Of a stretch of DNA of 64,000 nucleotides, positions 1 to 64,000 are shown one piece after another. Below the pieces are notes generated by a model. That model was not told the origin of the DNA. It ran no database searches and worked only from the letters and a program-made list of their open reading frames with translations. A program made the position numbers and the translations under genes. This stretch comes from Comamonadaceae bacterium (lineage in GTDB: Bacteria > Pseudomonadota > Gammaproteobacteria > Burkholderiales > Burkholderiaceae_C). How positions within the stretch are numbered: position 1 is the stretch's first letter; every line of letters begins with the position of its first letter. The stretch is from NCBI GenBank assembly GCA_027486755.1, contig JAIXOM010000041.1:1-64000 (forward strand), in the 5' to 3' direction.

Positions 1-1357
1 CTGCAACCGCGGATTGCGAAGCTGACTTTTGTGCCGCTTCAATCTTCGCTGCAAACTCAGGGCGGAAATGCTTGAGCATGGCGCGCACGGGCAGTGCGGC
101 GGCATCACCCAAGGCGCAAATCGTGCGGCCCATGATGTTTTCGGCCACGTTATCGAGCTTTTGCAAATCTTCTGGACGGCCTTGGCCGTGTTGGATGCGA
201 TCGACCATGCGCCAGAGCCAGCCGGTGCCCTCGCGGCAGGGGGTGCACTGACCACAGCTCTCGTGCATGTAGAAATACGACAGGCGCAACAGGCTCTTGA
301 CCATACAGCGGCTGTCATCCATCACGATCACCGCGCCCGAGCCCAGCATGGAGCCGGCCTTGGCGATCGAGTCGTAGTCCATGTCGGTGGCCATCATGAT
401 GTCGGCCGGCAGCACCGGCATGGACGAGCCACCCGGAATCACCGCCTTGAGCTGGCGGCCCGAGCGCACGCCGCCGGCCAGCTCGAGCAGCTTGGCAAAG
501 GGTGTGCCCAGTGGAACTTCAAAGTTGCCCGGGTTGTTGACATCGCCGCTGACGGTGAACAGCTTGGTGCCACCGTTATTGGGCTTGCCAATTTCCAAAT
601 AAGCCTGGCCGCTGTTGCGAATGATCCAGGGCACCGCGGCAAAGGTCTCGGTGTTGTTGATGGTCGTTGGCTTGCCGTACAGACCAAAGCTAGCGGGAAA
701 CGGCGGCTTGTAGCGCGGCTGGCCCTTCTTGCCTTCCAGCGACTCCAGCAGCGCGGTTTCCTCGCCGCAAATATAGGCACCAAAGCCATGCGTGGCATGC
801 AACTGGAAGGAAAAATTGCTGCCCAAGATCTTGTCGCCCAGCAGGCCCGCATCGCGCGCCTCCTGCAAGGCTTCTTCGAAGCGCTTGTAGGTCTGGAAGA
901 TCTCGCCATGGATGTAGTTGTAGCCCACCGAGATGCCCATGGCATAGGCAGCAATAGCCATACCCTCGATCACCACATGCGGGTTGTAGGTGAGGATGTC
1001 ACGGTCCTTGGCGGTACCCGGCTCGCCCTCGTCAGAGTTGCAGACCAGATATTTTTGGCCCGGGAACTGGCGGGGCATGAAGCTCCACTTCAGGCCGGTG
1101 GGGAAACCCGCGCCGCCACGGCCGCGCAGCGAGCTGGCTTTGACTTCAGCGATCACCTGATCGGGGGTGAGACCCTCGCCGCCGTCTTGGCCAAGGATTT
1201 TGCGCAGGGCCGCATAACCGCCCCGGGCCTCATAGTCCTTAAGGCGCCAGTTACTGCCATCGAGTCCCGCCATGATCTGCGGGCTGATGTGCCGGCCATG
1301 AAAGGAGCTTTGAACGCCGGTGGCCTTGAATTGCGAGAGGATGCTGGCAGCGTTCAT
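1..1357 (-). CDS. nuoF: NADH-quinone oxidoreductase subunit F (3' end off the window edge)
   Basis: Minus-strand frame from ATG at 1357 ([55 protein letters not shown]...), open to position 1 with no stop; overlaps nuoE in canonical nuo order. Missing from the ORF track because it has no stop in the window. Confidence 0.93.
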
Positions 1358-1848
1358 GCCTGGCCTTCCGCGGCCTTCAGGCCGTCAATCAACTGATCAA
1401 GCTTGTCATTGCTCATGAAGCTGCACATGTGGATGTCATTGACCAGCATCACCGGCGCGTCGGCGCAGGCGCCCAGGCATTCGGACTGCTGCAAGGTAAA
1501 CAGGCCGTCGGCGGTGGTATCGCCCATGGACACGCCCAGTTTTTCTTCCAGATGGGCCAATGCCTGGGTGCCGCTGCGCAACTGGCAGGGCAAATTGGTG
1601 CAGACGTTGAGCTTGTACTTTCCCAAAGGCTTTTGGTTGTACATGTTGTAGAAGGTGGTGACCTCGTGCACCGCCATCGGCGCCATGCCGAGGTAGTCGG
1701 CCACCGCCTTCTCGCTGGCCGTGCTCACATGGCCCTGCTCTTCCTGCACGATCTGCAAGCAGGCCATGACGGCCGACTGTTTCTGGTCGGCCGGGTATTT
1801 GGCAATCTCGCGGTCAAAGCGAGTGCGGGTCTGGTCGGAAAATATCAT
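1354..1848 (-). CDS. nuoE: NADH-quinone oxidoreductase subunit E
   Basis: 2Fe-2S thioredoxin-like NuoE protein ([11 protein letters not shown]...[17 protein letters not shown]); nuo operon context. Confidence 0.97.
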
Positions 1849-1854
1849 GGTGTC

Positions 1855-3108
1855 TCAGCGGTCGATTTCACCAAACACAATGTCCATGGTACCGATCACG
1901 GCCACCGCATCAGCAATCATGTGGCCGCGCGCCATTTCGTCCATGGCCGCCAGGTGGGCAAAGCCGGGCGGACGGATCTTGAGGCGATAAGGCTTGTTGG
2001 CCCCGTCACTGATCAGATAGATACCGAACTCGCCCTTGGGATGCTCCACCGCAGCATAGGCCTGGCCTTCGGGCACATGCATGCCTTCGGTAAAGAGCTT
2101 GAAGTGGTGAATGAGCTCTTCCATGTTCGACTTCATCGCCTCACGGGCAGGCGGCGCCACCTTATGGTCCTCGGTGATGACCGGGCCGGGGTTGGCGCGC
2201 AGCCAATCCACGCACTGACGAATGATGCGGTTGGACTGACGCATCTCCTCGATGCGCACCAGGTAACGGTCGTAACAGTCGCCGGTCTTGCCCACCGGGA
2301 TGTCGAAGTCCAGACGGTCATAGACGTCGTAGGGCTGCTGCTTGCGCAGGTCCCAGGCAATGCCCGAGCCGCGCAGCATTGCGCCGGTAAAGCCCAGGTT
2401 GAGCGCACGCTCGGGCGTGACCACGCCCACACCCACGGTGCGCTGCTTCCAGATGCGGTTGTCGGTGAGCAGAGTCTCGTACTCGTCGACCAGCTTGGGG
2501 AACTTTTGCACAAAGTCGTCGATGAAATCGAGCAGCGAGCCCTGGCGGTTTTCGTTCAAGGCCGCTATCGCCTTGGCATTGCGAACCTTGCTGGCCTTGT
2601 ACTGCGGCATGACCTCGGGCAGGTCACGGTAGACGCCGCCCGGTCGGAAATAGGCAGCATGCATGCGCGCACCCGAGACCGCCTCGTACATGTCGAACAA
2701 ACTCTCGCGCTCGCGAAAGCAGTAGATGAGGATGTTCATCGCACCGCAGTCAAAGCCGTGGCAGCCCAGCCAGAGCAGGTGATTGAGCAGGCGTGTGATC
2801 TCGCAATACATCACCCGGATGTACTGCGCGCGCACCGGCACATCGACACCCACCAGTTTCTCAATGGCCAGGCAATAGGCGTGCTCATTGCACATCATCG
2901 AGACATAGTCCAACCTGTCCATATAGGGCAGGGACTGGATGTAGGTGCGGCTTTCGGCCAGCTTTTCGGTGGCCCGGTGCAGCAATCCGATGTGCGGATC
3001 GGCGCGCTGTATCACCTCGCCGTCAAGCTCGAGCACCAGTCTGAGCACGCCGTGGGCAGCCGGGTGCTGGGGCCCGAAGTTCAGGGTGTAGTTCTTGATT
3101 TCTGCCAT
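1855..3108 (-). CDS. nuoD: NADH-quinone oxidoreductase subunit D
   Basis: [22 protein letters not shown]... and full-length NuoD features. Confidence 0.98.
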
Positions 3109-3125
3109 GGTGTTGCCCTCAGCCC

Positions 3126-3758
3126 TTACGGTCGGCCGGCGTAGCCGTCTTCGCGGAGGATGCGCGGCGTGACCTCGCGCAACTCTATGCTCACCGGCTG
3201 ATAGATCACGCGCTTTTGCTCGGGGTCGTAGCGCATCTCCACATGGCCGGTGGTCGGGAAATCCTTGCGGAAGGGGTGGCCGATAAAGCCGTAGTCCGTC
3301 AGGATCCGGCGCAGGTCGTTGTGGCCTTCAAAAATGATGCCGAACAGGTCGAAGGCCTCGCGCTCGAACCAGTTGGCCGCATTCCACAGCTCGTTGATCG
3401 AAGGCAGCACCGGAAAATCGTCGTCCGGGCAAAACACCTTGAGCCGCACCCGCTGGTTCAGGCTGACGGACAACAGATGCGAGATCACCGCAAAGCGCGG
3501 GCCCTCGTGCACACCGCCTTTGTAGTCACTGAAGTCGACGCCGCACAGGTCGATGAGCTGCTCAAACCGGCACTGCGGATGATCGCGCAGGATGGCCGCC
3601 GCATCCAGGTAATCGGCCGCGGCCACCAGCACCGTCACCTCACCGAGGGCCAGGCTCACCTGCCTGGCCTTGTCGCCCAGGGCGTCGGCCAGCGTCTGGC
3701 GCAGGCCGCCCGGAGCCGGAATCTGCTGAGCGGGGGTCAACACGGCATCAAAAGACAT
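3126..3758 (-). CDS. nuoC: NADH-quinone oxidoreductase subunit C
   Basis: NuoC 30 kDa subunit motif ([39 protein letters not shown]). Confidence 0.98.
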
Positions 3759-3759
3759 C

Positions 3760-4239
3760 TCAGGCCCTCGCTATGGTGTTGGTGCGGCGAATCTTTTGCT
3801 GCAACTGGATGATGCCGTAGAGCAGCGCCTCGGCCGTCGGCGGGCAGCCAGGCACATAGACATCCACCGGCACGATGCGGTCACAGCCGCGCACCACCGA
3901 ATAGCTGTAGTGGTAGTAGCCGCCGCCATTGGCGCAGGAGCCCATGGAGATGACCCAGCGCGGCTCAGACATCTGGTCGTAGACCTTGCGCAAAGCAGGG
4001 CCCATCTTGTTGCACAAGGTGCCGGCCACAATCATGAGATCGGACTGGCGGGGACTGGGGCGAAACAGCATACCGAAACGGTCAATGTCGTAGCGCGCCG
4101 CACCGGCATGCATCATCTCCACCGCACAGCAGGCCAGACCAAAGGTCATGGGCCATAGCGATCCGGTCTTGGCCCAGTTGACCACCGAGTCGTAACTGGT
4201 GGTCATGAACCCTTCGTTGAATACACCTTCAAGTGACAT
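3760..4239 (-). CDS. nuoB: NADH-quinone oxidoreductase subunit B
   Basis: NuoB ([22 protein letters not shown]...[14 protein letters not shown]); start chosen at [10 protein letters not shown] with upstream SD-like AAAGGTAGG. Confidence 0.97.
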
Positions 4240-4304
4240 AGACCTACCTTTGAGGCGAAAAGTCGCAGACAAGCATCAGCACAAGGCACAGGCAAGCGCG
4301 CCCC

Positions 4305-4664
4305 TCAATCCCAATCGAGGGCGCCTTTTTTCCATTCGTAGATGAAACCCACCACCAAGATGCCGAGAAAGACCATCATGGCCCAAAAGCCGACTAGGCC
4401 GATGTCCTTGAAGGCCACCGCCCAGGGAAAGAGGAAGGCGATCTCCAGATCAAAAATAATGAAGAGGATGGCCACCAGGTAGTAGCGCACATCAAACTTC
4501 ATGCGGGCATCTTCGAAGGCCTCGAAGCCACATTCGTAGGGGGAGTTTTTTTCGCTGTCCGGACGGTTGGGGCCAAGCACCCTGCCCAGGACTTGGGGAA
4601 CGACGCCGACTGCGATCCCCACCAGAATGAACAACAGAACTGGAAGGTACTGGTCGAGATTCAT
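4305..4664 (-). CDS. nuoA: NADH-quinone oxidoreductase subunit A
   Basis: NuoA ([43 protein letters not shown]). Confidence 0.97.
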
Positions 4665-4773
4665 TGTGCGGTTCCGCCTCGCTCGCGCTCGAACATTGCA
4701 AAACCTCGAGCCTGTCCTTCAGACCTGACCCGAGGCTTGCAAAAGCCCTCTTGATGCGCTACTGCCCATTTTT

Positions 4774-4858
4774 TGGTGCGGACGGCGAGACTCGAACTCG
4801 CACAGCTTTCGCCACTACCCCCTCAAGATAGCGTGTCTACCAATTTCACCACGTCCGC
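4774..4858 (-). tRNA. tRNA-Leu (GAG anticodon)
   Basis: Reverse complement GCGGACGTGGTGAAATTGGTAGACACGCTATCTTGAGGGGGTAGTGGCGAAAGCTGTGCGAGTTCGAGTCTCGCCGTCCGCACCA: acceptor stem, long variable arm, TTCGAGTC T-loop, encoded CCA; anticodon loop TTGAGGG. Confidence 0.95.
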
Positions 4859-4997
4859 TTTACTTGTTCTTGCTTTGACCGATACAACCGGGCCTGAGGA
4901 CAGCCCGTCAAAGCGCCGGTAGTTTACCCCGAAAACCCGTGATTTCCCCGGGATAAGTGGCCAATACGCTGATGCAGACGCGGTGGCTTGGCCCAAT

Positions 4998-5390
4998 TTA
5001 CTTCGAGGGGATTTGCCCCGGGCCGGGAGCAGGTGGCACGGCAGCAGGCGCACTGGCCGCTGCAGCAGCACTGGCCGCGGGCGCAGCCCCCGGAATTTGT
5101 TGCGCTGCAGGCGCCGATGCGCCTTCGAGCACGCTCGAACTGCTGCGCGGCTGAGCGCTGCCAAAATAGGCCAGCCCGAGCGTACAGACGAAGAAAACCG
5201 CAGCCAAAGCCGAGGTCGAGCGCGAAAGAAAGTTAGCACTGCCCGAGGCGCCAAACAAACTGCCCGAGGTGCCGCTACCGAAGGCTGCACCCATATCGGC
5301 ACCTTTGCCGTGCTGAACCAGGATCAGTCCAATCATGGCCAAGGCGGAAAGAATCTGTACAGCCAATAAAACGGTCAAGAGAACATTCAT
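4998..5390 (-). CDS. secG: Protein translocase subunit SecG
   Basis: MNVLLTVLLAVQILSALAMIGLILVQHGKGADMGAAFGSGTSGSLFGASGSANFLSRSTSALA; adjacent to tpiA. Confidence 0.96.
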   Translation of the reverse strand: MNVLLTVLLAVQILSALAMIGLILVQHGKGADMGAAFGSGTSGSLFGASGSANFLSRSTSALAAVFFVCTLGLAYFGSAQPRSSSSVLEGASAPAAQQIPGAAPAASAAAAASAPAAVPPAPGPGQIPSK

Positions 5391-5419
5391 ACTCAACTCC
5401 AAATGCGTGTTGGGAAAAA

Positions 5420-6175
5420 TCAGCGCGCAGCGCCGATGATGGCCAGAAAGTCGGCCGCCTTCAGGGAAGCACCACCAATCAGTCCACCGTCAATATCAGC
5501 CTGGGCCAGCAAGCCTGCGGCATTGCCCGCATTCATGCTGCCACCGTAAAGAATCTTGATGCGTTCAGCCTGGGCGCTGGCCGCCTTAAGCTGCTCACGC
5601 AAACGCGCGTGCACCTCCTGGGCCTGCTCAATGGAAGCGGTTTTGCCGGTGCCTATGGCCCAAATCGGCTCGTAGGCCACCACAATCTCGTTGATGCAGT
5701 GCCCGTTGATGTGAATCACCGCAGCGAGTTGGCGCTTGACCACCTCAAAGGTCTGACCCGCCTCCCGCTGCTCCAGGGTTTCACCGAGGCAGACGATGGG
5801 GGTCATTCCGTGGGCCAGCGCCTGCTGAGCCTTCGCCGCCACCACCGCATCGGTCTCGCCGTGATACTGGCGGCGCTCGGAATGGCCGACGATGGCGTAG
5901 CGGCAGCCGAAATCCTTGAGCATGGCCGCGCTCAACTCACCGGTGTAAGCACCCGATGCATGGGCAGACACATCCTGCGCGCCCAAGGCCACTGCTTTAA
6001 GGCCCGGATGCTGCGCAGCGAGCACACGAAACTGTGCCCAATAGGGGGCAGGAATGCACACGGCCACCTGCGCAGGGGTCTGCGGACCCAAGCCGGCAGC
6101 CAGGGCACCGAGCAAGGCCACGTTGGCATCCAGAGTGCCATTCATCTTCCAGTTGCCGGCGATCAGTTGCGTCAT
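5420..6175 (-). CDS. tpiA: Triosephosphate isomerase
   Basis: [13 protein letters not shown]...[10 protein letters not shown]...[15 protein letters not shown]...ILYGGSMN. Confidence 0.98.
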
Positions 6176-6186
6176 GGCTTGCAAGC

Positions 6187-7173
6187 TCACCAGGTCAGAA
6201 CCAACTTGCCGATGTGCTGGTTGGACTCCATCAGCGCATGCGCATGCGCGGCCTGAGCCGCCTCAAAGGTCTTGAAGATGACCGGAACAATGGCGCCGGA
6301 CTCGATCTGCGGCCAGACCTGCTCGCGCAGCTTGTCGGCGATGGCGGTTTTGAAGGCCACCGAGCGGGGACGCAGGGTCGAGCCGTAAACGCTCAAGCGC
6401 CGCCGCAGCACCAAACCGGCATTGATTTCTGCCTTAATGCCGCCCTGCACTGCAATGATGGCCAGCCGGCCGTCATCGGCCAAACACTCGATTTCGCGGG
6501 CAACATAGCTGCCGGCAACCATGTCCAGGATGGCGTTGACGCCTCGACCCTCGGTGATGCGCCGGACCTCGGCCACGAAATCCTCGGTCTTGTAATTGAT
6601 GGCGTGGCTCGCGCCGAGCGCCAAGCAGGCTTTGACCTTGTCCTCGTTACCCACCGTCACGATGACCTGGACGCCAGCGGCCTTGGCCATCTGGATCGCC
6701 GTCACGCCGATGCCGCTGGAGCCGCCCTGAACCAACAAGGTCTCACCCGCTTTAAGCGCGCAACGATCGAAGACATTGCTCCAGACCGTGAAGAAGGTCT
6801 CGGGCAAAGACGCGGCCTGCACATCGCTCAAGCCCTGAGGCACCGGCAGGCACTGGCCCACCGGCGCGGCACACAGCTGGGCATAGCCACCGCCGGCCAC
6901 CAATGCGCACACCCTCTGGCCCAGGCGCAAGCCACGCGAGGCCATGGCCTGAGTGTCGCCGCCAACAATCTCGCCGGCCACTTCCAGCCCTGGAATGTCA
7001 GACGCGCCGGGCGGCATCGGATAGTTTCCGGTGCGCTGCAGCACATCGGGCCTGTTCACCCCACTGGCACCCACACGGATGAGTACTTCCCCAACGCCAG
7101 CCTGAGCATCAGGGCGTTCGATCAGGCGCAGCACTTCAGGCGCGCCGTAGGCAGAGATCTCGACAGCTTTCAT
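6187..7173 (-). CDS. NAD(P)H-quinone oxidoreductase, zinc-type ADH/PIG3 family
   Basis: [54 protein letters not shown]...[21 protein letters not shown]. Confidence 0.9.
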
Positions 7174-7216
7174 GGCAGCACTTTTTGGGCCCCAGCGGCG
7201 AGCCGGGGCCGAGGCA

Positions 7217-9322
7217 TCAATCCTGAGCAGGCCTCTCAATCAGTGCCTTCATCGACAGCTTGACGCGACCCTTCTCGTCCGTCTCGAGCACCTTGACGCG
7301 CACGACTTGGCCTTCGGAGAGGTAGTCGGTGACTTTTTCGACGCGCTCATGGGCGATCTGGCTGATGTGCAGCAGACCGTCCTTACCCGGCAAGAGGTTG
7401 ACCAGGGCACCGAAGTCGAGCAGTTTGGTGATCGGGCCTTCATAGACCTTGCCGATTTCAACCTCAGCGGTGATTTCCTCGATGCGGCGCTTTGCCTCGT
7501 CGGCCTTGGCCGCTTCGGTGGCGGCGATGGTGATGGTGCCGTCTTCCTCGATATTGATCTGGCAGCCGGTCTCCTCGGTCAGCGCACGGATGACAGCACC
7601 GCCTTTGCCGATCACGTCGCGGATCTTGTCCGGGTTGATCTTCATGGTGAACAGCTTGGGCGCGAAGCTAGAGACCTCGGTCTTGGCTTCGCCCATGGCG
7701 TCCTGCATCTTGCCCAGGATGTGCATGCGCGCTTCCTTGGCCTGGGCCAGGGCGACTTGCATAATTTCCTTGGTGATGCCCTGGATCTTGATGTCCATCT
7801 GCAAAGCGGTAATGCCGTTGGTCGTTCCGGCCACCTTGAAGTCCATGTCGCCGAGGTGGTCCTCGTCGCCCAGGATGTCGGTGAGCACCGCAAAGCGGTT
7901 GTCTTCTTTGATCAGGCCCATGGCGATGCCGGCCACATGGGCTTTGAGCGGCACGCCGGCGTCCATCAGCGACAGGCAACCGCCGCAAACCGAAGCCATG
8001 GAAGAGGAGCCATTGGACTCGGTGATCTCAGAGACCACACGCATGGTGTATGGAAACTCTTCCTTGCTGGGCAGCACCGCCACCAGGGCGCGCTTGGCCA
8101 GACGGCCGTGGCCGATTTCGCGGCGCTTGGGGCTGCCCACGCGGCCGGTCTCGCCGGTGGCAAACGGGGGCATGTTGTAGTGCAGCAGGAAGCGGTCTTC
8201 ATAGTCGCCCGACAAAGCGTCGATGCGCTGGGCATCTCGCTCAGTACCCAGCGTAGCCACCACCAGCGCCTGGGTTTCACCACGGGTGAACAGGGCCGAG
8301 CCGTGGGTGCGCGGCAGCACCGAATTGCGAATTTCGATGGGACGCACAGTACGCGTGTCGCGGCCGTCGATGCGCGGCTCGCCAGCCAGGATCTGGCTGC
8401 GCACGATCTTGGCCTCAATTTCAAACAACAAACCTTCGACCTTCACCGCATCGAAAGCCATGCCGGCCGCGGTCAAGCCGTCCTTGGTCTCGGCATAAGC
8501 CACGCGACAGGCCTGGGTGCGGGCCTGCTTGCTCCGGATCTGGTAGGCGGCCTGCAGCTTGCCCTGGGCCAGCTCATTGACCTTGGCGATCAGAGGCTCG
8601 TCCTTGGCCGGAGCTTGCCAGCTCCAGACCGGCTTGCCTGCATCGCGCACCAGTTCATGAATGGCTTCGATCGCTACCTTGCCCTGGTCATGACCGAACA
8701 CCACCGCGCCAAGCATGATGTCTTCGGGCAGTTGCTGGGCCTCAGACTCGACCATCAACACGGCCGCTTCGGTGCCAGCCACCACCAAATCCATCTGGGA
8801 CTGTGCCAGTTGCTCTTTGCTGGGGTTGAGCACGTATTGACCATCGACATAGCCGACCCGGGCGGCGCCAATCGGACCATTAAAAGGAATGCCGGACACA
8901 GCCAGGGCGGCGCTCGAAGCGATCAGGGCCGGAATATCACCCTCGACCTGCGGGTTGAGCGAAAGCACATGGACGACCACCTGCACTTCGTTGAAAAAGC
9001 CATCCGGGAAAAGCGGGCGGATCGGGCGATCAATCAGGCGCGAGGTCAGGGTCTCGAACTCGCTGGGACGGCCTTCACGCTTGAAAAAGCTGCCGGGAAT
9101 CCTGCCAGCGGCATAGGCCTTCTCGAGGTAGTCAACGGTCAGCGGGAAAAAGTCCTGGCCCGGCTTGGCATCGGTGCGTGCCACCACGGTGGCCAGCACC
9201 ACAGTGCCTTCCATATCTACCAGCACTGCACCGGTAGATTGGCGAGCGATCTCGCCGGTTTCCAAGGTGACCTTGTGCTGGCCCCACTGAAACGTTTTGC
9301 TAACTTTATTAAAGATACTCAT
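7217..9322 (-). CDS. pnp: Polyribonucleotide nucleotidyltransferase
   Basis: Full-length PNPase with KH ([25 protein letters not shown]) and S1 domains; start [15 protein letters not shown]; next to rpsO. Confidence 0.98.
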
Positions 9323-9471
9323 CGTCGATCTCCATGGCTTGAAATGAGGGCATGAGGCTGCCCTGAGGGGCCCGGAGCTGGGCTGGAGAACACGATGCCA
9401 TTCCAAAAAAAACCGACCGCAGTTTCTTGTGGAATGACACAGCGCGTGTTCGAGGGGCCTTGCTCCGAAGT

Positions 9472-9507
9472 AAAAAGCGCCTGAGCCAGCGAACCAACTC
9501 AGGCGCT
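9472..9507 (-). terminator. Rho-independent terminator downstream of rpsO (minus strand)
   Basis: Perfect 10-bp stem AGCGCCTGAG/CTCAGGCGCT followed on the minus strand by TTTTTA. Confidence 0.8.
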
Positions 9508-9526
9508 CTTGTCTGTCATCCGGCGC

Positions 9527-9793
9527 TTACTTGCGCAGGCCCAGCTTGGCGATCAGCGCGGTATAGCGATCAGCGTCCTTGGCCTTGAGGTAGTCCAGCA
9601 ACTTGCGACGGCGGCTGACCATGCGCAGCAGGCCGCGGCGACCATGGTGGTCCTTACCGTGGGTTTTAAAGTGGGGGGTGAGTTCGTTGATGCGGCCGGT
9701 CAGCAGCGCGACCTGAACTTCCGGGCTACCGGTGTCACCAGCGGAGCGGGCGTTGGCCGCAACAATGCCGGCCTTGATGTCTTTGGCGATCAT
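9527..9793 (-). CDS. rpsO: 30S ribosomal protein S15
   Basis: [70 protein letters not shown]. Confidence 0.98.
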
Positions 9794-9892
9794 GAAGTTT
9801 CCTTGACTTGCGAACGCAGCAGTCAAAAGGACCGCCCGCGCCGTGTTGGTTTTAAACCCTTCAGCTGGGCCTAAACCCAGCGAAGCCGACGA

Positions 9893-11062
9893 TTATAGCC
9901 CGATCCAGCCGGCCAGCCTATCGGCCCCCTGGCGCAGCCGCTGCAGGTCTGCGCTGGCAAAGCACCAGCGCAACCAGCCCTGCATTTCATCTTGAGAGCT
10001 GTCATGGAAGGCATGACCGGGCGCCAGCCCCAGGCCGGCCTCGCGCACCAGCCGCTGGGCCAGACCCAGGCTGTCGGGGTACTGCGGCATGCATAAAAAA
10101 GCATACATAGCCCCGGGTGCCGGCGCCACTTGCACCCCGGGCAAGGCCTGCAGCAGGGGCAACAGGGTGTCTCGGCATAGGCGCAGGTGGTCGACCACAG
10201 CCGGGGTGATCTGCTCGGCATGGGCCAGCGCCGCCAGGCCCGCCCTTTGCACAAACACGGGCAGGCAGGAGGTATTGAACTCGATCAATTTGGCCAAGGC
10301 TGGCGTCATCGCCGGCGGTACCGTCAGCCAGCCCAGACGCCAACCGGTCATCAGAAAGCTCTTGGAAAAGCTGTTGACCACCACCAAACGGTCATCGGGC
10401 GCGGCTAGATCCAAGAAGCTGGGCGCGCACTCGCCAGGGGCGCCGGCAAAGTAGAGGCGCTCATAGACCTCGTCGGCCACGATCCAGATGCCATGGCGGC
10501 GGCAGTGGGCCAGGATCTGGGCCTGCTCGCCGCGGCTCAATGTCCAGCCGGTCGGGTTGTTGGGCGAATTGAGGACCAAAGCCCGGGTCTGAGGACCCAG
10601 GGCCGCTAGCAATTCATCCATGTCCAGAGACCAGCGGCCCTGGTGCGGGCGCAGACTGAGCGTGCGCACATGCGCCCCCATGACCCTGGGCTGGGCCACC
10701 AGGTTGGGCCAGACCGGCGTCACCACCACCACCGAATCGCCGGGGTCGAGCAGAGCCTGGGCGGTGAGCATCAGGCCGTTGACGCCACCAGCGGTAAGCG
10801 CCATACGCTCCGGACCTATGGCCTGCCCATGCAGCGCGCTGCAGTAGTCAGCCAGGGCCTCGCGCAGCGTGGCCAGGCCCAGGTTGTGGCTGTAGAAGGT
10901 TTCACCAGCAGCCAAGGAGGCGCTGGCCGCATCACGAATCACCGCCGGCGTGGGCTCGTCGCTCTCGCCAAACCAGAACTTGAGCACATCGCTCTGATCC
11001 AGGGCTGCGTTGGCAACCACCCGGATCATGGATTCGCCAAGCTGGGCGACAGTCGCTCTCAT
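9893..11062 (-). CDS. PLP-dependent aminotransferase (class I/II)
   Basis: NSPNNPTGWTLSRGEQAQIL...VVNSFSKSFLMTGWRLGW aminotransferase motifs. Confidence 0.88.
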   Translation of the reverse strand: MRATVAQLGESMIRVVANAALDQSDVLKFWFGESDEPTPAVIRDAASASLAAGETFYSHNLGLATLREALADYCSALHGQAIGPERMALTAGGVNGLMLTAQALLDPGDSVVVVTPVWPNLVAQPRVMGAHVRTLSLRPHQGRWSLDMDELLAALGPQTRALVLNSPNNPTGWTLSRGEQAQILAHCRRHGIWIVADEVYERLYFAGAPGECAPSFLDLAAPDDRLVVVNSFSKSFLMTGWRLGWLTVPPAMTPALAKLIEFNTSCLPVFVQRAGLAALAHAEQITPAVVDHLRLCRDTLLPLLQALPGVQVAPAPGAMYAFLCMPQYPDSLGLAQRLVREAGLGLAPGHAFHDSSQDEMQGWLRWCFASADLQRLRQGADRLAGWIGL

Positions 11063-11066
11063 TGCA

Positions 11067-12347
11067 TTAGCGGCTGGGCCGCACCATCTTGCAGCTGTGG
11101 TCCTGCTGGGCCTGCTCGGCGCTGACCGTCTTGACCACGCGAAAACCGTAGCCCGAGCCCTCGGCATCAAAACGCACAGCAGGGCTGCCCTGCCTGTCCA
11201 TGATCACCACCCGCAAATCCTGCTGGAACTGATGGTCGGCCGCCCGCATACGGCCGCTGTGGCCCGCCATGCTGAGCTCAGCCCGCTCGAGCTGGCCTGC
11301 GATGGCTGCGGCCTCCAGGCCCTGGGCCCTTTCGATGGCCTGGGCCAGCGCCTCCATCATCAGCTGCATGCGCATATGCACGTAATCGTCCTGCGGGCGT
11401 GGAAAGCGCTGGCGAAAGCTTTGGTAGAACTGCAGCGCCGGCTCACCTGGCACATTGGCGAACCACTCGGCCACCGCCACCACCTTGCCCACGCCGGCCT
11501 CACCCAGCACACCGGGCACGCCCAAGGCGTTGCCGTAGAAGGTGTAGAACTTGCCGTCAAACCCAACATCGCGGGCGGCCTTAACCAGCAGCGTCAAGTC
11601 ATTGCCGAAATTGCCAGTGAGCACCGCCTGGGCGCCGCTGAGCTTGATCTTGGTGGCATAGGGAATGAAGTCCTTGACACGGCCCAGGGGGTGCAACTCG
11701 TCGCCGACGATCTGCATGTCCGGACGCAGCGCCGCAAGCTGCCTGCGCCCCTCACGCAGCACCGCCTGGCCAAAACTGTAGTCCTGCCCGATCAGGTAAA
11801 TCTTCTGCACGGCCCTGTCCTCGCGCAGCACCTGCATCAAGGCAGCCATGCGCATATCGGCATGGGCGTCAAAACGAAAGTGCCAGAAGCTGCAGCGCTC
11901 ATTGGTGAGCACCGGGTCGACCGCCGCGTAGTTGAGAAACACCACGCGCTTATCGGGCTCGCGCTCATTGTGCTTGCCAATCGCGTCGATCAGAGCAGCG
12001 GCCACGGCCGAAGAATTGCCCTGCATCACGATGCGTATACCGTCATCAATGGCCGAGCGCAAGGCAGCCAGCGCCTCCTCGCTCTGGCCTTTGCTGTCGT
12101 AGCGCACCATCTGCAGCGGCCTGGCGCCACCGGGCAGCCTGAGGCCACCGCGCGCGTTGACCCGCTCGGTAGCCCAGACCAAGTTGCGAAAGGCCGCCTC
12201 GCCACCGGCGGCCAGCGGCCCCGACAAGGTTTCAATGAGTGCGATGCGCACTGGCGCTTGAGCCCAAACCGAGGTGCCCAAGCAAAAAATCCACAGCAGG
12301 CAGCAGCGTTTGAAGAGCGTCAGCATAGAGGCAGTGCGGTACATCAT
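11067..12347 (-). CDS. Branched-chain amino acid-type ABC transporter substrate-binding protein
   Basis: Signal peptide plus [37 protein letters not shown]...[16 protein letters not shown] (LivK/periplasmic-binding type I). Confidence 0.8.
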
Positions 12348-13381
12348 CGGGTGGTCAGTTCTTCAAGGCTCCAACGGGGCCTCACATCGAAGGCATAGCT
12401 CACGTCGGGCTCAGCCAAGCTAGCCTGTAGCCGCATGCCGGCAGCCAAGGCGATCATGGCGCCGTTGTCGGTACACCAGTGCAACTCGGGGTAATGCACC
12501 CGCACGCCCAAGTCACGGCAGGCGGCGTCGAGCCGTTGGCGCAGCAGGCGGTTGGCTCCCACACCACCGGCCACCACCAGCCGATCCAGGCCGGTGCGCT
12601 CCAGCGCGGCCACGCTCTTGGCCACCAGCACATCGACGATGGCCGCCTGGGTGGCGGCGGCCAGATCGGCACTGCGAACAGCGACCTGATCGCCCAGACG
12701 CTGCACCTGGGTCAGCACCGCTGTCTTGAGGCCCGCAAACGAAAAATCCAGATCACCACTGTGTAACAAGGGCCGAGGCAGCTTAAATGCCTGTGCATTG
12801 CCCGTTTCCGCAAGTTTGGACAGGTGCGGGCCGCCGGGATAGGGCAAGCCCAGGAGCTTGGCCGACTTGTCGAAGGCCTCACCGGCTGCGTCATCGATGG
12901 TCTCGCCCAGCAATTCATAACGCCCTACCCCACGGACATGCATCAACTGGGTATGCCCGCCCGACACCAGCAGAGCCACAAAGGGAAATTCGGGCGCATC
13001 TGCGCTCAGAAACGGCGACAGCAAATGCCCTTCGAGGTGATGGATGCCCAGCGCTGGCTTGCCCAGGGCAGCGGCCAGCGCACAGGCCAGGCCGGCGCCG
13101 ACCAGCAAAGCGCCTGCCAGACCGGGCCCGCGGGTGTAGGCGACCAGGTCGACATCGGCCAGCCTGTGGCCGGCTTGGTCCAAGACGTGTTGCATCAGCG
13201 GCAGAGCGCGCCGTATGTGGTCGCGGCTGGCCAACTCAGGCACCACACCGCCGTAAGCCTGGTGCAAATCAATCTGGCTGTGCAAGGCATGCGCCAGCAG
13301 CCGTGGCCTGCCCCCGCCCGTGGCATCGACCAGGGCAATACCTGTTTCGTCACAGCTCGATTCGATCCCCAATACATGCAT
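12344..13381 (-). CDS. tsaD: tRNA N6-adenosine threonylcarbamoyltransferase
   Basis: [19 protein letters not shown]...[47 protein letters not shown]. Confidence 0.97.
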
Positions 13382-13443
13382 GAGCGCCAGTGTAAGGTCG
13401 GCGCCGGCAAAACCGGAAGCAGGCGCAGGCGGCCCGGGGCACA

Positions 13444-13471
13444 CGTACCGGCAAAAGAGTACCGGCAAAAG
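13444..13471. repeat. Perfect 14-bp tandem direct repeat (GTACCGGCAAAAGA x2) in the tsaD-cobA divergent intergenic region
   Basis: gtaccggcaaaaga|gtaccggcaaaaga read directly. Confidence 0.95.
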
Positions 13472-13579
13472 ACCTCGCTTAAGCTCATGACTGCCAGTTA
13501 TCAAAGCCCCCGCAAAATCCTTCAACCGTGCCGTCGCGCCGAACGCGCCCATCTGCCGCAGCCTTTTGAAAGATCCACC

Positions 13580-14362
13580 ATGAAGCTCTCGGAACGCCCG
13601 CAAGGCTCATGTACCCTGGTAGGCGCAGGCCCCGGGGACCCTGAACTGCTGACTGTCAAAGCCCTGCGGGCCATAGAGTCGGCAACGGTGCTGCTGATCG
13701 ACGATCTGGTCAGCGAGCCGATCGCCGCACTGGCCCCGGCAAACGCCCGTGTGATTCAGGTGGGCAAGCGCGGGGGCTGTCCGTCCACGCCCCAGTCCTT
13801 CATTGAAAAGCTGATGATCACCGAGGTGCGCAAGGGTGAGCGGGTGGTCCGGCTCAAAGGCGGCGACCCCTTTGTTTTTGGACGCGGCGGCGAGGAGGTG
13901 GAGAGTTTGCGCGAAGCCGGTATCGCGGTGCAGGTGGTCAATGGCATCACCGCAGGCCTGGCCGCCGTCACCAGCTTGGGCTTGCCGCTGACCCACCGCG
14001 ACCATGCTCACGGGGTGATGTTCCTCACCGGACATGCCCGCAGTGGCGGCGACACCGATTGGCGCGCCCTCTCCTGCCTGGCCCACAGCCAGCGACTGAC
14101 TTTGGTGATCTACATGGGCGTGCGCAGCGCCGGCCAGATCGCCCAGGAACTGCTGCACGGTCTGCCCGCCCAGACTGCGGTGGCGGTGGTGCAGAACGTT
14201 AGCCTGCCTGAGCAACGCCACATCGCCACCACTTTGGAAAACATGGCGCAAGATATGGCGCGCCACCGAATGGGCAGCCCGGCGGTGATCGTTGTCGGCG
14301 AGGTCATGGACAGCCTGGCTTCGGCGCAAGCCCACCCGCACAAGCAGCTGCAGACGGCTTGA
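13580..14362 (+). CDS. cobA: Uroporphyrinogen-III C-methyltransferase
   Basis: [40 protein letters not shown]...[19 protein letters not shown]...[20 protein letters not shown] at 13580 after AAAGATCC. Confidence 0.93.
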
Positions 14363-14363
14363 C

Positions 14364-14825
14364 TCAGGCTGCCGACCTCGCCTGACTGCGCACCAGTTCG
14401 ACCCCTCGGTTGGCCAGCGCATCGGCCTGTTCATTGCCAGCGTGGCCTGCATGACCGCGCACCCAGTGCCAGTCTATGCGGTGGCCGCTGCCCGCCACCA
14501 GTGCATCGAGCTGTTGCCACAGGTCCACATTCTTGACGGGTGCCTTGGTCGACGTGCGCCAGCCTCTGGCCTTCCAAGCTGCGATCCACTCGGTAATGCC
14601 CTTGCGCACATACTCGCTGTCAAGGTAAAGGCTGACATGGCAGGGGCGCTTGAGCGCCGACAGAGCCTGAATCACCGCCATGATCTCCATGCGGTTGTTG
14701 GTGGTGTTCAACTCTCCCCCGAACAACTCCTTGCGGCTGTCTCCGCTTTCAAGCAGGGCGCCCCAGCCGCCAGGCCCAGGGTTGCCTTTGCAGGCTCCGT
14801 CCGTATGTATGGTCACTTGATGCAA
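14364..14825 (-). CDS. rnhA: Ribonuclease HI
   Basis: [22 protein letters not shown]...[18 protein letters not shown]...[17 protein letters not shown]. Confidence 0.97.
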
Positions 14826-14841
14826 GGCGATGACTCCACGT

Positions 14842-15747
14842 TCAGGAAGGTCTAGGCTCGCTGCCAGAGCCGGCGGCTGGCCAGGCTGAAGCTAGACCGG
14901 TCGAGCTCGAAAGCTGTGCATTGTTGCACGCAGAGCTCTGGGCATTGCCATGGTTTTGCCTTCGGGCGGCGACAGCCACCGCGCGCTGCCGAGCACTATC
15001 GCGCCAGGACGGCTCGATCAGGCGCATGCCGCGCACCCGCTTGACCGCCACCACAAAATAAATCGCACCGAAAATAGGCCACCAACGCGCGCCGACCCGG
15101 TCCATCCAGGCAGAGCGGTCGAGCCAGGCGGCATGGCTAAAAGCCGGTCTGTAAATGCCAAAGCGAGCAGATTCGACCTCAAAGTCCAGCAGCCGCAACC
15201 AATCGCGCAAGCGCCAATAGCCTATGAATTCACCGGGATCGGGCAGGAAGGGCTGGCCCAGCCCCCAGCGACGCAACCAACGACTGCGTCGCTGGCGCAA
15301 ACCCCACAGGCTCACCGGATTGAAGCCGCTGATGACCACCCGCCCGTCGGGCACCAGCACCCGCTCGGCTTCGCGCAAGGCTGCATGCGGATCATCGCTG
15401 AGCTCGAGGGTATGCGGCATAACCAAGAGGTCCAGACACTGATCACCAAAAGGCAGTGCGGCCGAATGGGTGAGCAAGGCTGGCCTCGGCCTTGCGCATG
15501 CAGACTCGCCAAACGGTAAGCCGCCCAGCGCTTCATGGCCTGCCGGCAGATCTCCCCCTATGGCCAGCCACTGATGCGGCATACGGTTGGTGCGCAAAGC
15601 CTGCAGCGGTGGCAGGCCCAATTGCAGGGCGTGATAGCCAAAGATATCGGCCAAGGCTTCGTCGAACTGCTGACCCTCCCACTGCAGGAGGCAGCGTCCC
15701 GGCGGGGTATCCAGCCACTGCGCCAAACCTATCGTTTCTCGATTCAT
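14842..15747 (-). CDS. Class I SAM-dependent methyltransferase
   Basis: [45 protein letters not shown]; start at [12 protein letters not shown]. Confidence 0.85.
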
Positions 15748-15952
15748 GAAGTTGAAGCCATAAAGTGCAGGCTTTCGAAGGCAGCGGCAGACAGGCCTGC
15801 CAATGCGCCGCCTACTGGCTGCCTTGCCCCAAGCATACGCGGCTGGCACGGAAGCCGAATTTTTATTCTAGACAGAGACTAGCCATCCCGCGTGTCGGCC
15901 CAGAACCTGCACCACATCGTCTATGCTCCTGGCTTCTGCCCAAGCTCTGCGC

Positions 15953-17884
15953 ATGACTACAGCATCCCTTCAAAAAGATCCCCTGTCGCGGTTGGCTCGA
16001 CGCAGCGGCATCGCTGCGCTAGCTGCAGCCAGTCTGCTCCTGAGTGCCTGCGCGGGACTGGTCAGGACTGCAACGCCGGTGAGCGTCCCGGCTGATACGA
16101 GCACCGTGGTGGCCCCTTTGGTGCAGGTCTCCGGCGCCATGCAGCCCGCAAGCGCCAGCACCGTTGGTGCACCAGAGCCGCTACAGGTGGCTCAAGTGGC
16201 TCAAGTGGCTCAAGTGGCTCAAGTGGCTCAAGTGGTGCAAGGGGTGCAAGGGGTGCAAGGGGTGCGGGTGACGCAGATTCAGGCAGCTGACAGCACCGAG
16301 CCCGCCCCAATTACAGCCGCTGCGGCAGCGCCTGTCGTCGAAGGGATCAAGCGCGCCGCAGAGACCATCCAGCAAAAAGCCGAGCCACCGGTGCAGCCAC
16401 CGGTGCAGCCACCGGTGCAGGTACCGGTGCAGCCACTGGTGCAGGTACCGCTGCGCTCGCAAGCGGACATCCCGGCGGTGCAGCCGCAGGCGGCGCTCGA
16501 AGCGGTGACTTCTCTGCCCGCAGGCAGTTCGCAGCCGGTGGCTGCCACCCAAGCCCCCCACGAACTGTGGGATCGGATACGGCGCGGCTATGCGATGCCC
16601 GACCTTCAAAACGATTTGGTCAAACAGCATGAGCGCTTCTACACCAGCCGCCCCGAGTACCTGCAGCGCATGGTCGAGCGCTCGCGCAAGTACCTGTTCC
16701 ACATCGTCGAAGAGCTGGAGCTGCGCAATATGCCGGCCGAACTGGCACTTTTGCCTTTTGTGGAGTCGGCGTTCAACCCGCAGGCCGTCTCCAGCGCCAG
16801 CGCGGCCGGCATGTGGCAGTTCATGCCGGCCACCGGCCGCAGCTTTGACCTGAAGCAAAACATCTTTCGCGATGACCGACGCGATGTTCTGGCATCGACC
16901 CGGGCTGCGCTGGACTACCTGCAAAAGCTCTATGGCATGTTCGGCAACTGGCACCTCGCACTGGCTGCCTACAACTGGGGCGAAGGCAGCGTCGGACGGG
17001 CGATCGCGCGCAATCAGCGCATGGGGCTGGGCACGGGCTACCAGGATCTGAGCATGCCCAATGAAACCCGCAACTATGTGCCCAAGCTGCAGGCCCTGAA
17101 AAACATCGTCGCCTCGCCACAGAGTTTCAATGCGGAACTGCCTGTGATTGACAACCACCCTTACTTCCAGGACGTGCAAATCCGTCGCGACATTGACGTA
17201 GCCCTGGCAGCCAAGCTGGCCGATGTACGGATCGAGGACTTCAAGGCCCTCAATCCCTCGGCCAACAGGCCGATCATCGTGGCCGCGGGCAACGGCAAGA
17301 TCCTGCTGCCCTGGGACAACGCCGAGGTATTCAAGCGCAATCTCGAAGCGCACAGCGCCGGCCACCTGGCCAGTTGGACAGCGTGGCACGTACCCAGCAC
17401 CATGAGCGCCGCCGATGCAGCCCGCCGCGTCGGCATGAGTGAGAGCGAGCTGCGCAGGCTCAACAACATCCCTGCCCGCATGCTGATCAAGGCCGGCTCC
17501 ACCCTGGTGGTATCGCGCTCGCCGCAGATGCAAGACGACGTGTCCAACCACCAGGCTGACAACGGCGCTTTGTCCCTCGCACCCGAAGTGGCGCTGCGCA
17601 AGACCACCGTCAAGGCCCGCAAGGGTGACACGGTGGAATTGATGGCCCGGCGCCACAGGGTCAGCAGCGAGAGCCTGGCCCAATGGAACCGGGTCGCGGT
17701 CAATGCCAGCTTCAAGGCCGGAGAGTCGGTGCTGCTATTCCTGCCGGCCAGAGCCGCCGCAGCCAGTAGCGGCAAGGGCCAGAATCGGCCTGCTGCGGCA
17801 GTTAGCCCCAGGCCAACGCCCCAAAAAGCCACGTCGCAAAAGCGGCCAAGCGGCAACGAGAAAAAGGCCGAGAGCAAACGCTGA
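15953..17884 (+). CDS. mltD: Membrane-bound lytic murein transglycosylase D-like lipoprotein with C-terminal LysM-type repeats
   Basis: Lipobox-like LLLSACAG; SLT domain (ELALLPFVESAFNPQAVSSASAAGMWQFMPATGRSFDLKQN...ALAAYNWGEGSVGRAI); two C-terminal LysM-like segments. Confidence 0.9.
   Translation: MTTASLQKDPLSRLARRSGIAALAAASLLLSACAGLVRTATPVSVPADTSTVVAPLVQVSGAMQPASASTVGAPEPLQVAQVAQVAQVAQVAQVVQGVQGVQGVRVTQIQAADSTEPAPITAAAAAPVVEGIKRAAETIQQKAEPPVQPPVQPPVQVPVQPLVQVPLRSQADIPAVQPQAALEAVTSLPAGSSQPVAATQAPHELWDRIRRGYAMPDLQNDLVKQHERFYTSRPEYLQRMVERSRKYLFHIVEELELRNMPAELALLPFVESAFNPQAVSSASAAGMWQFMPATGRSFDLKQNIFRDDRRDVLASTRAALDYLQKLYGMFGNWHLALAAYNWGEGSVGRAIARNQRMGLGTGYQDLSMPNETRNYVPKLQALKNIVASPQSFNAELPVIDNHPYFQDVQIRRDIDVALAAKLADVRIEDFKALNPSANRPIIVAAGNGKILLPWDNAEVFKRNLEAHSAGHLASWTAWHVPSTMSAADAARRVGMSESELRRLNNIPARMLIKAGSTLVVSRSPQMQDDVSNHQADNGALSLAPEVALRKTTVKARKGDTVELMARRHRVSSESLAQWNRVAVNASFKAGESVLLFLPARAAAASSGKGQNRPAAAVSPRPTPQKATSQKRPSGNEKKAESKR
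16187..16267 (+). repeat. In-frame 9-bp tandem repeat (GTGGCTCAA x5, then GTGGTGCAA, GGGGTGCAA x2, GGGGTGCGG)
   Basis: Nine consecutive 9-bp units encoding VAQVAQVAQVAQVAQVVQGVQGVQGVR in mltD. Confidence 0.97.
16385..16456 (+). repeat. In-frame 12-bp tandem repeat (CCACCGGTGCAG-type, 6 units)
   Basis: Encodes PPVQPPVQPPVQVPVQPLVQVPLR in mltD. Confidence 0.95.
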
Positions 17885-17908
17885 GCACCGGGCCCGGGCG
17901 CGGCAGGC

Positions 17909-18952
17909 TTAGGCCTTGAACCTGTCCTTGGCCCGACGGGCGAACTCGTTAGTAAAACTGCGGCTGATTGCCGCCGCGTCAAAGCGCATGGACGGGTGCA
18001 AGCCCATCAGACTGCGCTGGGCCGTCTGCGCCGCCTCGGCGGGCATGAGACCATCCGGAGAAATAGACTCCCGCACCTTCATGAAAGAGGCCAGGTACAG
18101 GGCTCGGTCGCCTTGAAAGAAGTGGTCTGGCACGGTCTTGATCAGGTCGGCCGGGCCGGCCGTCTGCAGCCACTTGAGCGCATGGACAATGCCATGGGTC
18201 AGGGCCTGGCAAGTCCCCGGATGCTTTTGAACAAAGTCGATGGGCGCATACAGGCAGGCAGAGGGCATCAGGCCGCCAAATAAATCGAGCGTGCCCTTGA
18301 GGGTACGGGTATCGGCAATGATCCGCACCTCACCCTTTTGTTCCATCATGGTCATGACGGGATCAAAGTGGCCCAAGGCATCGACCACGCCCGAGCGCAA
18401 GGCGGTGACTGCAGAAGGCGAGGTGCCCAACTCCACCAGGCTCACGTCATCGAGACGAATGCCAGCCTGAGCCAGCACTTGCATGGTCACCATGGCGTCG
18501 ACCGTACCGGACTGCGCCAAACCGATGCGCCGACCCTTCAGGTCTGCCAAGCTCTTGAAGCCGGCCAAGGTGCGCATGGACACCCCGAAAGCCACCTGTG
18601 GCGTGCGGGTCTGAACCACAAAAGACTGCTGCGTGCGGCCGGGCCAGATCAGGGTGTGCTCATAGGGGCCGGCACAGGCATCAAAGCCGCCGTCGAGCAT
18701 CAACTGCATCGCACGCGCAGCATGGCCAGCGTCGACGATGGCAACCGACAGGCCTTCCTGGCGGAAAAATCCCAGCTGATCTGCGATGTTCAAAGGCAGA
18801 TGCTGCAGCGCCGTCCTGCCAGCGACCACCATTTGAATGCTGCTCTTTTCCAGCTTCGCCGTCGCCGCCCTGGACGGCGCCATGGCGGCCGAGCAAGCCA
18901 GGGCGGCAGCCAGGGTCAGGGTGTGACGGCGGTTGAAGGATGCTTGGGCCAC
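17909..18952 (-). CDS. ABC transporter substrate-binding protein (NitT/TauT/SsuA-like)
   Basis: Signal peptide; LNIADQLGFFRQEGLSVAIVDAGHAARAMQLMLDGGFDACAGPYEH...DLKGRRIGLAQSGTVDAMV. Confidence 0.82.
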   Translation of the reverse strand: MAQASFNRRHTLTLAAALACSAAMAPSRAATAKLEKSSIQMVVAGRTALQHLPLNIADQLGFFRQEGLSVAIVDAGHAARAMQLMLDGGFDACAGPYEHTLIWPGRTQQSFVVQTRTPQVAFGVSMRTLAGFKSLADLKGRRIGLAQSGTVDAMVTMQVLAQAGIRLDDVSLVELGTSPSAVTALRSGVVDALGHFDPVMTMMEQKGEVRIIADTRTLKGTLDLFGGLMPSACLYAPIDFVQKHPGTCQALTHGIVHALKWLQTAGPADLIKTVPDHFFQGDRALYLASFMKVRESISPDGLMPAEAAQTAQRSLMGLHPSMRFDAAAISRSFTNEFARRAKDRFKA

Positions 18953-19135
18953 GGCGAACAGCTGGGTCGGGTTTTAAGTCAGGAACGACGGTGGCAGCTG
19001 CCGTTTCTAGCTTCAAGAACAGACCAAGGATAAAAGTGCGCCGGGCGATGCGCATCGGGATGATCCCGTGCGGGTTTTTACCCAATGCCCGGCCCCTGCA
19101 CACGCAACTGCACCGGCCCCGCAAGGGGCAGCGAC

Positions 19136-19549
19136 TCAGCGGTAGCCGAGAAAGAGGATGGCGACGTTGACCAGGAAGGCCAAAGTCCAAACTATGCTGC
19201 GCAGCGAGGCTTTGTCAGCCACATAGCAGTAGATGTAAGCGATGCGCAGCAGCACGAAAGCCGAGGCCAGCAGGTCCAGGCTCAGCGGAGCGGCCTGCAG
19301 ATATTGGGCGCTGAGCACCGCCGCAAAGAAAAACGGCAGCGCCTCGAAACTGTTGCTTTGGGCGTTATCAGCCCGGGCCCGCCAGTCGCTCTGCCGGGCC
19401 ATCCAGGCCCGGGGATCGTGGTTGTCGTAGCCGCCCTGCTGGGGGGGCGTCTTCATGGTGCCCGACTTGGCGATGCCGGCGCAGATGATAGGCAGCAGCG
19501 CTGCAATGAGCAGGCACCAATGGGCCAGGGTGAAAGCAGGTAAGTTCAT
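19136..19549 (-). CDS. MAPEG family membrane protein
   Basis: Four-TM MAPEG-like pattern (RADNAQSNSFEALPFFFAAVL...SAFVLLRIAYIYCYVADKASLRS). Confidence 0.85.
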   Translation of the reverse strand: MNLPAFTLAHWCLLIAALLPIICAGIAKSGTMKTPPQQGGYDNHDPRAWMARQSDWRARADNAQSNSFEALPFFFAAVLSAQYLQAAPLSLDLLASAFVLLRIAYIYCYVADKASLRSIVWTLAFLVNVAILFLGYR

Positions 19550-19573
19550 GGGAAAGAGCTAGGCGTGAGGCGA

Positions 19574-20194
19574 TCAGCGCCGATCGGCGAGGGCGTGGGC
19601 AATGGTACCGAGATCCACATACTCGAGCTCGCTGCCCACCGGAACACCCCGCGCCAGCCGGGTCACCTGCACCCCGAGGCTCTTGAGACCCTGTGCAATC
19701 ACATGGGCGGTCGCTTCGCCCTCGGCGGTGAAGTTGGTGGCCAGGATCACCTCCTGCACCTCCCGCTGCGGCTGATCTTTGCCATCGCTCGCACGTGGCG
19801 CAACCCGGTCGAACAGCTGTTGCAGACCGATCTCCTGCGGCCCGATGCCATCGAGTGGGCTGAGCTTGCCCATGAGCACGAAATACATGCCCTGGTAGGC
19901 CTGGGTACGCTCCATGGCCGCCAGATCGGCCGGCGTTTCAATCACGCACAGCTTGCTGCGATCGCGCTGCGGGCTCTGACAAACCGCACAAATGGTCTGC
20001 TCGGTCAGGGTGTTGCACAAGGTGCAATGGTGGATGCGCTCGCTCGCCTGCTCGAGCGCCCGCGCCAACTGCACAGCGCCGGGCCGGTCGTGCTGCAGCA
20101 GGTGAAAAGCCATGCGCGCCGCCGACTTCTGGCCCACACCCGGCAGGCGGCGCAGGGCTTGCAAGAGGGCTTCCAGCGCCGCTCCCTCAGCCAT
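19574..20194 (-). CDS. recR: Recombination protein RecR
   Basis: [21 protein letters not shown]...[22 protein letters not shown]...[16 protein letters not shown]. Confidence 0.97.
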
Positions 20195-20236
20195 GGCCAG
20201 GTGCAGCGGACGAGGTGGATGCGGGCTGCTGGGGCA

Positions 20237-20569
20237 TCAAAAGGGCAGCTTCATGCCGCCAGGCAGCCCTGGCATGCCGGCGGAGAGCTTACCCATCTTC
20301 TCCTGGCTGGTGTCTTCAGCCTTGCGCCAGGCTGCATTGAAGGCGGCAGCGACCAGGTCTTCCAGCATGTCCTTGTCGTCGGCCAGCAAGCTAGGGTCGA
20401 TCTGGACCCGACGCACCTCGTGCTTGCAGGTCATGGTGACCTTGACCAGACCGGAGCCTGACTCGCCCATCACCTCAATATGGCCGAGCTCTTCCTGGGC
20501 CTTCTTAAGGTTGTCCTGCATGGCCTGAGCCTGCTTCATCAATCCAGCCAGCTGTCCTTTGTTGAACAT
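20237..20569 (-). CDS. YbaB/EbfC family nucleoid-associated protein
   Basis: [62 protein letters not shown]; dnaX-ybaB-recR context. Confidence 0.96.
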
Positions 20570-20640
20570 CTTGAAAATCCTTGCAAATGAGTGAGCGTTC
20601 TAGAGCGCCTACGGCCCCGCCGGGAGCCGTCCAACCTGGA

Positions 20641-22419
20641 TCATACGGTCTTGCCCGAGGCTGCCGACCAGGGCTTGACGCTGCCGGGCACGACGCGCGC
20701 GCCCCATTGGCGAACCATATCCTGCACAAAGGGGTCGCCTTCGATGATCTGCTCGGCCTGGCGCTGGCGCTCGGCCTGAGCCGCGGCCACTCGCAAGGCC
20801 TGCGAGTCGCTGACCGGCCCCAGCGTCAGCAGCAAGCGCTCGGGCGCGCCCTCGCCCAAGCCCCGCAGGGCTTGCAGCAATTGATCGCAGGCACCCGCAT
20901 GCTGCAGAGCCTGCTGCTCGACCCGCAGGGTCCAGGCTGCGCCATCAGCAAGCGCCTCCTGAGATACCAACTGAGACTGTAGGGCCAGCTCACGCACCAG
21001 ACCCGCCACGTGATCGCCGGCCAGCAGGCGCTGCACCCAGCCGCCCCAGATCAAGCCCAGCTCGGGCGGGAGCTCACCTGCCGGCGGGTCGGCCGACGCA
21101 GGCACCGGCGACCTTGAAGGCACCGCCGATGGAGTCTGCACTGACGAGGAAGTCGGGGCTGGGCTGCCCGCACGGGCCTCCAGCGGCTGAAGCCGGACTG
21201 CTGTGGTGGCTGTCGACGAGGTCGCCGGCGCCGGCATCTGCAGCGCTGCAGCTTTTGCCGGCTGCGGCGCCGGCTCAGCTTGCGGCTTTTTTAGGGGCGC
21301 GACGGCACCCCCTTGCGCGGCGGACTGTTTGAAAGGCAGCAGACGCAAAAGCACCATGGTCAGCGCCGCATACTCATCGGGCGCCAGGCCCAACTCGGCC
21401 CTGCCATGCAGGCACAGGCTGTAGAGCAACTGGGTCTCATCGGCCGGCAGGGCCTGCGCCAGAGCCGCCAGCCGAACCAGCTCGGGGTCAGCCTCGTCAT
21501 CCCCGCCCACCACCTGCAGCACCGCCATGCGTTGCAGCACCAAAGTCATCTCCTCCAGGGTCGAAGCCGCACTCAGCCCTTGCAGGCGCAGCGCCTCGCA
21601 CAGTTCGACCACCTGCCGACCGTCGCCGCCGGCCAAGGCCTCGATCAGCGCGTACACATGGCCGTGTTCCACCGTGCCCAGCATCTGCCGCACCAGCGCT
21701 TCCTCAAGACGCCCCGCGCCGTAGGCAATGGCCTGGTCGGTCAGCGACAGCGCGTCACGCATAGAACCGCGGGCGGCCCGCGACAGCAGCCGCAAGGCGC
21801 CGGCATCGGCCTCAATCTGCTCGCGTTGCAGCACCTCGCTGAGGTGCTCCACAATGGTCTGCGGCGCCATCGGCCTGAGGTTGAACTGCAGGCAGCGTGA
21901 GAGCACGGTGGCTGGCACCTTCTGCGGATCGGTGGTGGCCAGCACAAACTTGAGGTAGTCGGGCGGCTCCTCCAAGGTCTTGAGCATGGCATTGAAAGCG
22001 GTGTTGGTGAGCATGTGCACTTCGTCGATCATGAAGACCTTGAAGCGCCCCACCACCGGCTTGTAGACCGCCTGCTCGAGCAACTGCGCTATTTCGTCGA
22101 CCCCGCGGTTGGACGCCGCGTCGAGCTCTGTGTAATCGACAAAGCGACCTGCATCAATATCCCTGCAGGCCTCGCAAAGCCCACAAGGCTCAGCGGTGAT
22201 GCCGCCCTGGCCGTCGCTGCCCAGACAGTTGAGCGATTTGGCCAAAATACGCGAAACCGTGGTCTTTCCCACCCCTCGGGTGCCGGTGAAAAGATAGGCA
22301 TGGTGCAGACGCTGGCTCTGCAGCGCATTGCCCAGGGCCTGCACCACATGGGTCTGCCCGACCATCTGCGAGAAATTGCTGGGGCGGTACTTGCGGGCCA
22401 GGACAAGGTAAGACATCAC
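20641..22419 (-). CDS. dnaX: DNA polymerase III subunit gamma/tau
   Basis: MSYLVLARKYRPSNFSQMVGQTHVVQALGNALQSQRLHHAYLFTGTRGVGKTTVSRILAKSLNC. Confidence 0.97.
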   Translation of the reverse strand: MMSYLVLARKYRPSNFSQMVGQTHVVQALGNALQSQRLHHAYLFTGTRGVGKTTVSRILAKSLNCLGSDGQGGITAEPCGLCEACRDIDAGRFVDYTELDAASNRGVDEIAQLLEQAVYKPVVGRFKVFMIDEVHMLTNTAFNAMLKTLEEPPDYLKFVLATTDPQKVPATVLSRCLQFNLRPMAPQTIVEHLSEVLQREQIEADAGALRLLSRAARGSMRDALSLTDQAIAYGAGRLEEALVRQMLGTVEHGHVYALIEALAGGDGRQVVELCEALRLQGLSAASTLEEMTLVLQRMAVLQVVGGDDEADPELVRLAALAQALPADETQLLYSLCLHGRAELGLAPDEYAALTMVLLRLLPFKQSAAQGGAVAPLKKPQAEPAPQPAKAAALQMPAPATSSTATTAVRLQPLEARAGSPAPTSSSVQTPSAVPSRSPVPASADPPAGELPPELGLIWGGWVQRLLAGDHVAGLVRELALQSQLVSQEALADGAAWTLRVEQQALQHAGACDQLLQALRGLGEGAPERLLLTLGPVSDSQALRVAAAQAERQRQAEQIIEGDPFVQDMVRQWGARVVPGSVKPWSAASGKTV

Positions 22420-22513
22420 CTGATTCTAAGACCCTGCCCCCGACCGGAACCCAGGAATAAGAATCCCGGCCGCTGCCGGACCTGCGCCCGTCGGTGGCCG
22501 CATACAATGGCGT

Positions 22514-22612
22514 GTGACGGGCCTTCCCGCATGGCAAAGCAGCCAACCGGGTCAGGTGGGGAACCAAGCAGCCCTAACTGTGGAGTCAGTGCCGGGGTCA
22601 GGCTCGTCACCC
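22514..22612 (+). ncRNA. ffs: Signal recognition particle RNA (4.5S, small bacterial type)
   Basis: Closing stem GTGACGGGCC/GGCTCGTCAC (10 pairs, one G-U); conserved core CCGGGTCAGGTGGGGAACCAAGCAGCCCTAA...GTGCCGGGGTCAGG; upstream TACAAT; downstream CCTTTTTT. Confidence 0.95.
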
Positions 22613-22619
22613 TTTTTTC
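22611..22619 (+). terminator. T-tract terminator of ffs
   Basis: ccttttttc directly after the closing stem. Confidence 0.7.
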
Positions 22620-22921
22620 AGTGCTCGGGGGCAACGCTCCCTCAGCGACTTCGAGGCAGTTTCGCGGCCAGGTGATCGTCATTGGAGTGAAAAGAAGGCC
22701 AGGATCAAGCGCGGCAGTATCAGCCAGATTCCTGGGCCAAAAGCGCGCGCAAGGAAATCAAGTCAGGCTCGCCCGTTATGCCCTCAGGCACTCGTCTGAC
22801 CAAACCAGTTGGTGCGAGGCCGACCCGTCGCTGCCGCGCCGGGTCGGTCCTGGGCACCTGGAGCACACCTTCACATACGCCTTAGATTGTGGCGTAGATC
22901 GTGTGCACACCCAGGCTAAGC

Positions 22922-25177
22922 CTACGCGCGCACTGGCCCGGCCGCCAGGGCGGTCTTGACCCTATCCGGCGTGAACGGCAAAGAACGCAAGCGCACACCC
23001 GTAGCGTCAAACACCGCATTGGCGATCGCGCCAGGGATGGCGCAAGGCGCTGGCTCACCAGCGCCCCAGGCAGGGGCACCCGGGCGATCGAGCAAAGCAA
23101 TCTCGACTTTGGGCATGTCCGCAAAGCGGGCAATCGGGTAGCTCGCCCAGTCCACGCTGGTCACCTTGGTGCGATCCCATGTCACGGTTTCCATCAGGGT
23201 GCGGCTGACTGTTTGGAGCACGCCGCCTTCGACCTGATTGGCCACGCCGTCCGGGTTCACCATCTCGCCGCAATCGTGAGCCATGCAGATGCGCGTGACC
23301 TTGATCGCGCCGGTCGACTTGGTGACCTCGACTTCAGCAACCGCCGCCACATAGGTGATGGTGTTGTTGTAGCGCATGTAGGCGATACCGCGGCCTTTGA
23401 CCACATCACCTGAACCCGCGTTCGGATTGGGCCCCGGCCGCGCTTGCCAATTAGCGAGCTTGGCGGCGGTCTGAATCGCCTCAATGGCGCGCGGATCTTT
23501 CATATAGCGCACACGGTATTCCAGCGGATCGGCCTTAGCGGCTGCTGCCAACTCATCCATGAAGGATTCATTGGCAAAGCTGTTTTCGATTCGACCCGGA
23601 CTGCGCAAATGGGACGATCGAAAGAAGGACTCTGCCACGTGCTTGGTGTTCACCTTGATATTGGGGAATCCATAGGGTTGCCCAGAGTTCTGGAACAAGA
23701 AGCCTACCCAATTGCCCGGTCGTGGGATCCCGGTCTCGGTCGCGGCCAGCAAAGGGAAGTCGAGCGGCTTGAACGCCGCCACATGGTTGAGCGCAATGTA
23801 GAAATCACCCGACCAAGCGACGACGTTGCCTTGGGCATCGAGGCCAGCTTCCATGTCCATCGCGCGGGGCGGGCTCTTGGGCGAGCGGGCGGTCTCGTCA
23901 GCTCGTGTCCACTGCACCCGCACCGGCTTGCCGATTTCCTGCGAAATCAATGCGGCATCGGCAGCGGCATCCTCGGTGCCATTGCGTCCATAGCAACCGG
24001 CGCCTTCGAGAAACACCAAGCGGATCGCGTCCTTCGGCATCTTGGTGACCACCGATAGCTCATGGACCATCGAGTGTGTGGCTTGCGATGAGGACCAAAC
24101 CGTGAGCTTGCCGCCTTTAAAGTCGGCTACGGCGCACGATGGCCCGATCGTGGCATGCGTCTGCACGGCGAACTCATAAGAGGCCTTGATCCGCGTGGCC
24201 GCACCTTGCAGGGCCGCCTGAACATCACCGGCTGTCTGCGTCACTTCTTCCTTGGCGAGCGGGCGACTGCGCCAGTGATTGAACACCGTGGCCTGATCGG
24301 GCAGACCCGTACCGGCCGACCAGTTGACCTTCAACGCGCGAGCAGCCTTAACCGCCCCCCACTCGCTGCGCGCGACCACAGCAATGAAATCACCCTTGCG
24401 CACCGTTTGAACGAAGCCGCCCACGCGCTTGGCCGCCGAATCGTCAAACGAGACCAGCTTGGCGCCGAGATCGTCGGGCCGCACCACGCGTGCATGCAAC
24501 ATACCCGGCAGGCGCACATCGTGCACATACTCAAACTCACCCGTGACCTTGGCAGGAATATCAACGCGCGGGATCGACTTGCCGATCACCTTGTACTGAG
24601 CCGACTTCCTAAGTTCAATCTTCGGATCGACCTTCATTTGCAGCCCGCTGCCGAGCAACTCGCTATAGGCCACCGCGCGGCGCGGATTGGTTTTAACGCG
24701 AACCACGCCGTCTTCCACAATCAAATCACCCACCGGCGCGCCCAGGCGCTGGGCGGCACGGTCGACCAGCACGCGGCGGGCGCTGGCCGCAGCACGGCGC
24801 AGTTCGGAGCCGCCTTGAAAGATCGTCAGGTTGCCGGCTGTCAGCCATTGATCTGGGGTTGTCGCGGTATCACCCATGACCATCTCGATCTGATCAAAAG
24901 ACACATCGAGTTCTTCAGCAGCCATTTGCGCAAGCGCGGTGCGGGCGCCGGTGCCGAGATCGACTTTGCCTGAGAAGATCGTGATGCGATTATTGGGGCT
25001 GATCACAAGCCATGAATCGATCGCATCGTTGGCCACAGACTTCGGTGGACGCAGGGTTGAGGCCGATTCGATGGCCGCATCCGCGACGCGTGCGCCCAAC
25101 ATCGAGAAGCCCACAGTCAGTGCGCCGGACGCCTTCAAGAAAGCGCGGCGATCAAAACCAGATTGAGTAACATTCAT
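22922..25177 (-). CDS. Xanthine dehydrogenase/aldehyde oxidase family molybdopterin-binding subunit, TAT-exported (IorB-like)
   Basis: Twin-arginine leader FDRRAFLKASGALTVGFSMLG; Mo-binding-domain features (DLGTGARTALAQMAAEELDVSFDQIEMVMGDTATTPDQWLTAGNLTIFQGGSELRRAAASARR). Confidence 0.88.
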   Translation of the reverse strand: MNVTQSGFDRRAFLKASGALTVGFSMLGARVADAAIESASTLRPPKSVANDAIDSWLVISPNNRITIFSGKVDLGTGARTALAQMAAEELDVSFDQIEMVMGDTATTPDQWLTAGNLTIFQGGSELRRAAASARRVLVDRAAQRLGAPVGDLIVEDGVVRVKTNPRRAVAYSELLGSGLQMKVDPKIELRKSAQYKVIGKSIPRVDIPAKVTGEFEYVHDVRLPGMLHARVVRPDDLGAKLVSFDDSAAKRVGGFVQTVRKGDFIAVVARSEWGAVKAARALKVNWSAGTGLPDQATVFNHWRSRPLAKEEVTQTAGDVQAALQGAATRIKASYEFAVQTHATIGPSCAVADFKGGKLTVWSSSQATHSMVHELSVVTKMPKDAIRLVFLEGAGCYGRNGTEDAAADAALISQEIGKPVRVQWTRADETARSPKSPPRAMDMEAGLDAQGNVVAWSGDFYIALNHVAAFKPLDFPLLAATETGIPRPGNWVGFLFQNSGQPYGFPNIKVNTKHVAESFFRSSHLRSPGRIENSFANESFMDELAAAAKADPLEYRVRYMKDPRAIEAIQTAAKLANWQARPGPNPNAGSGDVVKGRGIAYMRYNNTITYVAAVAEVEVTKSTGAIKVTRICMAHDCGEMVNPDGVANQVEGGVLQTVSRTLMETVTWDRTKVTSVDWASYPIARFADMPKVEIALLDRPGAPAWGAGEPAPCAIPGAIANAVFDATGVRLRSLPFTPDRVKTALAAGPVRA

Positions 25178-25187
25178 CTTCGCCTCC

Positions 25188-25643
25188 TCAGGCCGTTGCT
25201 GCACGCTTGACCGCGGCAACGATGCGTTGATGGGTGCCACAGCGGCAGAGATTGCCGGCGAGCGCGTTGCGAATATCGGTCTCGCTGGGGTTGCGGTTCT
25301 TAGCCAACAGCGCCGCGGAGGTCATGATCATGCCGTTCACACAATAGCCGCACTGCGCGGCTTGCTCGGTGATGAAAGCTTGCTGCAGCTTGCCCGGTGC
25401 TGCGACCGTGCCCAAGCCTTCGAGCGTGGTGACTTCGCCCTTCACGCTGCTGATCGGCAGCAGACAGGAGCGCTGCGCTTCGCCGTTGACGTGGACCGTG
25501 CAAGCACCGCACTGCCCGAGGCCGCAGCCGAAACGCGGACCGCGCAGCGCGAGGTTATCCCGCAGCACATAAAGCAAGGGGGTGTCGGCGTCGGCGTCGA
25601 CCGTACGCGCCTTACCGTTCACCTTCAGGTTAAATCGAGCCAT
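25188..25643 (-). CDS. (2Fe-2S)-binding subunit of molybdenum hydroxylase (IorA/CoxS-like)
   Basis: RFGCGLGQCGACTVHVNGEAQRSC...AAQCGYCVNGMIMTSAALLAKNRNPSETDIRNALAGNLCRCGTHQRIVAAV. Confidence 0.94.
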   Translation of the reverse strand: MARFNLKVNGKARTVDADADTPLLYVLRDNLALRGPRFGCGLGQCGACTVHVNGEAQRSCLLPISSVKGEVTTLEGLGTVAAPGKLQQAFITEQAAQCGYCVNGMIMTSAALLAKNRNPSETDIRNALAGNLCRCGTHQRIVAAVKRAATA

Positions 25644-25912
25644 GTTGTCTCCTCGTTGGGGTCAACGCCTTGAGCGGCGTCAAAAACATCCTACTATCAA
25701 CCGGCGAGCGGCAACAGAGGTTAACCCTGGACTGGCCCTTCTAGGGCTTCGGGATGGCCCCAGCAGGCAAGGGGAGCGCTGGACAGTGCTTGTCGACCAT
25801 CAGTAGGACTTCGCGTCCCTCAAAGATGCCAGATTGAATCGGCCCCGGCTTCAAACCACGAGGCCGCAGCTCCAGGGCAAGTGTTGACCGCCAGGGGTCT
25901 GTCCGAATTGAC

Positions 25913-27241
25913 TCAATGGCCCAGGGCTGTCGTACCGCTGTGCGCGCGCCATTGCGCCAAAGCACTCTGGCCGGCTACCCAGCCGCTGGCCAGGCAGGCG
26001 GTCAGAAGGTAGCCGCCGGTCGGCGCTTCCCAATCCAGCATTTCGCCAGCGCAAAAAACCGTCTGGCGCGCAGGGATGGTGGCGCGCAGGCGCAGCTGCT
26101 CATCGACACCTGCGCCCAGACTCACGCCGCCGGCGCTGCTGATGGCTTCTTCCAGCGGGCGGGCGGCGCGCAAGGTGACCGGCAGAGCCTTGATGGCAGC
26201 GGCCAGCCGAGCGGCGTCTTGCCAGTCCTTCGCTTCCAAAAGCTCGTGCAACAGCGCCGATTTGATGCCCGCCAGGTTCAGCCTGCCCTTGAGGTGCGAG
26301 GCCAGCGAGCGCGAGCCGCGTGGCCGCGCCACCTCGGCCAGCACCTGCTGGGCCGAGCGATCGGGCAACAAGTCCAGATGGAAGGTGGCCTGGCCATGGC
26401 GCGCGATCTCGTCGCGCAAGAGCGCAGAAGCGGCATAAATCAGACTGCCTTCGACGCCTGTCTCGGTGGCCACAAATTCACCCAGGCGGGAAAAACTGCG
26501 CCCTTGCGAATCGGTGAAGGACAGCGCCACCGACTTGAAGGGCTGGCCGGCATGGCGGCTTCGAAAAAACTCGGACCATCCCGCTCCCTGCGCGCCGGCC
26601 ACGTCAAAACCGCAATTGGACGGCATCAGGGGCTGCAAGCTCACGCCGGCCTGCCCCAGGGTGGACTGCCACAGACCGTCCGAACCCAGGCGCGACCAGC
26701 TGCCGCCGCCCAGGGCCAAGACCACCACCGAGGCAGCCACCGACCTGGGGCCGCTGGGCGTATCAAACAGCAGCTCGCCCTGCGGGCTCCAGCCCTGCCA
26801 GCGGTGACGCATAGACAGCTGCAGCCCCGTTCGGCGCAAGCGATGCAGCCAGGCGCGCAGCAAGGGCGCGGCCTTGAAGTCGCTCGGAAAGATGCGCCCG
26901 GAGGAGCCAACAAAGGTCTCCACTCCAAGCTCGCGCGCCCACTGCACCACCTGTGCGGGCCCGAACTCGGCCAGCCAATCGGCCACCACAGCAGATTGTT
27001 CGCCATAGCGGCCGACAAAGCGGTCCAGGGTTTCGCTGTGGCTCAGGTTTAGGCCGCCTCGCCCAGCCAAAAGGAACTTGCGGCCCACCGAGGCCATGCT
27101 GTCAAACACACGCACCGGCACGCCGGCGCCGGTGAGCACCTGCGCTGCCATCAGCCCCGCCGGACCGCCGCCGATCACGGCGACCTCCTGGGAGCCTGGC
27201 GCCTTCGCTTTAGTCTCAGATGTGCTGTCGTCGGCGGACAT
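25913..27241 (-). CDS. NAD(P)/FAD-dependent oxidoreductase, HI0933/TIGR03862-like flavoprotein
   Basis: VAVIGGGPAGLMAAQVLTGAGVPVRVFDSMASVGRKFLLAGRGGLNLSHSE...FCAGEMLDWEAPTGGYLLTACLASG. Confidence 0.9.
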   Translation of the reverse strand: MSADDSTSETKAKAPGSQEVAVIGGGPAGLMAAQVLTGAGVPVRVFDSMASVGRKFLLAGRGGLNLSHSETLDRFVGRYGEQSAVVADWLAEFGPAQVVQWARELGVETFVGSSGRIFPSDFKAAPLLRAWLHRLRRTGLQLSMRHRWQGWSPQGELLFDTPSGPRSVAASVVVLALGGGSWSRLGSDGLWQSTLGQAGVSLQPLMPSNCGFDVAGAQGAGWSEFFRSRHAGQPFKSVALSFTDSQGRSFSRLGEFVATETGVEGSLIYAASALLRDEIARHGQATFHLDLLPDRSAQQVLAEVARPRGSRSLASHLKGRLNLAGIKSALLHELLEAKDWQDAARLAAAIKALPVTLRAARPLEEAISSAGGVSLGAGVDEQLRLRATIPARQTVFCAGEMLDWEAPTGGYLLTACLASGWVAGQSALAQWRAHSGTTALGH

Positions 27242-27303
27242 GGTGCAAACGCAGCCTAGTGGGAAAAACCGCCATTATGTTCGGCCGTCGGGCCAAGGCT
27301 GGA

Positions 27304-30300
27304 TCAAGCGCTGGCCAAGGCAGCGCCGAGCTCGACCTCGATGCAGCGCCCCTGCGCGGTCAAAAAAGCGGCCTTCACAGGCTGCCCCGGGTGCAGGGCT
27401 GCCACGGCGCGCGCATAGGTCTGCAACTGCAGCAGCAAGTCGGCCTGAGTCTGCGGGCTGGCATGGGACTTGAAGTCGAGCACCCACCAAGTGCCGTCGC
27501 GGCGCTGCACCAGGCGATCGAGCCGCATCAACTGCCCGTCATAGGCGAGTTCGACCTCGCTGCCCTGCCACATCAGGTCCGCACTGCGCCAAACCCAGGC
27601 GCCCTCGCCTTGCAAGATGCGATCAGCCGCCTGGCGGGCGCTTTGCGCTTGCTCTGCGTCCAAGGCAAACTCGCGCGCAGCCATGCGCATGTGTGGCTCC
27701 GCCGTGCTGCCCCACTCCAGCAGACGGTGCATGGCCAAACCGATGCGGGCCGCGTCAGAAGGCGGCTCGAGCGCCGGCCGGCCCTGCGAGGGCTCAGCGC
27801 CTGCTGCCCTCATGTCTGGCAGATCAGGCAGCACAGGCAGTAGCACCGTCGCGCTTGCAGCCTGGGGCAAGGCGGGTGCGGCGGCCTCGACCTCGGCCTG
27901 CCCTGCCTGCTCGAACAAACGCTTCCACCAACTGCGGCCGCTGTCACGGTGCGGCTCGCAGGCGGAAATGACCAGCAGCTGACGCGCCCGGGTCATCGCG
28001 ACATACAGCGCGTTAAGCTCCTCGCGCTCGCGCGCCGCCAGGTCGCTGGCCAGCAGGTCAAGGGCGCAGGCCTGGGGGCGACTTTCGCTGAGTAAAAAGA
28101 CAAAGCGCTCAGGATGCTCATGCTGGCCCGGCCAGTCGACCAGCACGCCCATGCTCTCGGCCGCGCGCGCCGGCGCGTCGGTATCGAGCAGCAGCACCAG
28201 CTCGGCCTCCAGGCCCTTGGCCCCGTGTATGGTCAACAGTCGGACCGCCTCGCTGCGCAGCGCGGGTGGCGCCTCGATCAGGCCGGCCTTGAGCGCACGC
28301 ACCAGCGCATAAGCGGTGAGGTAACGCCCGCCCTCGTGTCCCAAAGCGGCCGCCAGCAAGGCGCGCAGATGGGCCAGCACCGCCTCGCACTGCAGGGCAG
28401 GAGCTGCTGCTGCAAAGCGCGCCAGCAGATCGCCGTCGTCGTAAATGGCCTGCAAGGCATCGTGTGCAGGTAGGGACTCAAGCCAAGCCTGCCAGCGGAC
28501 CAGGCGCTCGCCCAGCGGCCGCAAGGCGGCGCCCTGGGGGTCGTCCAGCTCGGCCACGCTGCCGGCCGGTGCCAACAGGAGGCTGAGCCAGGCGCTGCCG
28601 GTGCGCCGGGCCGCCAGCGCCAGGGGCACCAGGTCGCTGCTGTCCAGCCCGAAAATGGGCGAGCGCAGCACCCTCGCCAAAGACAGGTCATGCAGGGGCG
28701 AGATGAGGACATCCATCAGGGCCACCAGATCCTGGATCTCGCAGTACTCAAACAGGGCAATTTTTTCGCCGATATCGGCCGGCACGCCATGCGCCGCCAG
28801 CGCTTGCTGCATGGGCAGCAGACTCGCCCGCTTGCGCGAGAGCACCATCACATCGCTCGGCTGCAAGCCGCGCGCAGCCAGCTGCGCCACCAGCCAGGCA
28901 GCGGCCTGCCGCGCTTCGATTTCACGCTGGCGCTCATCGGCCTCCCAGCGCGGCTGACTCAGGCTGTCGCGCCAAGACGATGGCGAAGTGGCTTGCGCCT
29001 GCGGCCGGGGCACCATCGGCAGGCGCAGCACCTGACCGCTGTGCCGGGCATCCGTGCTGTGGACCCGAAAGTCCGGATAGCCCTCGCTCAGGGCTGCATC
29101 GCCCATGACCGCATTGACTGCCGTAATCACCTGCGGCGCATTGCGCCGGGTGTGGTCGCAGCTGAGCAAATACCCGCCCAAAGCGACTTGCACAAATTCA
29201 GCAGCCGAGTGAAACACCTGCGGCTCGGCCCGCCGAAAGCGGTAGATGCTTTGCTTGGGATCGCCGACGATGAAAACGCCTATGGCGCGCGCAGCGCCAG
29301 CATAACTTTGCAACCAGGCGCGCAAGGCCTGCCACTGCAGCGGATTGGTGTCCTGGAACTCGTCAATCAGCACATGCTTGATCTGTGCGTCCAGCCGCTC
29401 CTGCATCCAGCCGGCCAGCTCTTCATCACCGAGCAAATGCAAGGCCGCGCTTTCCACATCGTTCATGTCGATCCAGCCGCGCTCGAGCTTGACCGCCTTG
29501 AACTGATCTAGCAGCAAACGCGCCAGCACGATCATGTTGCGCTGGTAGACCCAGGCCTGCTCCTGCCGCTGCATCGCGAGTAACTCCAGGGCCAGGGTCT
29601 GTGCCTGCCGCAGCGCCTCGTGCGAGCCAGACTTGCCAAATTTGCGCGGCTGCCGGTCTTTGTCGTCTGTCGTGAGCAAGGCATCAAAGACGCCATCCAG
29701 GTCTGCGGCCTGCAGCGCAGCCTCGAGCAGCACGCCGCGCATGGCAAAGCTGGGCGCACTCAAGCCCTTGAGCAAGTCGGCCGCCTCTTGCATCAAGGCA
29801 CGCTCGCCGGGGCGTCGAATCAAGTCGGTCCAATGGCTGAGCCCGGCACAGCGCGGAAAAGCCTCAGCCGGCGTCTTCACCGATCCTTCCAACACGCCCG
29901 CAGCTTCGGCCCGCTCAAATTCGATGCGTTTGTCCAGTGCCGCCTGCAAGGCCTTGTCGGTCTGCGAACGTCCGTAGGTGCGCACCAGCGAATCGAAGCA
30001 GTCGCGGGCCCCGGGCTGATCCAGCAGAGCCGTCAAAAAGCGGCGCCAGGCCTGCTTGCGAGCCAGGCTGTCGTCTTCGAGCAGTTCATGGCGCACCGGC
30101 AGTTGCAGGCGCTGCAGCACCGCCACCGGCGCGCTGCGCAGCAGCGTGGCGAACCAGCCGTGAAAAGTTCGGATCTGCACCGAGCGGCCGCTGGCCAGCA
30201 GCCGCGCATGCAGGCCGCGCAGGCGCTCGCAGGCCTGCTGGGCCTGCAGCGGATCGTCCAGCCCTTGCACGCCGCGCTCGCGCAGCGCCTGCAGCAAGGC

Positions 30301-30597
30301 AGCATCATCGGCCTGGGCATATTGCAGCAACCATTGGTGCAGCCGCTCGCGCATCTCGCCAGCCGCCTTGCGGGTAAAGGTGATGGCCAGAATCTCTTGC
30401 GGCTCGCAAGCCCCTTGTTGTGGCCCATCGCGCGCCAGCAGGGCTCTGAGGATGCGTGACACCAGCATCCAGGTCTTACCGGCGCCGGCACAGGCTTGCA
30501 CCACCACGCTGCGCTGTGGATCGCAGGCTATGGCGTAGAAAGCCTGCGCCGAGACGATTTTCTGGTTAACCCTGTAGGCTGCCATGGCGCTGCTCAT
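27304..30597 (-). CDS. UvrD/RecB-type helicase-nuclease, AddA-like
   Basis: VVQACAGAGKTWMLVSRILRALL; LIDEFQDTNPLQWQALRAWL; C-terminal nuclease domain (MRLDRLVQRRDGTWWVLDFKSH); ATGA overlap with the upstream AddB-like gene. Confidence 0.88.
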   Translation of the reverse strand: MSSAMAAYRVNQKIVSAQAFYAIACDPQRSVVVQACAGAGKTWMLVSRILRALLARDGPQQGACEPQEILAITFTRKAAGEMRERLHQWLLQYAQADDAALLQALRERGVQGLDDPLQAQQACERLRGLHARLLASGRSVQIRTFHGWFATLLRSAPVAVLQRLQLPVRHELLEDDSLARKQAWRRFLTALLDQPGARDCFDSLVRTYGRSQTDKALQAALDKRIEFERAEAAGVLEGSVKTPAEAFPRCAGLSHWTDLIRRPGERALMQEAADLLKGLSAPSFAMRGVLLEAALQAADLDGVFDALLTTDDKDRQPRKFGKSGSHEALRQAQTLALELLAMQRQEQAWVYQRNMIVLARLLLDQFKAVKLERGWIDMNDVESAALHLLGDEELAGWMQERLDAQIKHVLIDEFQDTNPLQWQALRAWLQSYAGAARAIGVFIVGDPKQSIYRFRRAEPQVFHSAAEFVQVALGGYLLSCDHTRRNAPQVITAVNAVMGDAALSEGYPDFRVHSTDARHSGQVLRLPMVPRPQAQATSPSSWRDSLSQPRWEADERQREIEARQAAAWLVAQLAARGLQPSDVMVLSRKRASLLPMQQALAAHGVPADIGEKIALFEYCEIQDLVALMDVLISPLHDLSLARVLRSPIFGLDSSDLVPLALAARRTGSAWLSLLLAPAGSVAELDDPQGAALRPLGERLVRWQAWLESLPAHDALQAIYDDGDLLARFAAAAPALQCEAVLAHLRALLAAALGHEGGRYLTAYALVRALKAGLIEAPPALRSEAVRLLTIHGAKGLEAELVLLLDTDAPARAAESMGVLVDWPGQHEHPERFVFLLSESRPQACALDLLASDLAAREREELNALYVAMTRARQLLVISACEPHRDSGRSWWKRLFEQAGQAEVEAAAPALPQAASATVLLPVLPDLPDMRAAGAEPSQGRPALEPPSDAARIGLAMHRLLEWGSTAEPHMRMAAREFALDAEQAQSARQAADRILQGEGAWVWRSADLMWQGSEVELAYDGQLMRLDRLVQRRDGTWWVLDFKSHASPQTQADLLLQLQTYARAVAALHPGQPVKAAFLTAQGRCIEVELGAALASA

Positions 30598-33098
30598 GAG
30601 GCCTGTCTCGCCGGCAAAAAGTCGCGCCGGCACAGGCCCCGCGCCTGGCAATAGTTGCAGGCTTGCCCCTGGCCCAAGGCGCGCAAGGGCTCGGCCGCTG
30701 CCAGCCTGGCCATGTCCTGCTGCACGCCGGCCAGCAATTGCTCGCGCAGCAGTGACATATCGGGCAAGGCATGGGAACGGGTCTGCCCCCGCTCGCCCAG
30801 GTTGAGGTAGGCAGCACCAGCGGCCTGCTCCCCGACCAGGGCCGCATAGAAAGCCAGTTGGGTATCTTCAGCCGCCTGCTTGATGCGGCTACGGGTTTTC
30901 TCCGGCGACTCGGTCTTGTAGTCCATCAGCAGCAACTGCCCTTGGGCATCGCGGTCGATGCGGTCAATCTGGCCCACCAATTTGAGCCCGCCGAGCCAGC
31001 GTTCAAACCACTGTTCGGCCTGCATGAATGCGTGGCCCCGGGCCTCATGATCAGCCAACCATGCCAGGTAGCCATCGCGCAACACAGTCAGGGCGGCAGC
31101 GTGGGGCAAAAATTCGGCGGCGTCCAAGCTAGCCTCGGCCAGCGCACGCTCGGCGGCCGCATCAAACAGCGCGGCGCGTGCTGCAAGCTCAGCCGCCGGG
31201 CTGGCCTGGAGCGCTTCGTGAAAGTAGCGCAAACTCGCATGCAGCCAGTTACCTATGTCGCGGCGGTCCAGCTCGGTATCGAGCTCGTCGTCGGCCCTCA
31301 GGCCAAGCTGTCGCAGCGCAAAGAAGCGATAAGGGCAGGCCCGCAGGTCTTCATAGGCCGAGGCCGACAGTTGCGCCAGCGGCAGGCGGTGCCCCTGGGC
31401 CTGTGCCGGCTCAGCCCCCCTGGGCTCAATGGACCGGCTGGCGCGCATATCGGGTGCCTCTGGCACTGCGCCGCCGAGCATCAGCTCCTGCACCAGAGGA
31501 GAAGGCATGAGCGCCTGCCCCCGCTCACTTTGGCGCCAGAGCAGATCAAGCTGCGCATGCTGCAGGGCATGCAGCCAGGCCCTGCGCTTGCTGGCCATCA
31601 GATCCTGGCGCGAGGGCAGGCCCAGCAACTGCCTCTGCCGAGCGCTCCATGGCCCCGGCGGCGTCGGACTGGCCGGAAAGTTCAGTTCATCGGCGCCCGG
31701 CATCACCACAGCGGCCAGCGAACGCCCGACCAACTGGCCCAGGGGAAGTACCAGCACCTGGGCCTGCGGCGGGTGCTCGGGCGTGAACAGGCCCGACTCC
31801 AGGCACAGACCCACCCAATAGGTGAAGTCGGACAGCGACAGGTTTTTGCGCAGCCCTTGCAGCTCGGCCTGATCATCCTGCTTCAGGCGCAGGGCATCGA
31901 TCACCGCCTGACCGGCAGCGTCGAGCTGCAGCGGCCGCCACAAGCCGCTGTCCTCGAGTGCGCGGCGCAACGCGGCCAGCCACAGGCTCAAAGTACGGGG
32001 CTTGCGCATCGCATCGAGCCAGGGGGCGATCTGCAGACTCAGGGCCAGCGCCTGCGGCTGAGCAGCACTGATCGCCGACCACTGGCGCACGCCGGCGCGG
32101 CGCAACTGCGCCTCGGCCTCGTTCACTTGCTGCGCATCCAGGGTTCGCACCTGCTTGAGCCAGGCCATGACCTCGTCAGTGGAGGCCCTGACAGGCACGG
32201 CCCGCAGCAGACTCATCAGCGTGGCGGCAGCATGGGTGGTCGACAGGGTCCAGCCGGTTTCATCGCGCACGGCGATAGGCTGTGCGGCCAGCAGGGCCCG
32301 GATGCGGCGGGTCAGCGCCCGGTCCTGGGCCACCAAGCCAACCGGCTGCAGGCCGGCGCGCAGGCGCTCGAGCACGCAGGCGGCGGCGCGTTGGGCCTCC
32401 TCTTCGGCATCGACAGCACTCTGCAGATGCAGCTGCCCGGGCGGGCCGGCATCGCCGGCCAGGGGCAGGCACAGCACCCGCGGCTGCCTGCCCTGCAACA
32501 GGGCCTGCGCCAAGGGGTCTGACTGCCAGCCTTGCAAGACCACCAGACATTCAGGCTCCTGCTCAAAAAGAATGTCGGTCAAATAGCTGGAGCTCGCGGC
32601 CCAGGCCAGCGCAATCTGAATCACGCTGGCCTCCAAACGCAGCACCTCAGCCTCAAGCCCGACCGTCAGTTGCGGCAGCAAACGCGCCTGCCAGGCCGCT
32701 CGCTCGGCCGGTGGCACGGCGGCAGCCAGGCGCGCCAGTGAGGCAGCGGCCTCCATCAGGCGAGGGGCGAGGGCCTCGCGCTGCGCGCCCAAGCCCGCAC
32801 GGACCAGCCATTGCTCGGCATTGAGCAGGTCCAGCGCCGGGTCTTCGCGCAGGTCCTCGGCCGCAGCGGCAAAGCCGCCCCGCTCTGCCCAAACACTGCG
32901 GGCCCAGTTTTGGGTGGTCTCAAAGCGTGGCAAATAGGACGCGCCGCCAGCATGCTGCACCCAGGCCTGCCTGGCTTGCACCATCAACTGCGCAAAGGGC
33001 ACCAGCACCACACAGCGCGAAGGGTGACAGCCGCGCTCGCCGAGCAGACGGCTCAGGTCTTGCGCGAGGACTTGCCATCGCCGGTCGTTGAAGTGCAT
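30594..33098 (-). CDS. PD-(D/E)XK nuclease family protein, AddB-like
   Basis: C-terminal nuclease (LVGQIDRIDRDAQGQLLLMDYKTESPEKTRSRIKQAAEDTQLAFYAALV) with terminal Cys cluster CNYCQARGLC; start MHFNDRRWQVLAQDL. Confidence 0.85.
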   Translation of the reverse strand: MHFNDRRWQVLAQDLSRLLGERGCHPSRCVVLVPFAQLMVQARQAWVQHAGGASYLPRFETTQNWARSVWAERGGFAAAAEDLREDPALDLLNAEQWLVRAGLGAQREALAPRLMEAAASLARLAAAVPPAERAAWQARLLPQLTVGLEAEVLRLEASVIQIALAWAASSSYLTDILFEQEPECLVVLQGWQSDPLAQALLQGRQPRVLCLPLAGDAGPPGQLHLQSAVDAEEEAQRAAACVLERLRAGLQPVGLVAQDRALTRRIRALLAAQPIAVRDETGWTLSTTHAAATLMSLLRAVPVRASTDEVMAWLKQVRTLDAQQVNEAEAQLRRAGVRQWSAISAAQPQALALSLQIAPWLDAMRKPRTLSLWLAALRRALEDSGLWRPLQLDAAGQAVIDALRLKQDDQAELQGLRKNLSLSDFTYWVGLCLESGLFTPEHPPQAQVLVLPLGQLVGRSLAAVVMPGADELNFPASPTPPGPWSARQRQLLGLPSRQDLMASKRRAWLHALQHAQLDLLWRQSERGQALMPSPLVQELMLGGAVPEAPDMRASRSIEPRGAEPAQAQGHRLPLAQLSASAYEDLRACPYRFFALRQLGLRADDELDTELDRRDIGNWLHASLRYFHEALQASPAAELAARAALFDAAAERALAEASLDAAEFLPHAAALTVLRDGYLAWLADHEARGHAFMQAEQWFERWLGGLKLVGQIDRIDRDAQGQLLLMDYKTESPEKTRSRIKQAAEDTQLAFYAALVGEQAAGAAYLNLGERGQTRSHALPDMSLLREQLLAGVQQDMARLAAAEPLRALGQGQACNYCQARGLCRRDFLPARQAS

Positions 33099-33250
33099 GC
33101 GGGGGAGCTTGAGGATCGAGCGAAAAACCGAGCTTGGCCAATGGCCTGAGGAGTGTGAATGAACCTTACCAGAGCCCGCGGCCACGCGAGAAGCTCGTTT
33201 CTGCCACAATTTATCCAGTTTATACAGAACCCCGCAAAAGGATGCCCATC

Positions 33251-33583
33251 ATGGCCAGCGATTTGATCAAACACGTCACCGACGCCACTTTTGAAGCCGA
33301 AGTCCTGCAATCGAGCCAGCCGGTGTTGGTCGATTACTGGGCCGAATGGTGCGGCCCCTGCCGCATGATCGCCCCCATCCTCGACGAAGTGGCAGGCGGC
33401 TACGAAGGCAAGCTGCAGATCGCCAAGATGAATGTCGATGAGAACCAGGACATCCCGGCCAAGTTCGGCATTCGCGGCATTCCCACTTTGATGCTGTTTA
33501 AAGGTGGTCAGCTGGCCGCCACTAAGGTGGGCGCACTGAGCAAGGCTCAACTGACCGCCTTCATCGACCAGCAATTGGCCTGA
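33251..33583 (+). CDS. trxA: Thioredoxin
   Basis: [22 protein letters not shown]...[14 protein letters not shown]. Confidence 0.98.
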
Positions 33584-33607
33584 CAGAGCCTGACTGCCAC
33601 CCACCAG

Positions 33608-33629
33608 GGCCGCGCGAGCGGCCTTTTTT
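33608..33629 (+). terminator. Rho-independent terminator downstream of trxA
   Basis: GGCCGCGCGAGCGGCCTTTTTT. Confidence 0.85.
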
Positions 33630-33813
33630 ATGGCCGGCAGGCTGAGGTTCATCCCTGAGGATTTGTCTGTCATAATCCGCGCACTTAGCGTAGCTGGCGG
33701 TCGTGCCAGCAGGGGTTCAGGGCCCGATCGGCCCAAGCAGTTTGCTCCCCCCCACCTCCCCCCTTTTTTTGTGCGCATCCCCCTTGGGGATCAACCCTCA
33801 CGCAGGACCACCC

Positions 33814-35076
<1,263 letters not shown>

Positions 35077-35188
35077 GCCTGATCGGTGCAGCGGCCGCGG
35101 CAGCCGCAAAAAATGAGATAATCGCCGGTTTGGCGGAAAGTGTCCGGGAATTGGCCCGGATGGCTGCCGCAGCTCACAAGGAAAGACC

Positions 35189-35446
35189 ATGAAAGACGGC
35201 ATTCACCCCAACTACCGCGAAGTTTGCTTCCTGGACATGTCCAACAACTTCAAGTTCGTCACCCGTTCCTGCGTGAACGCCAAAGAAATGATCAAGATGG
35301 ACGACGGCCGCGAACTGCCGCTGTTCAAGCTCGACACTTCGAGCGAATCGCACCCCTTCTATACCGGCACCCAGAAGTCGGTGGACAACATGGGCGGTCG
35401 CGTCGAGAAGTTCCGCAACCGTTTCGGCAAGACTGCCGCCAAATAA
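35189..35446 (+). CDS. rpmE2: 50S ribosomal protein L31 type B
   Basis: [80 protein letters not shown]; lacks the zinc-binding Cys set. Confidence 0.96.
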
Positions 35447-35467
35447 GCGCGGTGGCGCGGACCAGAA

Positions 35468-35495
35468 GCAGCCTGCCCCCAGGCTGCTTTTTTTT
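35468..35495 (+). terminator. Rho-independent terminator downstream of rpmE2
   Basis: GCAGCCTGCCCCCAGGCTGC followed by TTTTTTTT. Confidence 0.92.
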
Positions 35496-35581
35496 CGCCT
35501 GGCCCGTGCCAGACCCTTTGCCACGCCGCAGCCCAATCCTGGTACAGCGGGCACAATGAAAACCCTGCCACCTCCATCGCC

Positions 35582-37294
35582 TTGAATCAGCCCTCCCCCG
35601 CCATCGTCGCCAACGCAGCCGTCAAGCGCCTGCCCCGGGCCGCCTTGTGGTTGACCTGCCTGGCTTATGTACTGGCCGGCTTTCTCGGCCGCTCGCCCTG
35701 GAAGACGGCCGACGCCAACGCCTTTGGCGCCATGCAGGAGATGGTGCTGGGCCTGTCCGACTGGCTTCAGACCCCGGCAGGCGGCTACGACGGCCTGCTG
35801 CCCTTGTGGCTAGGCGCGGGAGCGATCAAGTTTTTGCCGTTTATAGCGGCCGATCATGCCGCTCGGCTGCCCTTCATGCTCCTGCTCGGTCTGGCCCTGG
35901 CCGGCACCTGGTATGCGGTCTACCACCTGGCGCAAAGCCCGCAGGCGCAGCCCGTGGCCTTTGCCTTCGGTGGCGAGGCGCAACCCCGCGACTATGCCCG
36001 CGCGCTGGCCGATGCCGGTCTGCTGGCTCTGTTGGCCTGCCTGGGACTGGCCCAGATATCGCACGAGGCCACCTCTGCCGTAGCGCAACTGGGCTTTACC
36101 GGGCTGCTGCTCTATGCCCTGGCTGCAGCGCCGCAAGCCCCCCGAGCACGCAGCAATGTGCTGGCCGGACTGGCTTTGGCCGGCCTGGCCTTGAGTGGCG
36201 CGCCCGCCATGGCCCTGCTCTTCGGACTCGGTGCCAGCCTGATCGACGGCAGTGGCCGCAAAGACGGCGCTGCGAACTGGCCGCACCGCGGGTGGGCCTG
36301 GACCTTGCTCGCCCTGACCGCGCTCAGCGCCTTGCTGGCTTTGGCGCTGGACCTGTGGAAGTGGCACATTGACGCACAGCAATGGGGGCAAGCGGCACGA
36401 GAAAAGTCCCTTAGCGGCATGCTGCGCCTGTTCGTCTGGTTCATGTGGCCGGCCTGGCCGCTGGCCTTGTGGACGCTGTGGCAGTGGCGGCGCCAACTGA
36501 GCAGCCGCCATGTGGCCCTGCCGCTGTGGTTCATCGCTGTGGTCATGGCCTCGACCCTGCTGACCACCGCCTCCGACCGCGGGCTGCTGTTGGCACTGCC
36601 GGCCCTGGCCGCGCTCGCAGCCTTTGCCCTGCCCACGCTCAAACGCAGTGTGTCAGCGCTGATCGACTGGTTCACGCTGCTTTTTTTCAGCGTCTGCGGC
36701 ATCACCATTTGGGTGATCTGGATTGCCCTGCAAACCGGCGTACCGCGCCAGCCAGCGGCCAATGTCGCGCGCTTGGCGCCGGGCTTCGAACACAGCTTTT
36801 CCCTGCCCGCCCTGTGCATCGCGCTGCTGGCCAGCCTGGCCTGGGCCTGGCTGGTGCGCTGGCGCACCGGCAGGCACCGCAGTGCCTTGTGGAAGTCGCT
36901 GGTACTGCCCGCCGGCGGCGCCACCTTGTGCTGGCTGTTGCTGATGAGCTTGTGGCTGCCCCTGCTCGACCATGCCCGCAGCTACCAGCCCATGGTGCGC
37001 CAGGTGCTGCAAAAAGTCAGCCCTCAGCACTGCATAGAAACGTTGGGACTGTCGGTGGCTCAGCGCGGCGCACTGCGCCACCATGGCGGCCTGGACCTGC
37101 GCGAGGCCCGGCTGCAGGCCCAGTGCCCCGCGCTGCTGGTGGACAGGCTATCGCGAGCGCGCATGGCGCAGGACATCGATGCCAGCGCCTGGACCCTGGT
37201 CGGCGCGGCCCGACGGCCGACTGAAAAGGCCGACGACCTGCTGATCTACCGCCGCAACGCTGAACCAGCGGCCGGCGGCAAAGTCAGTGAGTGA
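35582..37294 (+). CDS. Polytopic membrane glycosyltransferase (ArnT/PMT-like)
   Basis: Many TM segments; N-terminal LAGFLGRSPWKTADANAFGAMQEM typical of this group; probable TTG start at 35582. Confidence 0.7.
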   Translation: MNQPSPAIVANAAVKRLPRAALWLTCLAYVLAGFLGRSPWKTADANAFGAMQEMVLGLSDWLQTPAGGYDGLLPLWLGAGAIKFLPFIAADHAARLPFMLLLGLALAGTWYAVYHLAQSPQAQPVAFAFGGEAQPRDYARALADAGLLALLACLGLAQISHEATSAVAQLGFTGLLLYALAAAPQAPRARSNVLAGLALAGLALSGAPAMALLFGLGASLIDGSGRKDGAANWPHRGWAWTLLALTALSALLALALDLWKWHIDAQQWGQAAREKSLSGMLRLFVWFMWPAWPLALWTLWQWRRQLSSRHVALPLWFIAVVMASTLLTTASDRGLLLALPALAALAAFALPTLKRSVSALIDWFTLLFFSVCGITIWVIWIALQTGVPRQPAANVARLAPGFEHSFSLPALCIALLASLAWAWLVRWRTGRHRSALWKSLVLPAGGATLCWLLLMSLWLPLLDHARSYQPMVRQVLQKVSPQHCIETLGLSVAQRGALRHHGGLDLREARLQAQCPALLVDRLSRARMAQDIDASAWTLVGAARRPTEKADDLLIYRRNAEPAAGGKVSE

Positions 37295-38654
37295 GTGGCG
37301 CGTCCTGGGCCGCCATGCGGCCACCGTGCTGGTCGGCCAGCTGGCCATCATGGCTTTTGGCGTGGCCGACACCATCATTGCAGGGCGGCACAGCGTCGAG
37401 GCCCTGGCCGCGCTATCGGTCGGCTCGGCCATTTTCATCAGCGTCTACGTGGCCCTCATCGGCATCGTGCAGGCCCTGCTGCCGATCTGGGCAGAAATGC
37501 GTGGCGCACGCAGCAATCTGGCCTTGGGGGTGTCGGTTCGGCAGAGCCTGTACCTTTGCGCTGCGGTGGGTGTGATAGGGATCGCCGTCTTGCTGCTGCC
37601 TGGAGCCCTGCTGGAGTGGGCCCAGGTCCCCGAATCCATGCTTGCTGAAGTTGAAGAGTACTTGGCGGTATTGGCCATTGCCTTCATCCCCACCTTGCTG
37701 TTTCGGGTCTACAGCACACTCAACCAGGCCTTGGGCAAGCCACTGCTGGTGACCTGGCTACAGATCGGCGCCCTGGCGGTCAAGATTCCGCTGTCGATCT
37801 GGCTGGTGGGCGGTGGTGCCGGCATGCCGGCCCTGGGCGCGCCCGGTTGTGCCTGGGCCACTTTGGTGGTGAGCTATCTGCAACTGGCACTCGCGCTGCA
37901 CCTGCTGCGCAGCCAGGACATCTACCGGCCCTACCGGCTGTGGGCACCGATGGAGCGGCCAGACTGGGCACAGCTGCGTCAATTTCTGCGGCTGGGGCTG
38001 CCGGGCGGGCTGTCCTACCTGGTGGAGGTGACCTCCTTTACCCTGATGGCGGTGTTCATCGCCCGCCTGGGTGCGGTGGCCGCCGGCAGCCACCAGATTG
38101 CCTCGAGCATGACCGCGGTGCTCTACATGGTGCCACTGTCGCTGGCCCTGGCCACCAGCGCGCGGGTGTCCTATTGGATAGGCCGCGGCGATCCCATGCA
38201 GGCACGGCGACTGGTTTTCATGGGCCTGGGGCTGGGCCTGGCCTGCGTGCTGTGTACCAGCAGCCTGGTGGCCTGGCTGCACCAGGAAATCGCCAGCCTG
38301 TATTCACCCAATCCCGAGGTGGTGCGCCAAGCAGCCGTCTTGCTGCTGTGGGTCACGCTCTACCATCTGGCCGACGCCACGCAGGCCATGTGCATCTTTC
38401 TGCTGCGCTGCTACCGGGTCACCTTGCGGCCGCTGCTGATCTACGGCGTCATGCTGTGGGGAGTGGGCCTGAGCGGGGGCTACTGGCTGGCCTATGTGGG
38501 CGGGCAGATCGGTCCCTGGCAGGTCTCGGCCCAGGACTCGCCCCTGAGCTTCTGGATTGCAGCTACCGCCGCACTGGCGGTGGTGGCGCTGAGCTTTCTA
38601 TGGCTGCTGCAACGAGCCGTCGAGCGCAGCCGGCACGACAATCCGGCGCCCTGA
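37287..38654 (+). CDS. MATE family efflux transporter
   Basis: GVADTIIAGRHSVEALAALSVGSAIFISVYVALIGIVQALLPIWAE...; overlaps the upstream CDS by 8 bp. Confidence 0.92.
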   Translation: MSEWRVLGRHAATVLVGQLAIMAFGVADTIIAGRHSVEALAALSVGSAIFISVYVALIGIVQALLPIWAEMRGARSNLALGVSVRQSLYLCAAVGVIGIAVLLLPGALLEWAQVPESMLAEVEEYLAVLAIAFIPTLLFRVYSTLNQALGKPLLVTWLQIGALAVKIPLSIWLVGGGAGMPALGAPGCAWATLVVSYLQLALALHLLRSQDIYRPYRLWAPMERPDWAQLRQFLRLGLPGGLSYLVEVTSFTLMAVFIARLGAVAAGSHQIASSMTAVLYMVPLSLALATSARVSYWIGRGDPMQARRLVFMGLGLGLACVLCTSSLVAWLHQEIASLYSPNPEVVRQAAVLLLWVTLYHLADATQAMCIFLLRCYRVTLRPLLIYGVMLWGVGLSGGYWLAYVGGQIGPWQVSAQDSPLSFWIAATAALAVVALSFLWLLQRAVERSRHDNPAP

Positions 38655-38655
38655 C

Positions 38656-40053
38656 TCAGGACGTCATCATGGCCGGCGCCTCGGCCGGCTGGCTCGAAAC
38701 CGGCAGAACGTTCAGCGGCCTGACCCGGGCCGCGGGCAGCACAACGGCAAAACGCGATCCCTGGCCAATGACGCTGTCGATTTTCAAGCTGGCGCCGTGC
38801 CGCTGCAATACATGCTTGACGATGGCCAGGCCCAAACCGGTGCCGCCGCTGTCGCGCGAGCGGCTGCGGTCGACCCGGTAAAAGCGCTCGGTCAGGCGCG
38901 GCAAATGCTCAGCGGCGATGCCTGGACCGCTGTCTTGCACCGCAAATTCGCCACCGCCGTCAGGCAGCAGCCGCCAAGTCACCTGGATCTGACCGGCTGC
39001 AGGTGTATAGCGCACCGCATTGCTGACCAAGTTGGAAAAAGCACTTTGCAACTCGGAGGCGACGCCGATCAGGTCGGCCGCGCCCTGCAAGTCAAACTCG
39101 AACCGGTGCTGGGCACGCCCCATTTGGGAAGACAAGGCCGACGCGTCGAGCTCGCACTGGGTCATCAGCGCCTGCACGGGGAAAGACTCGCTCAGCCCAG
39201 GCAGGGGACTGCCCTCCAAGCGCGACAGGGTGAGCAGATCGCTGACCAGGGCTTGCATGCGCTGCGACTGTGTGGCCATCAGGTCCAGATAGCGGCGCAC
39301 CTCTTGAGGCGGTAGATCCAGGGTCTGCAGGGTCTCGACAAACCCTGCAAGTACCGTCAAAGGTGTGCGCATCTCATGAGAGACATTGGCCACAAAATCG
39401 CGCCTCATCGCCTCGGCCTGCTCGATCAGGGTGACATCGCGCGACAGCAGCAAACGCCGCCCTTGGCCATAGGGATGCAATTGCAAAGACAACCTGACCG
39501 GCCTGCTGGGCGTGCTGGCGCGTCCGGCCACCAGCACATCGGCGTTGAAATCACCGGCAGCCGCATAGGCGCCGAAAGCGGAATCGCGGATGAGATTGGC
39601 CACGTACTGCCGCAGATCACGCGTCACGTCGAGCCCCAGGTGCTGCGCTGCCGTCTGGTTACACCATTCAATCCGGCCCTCCGGATCCAGCAAGACCACG
39701 CCATTGGGAGAAGCCTGTATCGCTGCGAGCATGTCTTGCAGGCGTTGCTGGCTTTCCTGGCGGGCGCGGCTCTGGGCCTTGACCAAACGCAAGGTTCGAT
39801 CGACCACCTCGTCCACCCAACTCCCCTGCGGCGGCTGGATGGCGCTCAAGTCAGCGTCTGAGAACTTGGGCCCGCCGATCTGCAATTGGCGCAACCAAGC
39901 CAGCAAACGCCGCCGCCGCCAGGCATCATGCAAGCCGACGGCCAGCGCCGCTGAAAAAACGCCAACCAGCGCGCCTGGCCAGGCTGCCGCGCCAGCACCA
40001 AGCAACCCGCCAGCGATCATGGACAAAACCAGAGCTGGCAGGCCTGCCGTCAC
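38656..40053 (-). CDS. phoR: Phosphate regulon sensor histidine kinase
   Basis: RRDFVANVSHEMRTPLTVLAGFVETLQ...FYRVDRSRSRDSGGTGLGLAIVKHVL; adjacent to phoB. Confidence 0.96.
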   Translation of the reverse strand: MTAGLPALVLSMIAGGLLGAGAAAWPGALVGVFSAALAVGLHDAWRRRRLLAWLRQLQIGGPKFSDADLSAIQPPQGSWVDEVVDRTLRLVKAQSRARQESQQRLQDMLAAIQASPNGVVLLDPEGRIEWCNQTAAQHLGLDVTRDLRQYVANLIRDSAFGAYAAAGDFNADVLVAGRASTPSRPVRLSLQLHPYGQGRRLLLSRDVTLIEQAEAMRRDFVANVSHEMRTPLTVLAGFVETLQTLDLPPQEVRRYLDLMATQSQRMQALVSDLLTLSRLEGSPLPGLSESFPVQALMTQCELDASALSSQMGRAQHRFEFDLQGAADLIGVASELQSAFSNLVSNAVRYTPAAGQIQVTWRLLPDGGGEFAVQDSGPGIAAEHLPRLTERFYRVDRSRSRDSGGTGLGLAIVKHVLQRHGASLKIDSVIGQGSRFAVVLPAARVRPLNVLPVSSQPAEAPAMMTS

Positions 40054-40757
40054 ACCCTGGGTTCCTGCAAGGCACTGCTGCTCAAACGATAGCCTGCGCC
40101 CCGCACGGTCTCGACCATGGCGCCAGCCTCACCCAGGGTCTCGCGCAAGCGCTTGATATGAACATCGACTGTTCTTTCCTCGATGAAGACGTGATCGCCC
40201 CAGATCTTGTCCAGCAGCATGGCCCGGCTGTGCACCCGCTCGGCGTTTTTCATCAGGTAATGCAAGAGCTTGAACTCAGTCGGCCCGGCTTTGAGTTCCC
40301 TGCCACGAAAGGTGACGCGGTAGGTCGACGCATCGAGTGCCAGTTCACCGACCTGCACCGAATCCCCCATCACCTCCGGTGCCCGCCGACGCAGCACCGC
40401 GCGGATTCGAGCGAGCATCTCCTGGGTAGAAAAGGGCTTGGTGATGTAATCATCAGCGCCAGCGTCGAGCCCCTGCACCTTGTCGCCCTCTTCGCTGCGG
40501 GCGGTGATCATGATGATGGGAATGCTCTTGGTACGGGCCTGCTGCCGCCACTGACGTGCCAGCGCTGTACCGCTCTCGCCAGGCAGCATCCAGTCTAGCA
40601 AGATGAGGTCGGGCAAAACCGCCTCCACTTCCCGCCGGGCCGCCGCACCGTCAAACACCACCGTGGGCGCAAAGCCGTTGTGCCTGAGATTGACCGCAAT
40701 CAACTCGGCAATGGAAGACTCATCTTCGACCACCAGCACCCGGGGCAGCTTTCTCAT
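40050..40757 (-). CDS. phoB: Phosphate regulon response regulator
   Basis: RVLVVEDESSIAELIAVNLRHNGF...DLILLDWMLPGESG...RTVDVHIKRLRETLGEAGAMVETVRGAGYRLS. Confidence 0.97.
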   Translation of the reverse strand: MRKLPRVLVVEDESSIAELIAVNLRHNGFAPTVVFDGAAARREVEAVLPDLILLDWMLPGESGTALARQWRQQARTKSIPIIMITARSEEGDKVQGLDAGADDYITKPFSTQEMLARIRAVLRRRAPEVMGDSVQVGELALDASTYRVTFRGRELKAGPTEFKLLHYLMKNAERVHSRAMLLDKIWGDHVFIEERTVDVHIKRLRETLGEAGAMVETVRGAGYRLSSSALQEPRV

Positions 40758-41455
40758 CGGACGACAGACTCCACCTTGTCCATGGGACGGTGACGCACAT
40801 CTTCGCCCTTGACGATGAAGATGATCTGCTCGGCAATATTCTTTGCATGGTCGCCGACCCGCTCGACTGCCTTGGCCAGGAAGAGCAGATCCAGGCTGGG
40901 GGAAATCGTGCGAGGGTCGCCCATCATGTAGGTGATGAGCTTGCGCAGGAATCCGTTGTACTCGTCGTCGAGCGCGTTGTCCTCTCTCATGATGTCCAGC
41001 GCCACATCGGTGTCGAGCCGCGCAAAAGCATCCAGTGATTTGCGCAGCTGAGCAGCGGCCAGATCAGAGGCTACCCGCAATTCCTTGCTGGGCAGACTGC
41101 GCGGCGAGCCGCTTTCAATGATGGACAGCACCATGCGCGCCATCTTGGCGACTTCGTCGCCGGCACGCTCAAGGTCGCGGGTGGTGCTGGAGATGGCCAT
41201 CAGAAAGCGCAGGTCACGCGCAGTGGGCTGGCGTCGGCCTATGGTGGTGATGATCTCGTGGTCGATGTCGACCTCCATCCGGTTCAGTCGCGCCTCGTTG
41301 TCGATCACCTGCCGGGCAGACTCCGGACTCAGATGAATCAGGGCGTAAACCGCCTGATGCAACTGCGACTCGACCAACCCACCCATTTCCAGCACATGGG
41401 TGGAGATGGAATTGAGCTCGGCATCAAACTGACTGGAAATATGTTTATCACCCAT
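40754..41455 (-). CDS. phoU: Phosphate signalling complex protein PhoU
   Basis: MGDKHISSQFDAELNSISTHVLEMGGLVESQLHQAVYAL...AVERVGDHAKNIAEQIIFIVKGEDVRH. Confidence 0.97.
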   Translation of the reverse strand: MGDKHISSQFDAELNSISTHVLEMGGLVESQLHQAVYALIHLSPESARQVIDNEARLNRMEVDIDHEIITTIGRRQPTARDLRFLMAISSTTRDLERAGDEVAKMARMVLSIIESGSPRSLPSKELRVASDLAAAQLRKSLDAFARLDTDVALDIMREDNALDDEYNGFLRKLITYMMGDPRTISPSLDLLFLAKAVERVGDHAKNIAEQIIFIVKGEDVRHRPMDKVESVVR

Positions 41456-41482
41456 GGTGACCTCCTGAATCAATATCGGCGA

Positions 41483-42283
41483 TCAGCCAAAACGGCCGGT
41501 GATGTAGTCTTCTGTCTCGGTGCGCTTAGGCTTGAAGAAAATTTGCTGCGTTTGACCAAATTCAACCAATTCACCCAGGTACATATAAGCGGTGTAATCG
41601 CTGCAACGCGCCGCCTGCTGCATATTGTGGGTCACGATGGCGATGGTGTAGTCCTTCTTGAGTTCATGCACCAACTCCTCGACCTTGCCGGTGGAAATCG
41701 GGTCGAGCGCCGAAGTGGGCTCATCGAGCAGCAGTACCGAAGGCTTGACCGCCACGCTGCGGGCGATGCACAGGCGCTGCTGCTGACCACCCGACAGGCT
41801 CATGCCGTTTTGTCCGAGCTTGTCCTTGACCTCGTTCCACAGCGCAGCCTTGCTCAAGGCCCATTCCACCCGGTCGTCCATATCGCTCTTGTTCAGGTTC
41901 TCATAGAGCTTGACGCCGAAGGCGATATTGTCATAGATGGTCATTGGAAAGGGCGTAGGCTTTTGGAACACCATGCCGATGCGCGCGCGCAGCAGGTTCA
42001 GGTCCTGCTTGGAATCAAGGATGTTCTGACCATAAAAGAGAATCTCACCCTCAGCGCGCTGACCCGGGTAAAGGCTGTACATCCTGTTGAGCGTGCGCAG
42101 CAAGGTGGACTTGCCGCAGCCCGAGGGGCCAATAAAGGCGGTCACCTTGTTCTCGGCCACGTCCATGCTGACGTTCTTCAAGCCCTGAAATTTGCCATAA
42201 AAGAAGTTGAGGTTTCGCACCTCAAGGGCACTGCGAGTGTTGGCGGCCTCGGCAGCAGCAATGGCGACGGCGGTTTCATTCAT
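41483..42283 (-). CDS. pstB: Phosphate ABC transporter ATP-binding protein
   Basis: [47 protein letters not shown]...[34 protein letters not shown]. Confidence 0.98.
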
Positions 42284-42310
42284 GAAGGACTCCAAAATTT
42301 CTTGATGGGC

Positions 42311-43168
42311 TCAGCCTGTGGCCTTTTCGCGGAAGAAGACCCGCGCAAGGATGTTGAGCAAGAGCACGGTCAGGGTGATAACCAGGGCACCTGCCCAAGC
42401 CAGACGGATCCAGTTCTCGTAGGGACTCATGGCAAACTGGAAGATCACCACCGGCAAATTGGCCATGGGCTTGCCCATGTCAGTGCTGAAAAACTGGTTG
42501 TTCAGGGCAGTGAACAAAAGCGGTGCAGTCTCGCCGGAGATACGGGCCACGGCCAACAGCAAGCCGGTGATCACCCCGCTTCGAGCAGCGCGCAAGGTCA
42601 CCATGGTGGTGACCTTCCAGCGCGGCGCCCCCAGAGCAAAAGCGGCCTCACGCAAGCTGCCGGGCACCAGGCGCATCATGTTCTCGGTGGTGCGCATGAC
42701 CACAGGGATGGCAATCAGTGACAGGGCCATTGAGCCCGCATAGCCTGAGAAATTGCCGATGGTCGCCACCGCAATCGCATACACAAACAGGCCCAGAACG
42801 ATGGAGGGCGCCGAGAGCATGATGTCGGTAATGAAGCGGGTGAACTCAGCAGTTTTGCTGGTGTCACCGTATTCGGTTAGATAGATGCCAGCCAGAATGC
42901 CGACGGGCGTAGACACCAGCACCGCCAAACCGACGATCATCAGGCTGCCCACCATGGCGTTGCGCAGGCCGCCGCCTTCGGAGCCGGGAGCGGGCGTATC
43001 GTTGACAAAAATCGCCCAGTCCAGCGCCGCCAGGCCATTGCCGAACAAAACGATCAATATCCACAGCAGGGCCGCCAGACCCAGAACCATAGCCAGCATC
43101 GACAAGAACAAGCCGATCTGATTGGTCCGCTTGCGGCTGGCGTAAAGAGCAGAAGAATTCGATGACAT
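42311..43168 (-). CDS. pstA: Phosphate ABC transporter permease PstA
   Basis: GGGLRNAMVGSLMIVGLAVLVSTPVGILAGIYLTEYG...ETAPLLFTALNNQFF. Confidence 0.97.
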   Translation of the reverse strand: MSSNSSALYASRKRTNQIGLFLSMLAMVLGLAALLWILIVLFGNGLAALDWAIFVNDTPAPGSEGGGLRNAMVGSLMIVGLAVLVSTPVGILAGIYLTEYGDTSKTAEFTRFITDIMLSAPSIVLGLFVYAIAVATIGNFSGYAGSMALSLIAIPVVMRTTENMMRLVPGSLREAAFALGAPRWKVTTMVTLRAARSGVITGLLLAVARISGETAPLLFTALNNQFFSTDMGKPMANLPVVIFQFAMSPYENWIRLAWAGALVITLTVLLLNILARVFFREKATG

Positions 43169-43193
43169 CAGGACTTCCTCGTTTTCAGCGGGC

Positions 43194-44177
43194 TTAGCCG
43201 CCCTTGGAGCGCTCGGCCCGGATGATCATCCACTTGGCCAGGGCCAACACGACGAAGGTAATGATGAACAACAAGAAGCCCAGCGCAAACAGGGTGTTGA
43301 AGTGCAAACCCTCGGCCTCGCCGAATTCGTTGGCCAAGACCGAAGCAATCGATGTTCCAGGAGAAAACAGCGAGGTCGGCATGCGGTTGGCATTACCGAT
43401 CACGAAGGTGACCGCCATCGTCTCCCCCAGCGCCCGCCCCATGCCCAACATGACGCCGCCAATCACACCCTTCTGGGTGTAGGGCAGCACCACCTTGCGC
43501 ACCACCTCCCAGGTGGTACAGCCCAAACCATAGGCGGACTCGCGCAGGATGGGCGGCGTGATTTCAAAAACATCGCGCATGACTGCGGCAATGAAAGGCA
43601 GCACCATGAAGGCCAAGATGATGCCGGCGGCCATGATGCCCAGGCCATTGACCGCGCCGCCGAAAAGCCAGCCGACCAAAGGCATTCCGCCCAGAACCGA
43701 CTGAAGCGGCGCCTGCATGTAAGTTGCGAAGACAGGGGCAAAAACAAACAGACCAAACATGCCATAAATGATGGACGGCACTGCCGCCAGCAACTCAATG
43801 GCCACGCCCAAGGGCCGGCGCAGCCACAGCGGGCAGGTTTCGGTGAGAAAAAGGGCGATGCCAAAGGCCAGCGGCACCGCAATCAGCATGGCTAAACCAG
43901 CACTGATGACCGTACCCACAATGGCAATAGCCGCACCAAACTCGCCCTTGACGATGTCCCACTCCACGTACCACAGGAAGTGGGCGCCAAACTTGGCAAA
44001 GCTCGGCCAAGCGTTGATAAATAAGGAAACGATGATGCCTGCCAGAGCCAGCAGCACCAACAAGGAGAAGGCCTGGGTCAAGCGGTGAAAAATCTGGTCC
44101 TGACGCTCTTGCCGGCGCGCAATGGCAATCATGCTGGCGCTGGGTGATTGCCCTGATGCGGCGGTGTTGGAGTTCAT
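43194..44177 (-). CDS. pstC: Phosphate ABC transporter permease PstC
   Basis: EFGAAIAIVGTVISAGLAMLIAVPLAFGIALFLTE...GMGRALGETMAVTFVIGNANRM. Confidence 0.97.
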   Translation of the reverse strand: MNSNTAASGQSPSASMIAIARRQERQDQIFHRLTQAFSLLVLLALAGIIVSLFINAWPSFAKFGAHFLWYVEWDIVKGEFGAAIAIVGTVISAGLAMLIAVPLAFGIALFLTETCPLWLRRPLGVAIELLAAVPSIIYGMFGLFVFAPVFATYMQAPLQSVLGGMPLVGWLFGGAVNGLGIMAAGIILAFMVLPFIAAVMRDVFEITPPILRESAYGLGCTTWEVVRKVVLPYTQKGVIGGVMLGMGRALGETMAVTFVIGNANRMPTSLFSPGTSIASVLANEFGEAEGLHFNTLFALGFLLFIITFVVLALAKWMIIRAERSKGG

Positions 44178-44230
44178 GGTGGCAACCTGCATATGCAATA
44201 CCCGCTATCGTAGTTGCTTTTAAAACACAA

Positions 44231-44264
44231 AGACCAGCGATCAGCTTGGGGTGACCGCTGGTCT
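44231..44264 (-). promoter_or_regulatory. Intercistronic hairpin between pstS and pstC (attenuator or mRNA-stability element)
   Basis: Perfect 9-bp stem AGACCAGCG/CGCTGGTCT, followed on the minus strand by TTGTGTTTT. Confidence 0.7.
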
Positions 44265-44292
44265 GGCCCGGCCTCAAGACCGGGCGATCCTG

Positions 44293-45327
44293 TTACTTGG
44301 TGTTGATCTGCGACCAGACACGCTGGCGGATCTGTGCCGTCAAAGCATCGGGCAGCGGAACGTAGTCCAGCTCGGCGGCCATTTCCTTACCGTTCCTGAA
44401 GGCCCAATCAAAGAACTTGAGCACCTCGGCCGATTCGGCCTTGTTGCCTGGCTGCTTGTACATCAGGATGAAGGAGGCGGTCGTCACCGGATAGGACTTG
44501 GCACCCGGCTGATTGACGATGGACAAGCCCATGCCCGGCACGCTGAACCAATCAGCGCCAGCGGCGGCCGCAGCAAAGGTATCGTCGTCAGGCATCACAA
44601 ACTGGCCATCACGGTTTTGCAGAGCCATCGCCGGGATCTTGTTGCGCTTGGCATAGGCGAACTCCACATAGCCCAAGGCGCCCTTGGTGCGGCTGACGTT
44701 GGCCGCCACGCCCTCATTGCCCTTGCCACCGACAGAGGTAGGCGCCGGCCATTTGACGGCTGCGCCTTTGCCCACGGTGTCGGCCCAGTCTTTGCTGACC
44801 ACCGACAGATAGTCGGTCCAGTTAAAGGTGGTACCCGAACCATCGGCGCGGTGCACCACCGTGATGGCCATGTCAGGCAGCTTCTTGCCTGGGTTGAGGG
44901 CCGCCAGCTTGGGGTCGTTCCACTTGGCGATCTTGCCCATGAACATCTCAGCCAGCACCGGACCGGTCACCCGCAGGTCACCGTTGGCAAAGCCGTCGAG
45001 GTTGAACACCGGCACCGTACCGCCGATGATGGCCGGGAACTGAACCATGGCGTCTTTGTCCAACTCAGCACCCGACAAGGGCGCGTCTGTAGCCCCGAAG
45101 GCCACTGTTTTGGCGCGGATCTGGCGGATGCCACCGGAGGAGCCGATGGACTGGTAATTCAAACCCACGCCGGTCTGCTTTTTGTAGGCCTCGGCCCACT
45201 TGGCGTAGATCGGAAAGGGGAAGGTGGCGCCGGCGCCGGTGATGTCAGACGCCAGGACCGAAGCGGTGGCCATAGAGCCGACTGCAGCCAGAACGAGCGT
45301 CTTAAGAAAACCACGTTTAGAACTCAT
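44293..45327 (-). CDS. pstS: Phosphate ABC transporter substrate-binding protein
   Basis: DITGAGATFPFPIYAKWAEAYKKQTGVGLNYQSIGSSGGIRQIRAKTVAFGATDAPL. Confidence 0.98.
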   Translation of the reverse strand: MSSKRGFLKTLVLAAVGSMATASVLASDITGAGATFPFPIYAKWAEAYKKQTGVGLNYQSIGSSGGIRQIRAKTVAFGATDAPLSGAELDKDAMVQFPAIIGGTVPVFNLDGFANGDLRVTGPVLAEMFMGKIAKWNDPKLAALNPGKKLPDMAITVVHRADGSGTTFNWTDYLSVVSKDWADTVGKGAAVKWPAPTSVGGKGNEGVAANVSRTKGALGYVEFAYAKRNKIPAMALQNRDGQFVMPDDDTFAAAAAGADWFSVPGMGLSIVNQPGAKSYPVTTASFILMYKQPGNKAESAEVLKFFDWAFRNGKEMAAELDYVPLPDALTAQIRQRVWSQINTK

Positions 45328-45380
45328 GTCAAATCCTTAAAGGTAGGGGCAGGAAAGCTGATTGAACGAATTTAGGCGGG

Positions 45381-45402
45381 TTATGTGACAAGCTTGTGAC
45401 AA
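45381..45402 (-). promoter_or_regulatory. Pho box upstream of pstS
   Basis: Minus strand TTGTCAC-AAGC-TTGTCAC-ATAA: two identical 7-mers in 11-bp register, 54-75 bp upstream of the pstS start. Confidence 0.85.
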
Positions 45403-45455
45403 AAATGCTCCGAAGCCGTACCAGTCGACCGGTCGACCAGGGTCGGTGCCAGCCG

Positions 45456-45495
45456 ATGTCATTCTTACGTCATATACACGTCATATGATCGTCAC
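45456..45495 (+). promoter_or_regulatory. Tandem Pho-box-like array upstream of ppx (4 half-sites in 11-bp register)
   Basis: ATGTCAT-TCTT-ACGTCAT-ATAC-ACGTCAT-ATGA-TCGTCAC; GTCA at 45458, 45469, 45480, 45491. Confidence 0.7.
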
Positions 45496-45544
45496 CCATC
45501 AGTTGCATCAAAAACCCACCCGCCTCCTCGACTCAAGCCTCCCC

Positions 45545-47029
45545 ATGCAAGATGGAACCCGCCTGGCCGCCGTAGACCTCGGCTCCAACAGCTTCAGGCT
45601 GGAAATCGGTCAGATCGATCACGGCCTCATCCGTCGTACCGACTACCTCAAAGAAACGGTGCGCCAGGGCGGCGAACTCGACGCCGAGCGCAACCTGACC
45701 GAGCAGGCCATGCAACGCGGCTGGGACTGCCTGGCGCGGTTTGCCGAACGCCTGTCGGGCTTCAAGCGCCAGCAAGTGCGAGCGGTGGCCACACAAACGC
45801 TGCGTGAGGCGCGTAACCGCGAAGAATTTCTGCAGCGGGCCCGCAAGATCCTGGGCTTTCCCATTGATGTGATTCCAGGCCGTGAGGAGGCCAGGCTGAT
45901 TTACCTGGGGGTGGCACAGCTGCTGCCCCACAGCGAGGAACGCCGCCTGGTGATTGATATTGGCGGACGCTCGACCGAGATGATCCTGGGCCAGCACCTG
46001 CAGGCCAATACGCTAGAGTCCTGGCGGGTCGGCAGCGTCAGCTGGTCAAGCAAGTATTTCCCCGAGGGTCAGTTCACTGCGCAGGCCTTTGAACGGGCCG
46101 AGGTAGCAGCAAAAGCCGTGCTCGAAGAGGCCCTGCCCGCCTTTGCCCGCCAGCACTGGGATGCCGCCTATGGCTCATCGGGCACCGTCAATGCCGTGGC
46201 CGACGCCTTGCAAGCCAGCGGCTGGACAGAAGGCGTGATCAGCCTGGAGGCTCTGGACTGGCTACACGACAAGCTGCTGCGCGCCCAAAGCACCGATCGT
46301 CTCAAAATCGAAGGGCTCAAGGATGACAGGCGCGCGGTGATCGGTGGCGGCGTTAGTGTGCTCAGAGCGATTTTCTCCCTGCTAGACATCACCGAAATGA
46401 AGCCCGCCGAAGGCGCGCTGCGGCACGGCGTCCTCTATGACCTGCTCGACCGCCAGGACGACCAGACCGATCTGCGGGTACGCACCGTCGAATACCTCAA
46501 GCGCAAGTACCGGGTCGATGCACGTCAGGCAGCCCGTGTCAGCCAAACAGCGCTGGCCCTGCTGGCACAGGCCCCGCCACCGCAGTCCGACCTGCCGCGC
46601 CTGCAACGCAAACTCGATTGGGCCGCGCAGCTGCATGAAATCGGCAGCCATGTTTCTCACCAGGAATACCACAAGCACGGTGCCTATCTGCTTGACCATG
46701 TCGATGCGCCTGGTTTTGCGCTGGAGGAGTTGCACCGCTTGAGCCAGTTGGTGCTCGGACACCGGGGCAAGCTGCGCAAGATGGAGCAGTGGTTTGCCGA
46801 CCCGGTGTTCATGCGCCAGCTGCTAGCTCTTCGCCTGGCCATCATCCTGTGCCATGCACACCGCGACCCTGAGCTAGAGAGCATTCACCTCAGCCAGGAT
46901 GACCATGCATTGCAGCTGTCCGTGTCGGCTCAATGGGCTGAACGCTTTCCGCAGTCCATGTACCTGTTGAGCGAGGAATGTCTGGCCTGGGACAAGACAC
47001 CCTGGCCCTGGGTACTGAGCCCCCGCTGA
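45545..47029 (+). CDS. ppx: Exopolyphosphatase (Ppx/GppA family)
   Basis: MQDGTRLAAVDLGSNSFRLEIGQI...LVIDIGGRSTEMILG...AYGSSGTVNAVADAL; start placed at 45545 because the longer ORF would run through the Pho-like array. Confidence 0.95.
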   Translation: MQDGTRLAAVDLGSNSFRLEIGQIDHGLIRRTDYLKETVRQGGELDAERNLTEQAMQRGWDCLARFAERLSGFKRQQVRAVATQTLREARNREEFLQRARKILGFPIDVIPGREEARLIYLGVAQLLPHSEERRLVIDIGGRSTEMILGQHLQANTLESWRVGSVSWSSKYFPEGQFTAQAFERAEVAAKAVLEEALPAFARQHWDAAYGSSGTVNAVADALQASGWTEGVISLEALDWLHDKLLRAQSTDRLKIEGLKDDRRAVIGGGVSVLRAIFSLLDITEMKPAEGALRHGVLYDLLDRQDDQTDLRVRTVEYLKRKYRVDARQAARVSQTALALLAQAPPPQSDLPRLQRKLDWAAQLHEIGSHVSHQEYHKHGAYLLDHVDAPGFALEELHRLSQLVLGHRGKLRKMEQWFADPVFMRQLLALRLAIILCHAHRDPELESIHLSQDDHALQLSVSAQWAERFPQSMYLLSEECLAWDKTPWPWVLSPR

Positions 47030-47063
47030 GAACTTAGCTGGACTGCTATTGCCCGTTCGCAAG

Positions 47064-47090
47064 AAACGGTATAAACTGTTTATACCGTTT
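47064..47090. promoter_or_regulatory. Perfect palindrome, 12-bp arms with 3-bp spacer (candidate operator)
   Basis: AAACGGTATAAA-CTG-TTTATACCGTTT, 16 bp upstream of the 47106 ATG; a possible -10 TATAAA (47070-47075) lies in the left arm. Confidence 0.85.
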
Positions 47091-47105
47091 TAAAAGGAGC
47101 TCGCC

Positions 47106-47543
47106 ATGGCAACATCAACACGCGCAAAGACTGTCCCTAACACCGCTAGCGCCGCCAAGAAGGCCACATCCACTGCCCGCCCCACCGCCCGGCCCGCTGC
47201 TCGCCGCAAGCCCTCGGCGGTCGCCAAAAAACAAGCAAGCCCTGCCGCCAGCGCTGCAGCGCCTGCTGCTGCAAGCCCAGCGCCTGCGGCGTCAGCACAG
47301 GCGCCCGCCAAGGTCGATAAGGTCAAGAAACCCAAGCTGGTACGCGACAGCTTCACCATCCCCAAAGCTGAATACGGTGCCATTGACGCCCTCAAGCAAC
47401 GCAGCGTCCAAATGGGCTTGTCACCCAAGAAAAGTGAGTTGCTGCGTGCAGGTCTCATGCTGCTGGCCTCGCTCGATGACGCCGGTCTGAACAAAGCCTT
47501 GACGGCTGTGCCTGCGATCAAGACCGGACGCCCTAAGGCCTGA
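47106..47543 (+). CDS. Uncharacterised protein: histone-H1-like Ala/Lys/Pro-rich tail plus putative ribbon-helix-helix C-terminal domain
   Basis: SD AAGGAG 6 nt before ATG; N-terminal TARPTARPAARRKPSAVAKKQASPAASAAAPAAASPAPAASAQAPAK; C-terminal VRDSFTIPKAEYGAIDALKQRSVQMGLSPKKSELLRAGLMLLASL fits strand-helix-helix. Confidence 0.85.
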   Translation: MATSTRAKTVPNTASAAKKATSTARPTARPAARRKPSAVAKKQASPAASAAAPAAASPAPAASAQAPAKVDKVKKPKLVRDSFTIPKAEYGAIDALKQRSVQMGLSPKKSELLRAGLMLLASLDDAGLNKALTAVPAIKTGRPKA

Positions 47544-47561
47544 GCGCCGGCAGCGCAAGGC

Positions 47562-48059
47562 TTAAAGCAAATCGGGCGACTGCACCGCCAACAGCACGGT
47601 CTGCCAGCGGCCCTCTCGCTCACGCGAGCGCAACCACCAGACCCCGCCCTTGCGCACCGACAGGTCGACCTGCGGCAAACCCAGCAGGCGGGCGGCGGTC
47701 TGACCGAGCGTGGGCTGGTGGCCCACTACCAGCACCGGGGTCTTGCTGTCAGGCCACTGGGCCGCCTCCAACAGGTCCTCAACGCTGTGGTCTGGGCCCA
47801 GCAACTCAGAGGTCTTGAACTTGCGCCCCAGGTTGAGCGCGGTTTGCTCGCAGCGCAGAGCCGGACTGACCAGGATACGAGTTGTTTCGCCCATCTGCTG
47901 GTCCAACCAAGCAGCCATGCGGGCAGCATGTTTTTGCCCGCGTCCCGTCAGGCTGCGCAGCAAATCGCGACGCATCATCTCGTGCCTGTCGTCAACGGGC
48001 TCCGCCTCCTGGGCATCGGCATGGCGCCACAAGATCAAATCCATGCCGGCCCCGCTCAC
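47562..48059 (-). CDS. sixA: Phosphohistidine phosphatase SixA-like
   Basis: MDLILWRHADAQEAEPVDD...TGRGQKHAARMAAWL...LVSPALRCEQTA...VLVVGHQPTLGQTAARLLG; possible GTG start overlapping the ppk1 stop. Confidence 0.93.
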   Translation of the reverse strand: MSGAGMDLILWRHADAQEAEPVDDRHEMMRRDLLRSLTGRGQKHAARMAAWLDQQMGETTRILVSPALRCEQTALNLGRKFKTSELLGPDHSVEDLLEAAQWPDSKTPVLVVGHQPTLGQTAARLLGLPQVDLSVRKGGVWWLRSREREGRWQTVLLAVQSPDLL

Positions 48060-50167
48060 ACGTTCTTTTGCCCCGCGAGCGCATAGCGCGCCATCAGGGC
48101 AGACTGCGCGCTTTGCCGACGCTGGCGCGCCGCCGGCTTGGCATTCTGATAACTGCCATCGGCTTGCAACTGCCAGGCATCACGGCTGTCGTGAAGGTAG
48201 GCCACCAGACATTCGTCAATCAGGCGCTGAGCCATCACAGGGTCGGTGACCGGCCAGGCCAATTCGATGCGGCCAAACATATTGCGGTTCATCCAGTCGG
48301 CACTGGCCAGATACAGGGCCTGCTGCTCGCCGTCACTGAAGTAAAACACACGCGAATGTTCCAGGAAGCGACCAATCACCGATCGCACCCGAATGTTGTC
48401 AGTTTGCCCTGCTACCTGGGCTGGCAGCATGCAGGCACCCCGCACAATCAGATCAATCTGCACGCCATGCCGACCTGCATCGATCAAAGCCCGGATCAGC
48501 TTCTCATCGGTCAGCGCGTTCATCTTGGCCACAATCCGCGCGCTCTTGCCCTGGGAGGCGGACACGGCCAGAGCCGCAATTTTCTCCATCAGACTGGCAT
48601 GCAGGTCGTGCGGTGCCACCAACAAGCGCTTGAGCTTGGGCAGTCGACTCTGGCTGGCCAGGTGATAGAACACATGCTCCACATCCTGGGTCAGTACCGG
48701 GTCGGCTGACAGAAAGCTCACATCAGTGTAAAGCCTTGCGGTGCGGGGGTTGTAGTTGCCCGTGGACAGGTGCACATAGCGCTTGATAGACCGCCCTTCC
48801 CTGCGGGTCACCAGCAGCATCTTGGCATGGGTCTTCAAACCCAAAACCCCGTAAACCACCTGAGCGCCTATGGATTCGAGCATCTCGGCCCAGTTGATAT
48901 TGGCCTCTTCGTCAAAGCGGGCCTTGAGCTCGACCACCACCATGACTTCCTTGCCGCGCCGCACCGCCTCACGCAGCAGCTTCATCATTTCCGAATCGGC
49001 GCCCGTGCGGTAGATGGTCTGACGGATGGCGAGAACCTGCGGATCGTCAACCGCCTGGCGCAAGAAGTCGAGTACCCCATCAAAACTTTCGAAGGGCTGG
49101 TGTATGCAAACCTCACCCTGCTGAAGGCGCTCAAAAATATCCTGACCGGCCACCAACTGACGGGGGTAGCAGGCCTTGTAGGCCGGCCACAATAGACCGG
49201 GGTCGTCGACCAGGTCGATCAATTGCGTCAGGCGGTTGAGATTCACCGGGCCTTGCACCTGATACAAGGCCTGCGCTGGCAGCTCGAACTGCTGCAACAG
49301 AAAGTCAGACAAAAACTGTGAGCAGCCCGAGGACACCTCCAGCCGTACCGCCTCGCCGAAATGCCGATGTTCCAGCCCCGCCCTCAAGGCCGAACGCAAA
49401 TCGGCCACATCAGCTTCCTGCACCGCCAAGTCCGAATTTCGGGTGACCCGAAACTGCGAAAAATGCAAGACCTCCCGACCCGGAAACAACTCATGCAAAT
49501 GGGCCCGGATCACGCTTGAGAGCGAGACGAACAACCGGCCCTTGCGGTTGAGCTTTTCTGGCATGGCGATGATGCGGGGCAAAACGCGGGGCACCTTGAC
49601 GATGGCCACCTCATTGTGGCGCCCGAAGGCGTCCTTACCCTGCAGGCGCACAATGAAGTTGAGCGACTTGTTGGCCACCATCGGAAAGGGATGGGACGGG
49701 TCCAGGCTGACGGGCACCAGCAAGGGACGCACCTCGCGGCGGAAATAGGCTTGCACCCAACGCCGCTGCTCAGTGCTGCGATCGCCATGCGCCACAATGG
49801 AAAAGCCGGCATCCTGGAACTGGGGGGTCAGCACGTCGTTGTAGATGGCATATTGCCGCTCGACCAGGGCATGGGCTGTCGCCGATAGCTGCTCGAAGAC
49901 CCGGCCGTTGCTGGGGGCACCGCGCGCCGCATGCAGGTGCGGCGCCATCCGAACCTCGAAGAACTCATCGAGATTGGACGAGACGATGCACAAATAGCGC
50001 AGCCGCTCAAGCAGAGGCACATCCTCGCGGGTGACCATGGCCAACACCCGCTCATTGAAAGCCAATAGACTGCGGTCGCGGTCAAGCAGGGCCAAGGGAG
50101 CCTGCTCAGAATCTTGAGCCGGCTCAAGCACTACTGGGGAATCGTTGGGCGAGGATGCTGAGTTCAT
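48056..50167 (-). CDS. ppk1: Polyphosphate kinase 1
   Basis: LLDRDRSLLAFNERVLAMV...LRYLCIVSSNLDEFFEVRM...YVHLSTGNYNPRTARLYTDVSFLSADP. Confidence 0.97.
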   Translation of the reverse strand: MNSASSPNDSPVVLEPAQDSEQAPLALLDRDRSLLAFNERVLAMVTREDVPLLERLRYLCIVSSNLDEFFEVRMAPHLHAARGAPSNGRVFEQLSATAHALVERQYAIYNDVLTPQFQDAGFSIVAHGDRSTEQRRWVQAYFRREVRPLLVPVSLDPSHPFPMVANKSLNFIVRLQGKDAFGRHNEVAIVKVPRVLPRIIAMPEKLNRKGRLFVSLSSVIRAHLHELFPGREVLHFSQFRVTRNSDLAVQEADVADLRSALRAGLEHRHFGEAVRLEVSSGCSQFLSDFLLQQFELPAQALYQVQGPVNLNRLTQLIDLVDDPGLLWPAYKACYPRQLVAGQDIFERLQQGEVCIHQPFESFDGVLDFLRQAVDDPQVLAIRQTIYRTGADSEMMKLLREAVRRGKEVMVVVELKARFDEEANINWAEMLESIGAQVVYGVLGLKTHAKMLLVTRREGRSIKRYVHLSTGNYNPRTARLYTDVSFLSADPVLTQDVEHVFYHLASQSRLPKLKRLLVAPHDLHASLMEKIAALAVSASQGKSARIVAKMNALTDEKLIRALIDAGRHGVQIDLIVRGACMLPAQVAGQTDNIRVRSVIGRFLEHSRVFYFSDGEQQALYLASADWMNRNMFGRIELAWPVTDPVMAQRLIDECLVAYLHDSRDAWQLQADGSYQNAKPAARQRRQSAQSALMARYALAGQKNV

Positions 50168-50229
50168 AAGTCCCTTAAAAATTTGTAACATTGATAAGCA
50201 AAAGAACCTGACTGCCTAGTATGACTGCT

Positions 50230-51072
50230 TCATGATGCTGCCGCGGCAAAATGACGACGGTAGCGTGAAGGCAGGTCCTGAGTGCGCATCATCATAGGCA
50301 GGTCGGCGGCATTGAAATCCGGGTCCCAGGCCGGCGCGCCCAGCACCTTGGCCCCCAGCCGCAGATAGCCCCTGATCAGCGCCGGCGGCTCCACATCCTG
50401 GCTGTCGTCAAAACGGTGCACCGGTAGCGGCAAGCGCGGCAGCACCTGGCAGTCCAAGGGCGCCAGGGATGTGGCCCGAAGCTGCCGCCAGATGCTGGCT
50501 GCAGCCTGGCCTGCGGCCAGGCCCTGATGCTGCATCGGTATGCTGGCGCAACCTATCATCACATCGAGCTGATTGCGCAGCATAAACTGGGTCAGAGCGC
50601 CCCACAAGGCCAGAATCACCCCGCCATGCCTGTGCTCGGCATGCACGCAGCTGCGGCCCAGTTCCACCATGCGGCTGCGCAGATCGCGCAGCCGGGTCAG
50701 GTCAAACTCCAGGTCGGCGTAAAAGCTGCCCACCCGCGCGGCCTGCGCTGGAGTGAGCACCCGGTAAGTACCGATGACTGCGTCGCTGTCGCCGTCGCGC
50801 ACCAGCAGATGCTCGCAATAGTCATCGAACAGATCGATGTCATGGCCGGCCAGCGGGCCGCTCAGACGTGCGCCCATTTCATCGGCAAAAACCTGGTAGC
50901 GCAGACGCTGGGCCTGCCTAACCTCATCCAGATGGCGCGCCCAGCTGACCCTGATGCCGTGCGCAGCCAGCGGTACCAGGGCACCCTGCGCAAGGGCTGG
51001 GCGGTGCGCGGCCTGACTGGGGACGTGAATAGGAGACAGGGTTGAGGCGGGACTGAGCATTTCTTCCATCAT
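50230..51072 (-). CDS. GNAT-family acyltransferase, OlsB/hemolysin-like (putative L-ornithine N-acyltransferase)
   Basis: QRLRYQVFADEMGARL...DIDLFDDYCEHLLVRDGDSDAVIGTYRVLTPAQAARVGSFYADLEFDLTRL...VELGRSCVHAEHRHGGVILALW...LIRGYLRLGAKVLG. Confidence 0.85.
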   Translation of the reverse strand: MMEEMLSPASTLSPIHVPSQAAHRPALAQGALVPLAAHGIRVSWARHLDEVRQAQRLRYQVFADEMGARLSGPLAGHDIDLFDDYCEHLLVRDGDSDAVIGTYRVLTPAQAARVGSFYADLEFDLTRLRDLRSRMVELGRSCVHAEHRHGGVILALWGALTQFMLRNQLDVMIGCASIPMQHQGLAAGQAAASIWRQLRATSLAPLDCQVLPRLPLPVHRFDDSQDVEPPALIRGYLRLGAKVLGAPAWDPDFNAADLPMMMRTQDLPSRYRRHFAAAAS

Positions 51073-51323
51073 CGAGTTTGTAGAGAGGTGATGTTCGGTG
51101 GGGGCAAGGTCCCGCCGGTCAGCGCTTGCAAAGCCTTGAGCCCTTCACGCGAACTGCCGACGATGCGCAAGCCGCCTGGGGTGCTGGCCAGGTAAGTCGC
51201 GGTGCGCTGCAGGATCACCAGGCTGGCCTGTTTGAGGGAGCAAAGGGGTGCAGCTGCACCGATGCGCTCGCTCGCAGGCGACTCACTCGAGGCAGTCAAG
51301 AGTGGAGGTTGTTGTACATCCAT
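51069..51323 (-). CDS. Small hypothetical protein (84 aa), ATGA-overlapping the olsB-like gene
   Basis: Stop TGA (51071-51069) overlaps the olsB-like ATG (51072) as ATGA; Pho-box-like sites upstream; SD weak. Confidence 0.45.
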   Translation of the reverse strand: MDVQQPPLLTASSESPASERIGAAAPLCSLKQASLVILQRTATYLASTPGGLRIVGSSREGLKALQALTGGTLPPPNITSLQTR

Positions 51324-51345
51324 CCGCCTATTGTTCGATTCAGCA

Positions 51346-51385
51346 GCGACAGATGCATGTCAATTTAAAGGCATTTTTATGACAG
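51346..51385 (-). promoter_or_regulatory. Pho-box-like array upstream of the small ORF/olsB-like operon
   Basis: Minus strand CTGTCAT-AAAA-ATGCCTT-TAAA-TTGACAT-GCAT-CTGTCGC: 7-mers every 11 bp; first is 7/7 to CTGTCAT, the others 4/7, 5/7 and 5/7. Confidence 0.55.
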
Positions 51386-51458
51386 GACCTTCCTCTATGC
51401 TCGGAGATCTAGCTGCACTGCTACGCTGAGTTTGTTCGTCTCCGCCCCTGACTCCTGC

Positions 51459-52670
51459 ATGCACACCTCCCCCCACCGCAACGTTATCCTGCTGGGACTG
51501 GCCCAGTTGCTGGCCTGGGGCTCGACCTACTACCTGCCGGCCATGCTGGCCCTGCCGATGGCGCGCGATCTCGGCTTAAGCAACGGCATGGTCTTCGCCG
51601 CTTTTTCCTGGGCTCTGATCGTATCGGCCCTGCTCGGCCCGGCTGCCGGCTGGGCATCGGACAAGTTCGGCGGGCGGGCGGTGCTGATGTTCGCCAGCGG
51701 CTTGCTGGCCGCGGCGCTGGCGCTGCTGTCGCAGGCGCAGGGCGCGCTGCAGCTGTTTGCCGCCTGGAGCCTGATCGGCGCTGGCATGGCCGCCGGCCTT
51801 TATGAGGGCGCGTTCGCGACTGCGGTGCAGTTTTATGGGCGCGATGCACGCGGGCCGATCACCGGCATCACGCTGCTTGGTGGTCTGGCCAGCACGGTGG
51901 CCTGGCCGGCATCGGCCTGGCTTGAGATCAATATGGGCTGGCGCGAGGCCTGTCTTGCATGGGCGGCGGTGCACCTGCTGATCAACCTGCCGCTGTACGG
52001 TTTTTTGCGTAAGCCTCAAGCACCGCAGACAGCCCCTGAATCAGTGGCACAGGAATCGGCAAGCGCGGCTCACAGCCCCGAGCGGTTCATCGAGCTGAAG
52101 CCGGAACTCAGCGCCGCTCAACAACAGCGGGCTGCCCTGCTGCTGGCCCTCATCTTTGCGCTGACCTGGTTCATCAGCACCGCCATGGCCGCTCATCTGC
52201 CCCGCTTGCTGCAGGTACAGGGCATAGACCTGGCCACAGCACTGCTGCTGGGCAGCCTGATAGGACCTGCCCAAGTGGCCGGCCGCCTGCTGGAGTACAC
52301 CGTGTTGCGGCATCAGCACCCGCTGCTATCGGCCCGACTGGCCGGTGCGATGCATCCCCTGGGCGCTGCATTGTTCATGCTCGCCGGCGCGCCGGCCGGC
52401 GCATTGTTCGCGCTGCTGCATGGCGTCGGCAACGGCGTGCTGACCATTGCCAAAGGGGTGTTGCCCCTGGTCCTTTTTGGCCCTCAGGGCTATGCCTTGC
52501 GCCAAGGCCTGTTGATGGTTCCGGCCCGGTTTGCGCAGGCGCTGGCACCGCTGGCTTTTGCCGTGGCCTTGGACCACTGGGGCGGCCAGGCCTTGTGGCT
52601 GAGTACGGCCCTGGGGCTGATCTGCCTAGGCGCTTTGCTGGCGCTGCCTGAACCCAGACCCAAAAGATGA
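51459..52670 (+). CDS. MFS transporter
   Basis: 12-TM MFS pattern (LLAWGSTYYLPAMLALPMARDLGLSNGMVFAAFSWALIVSALLGPAAGWASDKFGGRAVL). Confidence 0.9.
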   Translation: MHTSPHRNVILLGLAQLLAWGSTYYLPAMLALPMARDLGLSNGMVFAAFSWALIVSALLGPAAGWASDKFGGRAVLMFASGLLAAALALLSQAQGALQLFAAWSLIGAGMAAGLYEGAFATAVQFYGRDARGPITGITLLGGLASTVAWPASAWLEINMGWREACLAWAAVHLLINLPLYGFLRKPQAPQTAPESVAQESASAAHSPERFIELKPELSAAQQQRAALLLALIFALTWFISTAMAAHLPRLLQVQGIDLATALLLGSLIGPAQVAGRLLEYTVLRHQHPLLSARLAGAMHPLGAALFMLAGAPAGALFALLHGVGNGVLTIAKGVLPLVLFGPQGYALRQGLLMVPARFAQALAPLAFAVALDHWGGQALWLSTALGLICLGALLALPEPRPKR

Positions 52671-52759
52671 GCCTTCAGTCGAACGGAGTGCGCCCTCGGA
52701 CGAAAAACAGTCTGATTAGAAGGCCAAGCTCAGCACAGTGGATCCAGGCCAACAGCGGA

Positions 52760-53806
52760 TCAAGCGAGGACCGCCGCTTGCATGGCGGCCCGCGCCAGCT
52801 GCGACACCCGCCGCGGCGCTTCACCCTTGAGCCTGTGATCGCTCCAGACCTGTCGCCACCTGCGCGAGCCGGTCTGACCGTGGCGCAGGCCCAGCATGTG
52901 GCGGGCCACCATGGACCAGGGCACCCCATTTAGGGCCTGACGCTCCATGTACTCGACCATGGTGTCTTCAACTTCATCGCGGTTCAGGCCGGGGTCGGCA
53001 AGGCCAAAAAATTCAGCATCCCAAGACGCCAGCCACCAGGGCTGGTGGTAGGCCTGACGCCCGATCATCACCCCGTCCACCGACTGCAGCTGTGTGTGCA
53101 CCTGCTCGGCGCTGGTGAGCCCACCATTGATGGCGATGATCAGCGCCGGGAAATCATGCTTGAGCCTGTGCACCAGCTCGTGGCGCAGCGGCGGGATTTG
53201 ACGGTTCTCTTTGGGGCTCAGACCTTGCAACCAGGCATTGCGCGCGTGCACGATAAAGGTCTGACAGCCAGCCTCACTGACCTGCCCGACAAAGTCGCGC
53301 ACGAACGCATAACTCTCCACCCGGTCTATGCCAATGCGGTGCTTGACCGTCACCGGCAGACTCACCGCATCACGCATGGCCTTGACCCCATCGGCCACGG
53401 TGGCGGGCTCGGCCATCAGACAAGCCCCAAAAGCGCCGCGCTGCACCCGCTCGCTCGGGCAGCCGCAGTTCAGGTTGATCTCGTCATAGCCCCACTGCTC
53501 GCCCAGGCGGGCCGAACGCGCCAAATCGGCAGGTTCGCTCCCCCCCAACTGTAAGGCCAGCGGATGTTCCACCTCGTTGAAGTCCAGATGCCGGGGCACA
53601 TCGCCATGCAGCAGCACGCCGGTGGTCACCATTTCGGTGTAGAGCCGCGCACGCTTGGACAACAAGCGGTGCAGGTAGCGGCAATGCCGATCGGTCCAGT
53701 CCATCATGGGCGCCACGGACAGACGCCAGGGACTCGGGGGCTGAACAGTAGAAGATGAAGGCTGCACGGGGGATTGTTGAACTCTTAAGCTCCAATTGTC
53801 GGTCAT
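52760..53806 (-). CDS. dusA: tRNA-dihydrouridine(20/20a) synthase
   Basis: LSVAPMMDWTDRHCRYLHRLLSKRARLYTEMVTTGVLLHGD...INLNCGCPSERVQRGAFGACLMAEP...INGGLTSAEQV. Confidence 0.95.
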   Translation of the reverse strand: MTDNWSLRVQQSPVQPSSSTVQPPSPWRLSVAPMMDWTDRHCRYLHRLLSKRARLYTEMVTTGVLLHGDVPRHLDFNEVEHPLALQLGGSEPADLARSARLGEQWGYDEINLNCGCPSERVQRGAFGACLMAEPATVADGVKAMRDAVSLPVTVKHRIGIDRVESYAFVRDFVGQVSEAGCQTFIVHARNAWLQGLSPKENRQIPPLRHELVHRLKHDFPALIIAINGGLTSAEQVHTQLQSVDGVMIGRQAYHQPWWLASWDAEFFGLADPGLNRDEVEDTMVEYMERQALNGVPWSMVARHMLGLRHGQTGSRRWRQVWSDHRLKGEAPRRVSQLARAAMQAAVLA

Positions 53807-53882
53807 GCGGGATGCTGCGCCGCAGCGTCCTAGGCCTTAGGCTAAGACGCAGCCTGCTTGAACTGCGCATACGAAGCCCCTT

Positions 53883-55232
53883 TCAGGAACTTCGCTTGAC
53901 GGGCAGCAGCCAGGTCAGCCAGGCGCAGACAGCGAGCATGAGCGCCGAGCCGATGAGGGCGTAGAGCAGACCGCCCCACTGGTAGAGCAAGCCCGACAGC
54001 AAAGTGCCTGAAAAACGGCCCAGCGCATTGGCCGCGTAATAAAAGCCCACATCCTCAGCGGCCTTCTCACTACCGGCATAGGCCAAGATGAGGTAGGAAT
54101 GCACCGAAGAATTGACCGCAAAAGCAAAACCAAACAAGACCAGGCCGCCCACCACCACGGCGGTGGCTGGGCCCCAGTGCAGGCTCAGGGCCAAGGCCAT
54201 GGCCGCTGGCACCACCGCCAGCGCCGCAGACCAGGCCCTGGCAGCCGGCACCTCGGTGCTCAGGCCGTCGGCGCTGCGTTTGACCCAGCGCGGCGCCAAA
54301 GCTTGCACCAGGCCATAGCCTATGGTCCAGGCGGCCAGGAAGGAGCCCACCATGGTGAAGGTCCAGCCGGCGGCATACAAAAAGACGGGCAGGCTCACCA
54401 CAAACCACACATCGCGCGCGCCGAAGAGCACAACCCGAGCGGCAGCCAGGGTGTTGATGCCCGGGTCTTTGGCAAACAGTTCACGCGCCGAGCGCGAGGC
54501 ACGGGCCTTGCCCATCAGGCGCGGCAGGCTCAGCAACACGCCCGCCAGCACCAGCGAGAGCAATGCCGCCATGGCCCACAGCGCGCCCTGAAATCCCAAG
54601 GTCTGCAAAAGCAGACCGCCCAGGAAAAAACCCAGACCCTTCATGGCGTTCTTGCTGCCGGTGAACCAAGCCACCCATTTGAAAAGCTGGCCACTGCCCT
54701 GCTCCTGAGCGGCCGCCTGGGTGAGCTTGATGGCCGACTTGCTGGCGGTTTTGGTCAGGTCTTTGGCAACGCCGCATACGCCCTGGGCCAGCACCACCCA
54801 AGCCACTGACATGGCCGCGCTCCATTCAGGCTGCAAAGCCGAGAGCACCATAAAGCCGACGATCTGTGTGCTCAGACCCACCACCAGCATGCGGGTCACG
54901 CCATGGCGGGCGGCGAGCCAGCCGCCCAGCAGATTGGCCACAATGCCGGCCGCCTCATAGAGCAAGAACAAAAACGCCAGCGTGATGGCCGAATATCCCA
55001 GCTTATAAAAGTGCAGCAGCACCAGCATGCGCAAGGCGCCATCGGTCAGGGTAAAGCCCCAGTAGGCCGATGTGACGATGGCGTAATGACGAACTGCAGA
55101 CTGCATCAAAAGGGATCGCGCAAGGAGCTTGCGAGCTCGCGCTGAGCTTGCATCAAAGGCCGGCCCGCTCCAGGTGGCAGGCCAGATCGACCATGCGACA
55201 GGCATAGCCCATCTCATTGTCGTACCAAGCAT
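53883..55232 (-). CDS. arsJ: Organoarsenical efflux MFS transporter ArsJ-like (start probably internal to the ORF)
   Basis: [64 protein letters not shown]; next to GAPDH and ArsS. Confidence 0.88.
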
Positions 55233-56196
55233 AGACCTTGAGCAGCGTGCCGTCGGTCACCAAGGTCGAGGGCGCGTCGACGATGGCGCTGCGCGTATCG
55301 CGTGCATAGTCGGCGCTGACCAGGGGCCGCTCCTCAAACCCAAGAATGCCGGCCAAGGCACCGGCGGCGGCCTGCTTGAACAGGGCATTGACCTCCTCGG
55401 CGGTGGTCGGGCGCTGCAGCTCAAACACGCAATCGGTCAGCGAGGCGTTGAGCACGGGCGCGCGAACCGCGTGACCGTTGAGCTTGCCTTTGAGCTCGGG
55501 GTAGATCAGCGCAATCGCGGTGGCGCTACCCGTGGTGGTGGGCGCCAGACTCATCATGGCGCTGCGAGCGCGGCGCAGGTCCTTGTGTGGCGCGTCGACC
55601 ACCACATTGGTATTGGTGGGATCATGGATGGTGGTGATCTGGCCATGCCGTATGCCCAGGTTTTCATGGACCACCTTGACCACCGGGGCCAGGCAGTTGG
55701 TGGTGCAGGAGGCGGCAGTGACGATACGGTCTTTAAGGGGGTCGTACTGGTGCTCATTGACGCCCATCACCACATTGAGCACGCCACCGGTCTTGACCGG
55801 CGCTGCCACGATGACACGTTTCGCCCCACGCTCCAAGTGGCCTGCGACGGTCTCGGGGCTCAGGAACTTGCCGGTGCATTCGAGCACCACATCCACCCCG
55901 AGTGCCGCCCAGTCGATCTCTGCGGGCTGCGCATGGCTGCTGAAGGACAGTTGGCGGTCGTCGATACGCACCATCGCATCGCCAACGGCGGCAATATCGG
56001 CGCGCCAGCGGCCCTGTACGCTGTCAAAGGCCAGCAGGTGGGCGCAGGCTGCCGCGCCACCCTTGATCTCGTTGAGGTGCACCACCTCCAGACGGTTGCC
56101 GGCGCGCGGATCGTCGGCCTGCCGCTCGGCCGCACCCAGGGCTGCGCGCAAGGCAAGGCGACCAATGCGGCCCATGCCGTTAATGCCCACTTTCAT
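55153..56196 (-). CDS. ArsJ-associated glyceraldehyde-3-phosphate dehydrogenase
   Basis: [21 protein letters not shown]...[40 protein letters not shown]...[15 protein letters not shown]. Confidence 0.93.
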
Positions 56197-56312
56197 GGCT
56201 CACACTTTCCAAACTGTTTTAAAACCCCTGAAGTGTCGGTGGATTTCACGACAGTGGCGTGAAGCCTCCCTGCGCGCCGATGCGGAGGGCCAACAAACCA
56301 GGATCAGGCCGC

Positions 56313-56483
56313 TTAGTAGGCGGGCTCAGCCTGGAAGCGCGGGTGCAAGGCTCTAGCAGATTTTCCGCCCGCGGCTCGCCGGCTCAAGCTGCGCGACGGC
56401 CCCAAGGGCCGCGGAGTCCGACTTGGCCCATCCAGCGCATCCTGCTTGGGAAGTACCTGTTGTTTGCCTGGAAAGTTGAGCAT
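56313..56483 (-). CDS. Candidate 56-aa small ORF between arsS and GAPDH
   Basis: CAACAGGAGATCCATC-ATG with SD AGGAG; MLNFPGKQQVLPKQDALDGPSRTPRPLGPSRSLSRRAAGGKSARALHPRFQAEPAY*; below the ORF-track cutoff. Confidence 0.4.
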   Translation of the reverse strand: MLNFPGKQQVLPKQDALDGPSRTPRPLGPSRSLSRRAAGGKSARALHPRFQAEPAY

Positions 56484-56630
56484 GATGGATCTCCTGTTGA
56501 GGGGATCATCAGCCTGTAGCCTTGTTCAGACCGTCGGACGACAGGCCCGCAGGGCGTCAGCCCACACCGACAGACCAGCCCTATCAGGCTCCAGGTAGCT
56601 GACTGCGCAACAAGTCGCAGCGCCCGAATC

Positions 56631-57593
56631 TCAGACCAAAGCGCCGCCGCATGAAGAACCCTGCCCTGCGGTACAGCCATAGCAGTGGTCGGCCACGGCG
56701 ATGGGCTGATGATCCAGACTGGCTGCGAGCAGCTCGCGCAAATGCACGCGCCCTTTACCCTGAGCATCCAAGCCCAGGCCCAGCATCTGGTTGAAGTCGC
56801 AGTCGTACAGATACCCTTGCCAATCCACAGAAACGGTCGAGCGGCACATCACCCCGGCCAGATTTTCAGGCCGGTGGGCGCTGCGCAGCAGCGCCATGTA
56901 ATCCGCAAACTGCCCCTTGGAGACCAAGGTACTGCCAAAGCGCTGGATAGGCATATTGGCCAGTGTGAACAGCTGATTGAAACGCACCCCAAAGTTGGTC
57001 ATGAGCAAACGCTGGTAATCGGCCTGAAGGGCTGCTTGCGGCGGCGGCAACACCGGGCTTTGCGGGTTGTAAACCAGATTGAGCACCAGACCAGAGTCGG
57101 GCAGGCCGTAGCCCAGCGCATTGAGGGCCTGCAGGGCGCGTATGCTTTTCTCAAACACACCCTGGCCGCGCTGCTGGTCCACGTTGTCCTGTGAATAACA
57201 GGGCAAGGAAGCGACCACTTCGACCCCGTGCTCGGCCAAAAAGCGCGCCAGACCTTCCTGGCCGGGCTCGAACAAGACCGACAGATTGCAGCGATCGATG
57301 ACGCGCACGCCACTGGAGCGCGCAGCGGCCACCAAATAGCGAAAATGCGCATTGAGCTCGGGCGCCCCACCCGTTAGATCCAGCGTGCCTACGCCGCTGG
57401 AGGCCATGGCCTGCAACACCAGATCGGCGGTGGCGCGATCCATCTGCTCGGTGCGATTGGGGCCGGCATTGACATGGCAATGCACACAGCTTTGGTTGCA
57501 CAAGTAGCCCAGGTTGACCTGCAGGGTCTCAAGCCGCAGCCGTCGCAGCGCAGGAAAATCGGTTTTTTTAAGCAGGTGCAAGGTGGCGTGCAT
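56631..57593 (-). CDS. arsS: Arsenosugar biosynthesis-type radical SAM protein ArsS
   Basis: LQVNLGYLCNQSCVHCHVNAGPNRTEQMDRAT...LDLTGGAPELNAHFRYLV...C-terminal HCYGCTAGQGSSCGGALV. Confidence 0.9.
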   Translation of the reverse strand: MHATLHLLKKTDFPALRRLRLETLQVNLGYLCNQSCVHCHVNAGPNRTEQMDRATADLVLQAMASSGVGTLDLTGGAPELNAHFRYLVAAARSSGVRVIDRCNLSVLFEPGQEGLARFLAEHGVEVVASLPCYSQDNVDQQRGQGVFEKSIRALQALNALGYGLPDSGLVLNLVYNPQSPVLPPPQAALQADYQRLLMTNFGVRFNQLFTLANMPIQRFGSTLVSKGQFADYMALLRSAHRPENLAGVMCRSTVSVDWQGYLYDCDFNQMLGLGLDAQGKGRVHLRELLAASLDHQPIAVADHCYGCTAGQGSSCGGALV

Positions 57594-57676
57594 GGGGGTG
57601 CTCCTTTAGCGGCACTGCAAAGCATAATCGAGCGCGTCCGGTCTTTCGCCTACCCTTCTGAGAATGTGGCAGATCG

Positions 57677-57702
57677 CATCATGGAGCCTCATCATGGAGC
57701 CT
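57677..57702 (+). repeat. 13-bp perfect tandem duplication (CATCATGGAGCCT x2) spanning the mtnP start codon
   Basis: catcatggagcct|catcatggagcct read directly. Confidence 0.97.
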
Positions 57703-58587
57703 ATTGAGATCGCCGTCATTGGCGGCAGTGGCCTGTACAGCATGCAAGGTTTGCAGCAAGTGCAGGAGGTGCGCGTGGACACGCCCTACGGCGCCACTTC
57801 CGATGCGATCGCCGTCGGCCGGCTCGGTGATGTTCCGGTGGCCTTTTTGGCCCGCCATGCCCGCGGGCACAAGCTGCTGCCCAGCGAGATCCCCTTCTTG
57901 GCCAATATCTGGGCGCTCAAATCCCTGGGTGTGCGCTACCTGCTGTCGGTCTCGGCGGTCGGCTCGCTCATCGAAGAGGCTGCGCCACTGGACCTCGTGC
58001 TTCCCGATCAATTCATCGACCACACCCGGGGACGGCCGCGCAGCTTTTTTGGCGCCGGCGTGGTGGCCCATGTTTCGCTGGCCGAACCCATCTGCCCGGC
58101 CTTGCATGGCCTGGCGGCCCGGGTAGCCCAATCGCACGGCTTCGGTCGCGGCCAGGTGCACCAAGGCGGCACCTACGTCTGCATCGACGGGCCGCAGTTC
58201 TCGACGCGGGCGGAAAGCCTGATGTACAAGCAATGGGGCGCGACGGTGATCGGCATGACCAACCTGCCCGAAGCACGCCTGGCCCGCGAGGCCGAGATGG
58301 CCTATGCCACTCTGGCCCTGGTGACCGACTACGACTGCTGGCGCGAGCGCACCGAGGCGGTGAGCGCTGACATGGCCATGGCCAACCTGATGGAAAACGC
58401 CGCCCAGGCCCAAGCCCTGGTCACCCGGGTGATAGAGCGGCTTGACCAGGAGCGACCCGACAGCGCCGCCCACACCGCCTTGAGCAGCGCGCTCATCACG
58501 CCCTTGCGCGACATGGATACAGCGCAGCGCCAACGCTTGGCCCCCTTGCTGGGGCGCCTGGCAGCGGGGCAAGATACAAACGCATAG
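57694..58587 (+). CDS. S-methyl-5'-thioinosine/thioadenosine phosphorylase (MTAP family)
   Basis: IAVIGGSGLYSMQGLQQVQEVRVDTPYGATSDAIAVGRLGDVPVAFLARHARGHKLLPSEIPFLANIWALKSLGV...CIDGPQFSTRAES. Confidence 0.93.
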   Translation: MEPIEIAVIGGSGLYSMQGLQQVQEVRVDTPYGATSDAIAVGRLGDVPVAFLARHARGHKLLPSEIPFLANIWALKSLGVRYLLSVSAVGSLIEEAAPLDLVLPDQFIDHTRGRPRSFFGAGVVAHVSLAEPICPALHGLAARVAQSHGFGRGQVHQGGTYVCIDGPQFSTRAESLMYKQWGATVIGMTNLPEARLAREAEMAYATLALVTDYDCWRERTEAVSADMAMANLMENAAQAQALVTRVIERLDQERPDSAAHTALSSALITPLRDMDTAQRQRLAPLLGRLAAGQDTNA

Positions 58588-58628
58588 CCGGAGCGCTCAA
58601 GCGCCAACAACATCAAGGGAGACCAAAA

Positions 58629-59681
58629 ATGAGCATCTGGGCAGTCGTCGAACACGGCCAAGCGCTACAAGCCATCGAGCGGGCGAGCCGCGAACCTCTA
58701 GGCAGCGAGGTGCTGCTCGACGTCACCCATGCGGGCGTCTGTCACTCAGACCTGCATTTTTGGAAAGGCTATTACGACATGGGCGGCGGCAAGTTGATGA
58801 AACTGGCTGAGCGCGGCGTCGTCTTGCCCAGAGCGCCCGGGCACGAGGTGGTCGGCCGCATCAGCAAGCTCGGGCCGCAGGCCCAAGGCCTGGAGCTCGG
58901 GCAGTTGTGCATCGTCTACCCCTGGCTGGGCTGTGGCCAGTGCGATGTCTGCCGCAGCGGCCAAGACAATTTGTGCATGAAGCCCAATGCCATCGGCGTC
59001 TTGCAAGACGGCGGCTTCGGCCAGCAGGTGAGCGTGCCACACCCCCGGTTTTTAGTCGATGTGGGCGCCATAGACCCGGCCTTTGCCGCCACCCTGGCTT
59101 GTTCAGGCATCACGGTTTACTCGGCGATCAAGAAAGTGATGCCCCTGCGGCCGGATGAACCGGTGGTGCTCTTTGGCGCCGGCGGCCTGGGCCTGGCCGC
59201 CATCTCCATGCTCAAGGCCATGGACCATCGGCAGATGGTCAGCGTCGACGCCAACCCCGCCAAGGCCGAGGCGGCCTTGCAGCTGGGGGCCAGCCATTTT
59301 GTCGACAGCTCCCAGCCCGATCTCATCGGCCGGATACAGGCGCTGACCCAGGGCCCGGTCAAAGCGGTCGTCGACTTTGTCAATCACAGCTCGACCGCTG
59401 CGGTCGGTCTGGAACTGCTGCAAAAAAATGGCAAATTGGTTTTGGTGGGTGTGGGCGGTGGCGAGATCGTCCTGTCCCTGGCCAGCATGATCTTTAGGCC
59501 ACGCACGGTCCAGGGATCGGTCACTGGCGCTCCGTCCGATCTGCGGGACGTGGTGGCGCTGGCCCAAAGCGGAAAGCTCAGGCCCATCCCGATTACCCGC
59601 ATGCCCAAGGCGCAGGCCAACCAGGCCCTGCACCTGATCGAGGAAGGCCGTGTCAGCGGTCGCATCGTGCTGGAGTCCTAA
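58629..59681 (+). CDS. Zinc-binding alcohol dehydrogenase family protein
   Basis: [24 protein letters not shown]...[12 protein letters not shown]...[15 protein letters not shown]. Confidence 0.92.
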
Positions 59682-59696
59682 AAGCAGCCCGCCCAC

Positions 59697-59725
59697 AAAA
59701 AAAGCCGCCCGAAGGCGGCTTTTTT
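59697..59725. terminator. Bidirectional Rho-independent terminator between the Zn-ADH gene and phaB
   Basis: AAAAAAAGCCGCC-CGAA-GGCGGCTTTTTT between convergent genes. Confidence 0.93.
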
Positions 59726-59743
59726 AACGGGTGCGATAGCGCA

Positions 59744-60481
59744 TCAGCCCATGTGCAGGCCGCCGTTGACCGAGAAGTCCGCACCGGTGGCGTAACCGCC
59801 CTCTTCGCTGGCCAGCCAGGCCACGATGGAGGCGATTTCGCTGGGCTCGCCCAGGCGCTTGACTGGCACGGTGGCCACGATCTTGTCGAGCACGTCGGGC
59901 CGTATCGACTTGACCATATCGGTGCCGATATAGCCCGGGCTGACGGTGTTGACCGTCACGCCTTTGGTGGCCATCTCCTGCGCCAGCGCCATGGAAAAGC
60001 CGTGCATGCCAGCCTTGGCTGCCGAGTAGTTGGTTTGGCCAGCCTGGCCTTTTTCGCCGTTGACCGAGGAGATCTGGATGATGCGTCCCCAGCCCCGCTC
60101 GACCATATCGGGCACCACCTGTTTGGTCACGTTGAACATGGAGTTCAGGTTGGTGTCGATCACCGCATCCCAATCGTCGCGGGTCATCTTGACGAACATG
60201 CGGTCACGGGTGATGCCGGCGTTATTGACCAGGACATCAATCGGTCCGAACTCGGCCTTGGCCTTGCTGAAGGCATCGACCGTCGACTGCCAGTCGGCCA
60301 CGTTGCCCACCGAAGCGTGAAAGGAGTAGCCCAGGGCCTTTTGCTCGTCCAGCCACTTGTTGAAGTCGCGGGTCGGGCCGCAACCAGCGATCACCCTGAA
60401 GCCGTCCTTGGCCAGCCGCTGGCAGATCGCGGTACCTATGCCACCCATACCACCGGTCACGTAAGCTACTTTTTGCGTCAT
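59744..60481 (-). CDS. phaB: Acetoacetyl-CoA reductase
   Basis: [36 protein letters not shown]...[14 protein letters not shown]. Confidence 0.96.
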
Positions 60482-60549
60482 ATTCATCTCCTTGATACAA
60501 AAAAACCGAAACCCATGGGCGCCGACGAATGCGCCCACGGGAAGACAAA

Positions 60550-61728
60550 TCAGCGCTCGAGCGCCAGCGACACGCCCATGCCGCCGCCTATGCACAATGC
60601 AGCCAGGCCCTTGCGCGCATCACGGCGCTGCATTTCGTGCAGCAAGGTCACCAGCACACGGCAGCCAGAGGCGCCGATGGGATGGCCGATGGCGATCGCG
60701 CCACCGTTGACATTGACCTTGGCCGGATCCAGGCCCAGGGCCTGATTGACTGCGCAGGCCTGCGCGGCGAACGCTTCGTTAAGCTCAAACAGGTCGACAT
60801 CGGCAGCCTGCCAGCCGGCGCGGGCCAGTGCCTTTTGGGAAGCAGGCACCGGGCCCATGCCCATGGTGGCCGGGTCCAGGCCCGAGGTGCCAAACGATGC
60901 GATGCGTGCCAGGGGCGTCAGACCCAGGCTGGCAGCCTTCTTGGCGCTCATGACCATCACCGCCGCTGCACCGTCGTTGATGCCCGAGGCATTGCCCGCG
61001 GTCACCGTACCGGCCTTGTCGAAGGCCGGGCGCAAACCGGCCAGGGCCAGGGCATCGGTCTTCTTGTTGATGTATTCGTCATCGGCGAAGACGATGGGGT
61101 CGCCCTTCTTCTGCGCGATCGAGAACGGCACGATCTCGTCCTTGAAGCGGCCAGCCAACTGAGCCGCAGCGGCCTTTTGCTGGCTGCCCAGCGCCAGCGC
61201 ATCTTGCATCTCGCGGGTGATGCCGTGGGCCTTGGCCACGTTTTCAGCGGTGATGCCCATGTGGTATTGGTTGTAGACGTCCCACAGCCCGTCAACGATC
61301 ATGGTGTCGACCATCTTCCAGTCGCCCATGCGCTGACCATCGCGCGACGCCGGCAGCAGATGGGGCGAAGCACTCATACTCTCTTGACCACCTGCAATCA
61401 CAATTTCACTGTCGCCCCAGGCCACCGCCTGCGCGGCCAGCATCACCGCCTTCAAACCCGAGCCGCAGACCGCGTTGATGGTCAGGCCGGGGACCTCCTT
61501 GGGCAGGCCGGCCTTCATCAGGGCCTGGCGAGCCGGGTTTTGGCCGCAGCCGGCAGCCAGCACCTGACCCATGATCACCTCGCCGACCTGCTCCGGCGCC
61601 ACGCCCGAGCGCGCCAGCAGCGCAGAAATCACGGCGGCGCCCAACTCAGTGGCTGGGGTCTTGGCCAAGGTGCCGCCGAAACGGCCAACGGCAGTACGGG
61701 CTGCCGCAACGATAACGATGTCTTGCAT
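60550..61728 (-). CDS. phaA: Acetyl-CoA C-acetyltransferase (beta-ketothiolase)
   Basis: [38 protein letters not shown]...[16 protein letters not shown]...[25 protein letters not shown]. Confidence 0.96.
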
Positions 61729-61813
61729 GGATGTCCTCAGTAGCTTGGGTAAGAAACAATTTTGCTTGCAATGCCGTCAGTGCGGCTGGGTGGAGAACAC
61801 GGCCTCAGCCCGA

Positions 61814-63544
61814 TCAGGCCTTGGCCTTGACATAACGGCCCGGGGCTGCTTCTATGACCTTGTACTTGCGGCTGCCGTAGCTCTTGGGCGCGGCAATCAG
61901 CTTGCCGGCCTGACCCTTGAGCCATGCGCTCCAGTCGGTCCACCAGGATCCTGGATGCTCCTGGGCCGACTTGAGCCAATCGTCCATGGAAGTGGGCAAC
62001 TTGTCGTTGGTCCAATAGCAACGCTTGTTTTTGGCCGGCGGATTGATCACGCCGGCAATGTGGCCCGAGGCACCCATCACAAAACGCTTCTTGCCGCTGA
62101 GCAACTGGGTGCTGGCATAAGCGCCACCCACGGGCACGATATGGTCCTCGCGCGAGCCATAAATGTAGGCCGGAATGTCGATCTTGCGCAAATCGATCTT
62201 CTGGCCGCAGACGGTCACCTTGCCCGGCTTGGCCAGATTGTTCTCGTGATAGGTGTTGCGCAGGTACCAGGCATAAAACGGCCCCGGCAGATTGGTCGAG
62301 TCGCTGTTCCAGTACAACAGGTCAAAGGCCGGCGGCTTCTCACCCTTGAGGTAGTTCTCGACCACATAGTTCCAGACCAAGTCATTGGGCCTGAGGAAGC
62401 TGAAGGTCGAGGCCAAGTCCTGACCGCGCAGCATGCCATGCTGGCCCATCTGCGTCTCGCGCAGGCGCACGGCGTTCTCGTCGATGAACACATCGAGCAC
62501 GCCGGTGTCCCGGAAGTCGAGCAAGGCGGTCAGGAAGGTGACGCTGCTGACTGCTTTGTCGCCACGACCGGCCAGCACGGCCAGGGCGGTGCCCAAAATA
62601 GTGCCACCAACGCAAAAGCCCAGGGTATTGATGGTGGGCGCACCCGAAATCTCCCGCACCACATGGATGGCCTGGATCGCCGCCTGCTCAATGTAGTCGT
62701 CCCAGGTTTTGTCGTGCATGGACTCATCCGGGTTGCGCCAACTCACCACAAAAGTGCGATGGCCCTGCGCGACCAGGTAACGGATGAGCGAGTTATCGGG
62801 CTGAAGGTCCAGGATGTAGTATTTGTTGATGCACGGCGGCACCAGCAGGAAGGGCTTTTCATAGACCTTGGCCGTCAGCGGCTTGTACTCGAGCAATTGG
62901 AAAAATTCATTCTCGAACACCACCGCGCCCTCGGTGGTGGCCACATTGCGACCGACCTCAAACACGCTCTCGTCGGTCATCGACAGGTGGCCCTGCTTGA
63001 TGTCGCCCATCAGGTTGTGCAGGCCCTGGGTCAGACTCTGGCCCTGGGTGTCGAGTGCCCTTTTCTGGGCGTCGGCGTTGAGCGCCAGGAAGTTGCTCGG
63101 CGCCGACGCCGCCAGCCATTGCTCGACCGCAAAGCGGACCCGGGCGCGGGTCTTGTCATCGCCTTCAACAGCCTGGGCCAGGGCCGACAGTGCCTTGGCA
63201 TTGAGCAGATAGGTGGCAGCCGCGAAATGCGACAAGGGATTGGCGTTCCAGGCCTCCGATGCGAAGCGGCGGTCAGTCACCGGCGCGGCCTTGGCACCCA
63301 GGGTGAGCGTGGCGTTCCAGAGCGCACTGGCCTCATGCACATAGTCCTGCTGAATTTCCAGCAGCTTGGCCGGATCGATATGGACCCCAGCCATGGCCTG
63401 CGCGTTGGGCACGGTCTGCGCGAGCAAGCTGGGGGCCACCGGCACCTGACCGGGCAAAAAAGCCGCCATGGCTTTTTCGAAACTGCCTTGCAGGTTTTTT
63501 TGGAGCTGCTGGGCCGCTTGCATCCAGCCTGGGTCTGCATTCAT
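61814..63544 (-). CDS. phaC: Class I poly(3-hydroxyalkanoate) synthase
   Basis: INKYYILDLQPDNSLIRYLVAQGHRTFVVSWRNPD...TLGFCVGGTILGTALAVLAGRG. Confidence 0.97.
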   Translation of the reverse strand: MNADPGWMQAAQQLQKNLQGSFEKAMAAFLPGQVPVAPSLLAQTVPNAQAMAGVHIDPAKLLEIQQDYVHEASALWNATLTLGAKAAPVTDRRFASEAWNANPLSHFAAATYLLNAKALSALAQAVEGDDKTRARVRFAVEQWLAASAPSNFLALNADAQKRALDTQGQSLTQGLHNLMGDIKQGHLSMTDESVFEVGRNVATTEGAVVFENEFFQLLEYKPLTAKVYEKPFLLVPPCINKYYILDLQPDNSLIRYLVAQGHRTFVVSWRNPDESMHDKTWDDYIEQAAIQAIHVVREISGAPTINTLGFCVGGTILGTALAVLAGRGDKAVSSVTFLTALLDFRDTGVLDVFIDENAVRLRETQMGQHGMLRGQDLASTFSFLRPNDLVWNYVVENYLKGEKPPAFDLLYWNSDSTNLPGPFYAWYLRNTYHENNLAKPGKVTVCGQKIDLRKIDIPAYIYGSREDHIVPVGGAYASTQLLSGKKRFVMGASGHIAGVINPPAKNKRCYWTNDKLPTSMDDWLKSAQEHPGSWWTDWSAWLKGQAGKLIAAPKSYGSRKYKVIEAAPGRYVKAKA

Positions 63545-63698
63545 GAGTCTTGACTCCTCAAGGGAAATTCTAGGTACGGGCTTTATCGCCAGCGCAGCTC
63601 AGCCGCATAAAAGCTGCGAAGATTATCAACGTGCGCCATTGCGACATCCTGACTGAATTTGGGCAGTTGCCCCTAATTTGCCGCGGAGCCATCTCCCC

Positions 63699-64000
63699 AT
63701 GTATCTGACTGTTATTGCTTGGCTTTATGTGGTACTGATGATGAGCGCCGCCGAAGCAGCAAGCCCGCAAGGCACCGTGCTCGGCGCCATCACCACCTTC
63801 ATCCTGTACGGCCTGCTGCCCCTGAGCATCCTCATCTACATCATGGGCACACCCGCTCGCAGGCGCGCGCGCAAGGCCGAGGAGGCCCGGCAAGCGCAGC
63901 TGGCCCAGGCCGAAGGCTCAGACCAGCCAGATGCAGGCGGCCATGCGTCCGCCGGTCTCACCGGGCAGGGCACCGGGCCGGGCACTGCTGCGACGGTGCG
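63699..64000 (+). CDS. Small membrane protein, hypothetical (runs off the window)
   Basis: MYLTVIAWLYVVLMMSAAEAASPQGTVLGAITTFILYGLLPLSILIYIMGTPARRRARKAEEARQAQ...; open to the window end. Confidence 0.65.
   Translation, partial: MYLTVIAWLYVVLMMSAAEAASPQGTVLGAITTFILYGLLPLSILIYIMGTPARRRARKAEEARQAQLAQAEGSDQPDAGGHASAGLTGQGTGPGTAATV

Follow-up and report, generated by a model that had tools for sequence, protein, structure and literature searches.

The window analysed here is a 64,000-nucleotide stretch from a Comamonadaceae bacterium (assembly GCA_027486755.1, contig JAIXOM010000041.1), and it contains a gene for a 145-residue protein, preceded by a perfect palindrome and situated between ppx and the convergent sixA–ppk1 genes, with pst/pho genes upstream of this locus (Table 1). 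An earlier reading of the same DNA, made from the letters alone (the sequence-only reading), had placed the gene in this way, and the Pfam/NCBIfam matches of its neighbours bear the placement out. The protein belongs to a previously uncharacterised family, in which a domain predicted to bind DNA sequence-specifically is combined with a histone H1-like tail within polyphosphate (polyP) gene clusters.

Table 1. Features of the locus in window coordinates
Feature	Position	Strand	Basis
ppx, upstream neighbour	45446..47029	+	Pfam/NCBIfam
27-bp perfect palindrome, candidate operator	47064..47090	.	Conserved upstream of orthologs; 9-bp-period units CNG-TWTAWA
TATAAA, -10-like hexamer within palindrome	47070..47075	+	Sequence
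AAGGAG, Shine-Dalgarno-like	47094..47099	+	Sequence
Gene of tail + RHH protein, 145 aa	47106..47543	+	ORF translation; orthologs in 151/300 family genomes
Disordered tail (residues 1-77), rich in Ala, Lys, Pro and Arg	47106..47336	+	Composition, AlphaFold; net charge about +12
RHH-like domain: strand VRDSFTIP (about 79-86), helix A (87-102), helix B (109-122, KKSELLRAGL)	47337..47471	+	AlphaFold, alignment, profile register
Third predicted helix (125-134) and invariant KTGRP motif (139-143)	47478..47534	+	AlphaFold, alignment
sixA, convergent downstream neighbour	47562..48059	-	Pfam/NCBIfam; just under NCBIfam cut-off
ppk1	48056..50191	-	Pfam/NCBIfam

Pfam, NCBIfam and PHROGs hold no credible family covering the 145-residue protein, and a sequence search of the PDB returned no relative. 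Proteasome matches in the PDB search were rejected as chance, and a match to ParD-1, spanning helix B only, was not taken as a relative. Nonetheless, alignments and structure prediction indicate that the C-terminal half of the protein is very probably a ribbon-helix-helix (RHH) domain, the hallmark of that superfamily being an intertwined dimer whose two-stranded sheet enters the DNA major groove. AlphaFold confidently predicts three helices within residues 87-134, and the orthologs share a near-invariant core (K-L-V-R-D-S-F-T-x-P ... K-K-S-E-L-L-R-A-G ... K-T-G-R-P), the R, S and T of the strand being almost invariant. When compared by hhalign with a profile made from local RHH_1 proteins, the strand, helix A and helix B are all in register, so that strand falls on strand and KKSELLRAG pairs with NRSEAVRD. 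This match is modest, its score being the second of 301 when 300 column permutations are included (column permutations, and not circular shifts of the profile, constitute a valid null). Because of the tail the full-length model was uninformative in Foldseek, and the search was run with the 71-residue domain; NikR, ParD2 and ParD1 were the top three of its 20 matches, which also include further ParD, VapB12 and Reg576 chains, all with E-values of 2-9 for a single chain, in which the dimer sheet is impossible. In other words, every individual score is weak, and the profile register, the helices and the fold neighbours jointly support the RHH domain that had been suggested earlier.

The N-terminal half has low pLDDT in the AlphaFold model, and the pI of the whole protein is 11.2. 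The median composition of the tail over family members is about 21% K+R, about 29% A, about 15% P and about 3% D+E. A long tail is N-terminal in 108 of the 125 parsed members and C-terminal instead in 10, while a few members are tail-less; in this parsing some start codons, such as that of L107, are uncertain. The H1-like basic tail described in the sequence-only reading is thus confirmed, with the addition that it is found at either end of the protein and that its composition is conserved rather than its sequence or position. Such a pattern suits a non-specific polyanion-binding role, which we would assign to the tail.

The palindrome, AAACGGTATAAACTGTTTATACCGTTT, consists of 13-bp arms flanking a single T, which makes it a little better than the 12-bp arms around a 3-bp centre with which it had been described; it does lie just upstream of the ATG at 47106, at a distance of 15 bp instead of the claimed 16. 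At ≤3 mismatches, a pattern of 12-bp arms with a free 3-bp centre matches the window once and is absent from 100 shuffles. A chance palindrome was ruled out by these shuffles together with the conservation upstream of orthologs relative to control windows (see below). Genome-wide, the palindrome is a single site in 4.0 Mb at ≤3 mismatches, and a search with the shorter core adds just two further sites, each with three mismatches, which is the background level. As for the TATAAA and AAGGAG elements pointed out earlier, both are present; however, a sigma-70 promoter scan revealed no site reaching the threshold, and the -35-like element nearest to TATAAA is TTGCCC at 15-bp spacing, so that a promoter at the palindrome is only putative.

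Orthologs of the gene were detected in 151 of the 300 family genomes, loci were retrieved for 127 members, and 125 of these were usable in testing the operator. Far from being absent upstream of orthologs, the palindrome core TATAAACNGTTTATA (≤3 mismatches in 14) precedes the start in 122 of 125 loci, a count with a slight bias toward a positive result from picking the start codon downstream of the best motif, versus 0 of 2500 windows taken from these loci and roughly 1% of shuffles. Outside the 27-bp block, conservation is at background. The core occurs with or without an adjacent ppk, and also before the tail-less members L118, L120 and L121. A scan for the exact core found it in 60 of the 300 genomes, 59 of which carry the gene by homology; in the 60th (G139) an ATG follows the site at the very end of a contig, where the gene is cut off. 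The exact site is at the gene's own start in 55 of these 60 genomes, G139 included. Since the operator accompanies the gene at 122 loci, also far from ppk and before tail-less members, and since all 60 exact-site genomes have the gene (cut off in G139), autoregulation through this candidate operator, as had been proposed, is well supported by phylogenetic footprinting.

In the other five genomes the exact sites are at other places, namely the 3' end of ppx (three genomes), the vicinity of PPK2/CHAD (one) and the region before a membrane-protein gene (one), and look like occasional extra targets. The three ppx-end sites belong to congeners (g53), in which the extra operator precedes a conserved ORF of 55-59 aa (L271 11796-12013, L272 11840-12055, L273 11385-11605) and the RHH gene is about 9.5 kb away. 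The extra operator of G197 adjoins PPK2 and a CHAD gene (L274 2983-6053), distant from the RHH gene of that genome. In G297, the operator stands before the gene of a membrane protein of 285 aa that Pfam does not match (L275 5091-6017). Homologs of this membrane protein come after tail-less or short-tailed RHH genes in L118, L120, L121 and L124, and the RHH genes linked to it are possibly a subfamily with a target of its own.

To describe gene neighbourhoods, we used family searches and tblastn instead of longest-ORF calling, which in high-GC neighbourhoods is too noisy for clustering. Eighty of the 127 members are near ppx, sixA or ppk, and 47 are away from them. Among the 45 genomes with a member away from ppk, CHAD or PPK2 occurs within 5 kb in five, with about 0.25 expected by a simple arithmetic estimate (two of the five genomes are congeners). 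CHAD domains are known to bind polyP (PMC6537752). Plasmid-borne and distant members adjoin CHAD, phoU, ppx, pstS or the gene of an annotated phosphate transport regulator whose PhoU_div match is only sub-threshold. Some members away from ppk have no phosphate gene nearby, and no PhoU was noticed by eye within 5 kb of the away members in the listed matches. The link to polyP genes, first remarked for a single cluster, therefore reaches well past it, into CHAD, PPK2, phoU and pstS contexts. About half of the family genomes are without a detected member, and thus the protein is dispensable for polyP metabolism. A separate observation concerns an OlsB-like ornithine-lipid acyltransferase gene, which comes after ppk1 in the window (50230-51072) and which is also present near several RHH members away from ppk (L102, L125, L127 and L308).

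A precedent for tails of this kind comes from AlgP: the protein is located on polyP granules, and granule spacing requires its KPAA tail (PMC9239181). In a 2025 review (PMC13052382), the table on positioning lists AlgP of Pseudomonas and no other polyP-granule protein. Our search of the open literature, which leaves most subscription journals uncovered, found nothing on RHH proteins and polyphosphate. The composition of the tail, the AlgP/PhaF precedent and the neighbourhood suggest, with moderate confidence, that the RHH + tail protein functions in polyP biology. On balance, we lean toward a joint model in which the protein would be a dimeric RHH autorepressor carrying H1-like polyanion-binding tails on polyP granules or the nucleoid. 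According to this model, and as strong comparative evidence suggests, an RHH dimer would repress its own gene by binding the 27-bp palindrome over the start region, and its two Lys/Ala/Pro/Arg-rich tails would bind polyanions non-specifically, these being polyP granules and/or chromosomal DNA. Most likely it would serve as an AlgP-like protein of polyP granules or the nucleoid, its level held by homeostatic control. More speculatively, a build-up of polyP might pull the protein off the operator by its tails and derepress the gene, much as PHB granules release the PhaR repressor from its promoter (PMC3079617).

It might be argued that the protein is instead a general nucleoid-associated, H1-like autoregulated protein, whose tail does no more than strengthen DNA binding and whose synteny with polyP genes is inherited. 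The basic K/A/P tails of AlgP and PhaF do bind DNA (PMC9239181), and the 47 members away from ppx, sixA and ppk are in line with such a role. We nevertheless consider it fairly unlikely, as association with CHAD, PPK2, phoU or pstS arises anew among the away members, in several contexts that are unrelated to one another.

Outside Burkholderiales, related RHH proteins (29-34% identity) adjoin a ParA gene on Calothrix and Piscirickettsia plasmids. Arrays with a 9-bp period, the same as that of the window palindrome, are found beside the gene on the Calothrix plasmid and on one Piscirickettsia plasmid. On Calothrix NIES-4101 plasmid5 (L261 2740-2841) the array is between the divergent ParA and RHH genes, and the locus looks like a partition cassette; on the Piscirickettsia plasmid (L311 703-771) a CTGTTTAAA array of 9-bp period occupies the interval between ParA and the RHH relative. 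No operator-like site stood out beside a second Piscirickettsia ParA/RHH pair (L313), and a search of phages gave no match. As distant relatives pair with ParA, two of them beside 9-bp-period arrays, the architecture is that of ParG-type partition proteins, ParG itself having a flexible N-terminal tail and a C-terminal RHH domain, repressing its own operon and working with ParA (PMC7308502). Kinship of the family with ParA-associated plasmid RHH proteins, which the sequence-only reading had not anticipated, is at this level of identity plausible, not proven, and its descent from plasmid partition proteins is speculative.

These same relatives and the ParG-like layout would also accommodate a partition protein that still works with ParA in trans, the palindrome being a centromere-like anchor. 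This seems improbable: in a tblastn search with the Calothrix ParA over away-from-ppk Burkholderiales, plasmid and distant loci (near-ppk loci were outside the set), only Calothrix itself matched, the window gene has ppx and sixA and not ParA beside it, and the genome holds a single site, not an array. A scenario that we offer tentatively as somewhat unlikely is that an RHH protein of the plasmid-partition type lost its ParA partner, acquired an H1-like tail and became, in Burkholderiales, an organiser of polyP granules, tethering them to the chromosome and adjusting its own abundance as polyP titrates it away from the operator. That the palindrome serves another regulator, for instance a Pho regulator, might be suggested by its location within the pst/pho/ppx region, but it is very improbable, for the site follows the gene even on Comamonas, Paraburkholderia and Calothrix plasmids and gene-less genomes are without the exact site, the contig-end case (G139) excepted. 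Finally, a solitary antitoxin-type RHH regulator, which the ParD and VapB12 antitoxins among the weak fold neighbours might bring to mind, is scarcely credible given that no partner gene follows in the window, where sixA is convergent, and that we know of no antitoxin with such a tail.

With its well-defined operator, the family lends itself to direct tests of autoregulation, polyP binding and granule tethering. It also hints at a connection of plasmid partition proteins with the organisation of storage granules, and bears on the way in which polyP granules are positioned and passed on in bacteria.

Among known systems, the CopG/MetJ/Arc repressors (Pfam RHH_1) agree with the protein in the register of the strand and of helices A and B and are likewise autoregulated, as we infer here, whereas the present protein is unmatched by Pfam and has an extra C-terminal helix, the KTGRP motif and the tail. 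Omega is an RHH centromere-binding protein like ParG, with a tail, an RHH domain, autorepression and repeated short sites. The family resembles ParG and omega in its flexible tail and RHH domain, apparent autorepression and short repeated sites, and its distant relatives adjoin ParA; however, the tested Burkholderiales members have no adjacent ParA, and they have a single palindrome, a long H1-like tail and a polyP/phosphate neighbourhood. With AlgP of Pseudomonas and PhaF the family shares the K/A/P-rich disordered tail. For AlgP, a helical domain at the N-terminus is described without mention of a ribbon-helix-helix (PMC9239181), while in our family the tail is usually N-terminal, its partner is an RHH domain and the gene has a candidate operator of its own. 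PhaR, in turn, is comparable as a repressor that a storage granule could titrate, hypothetically so in the present case, and differs in both fold and polymer.
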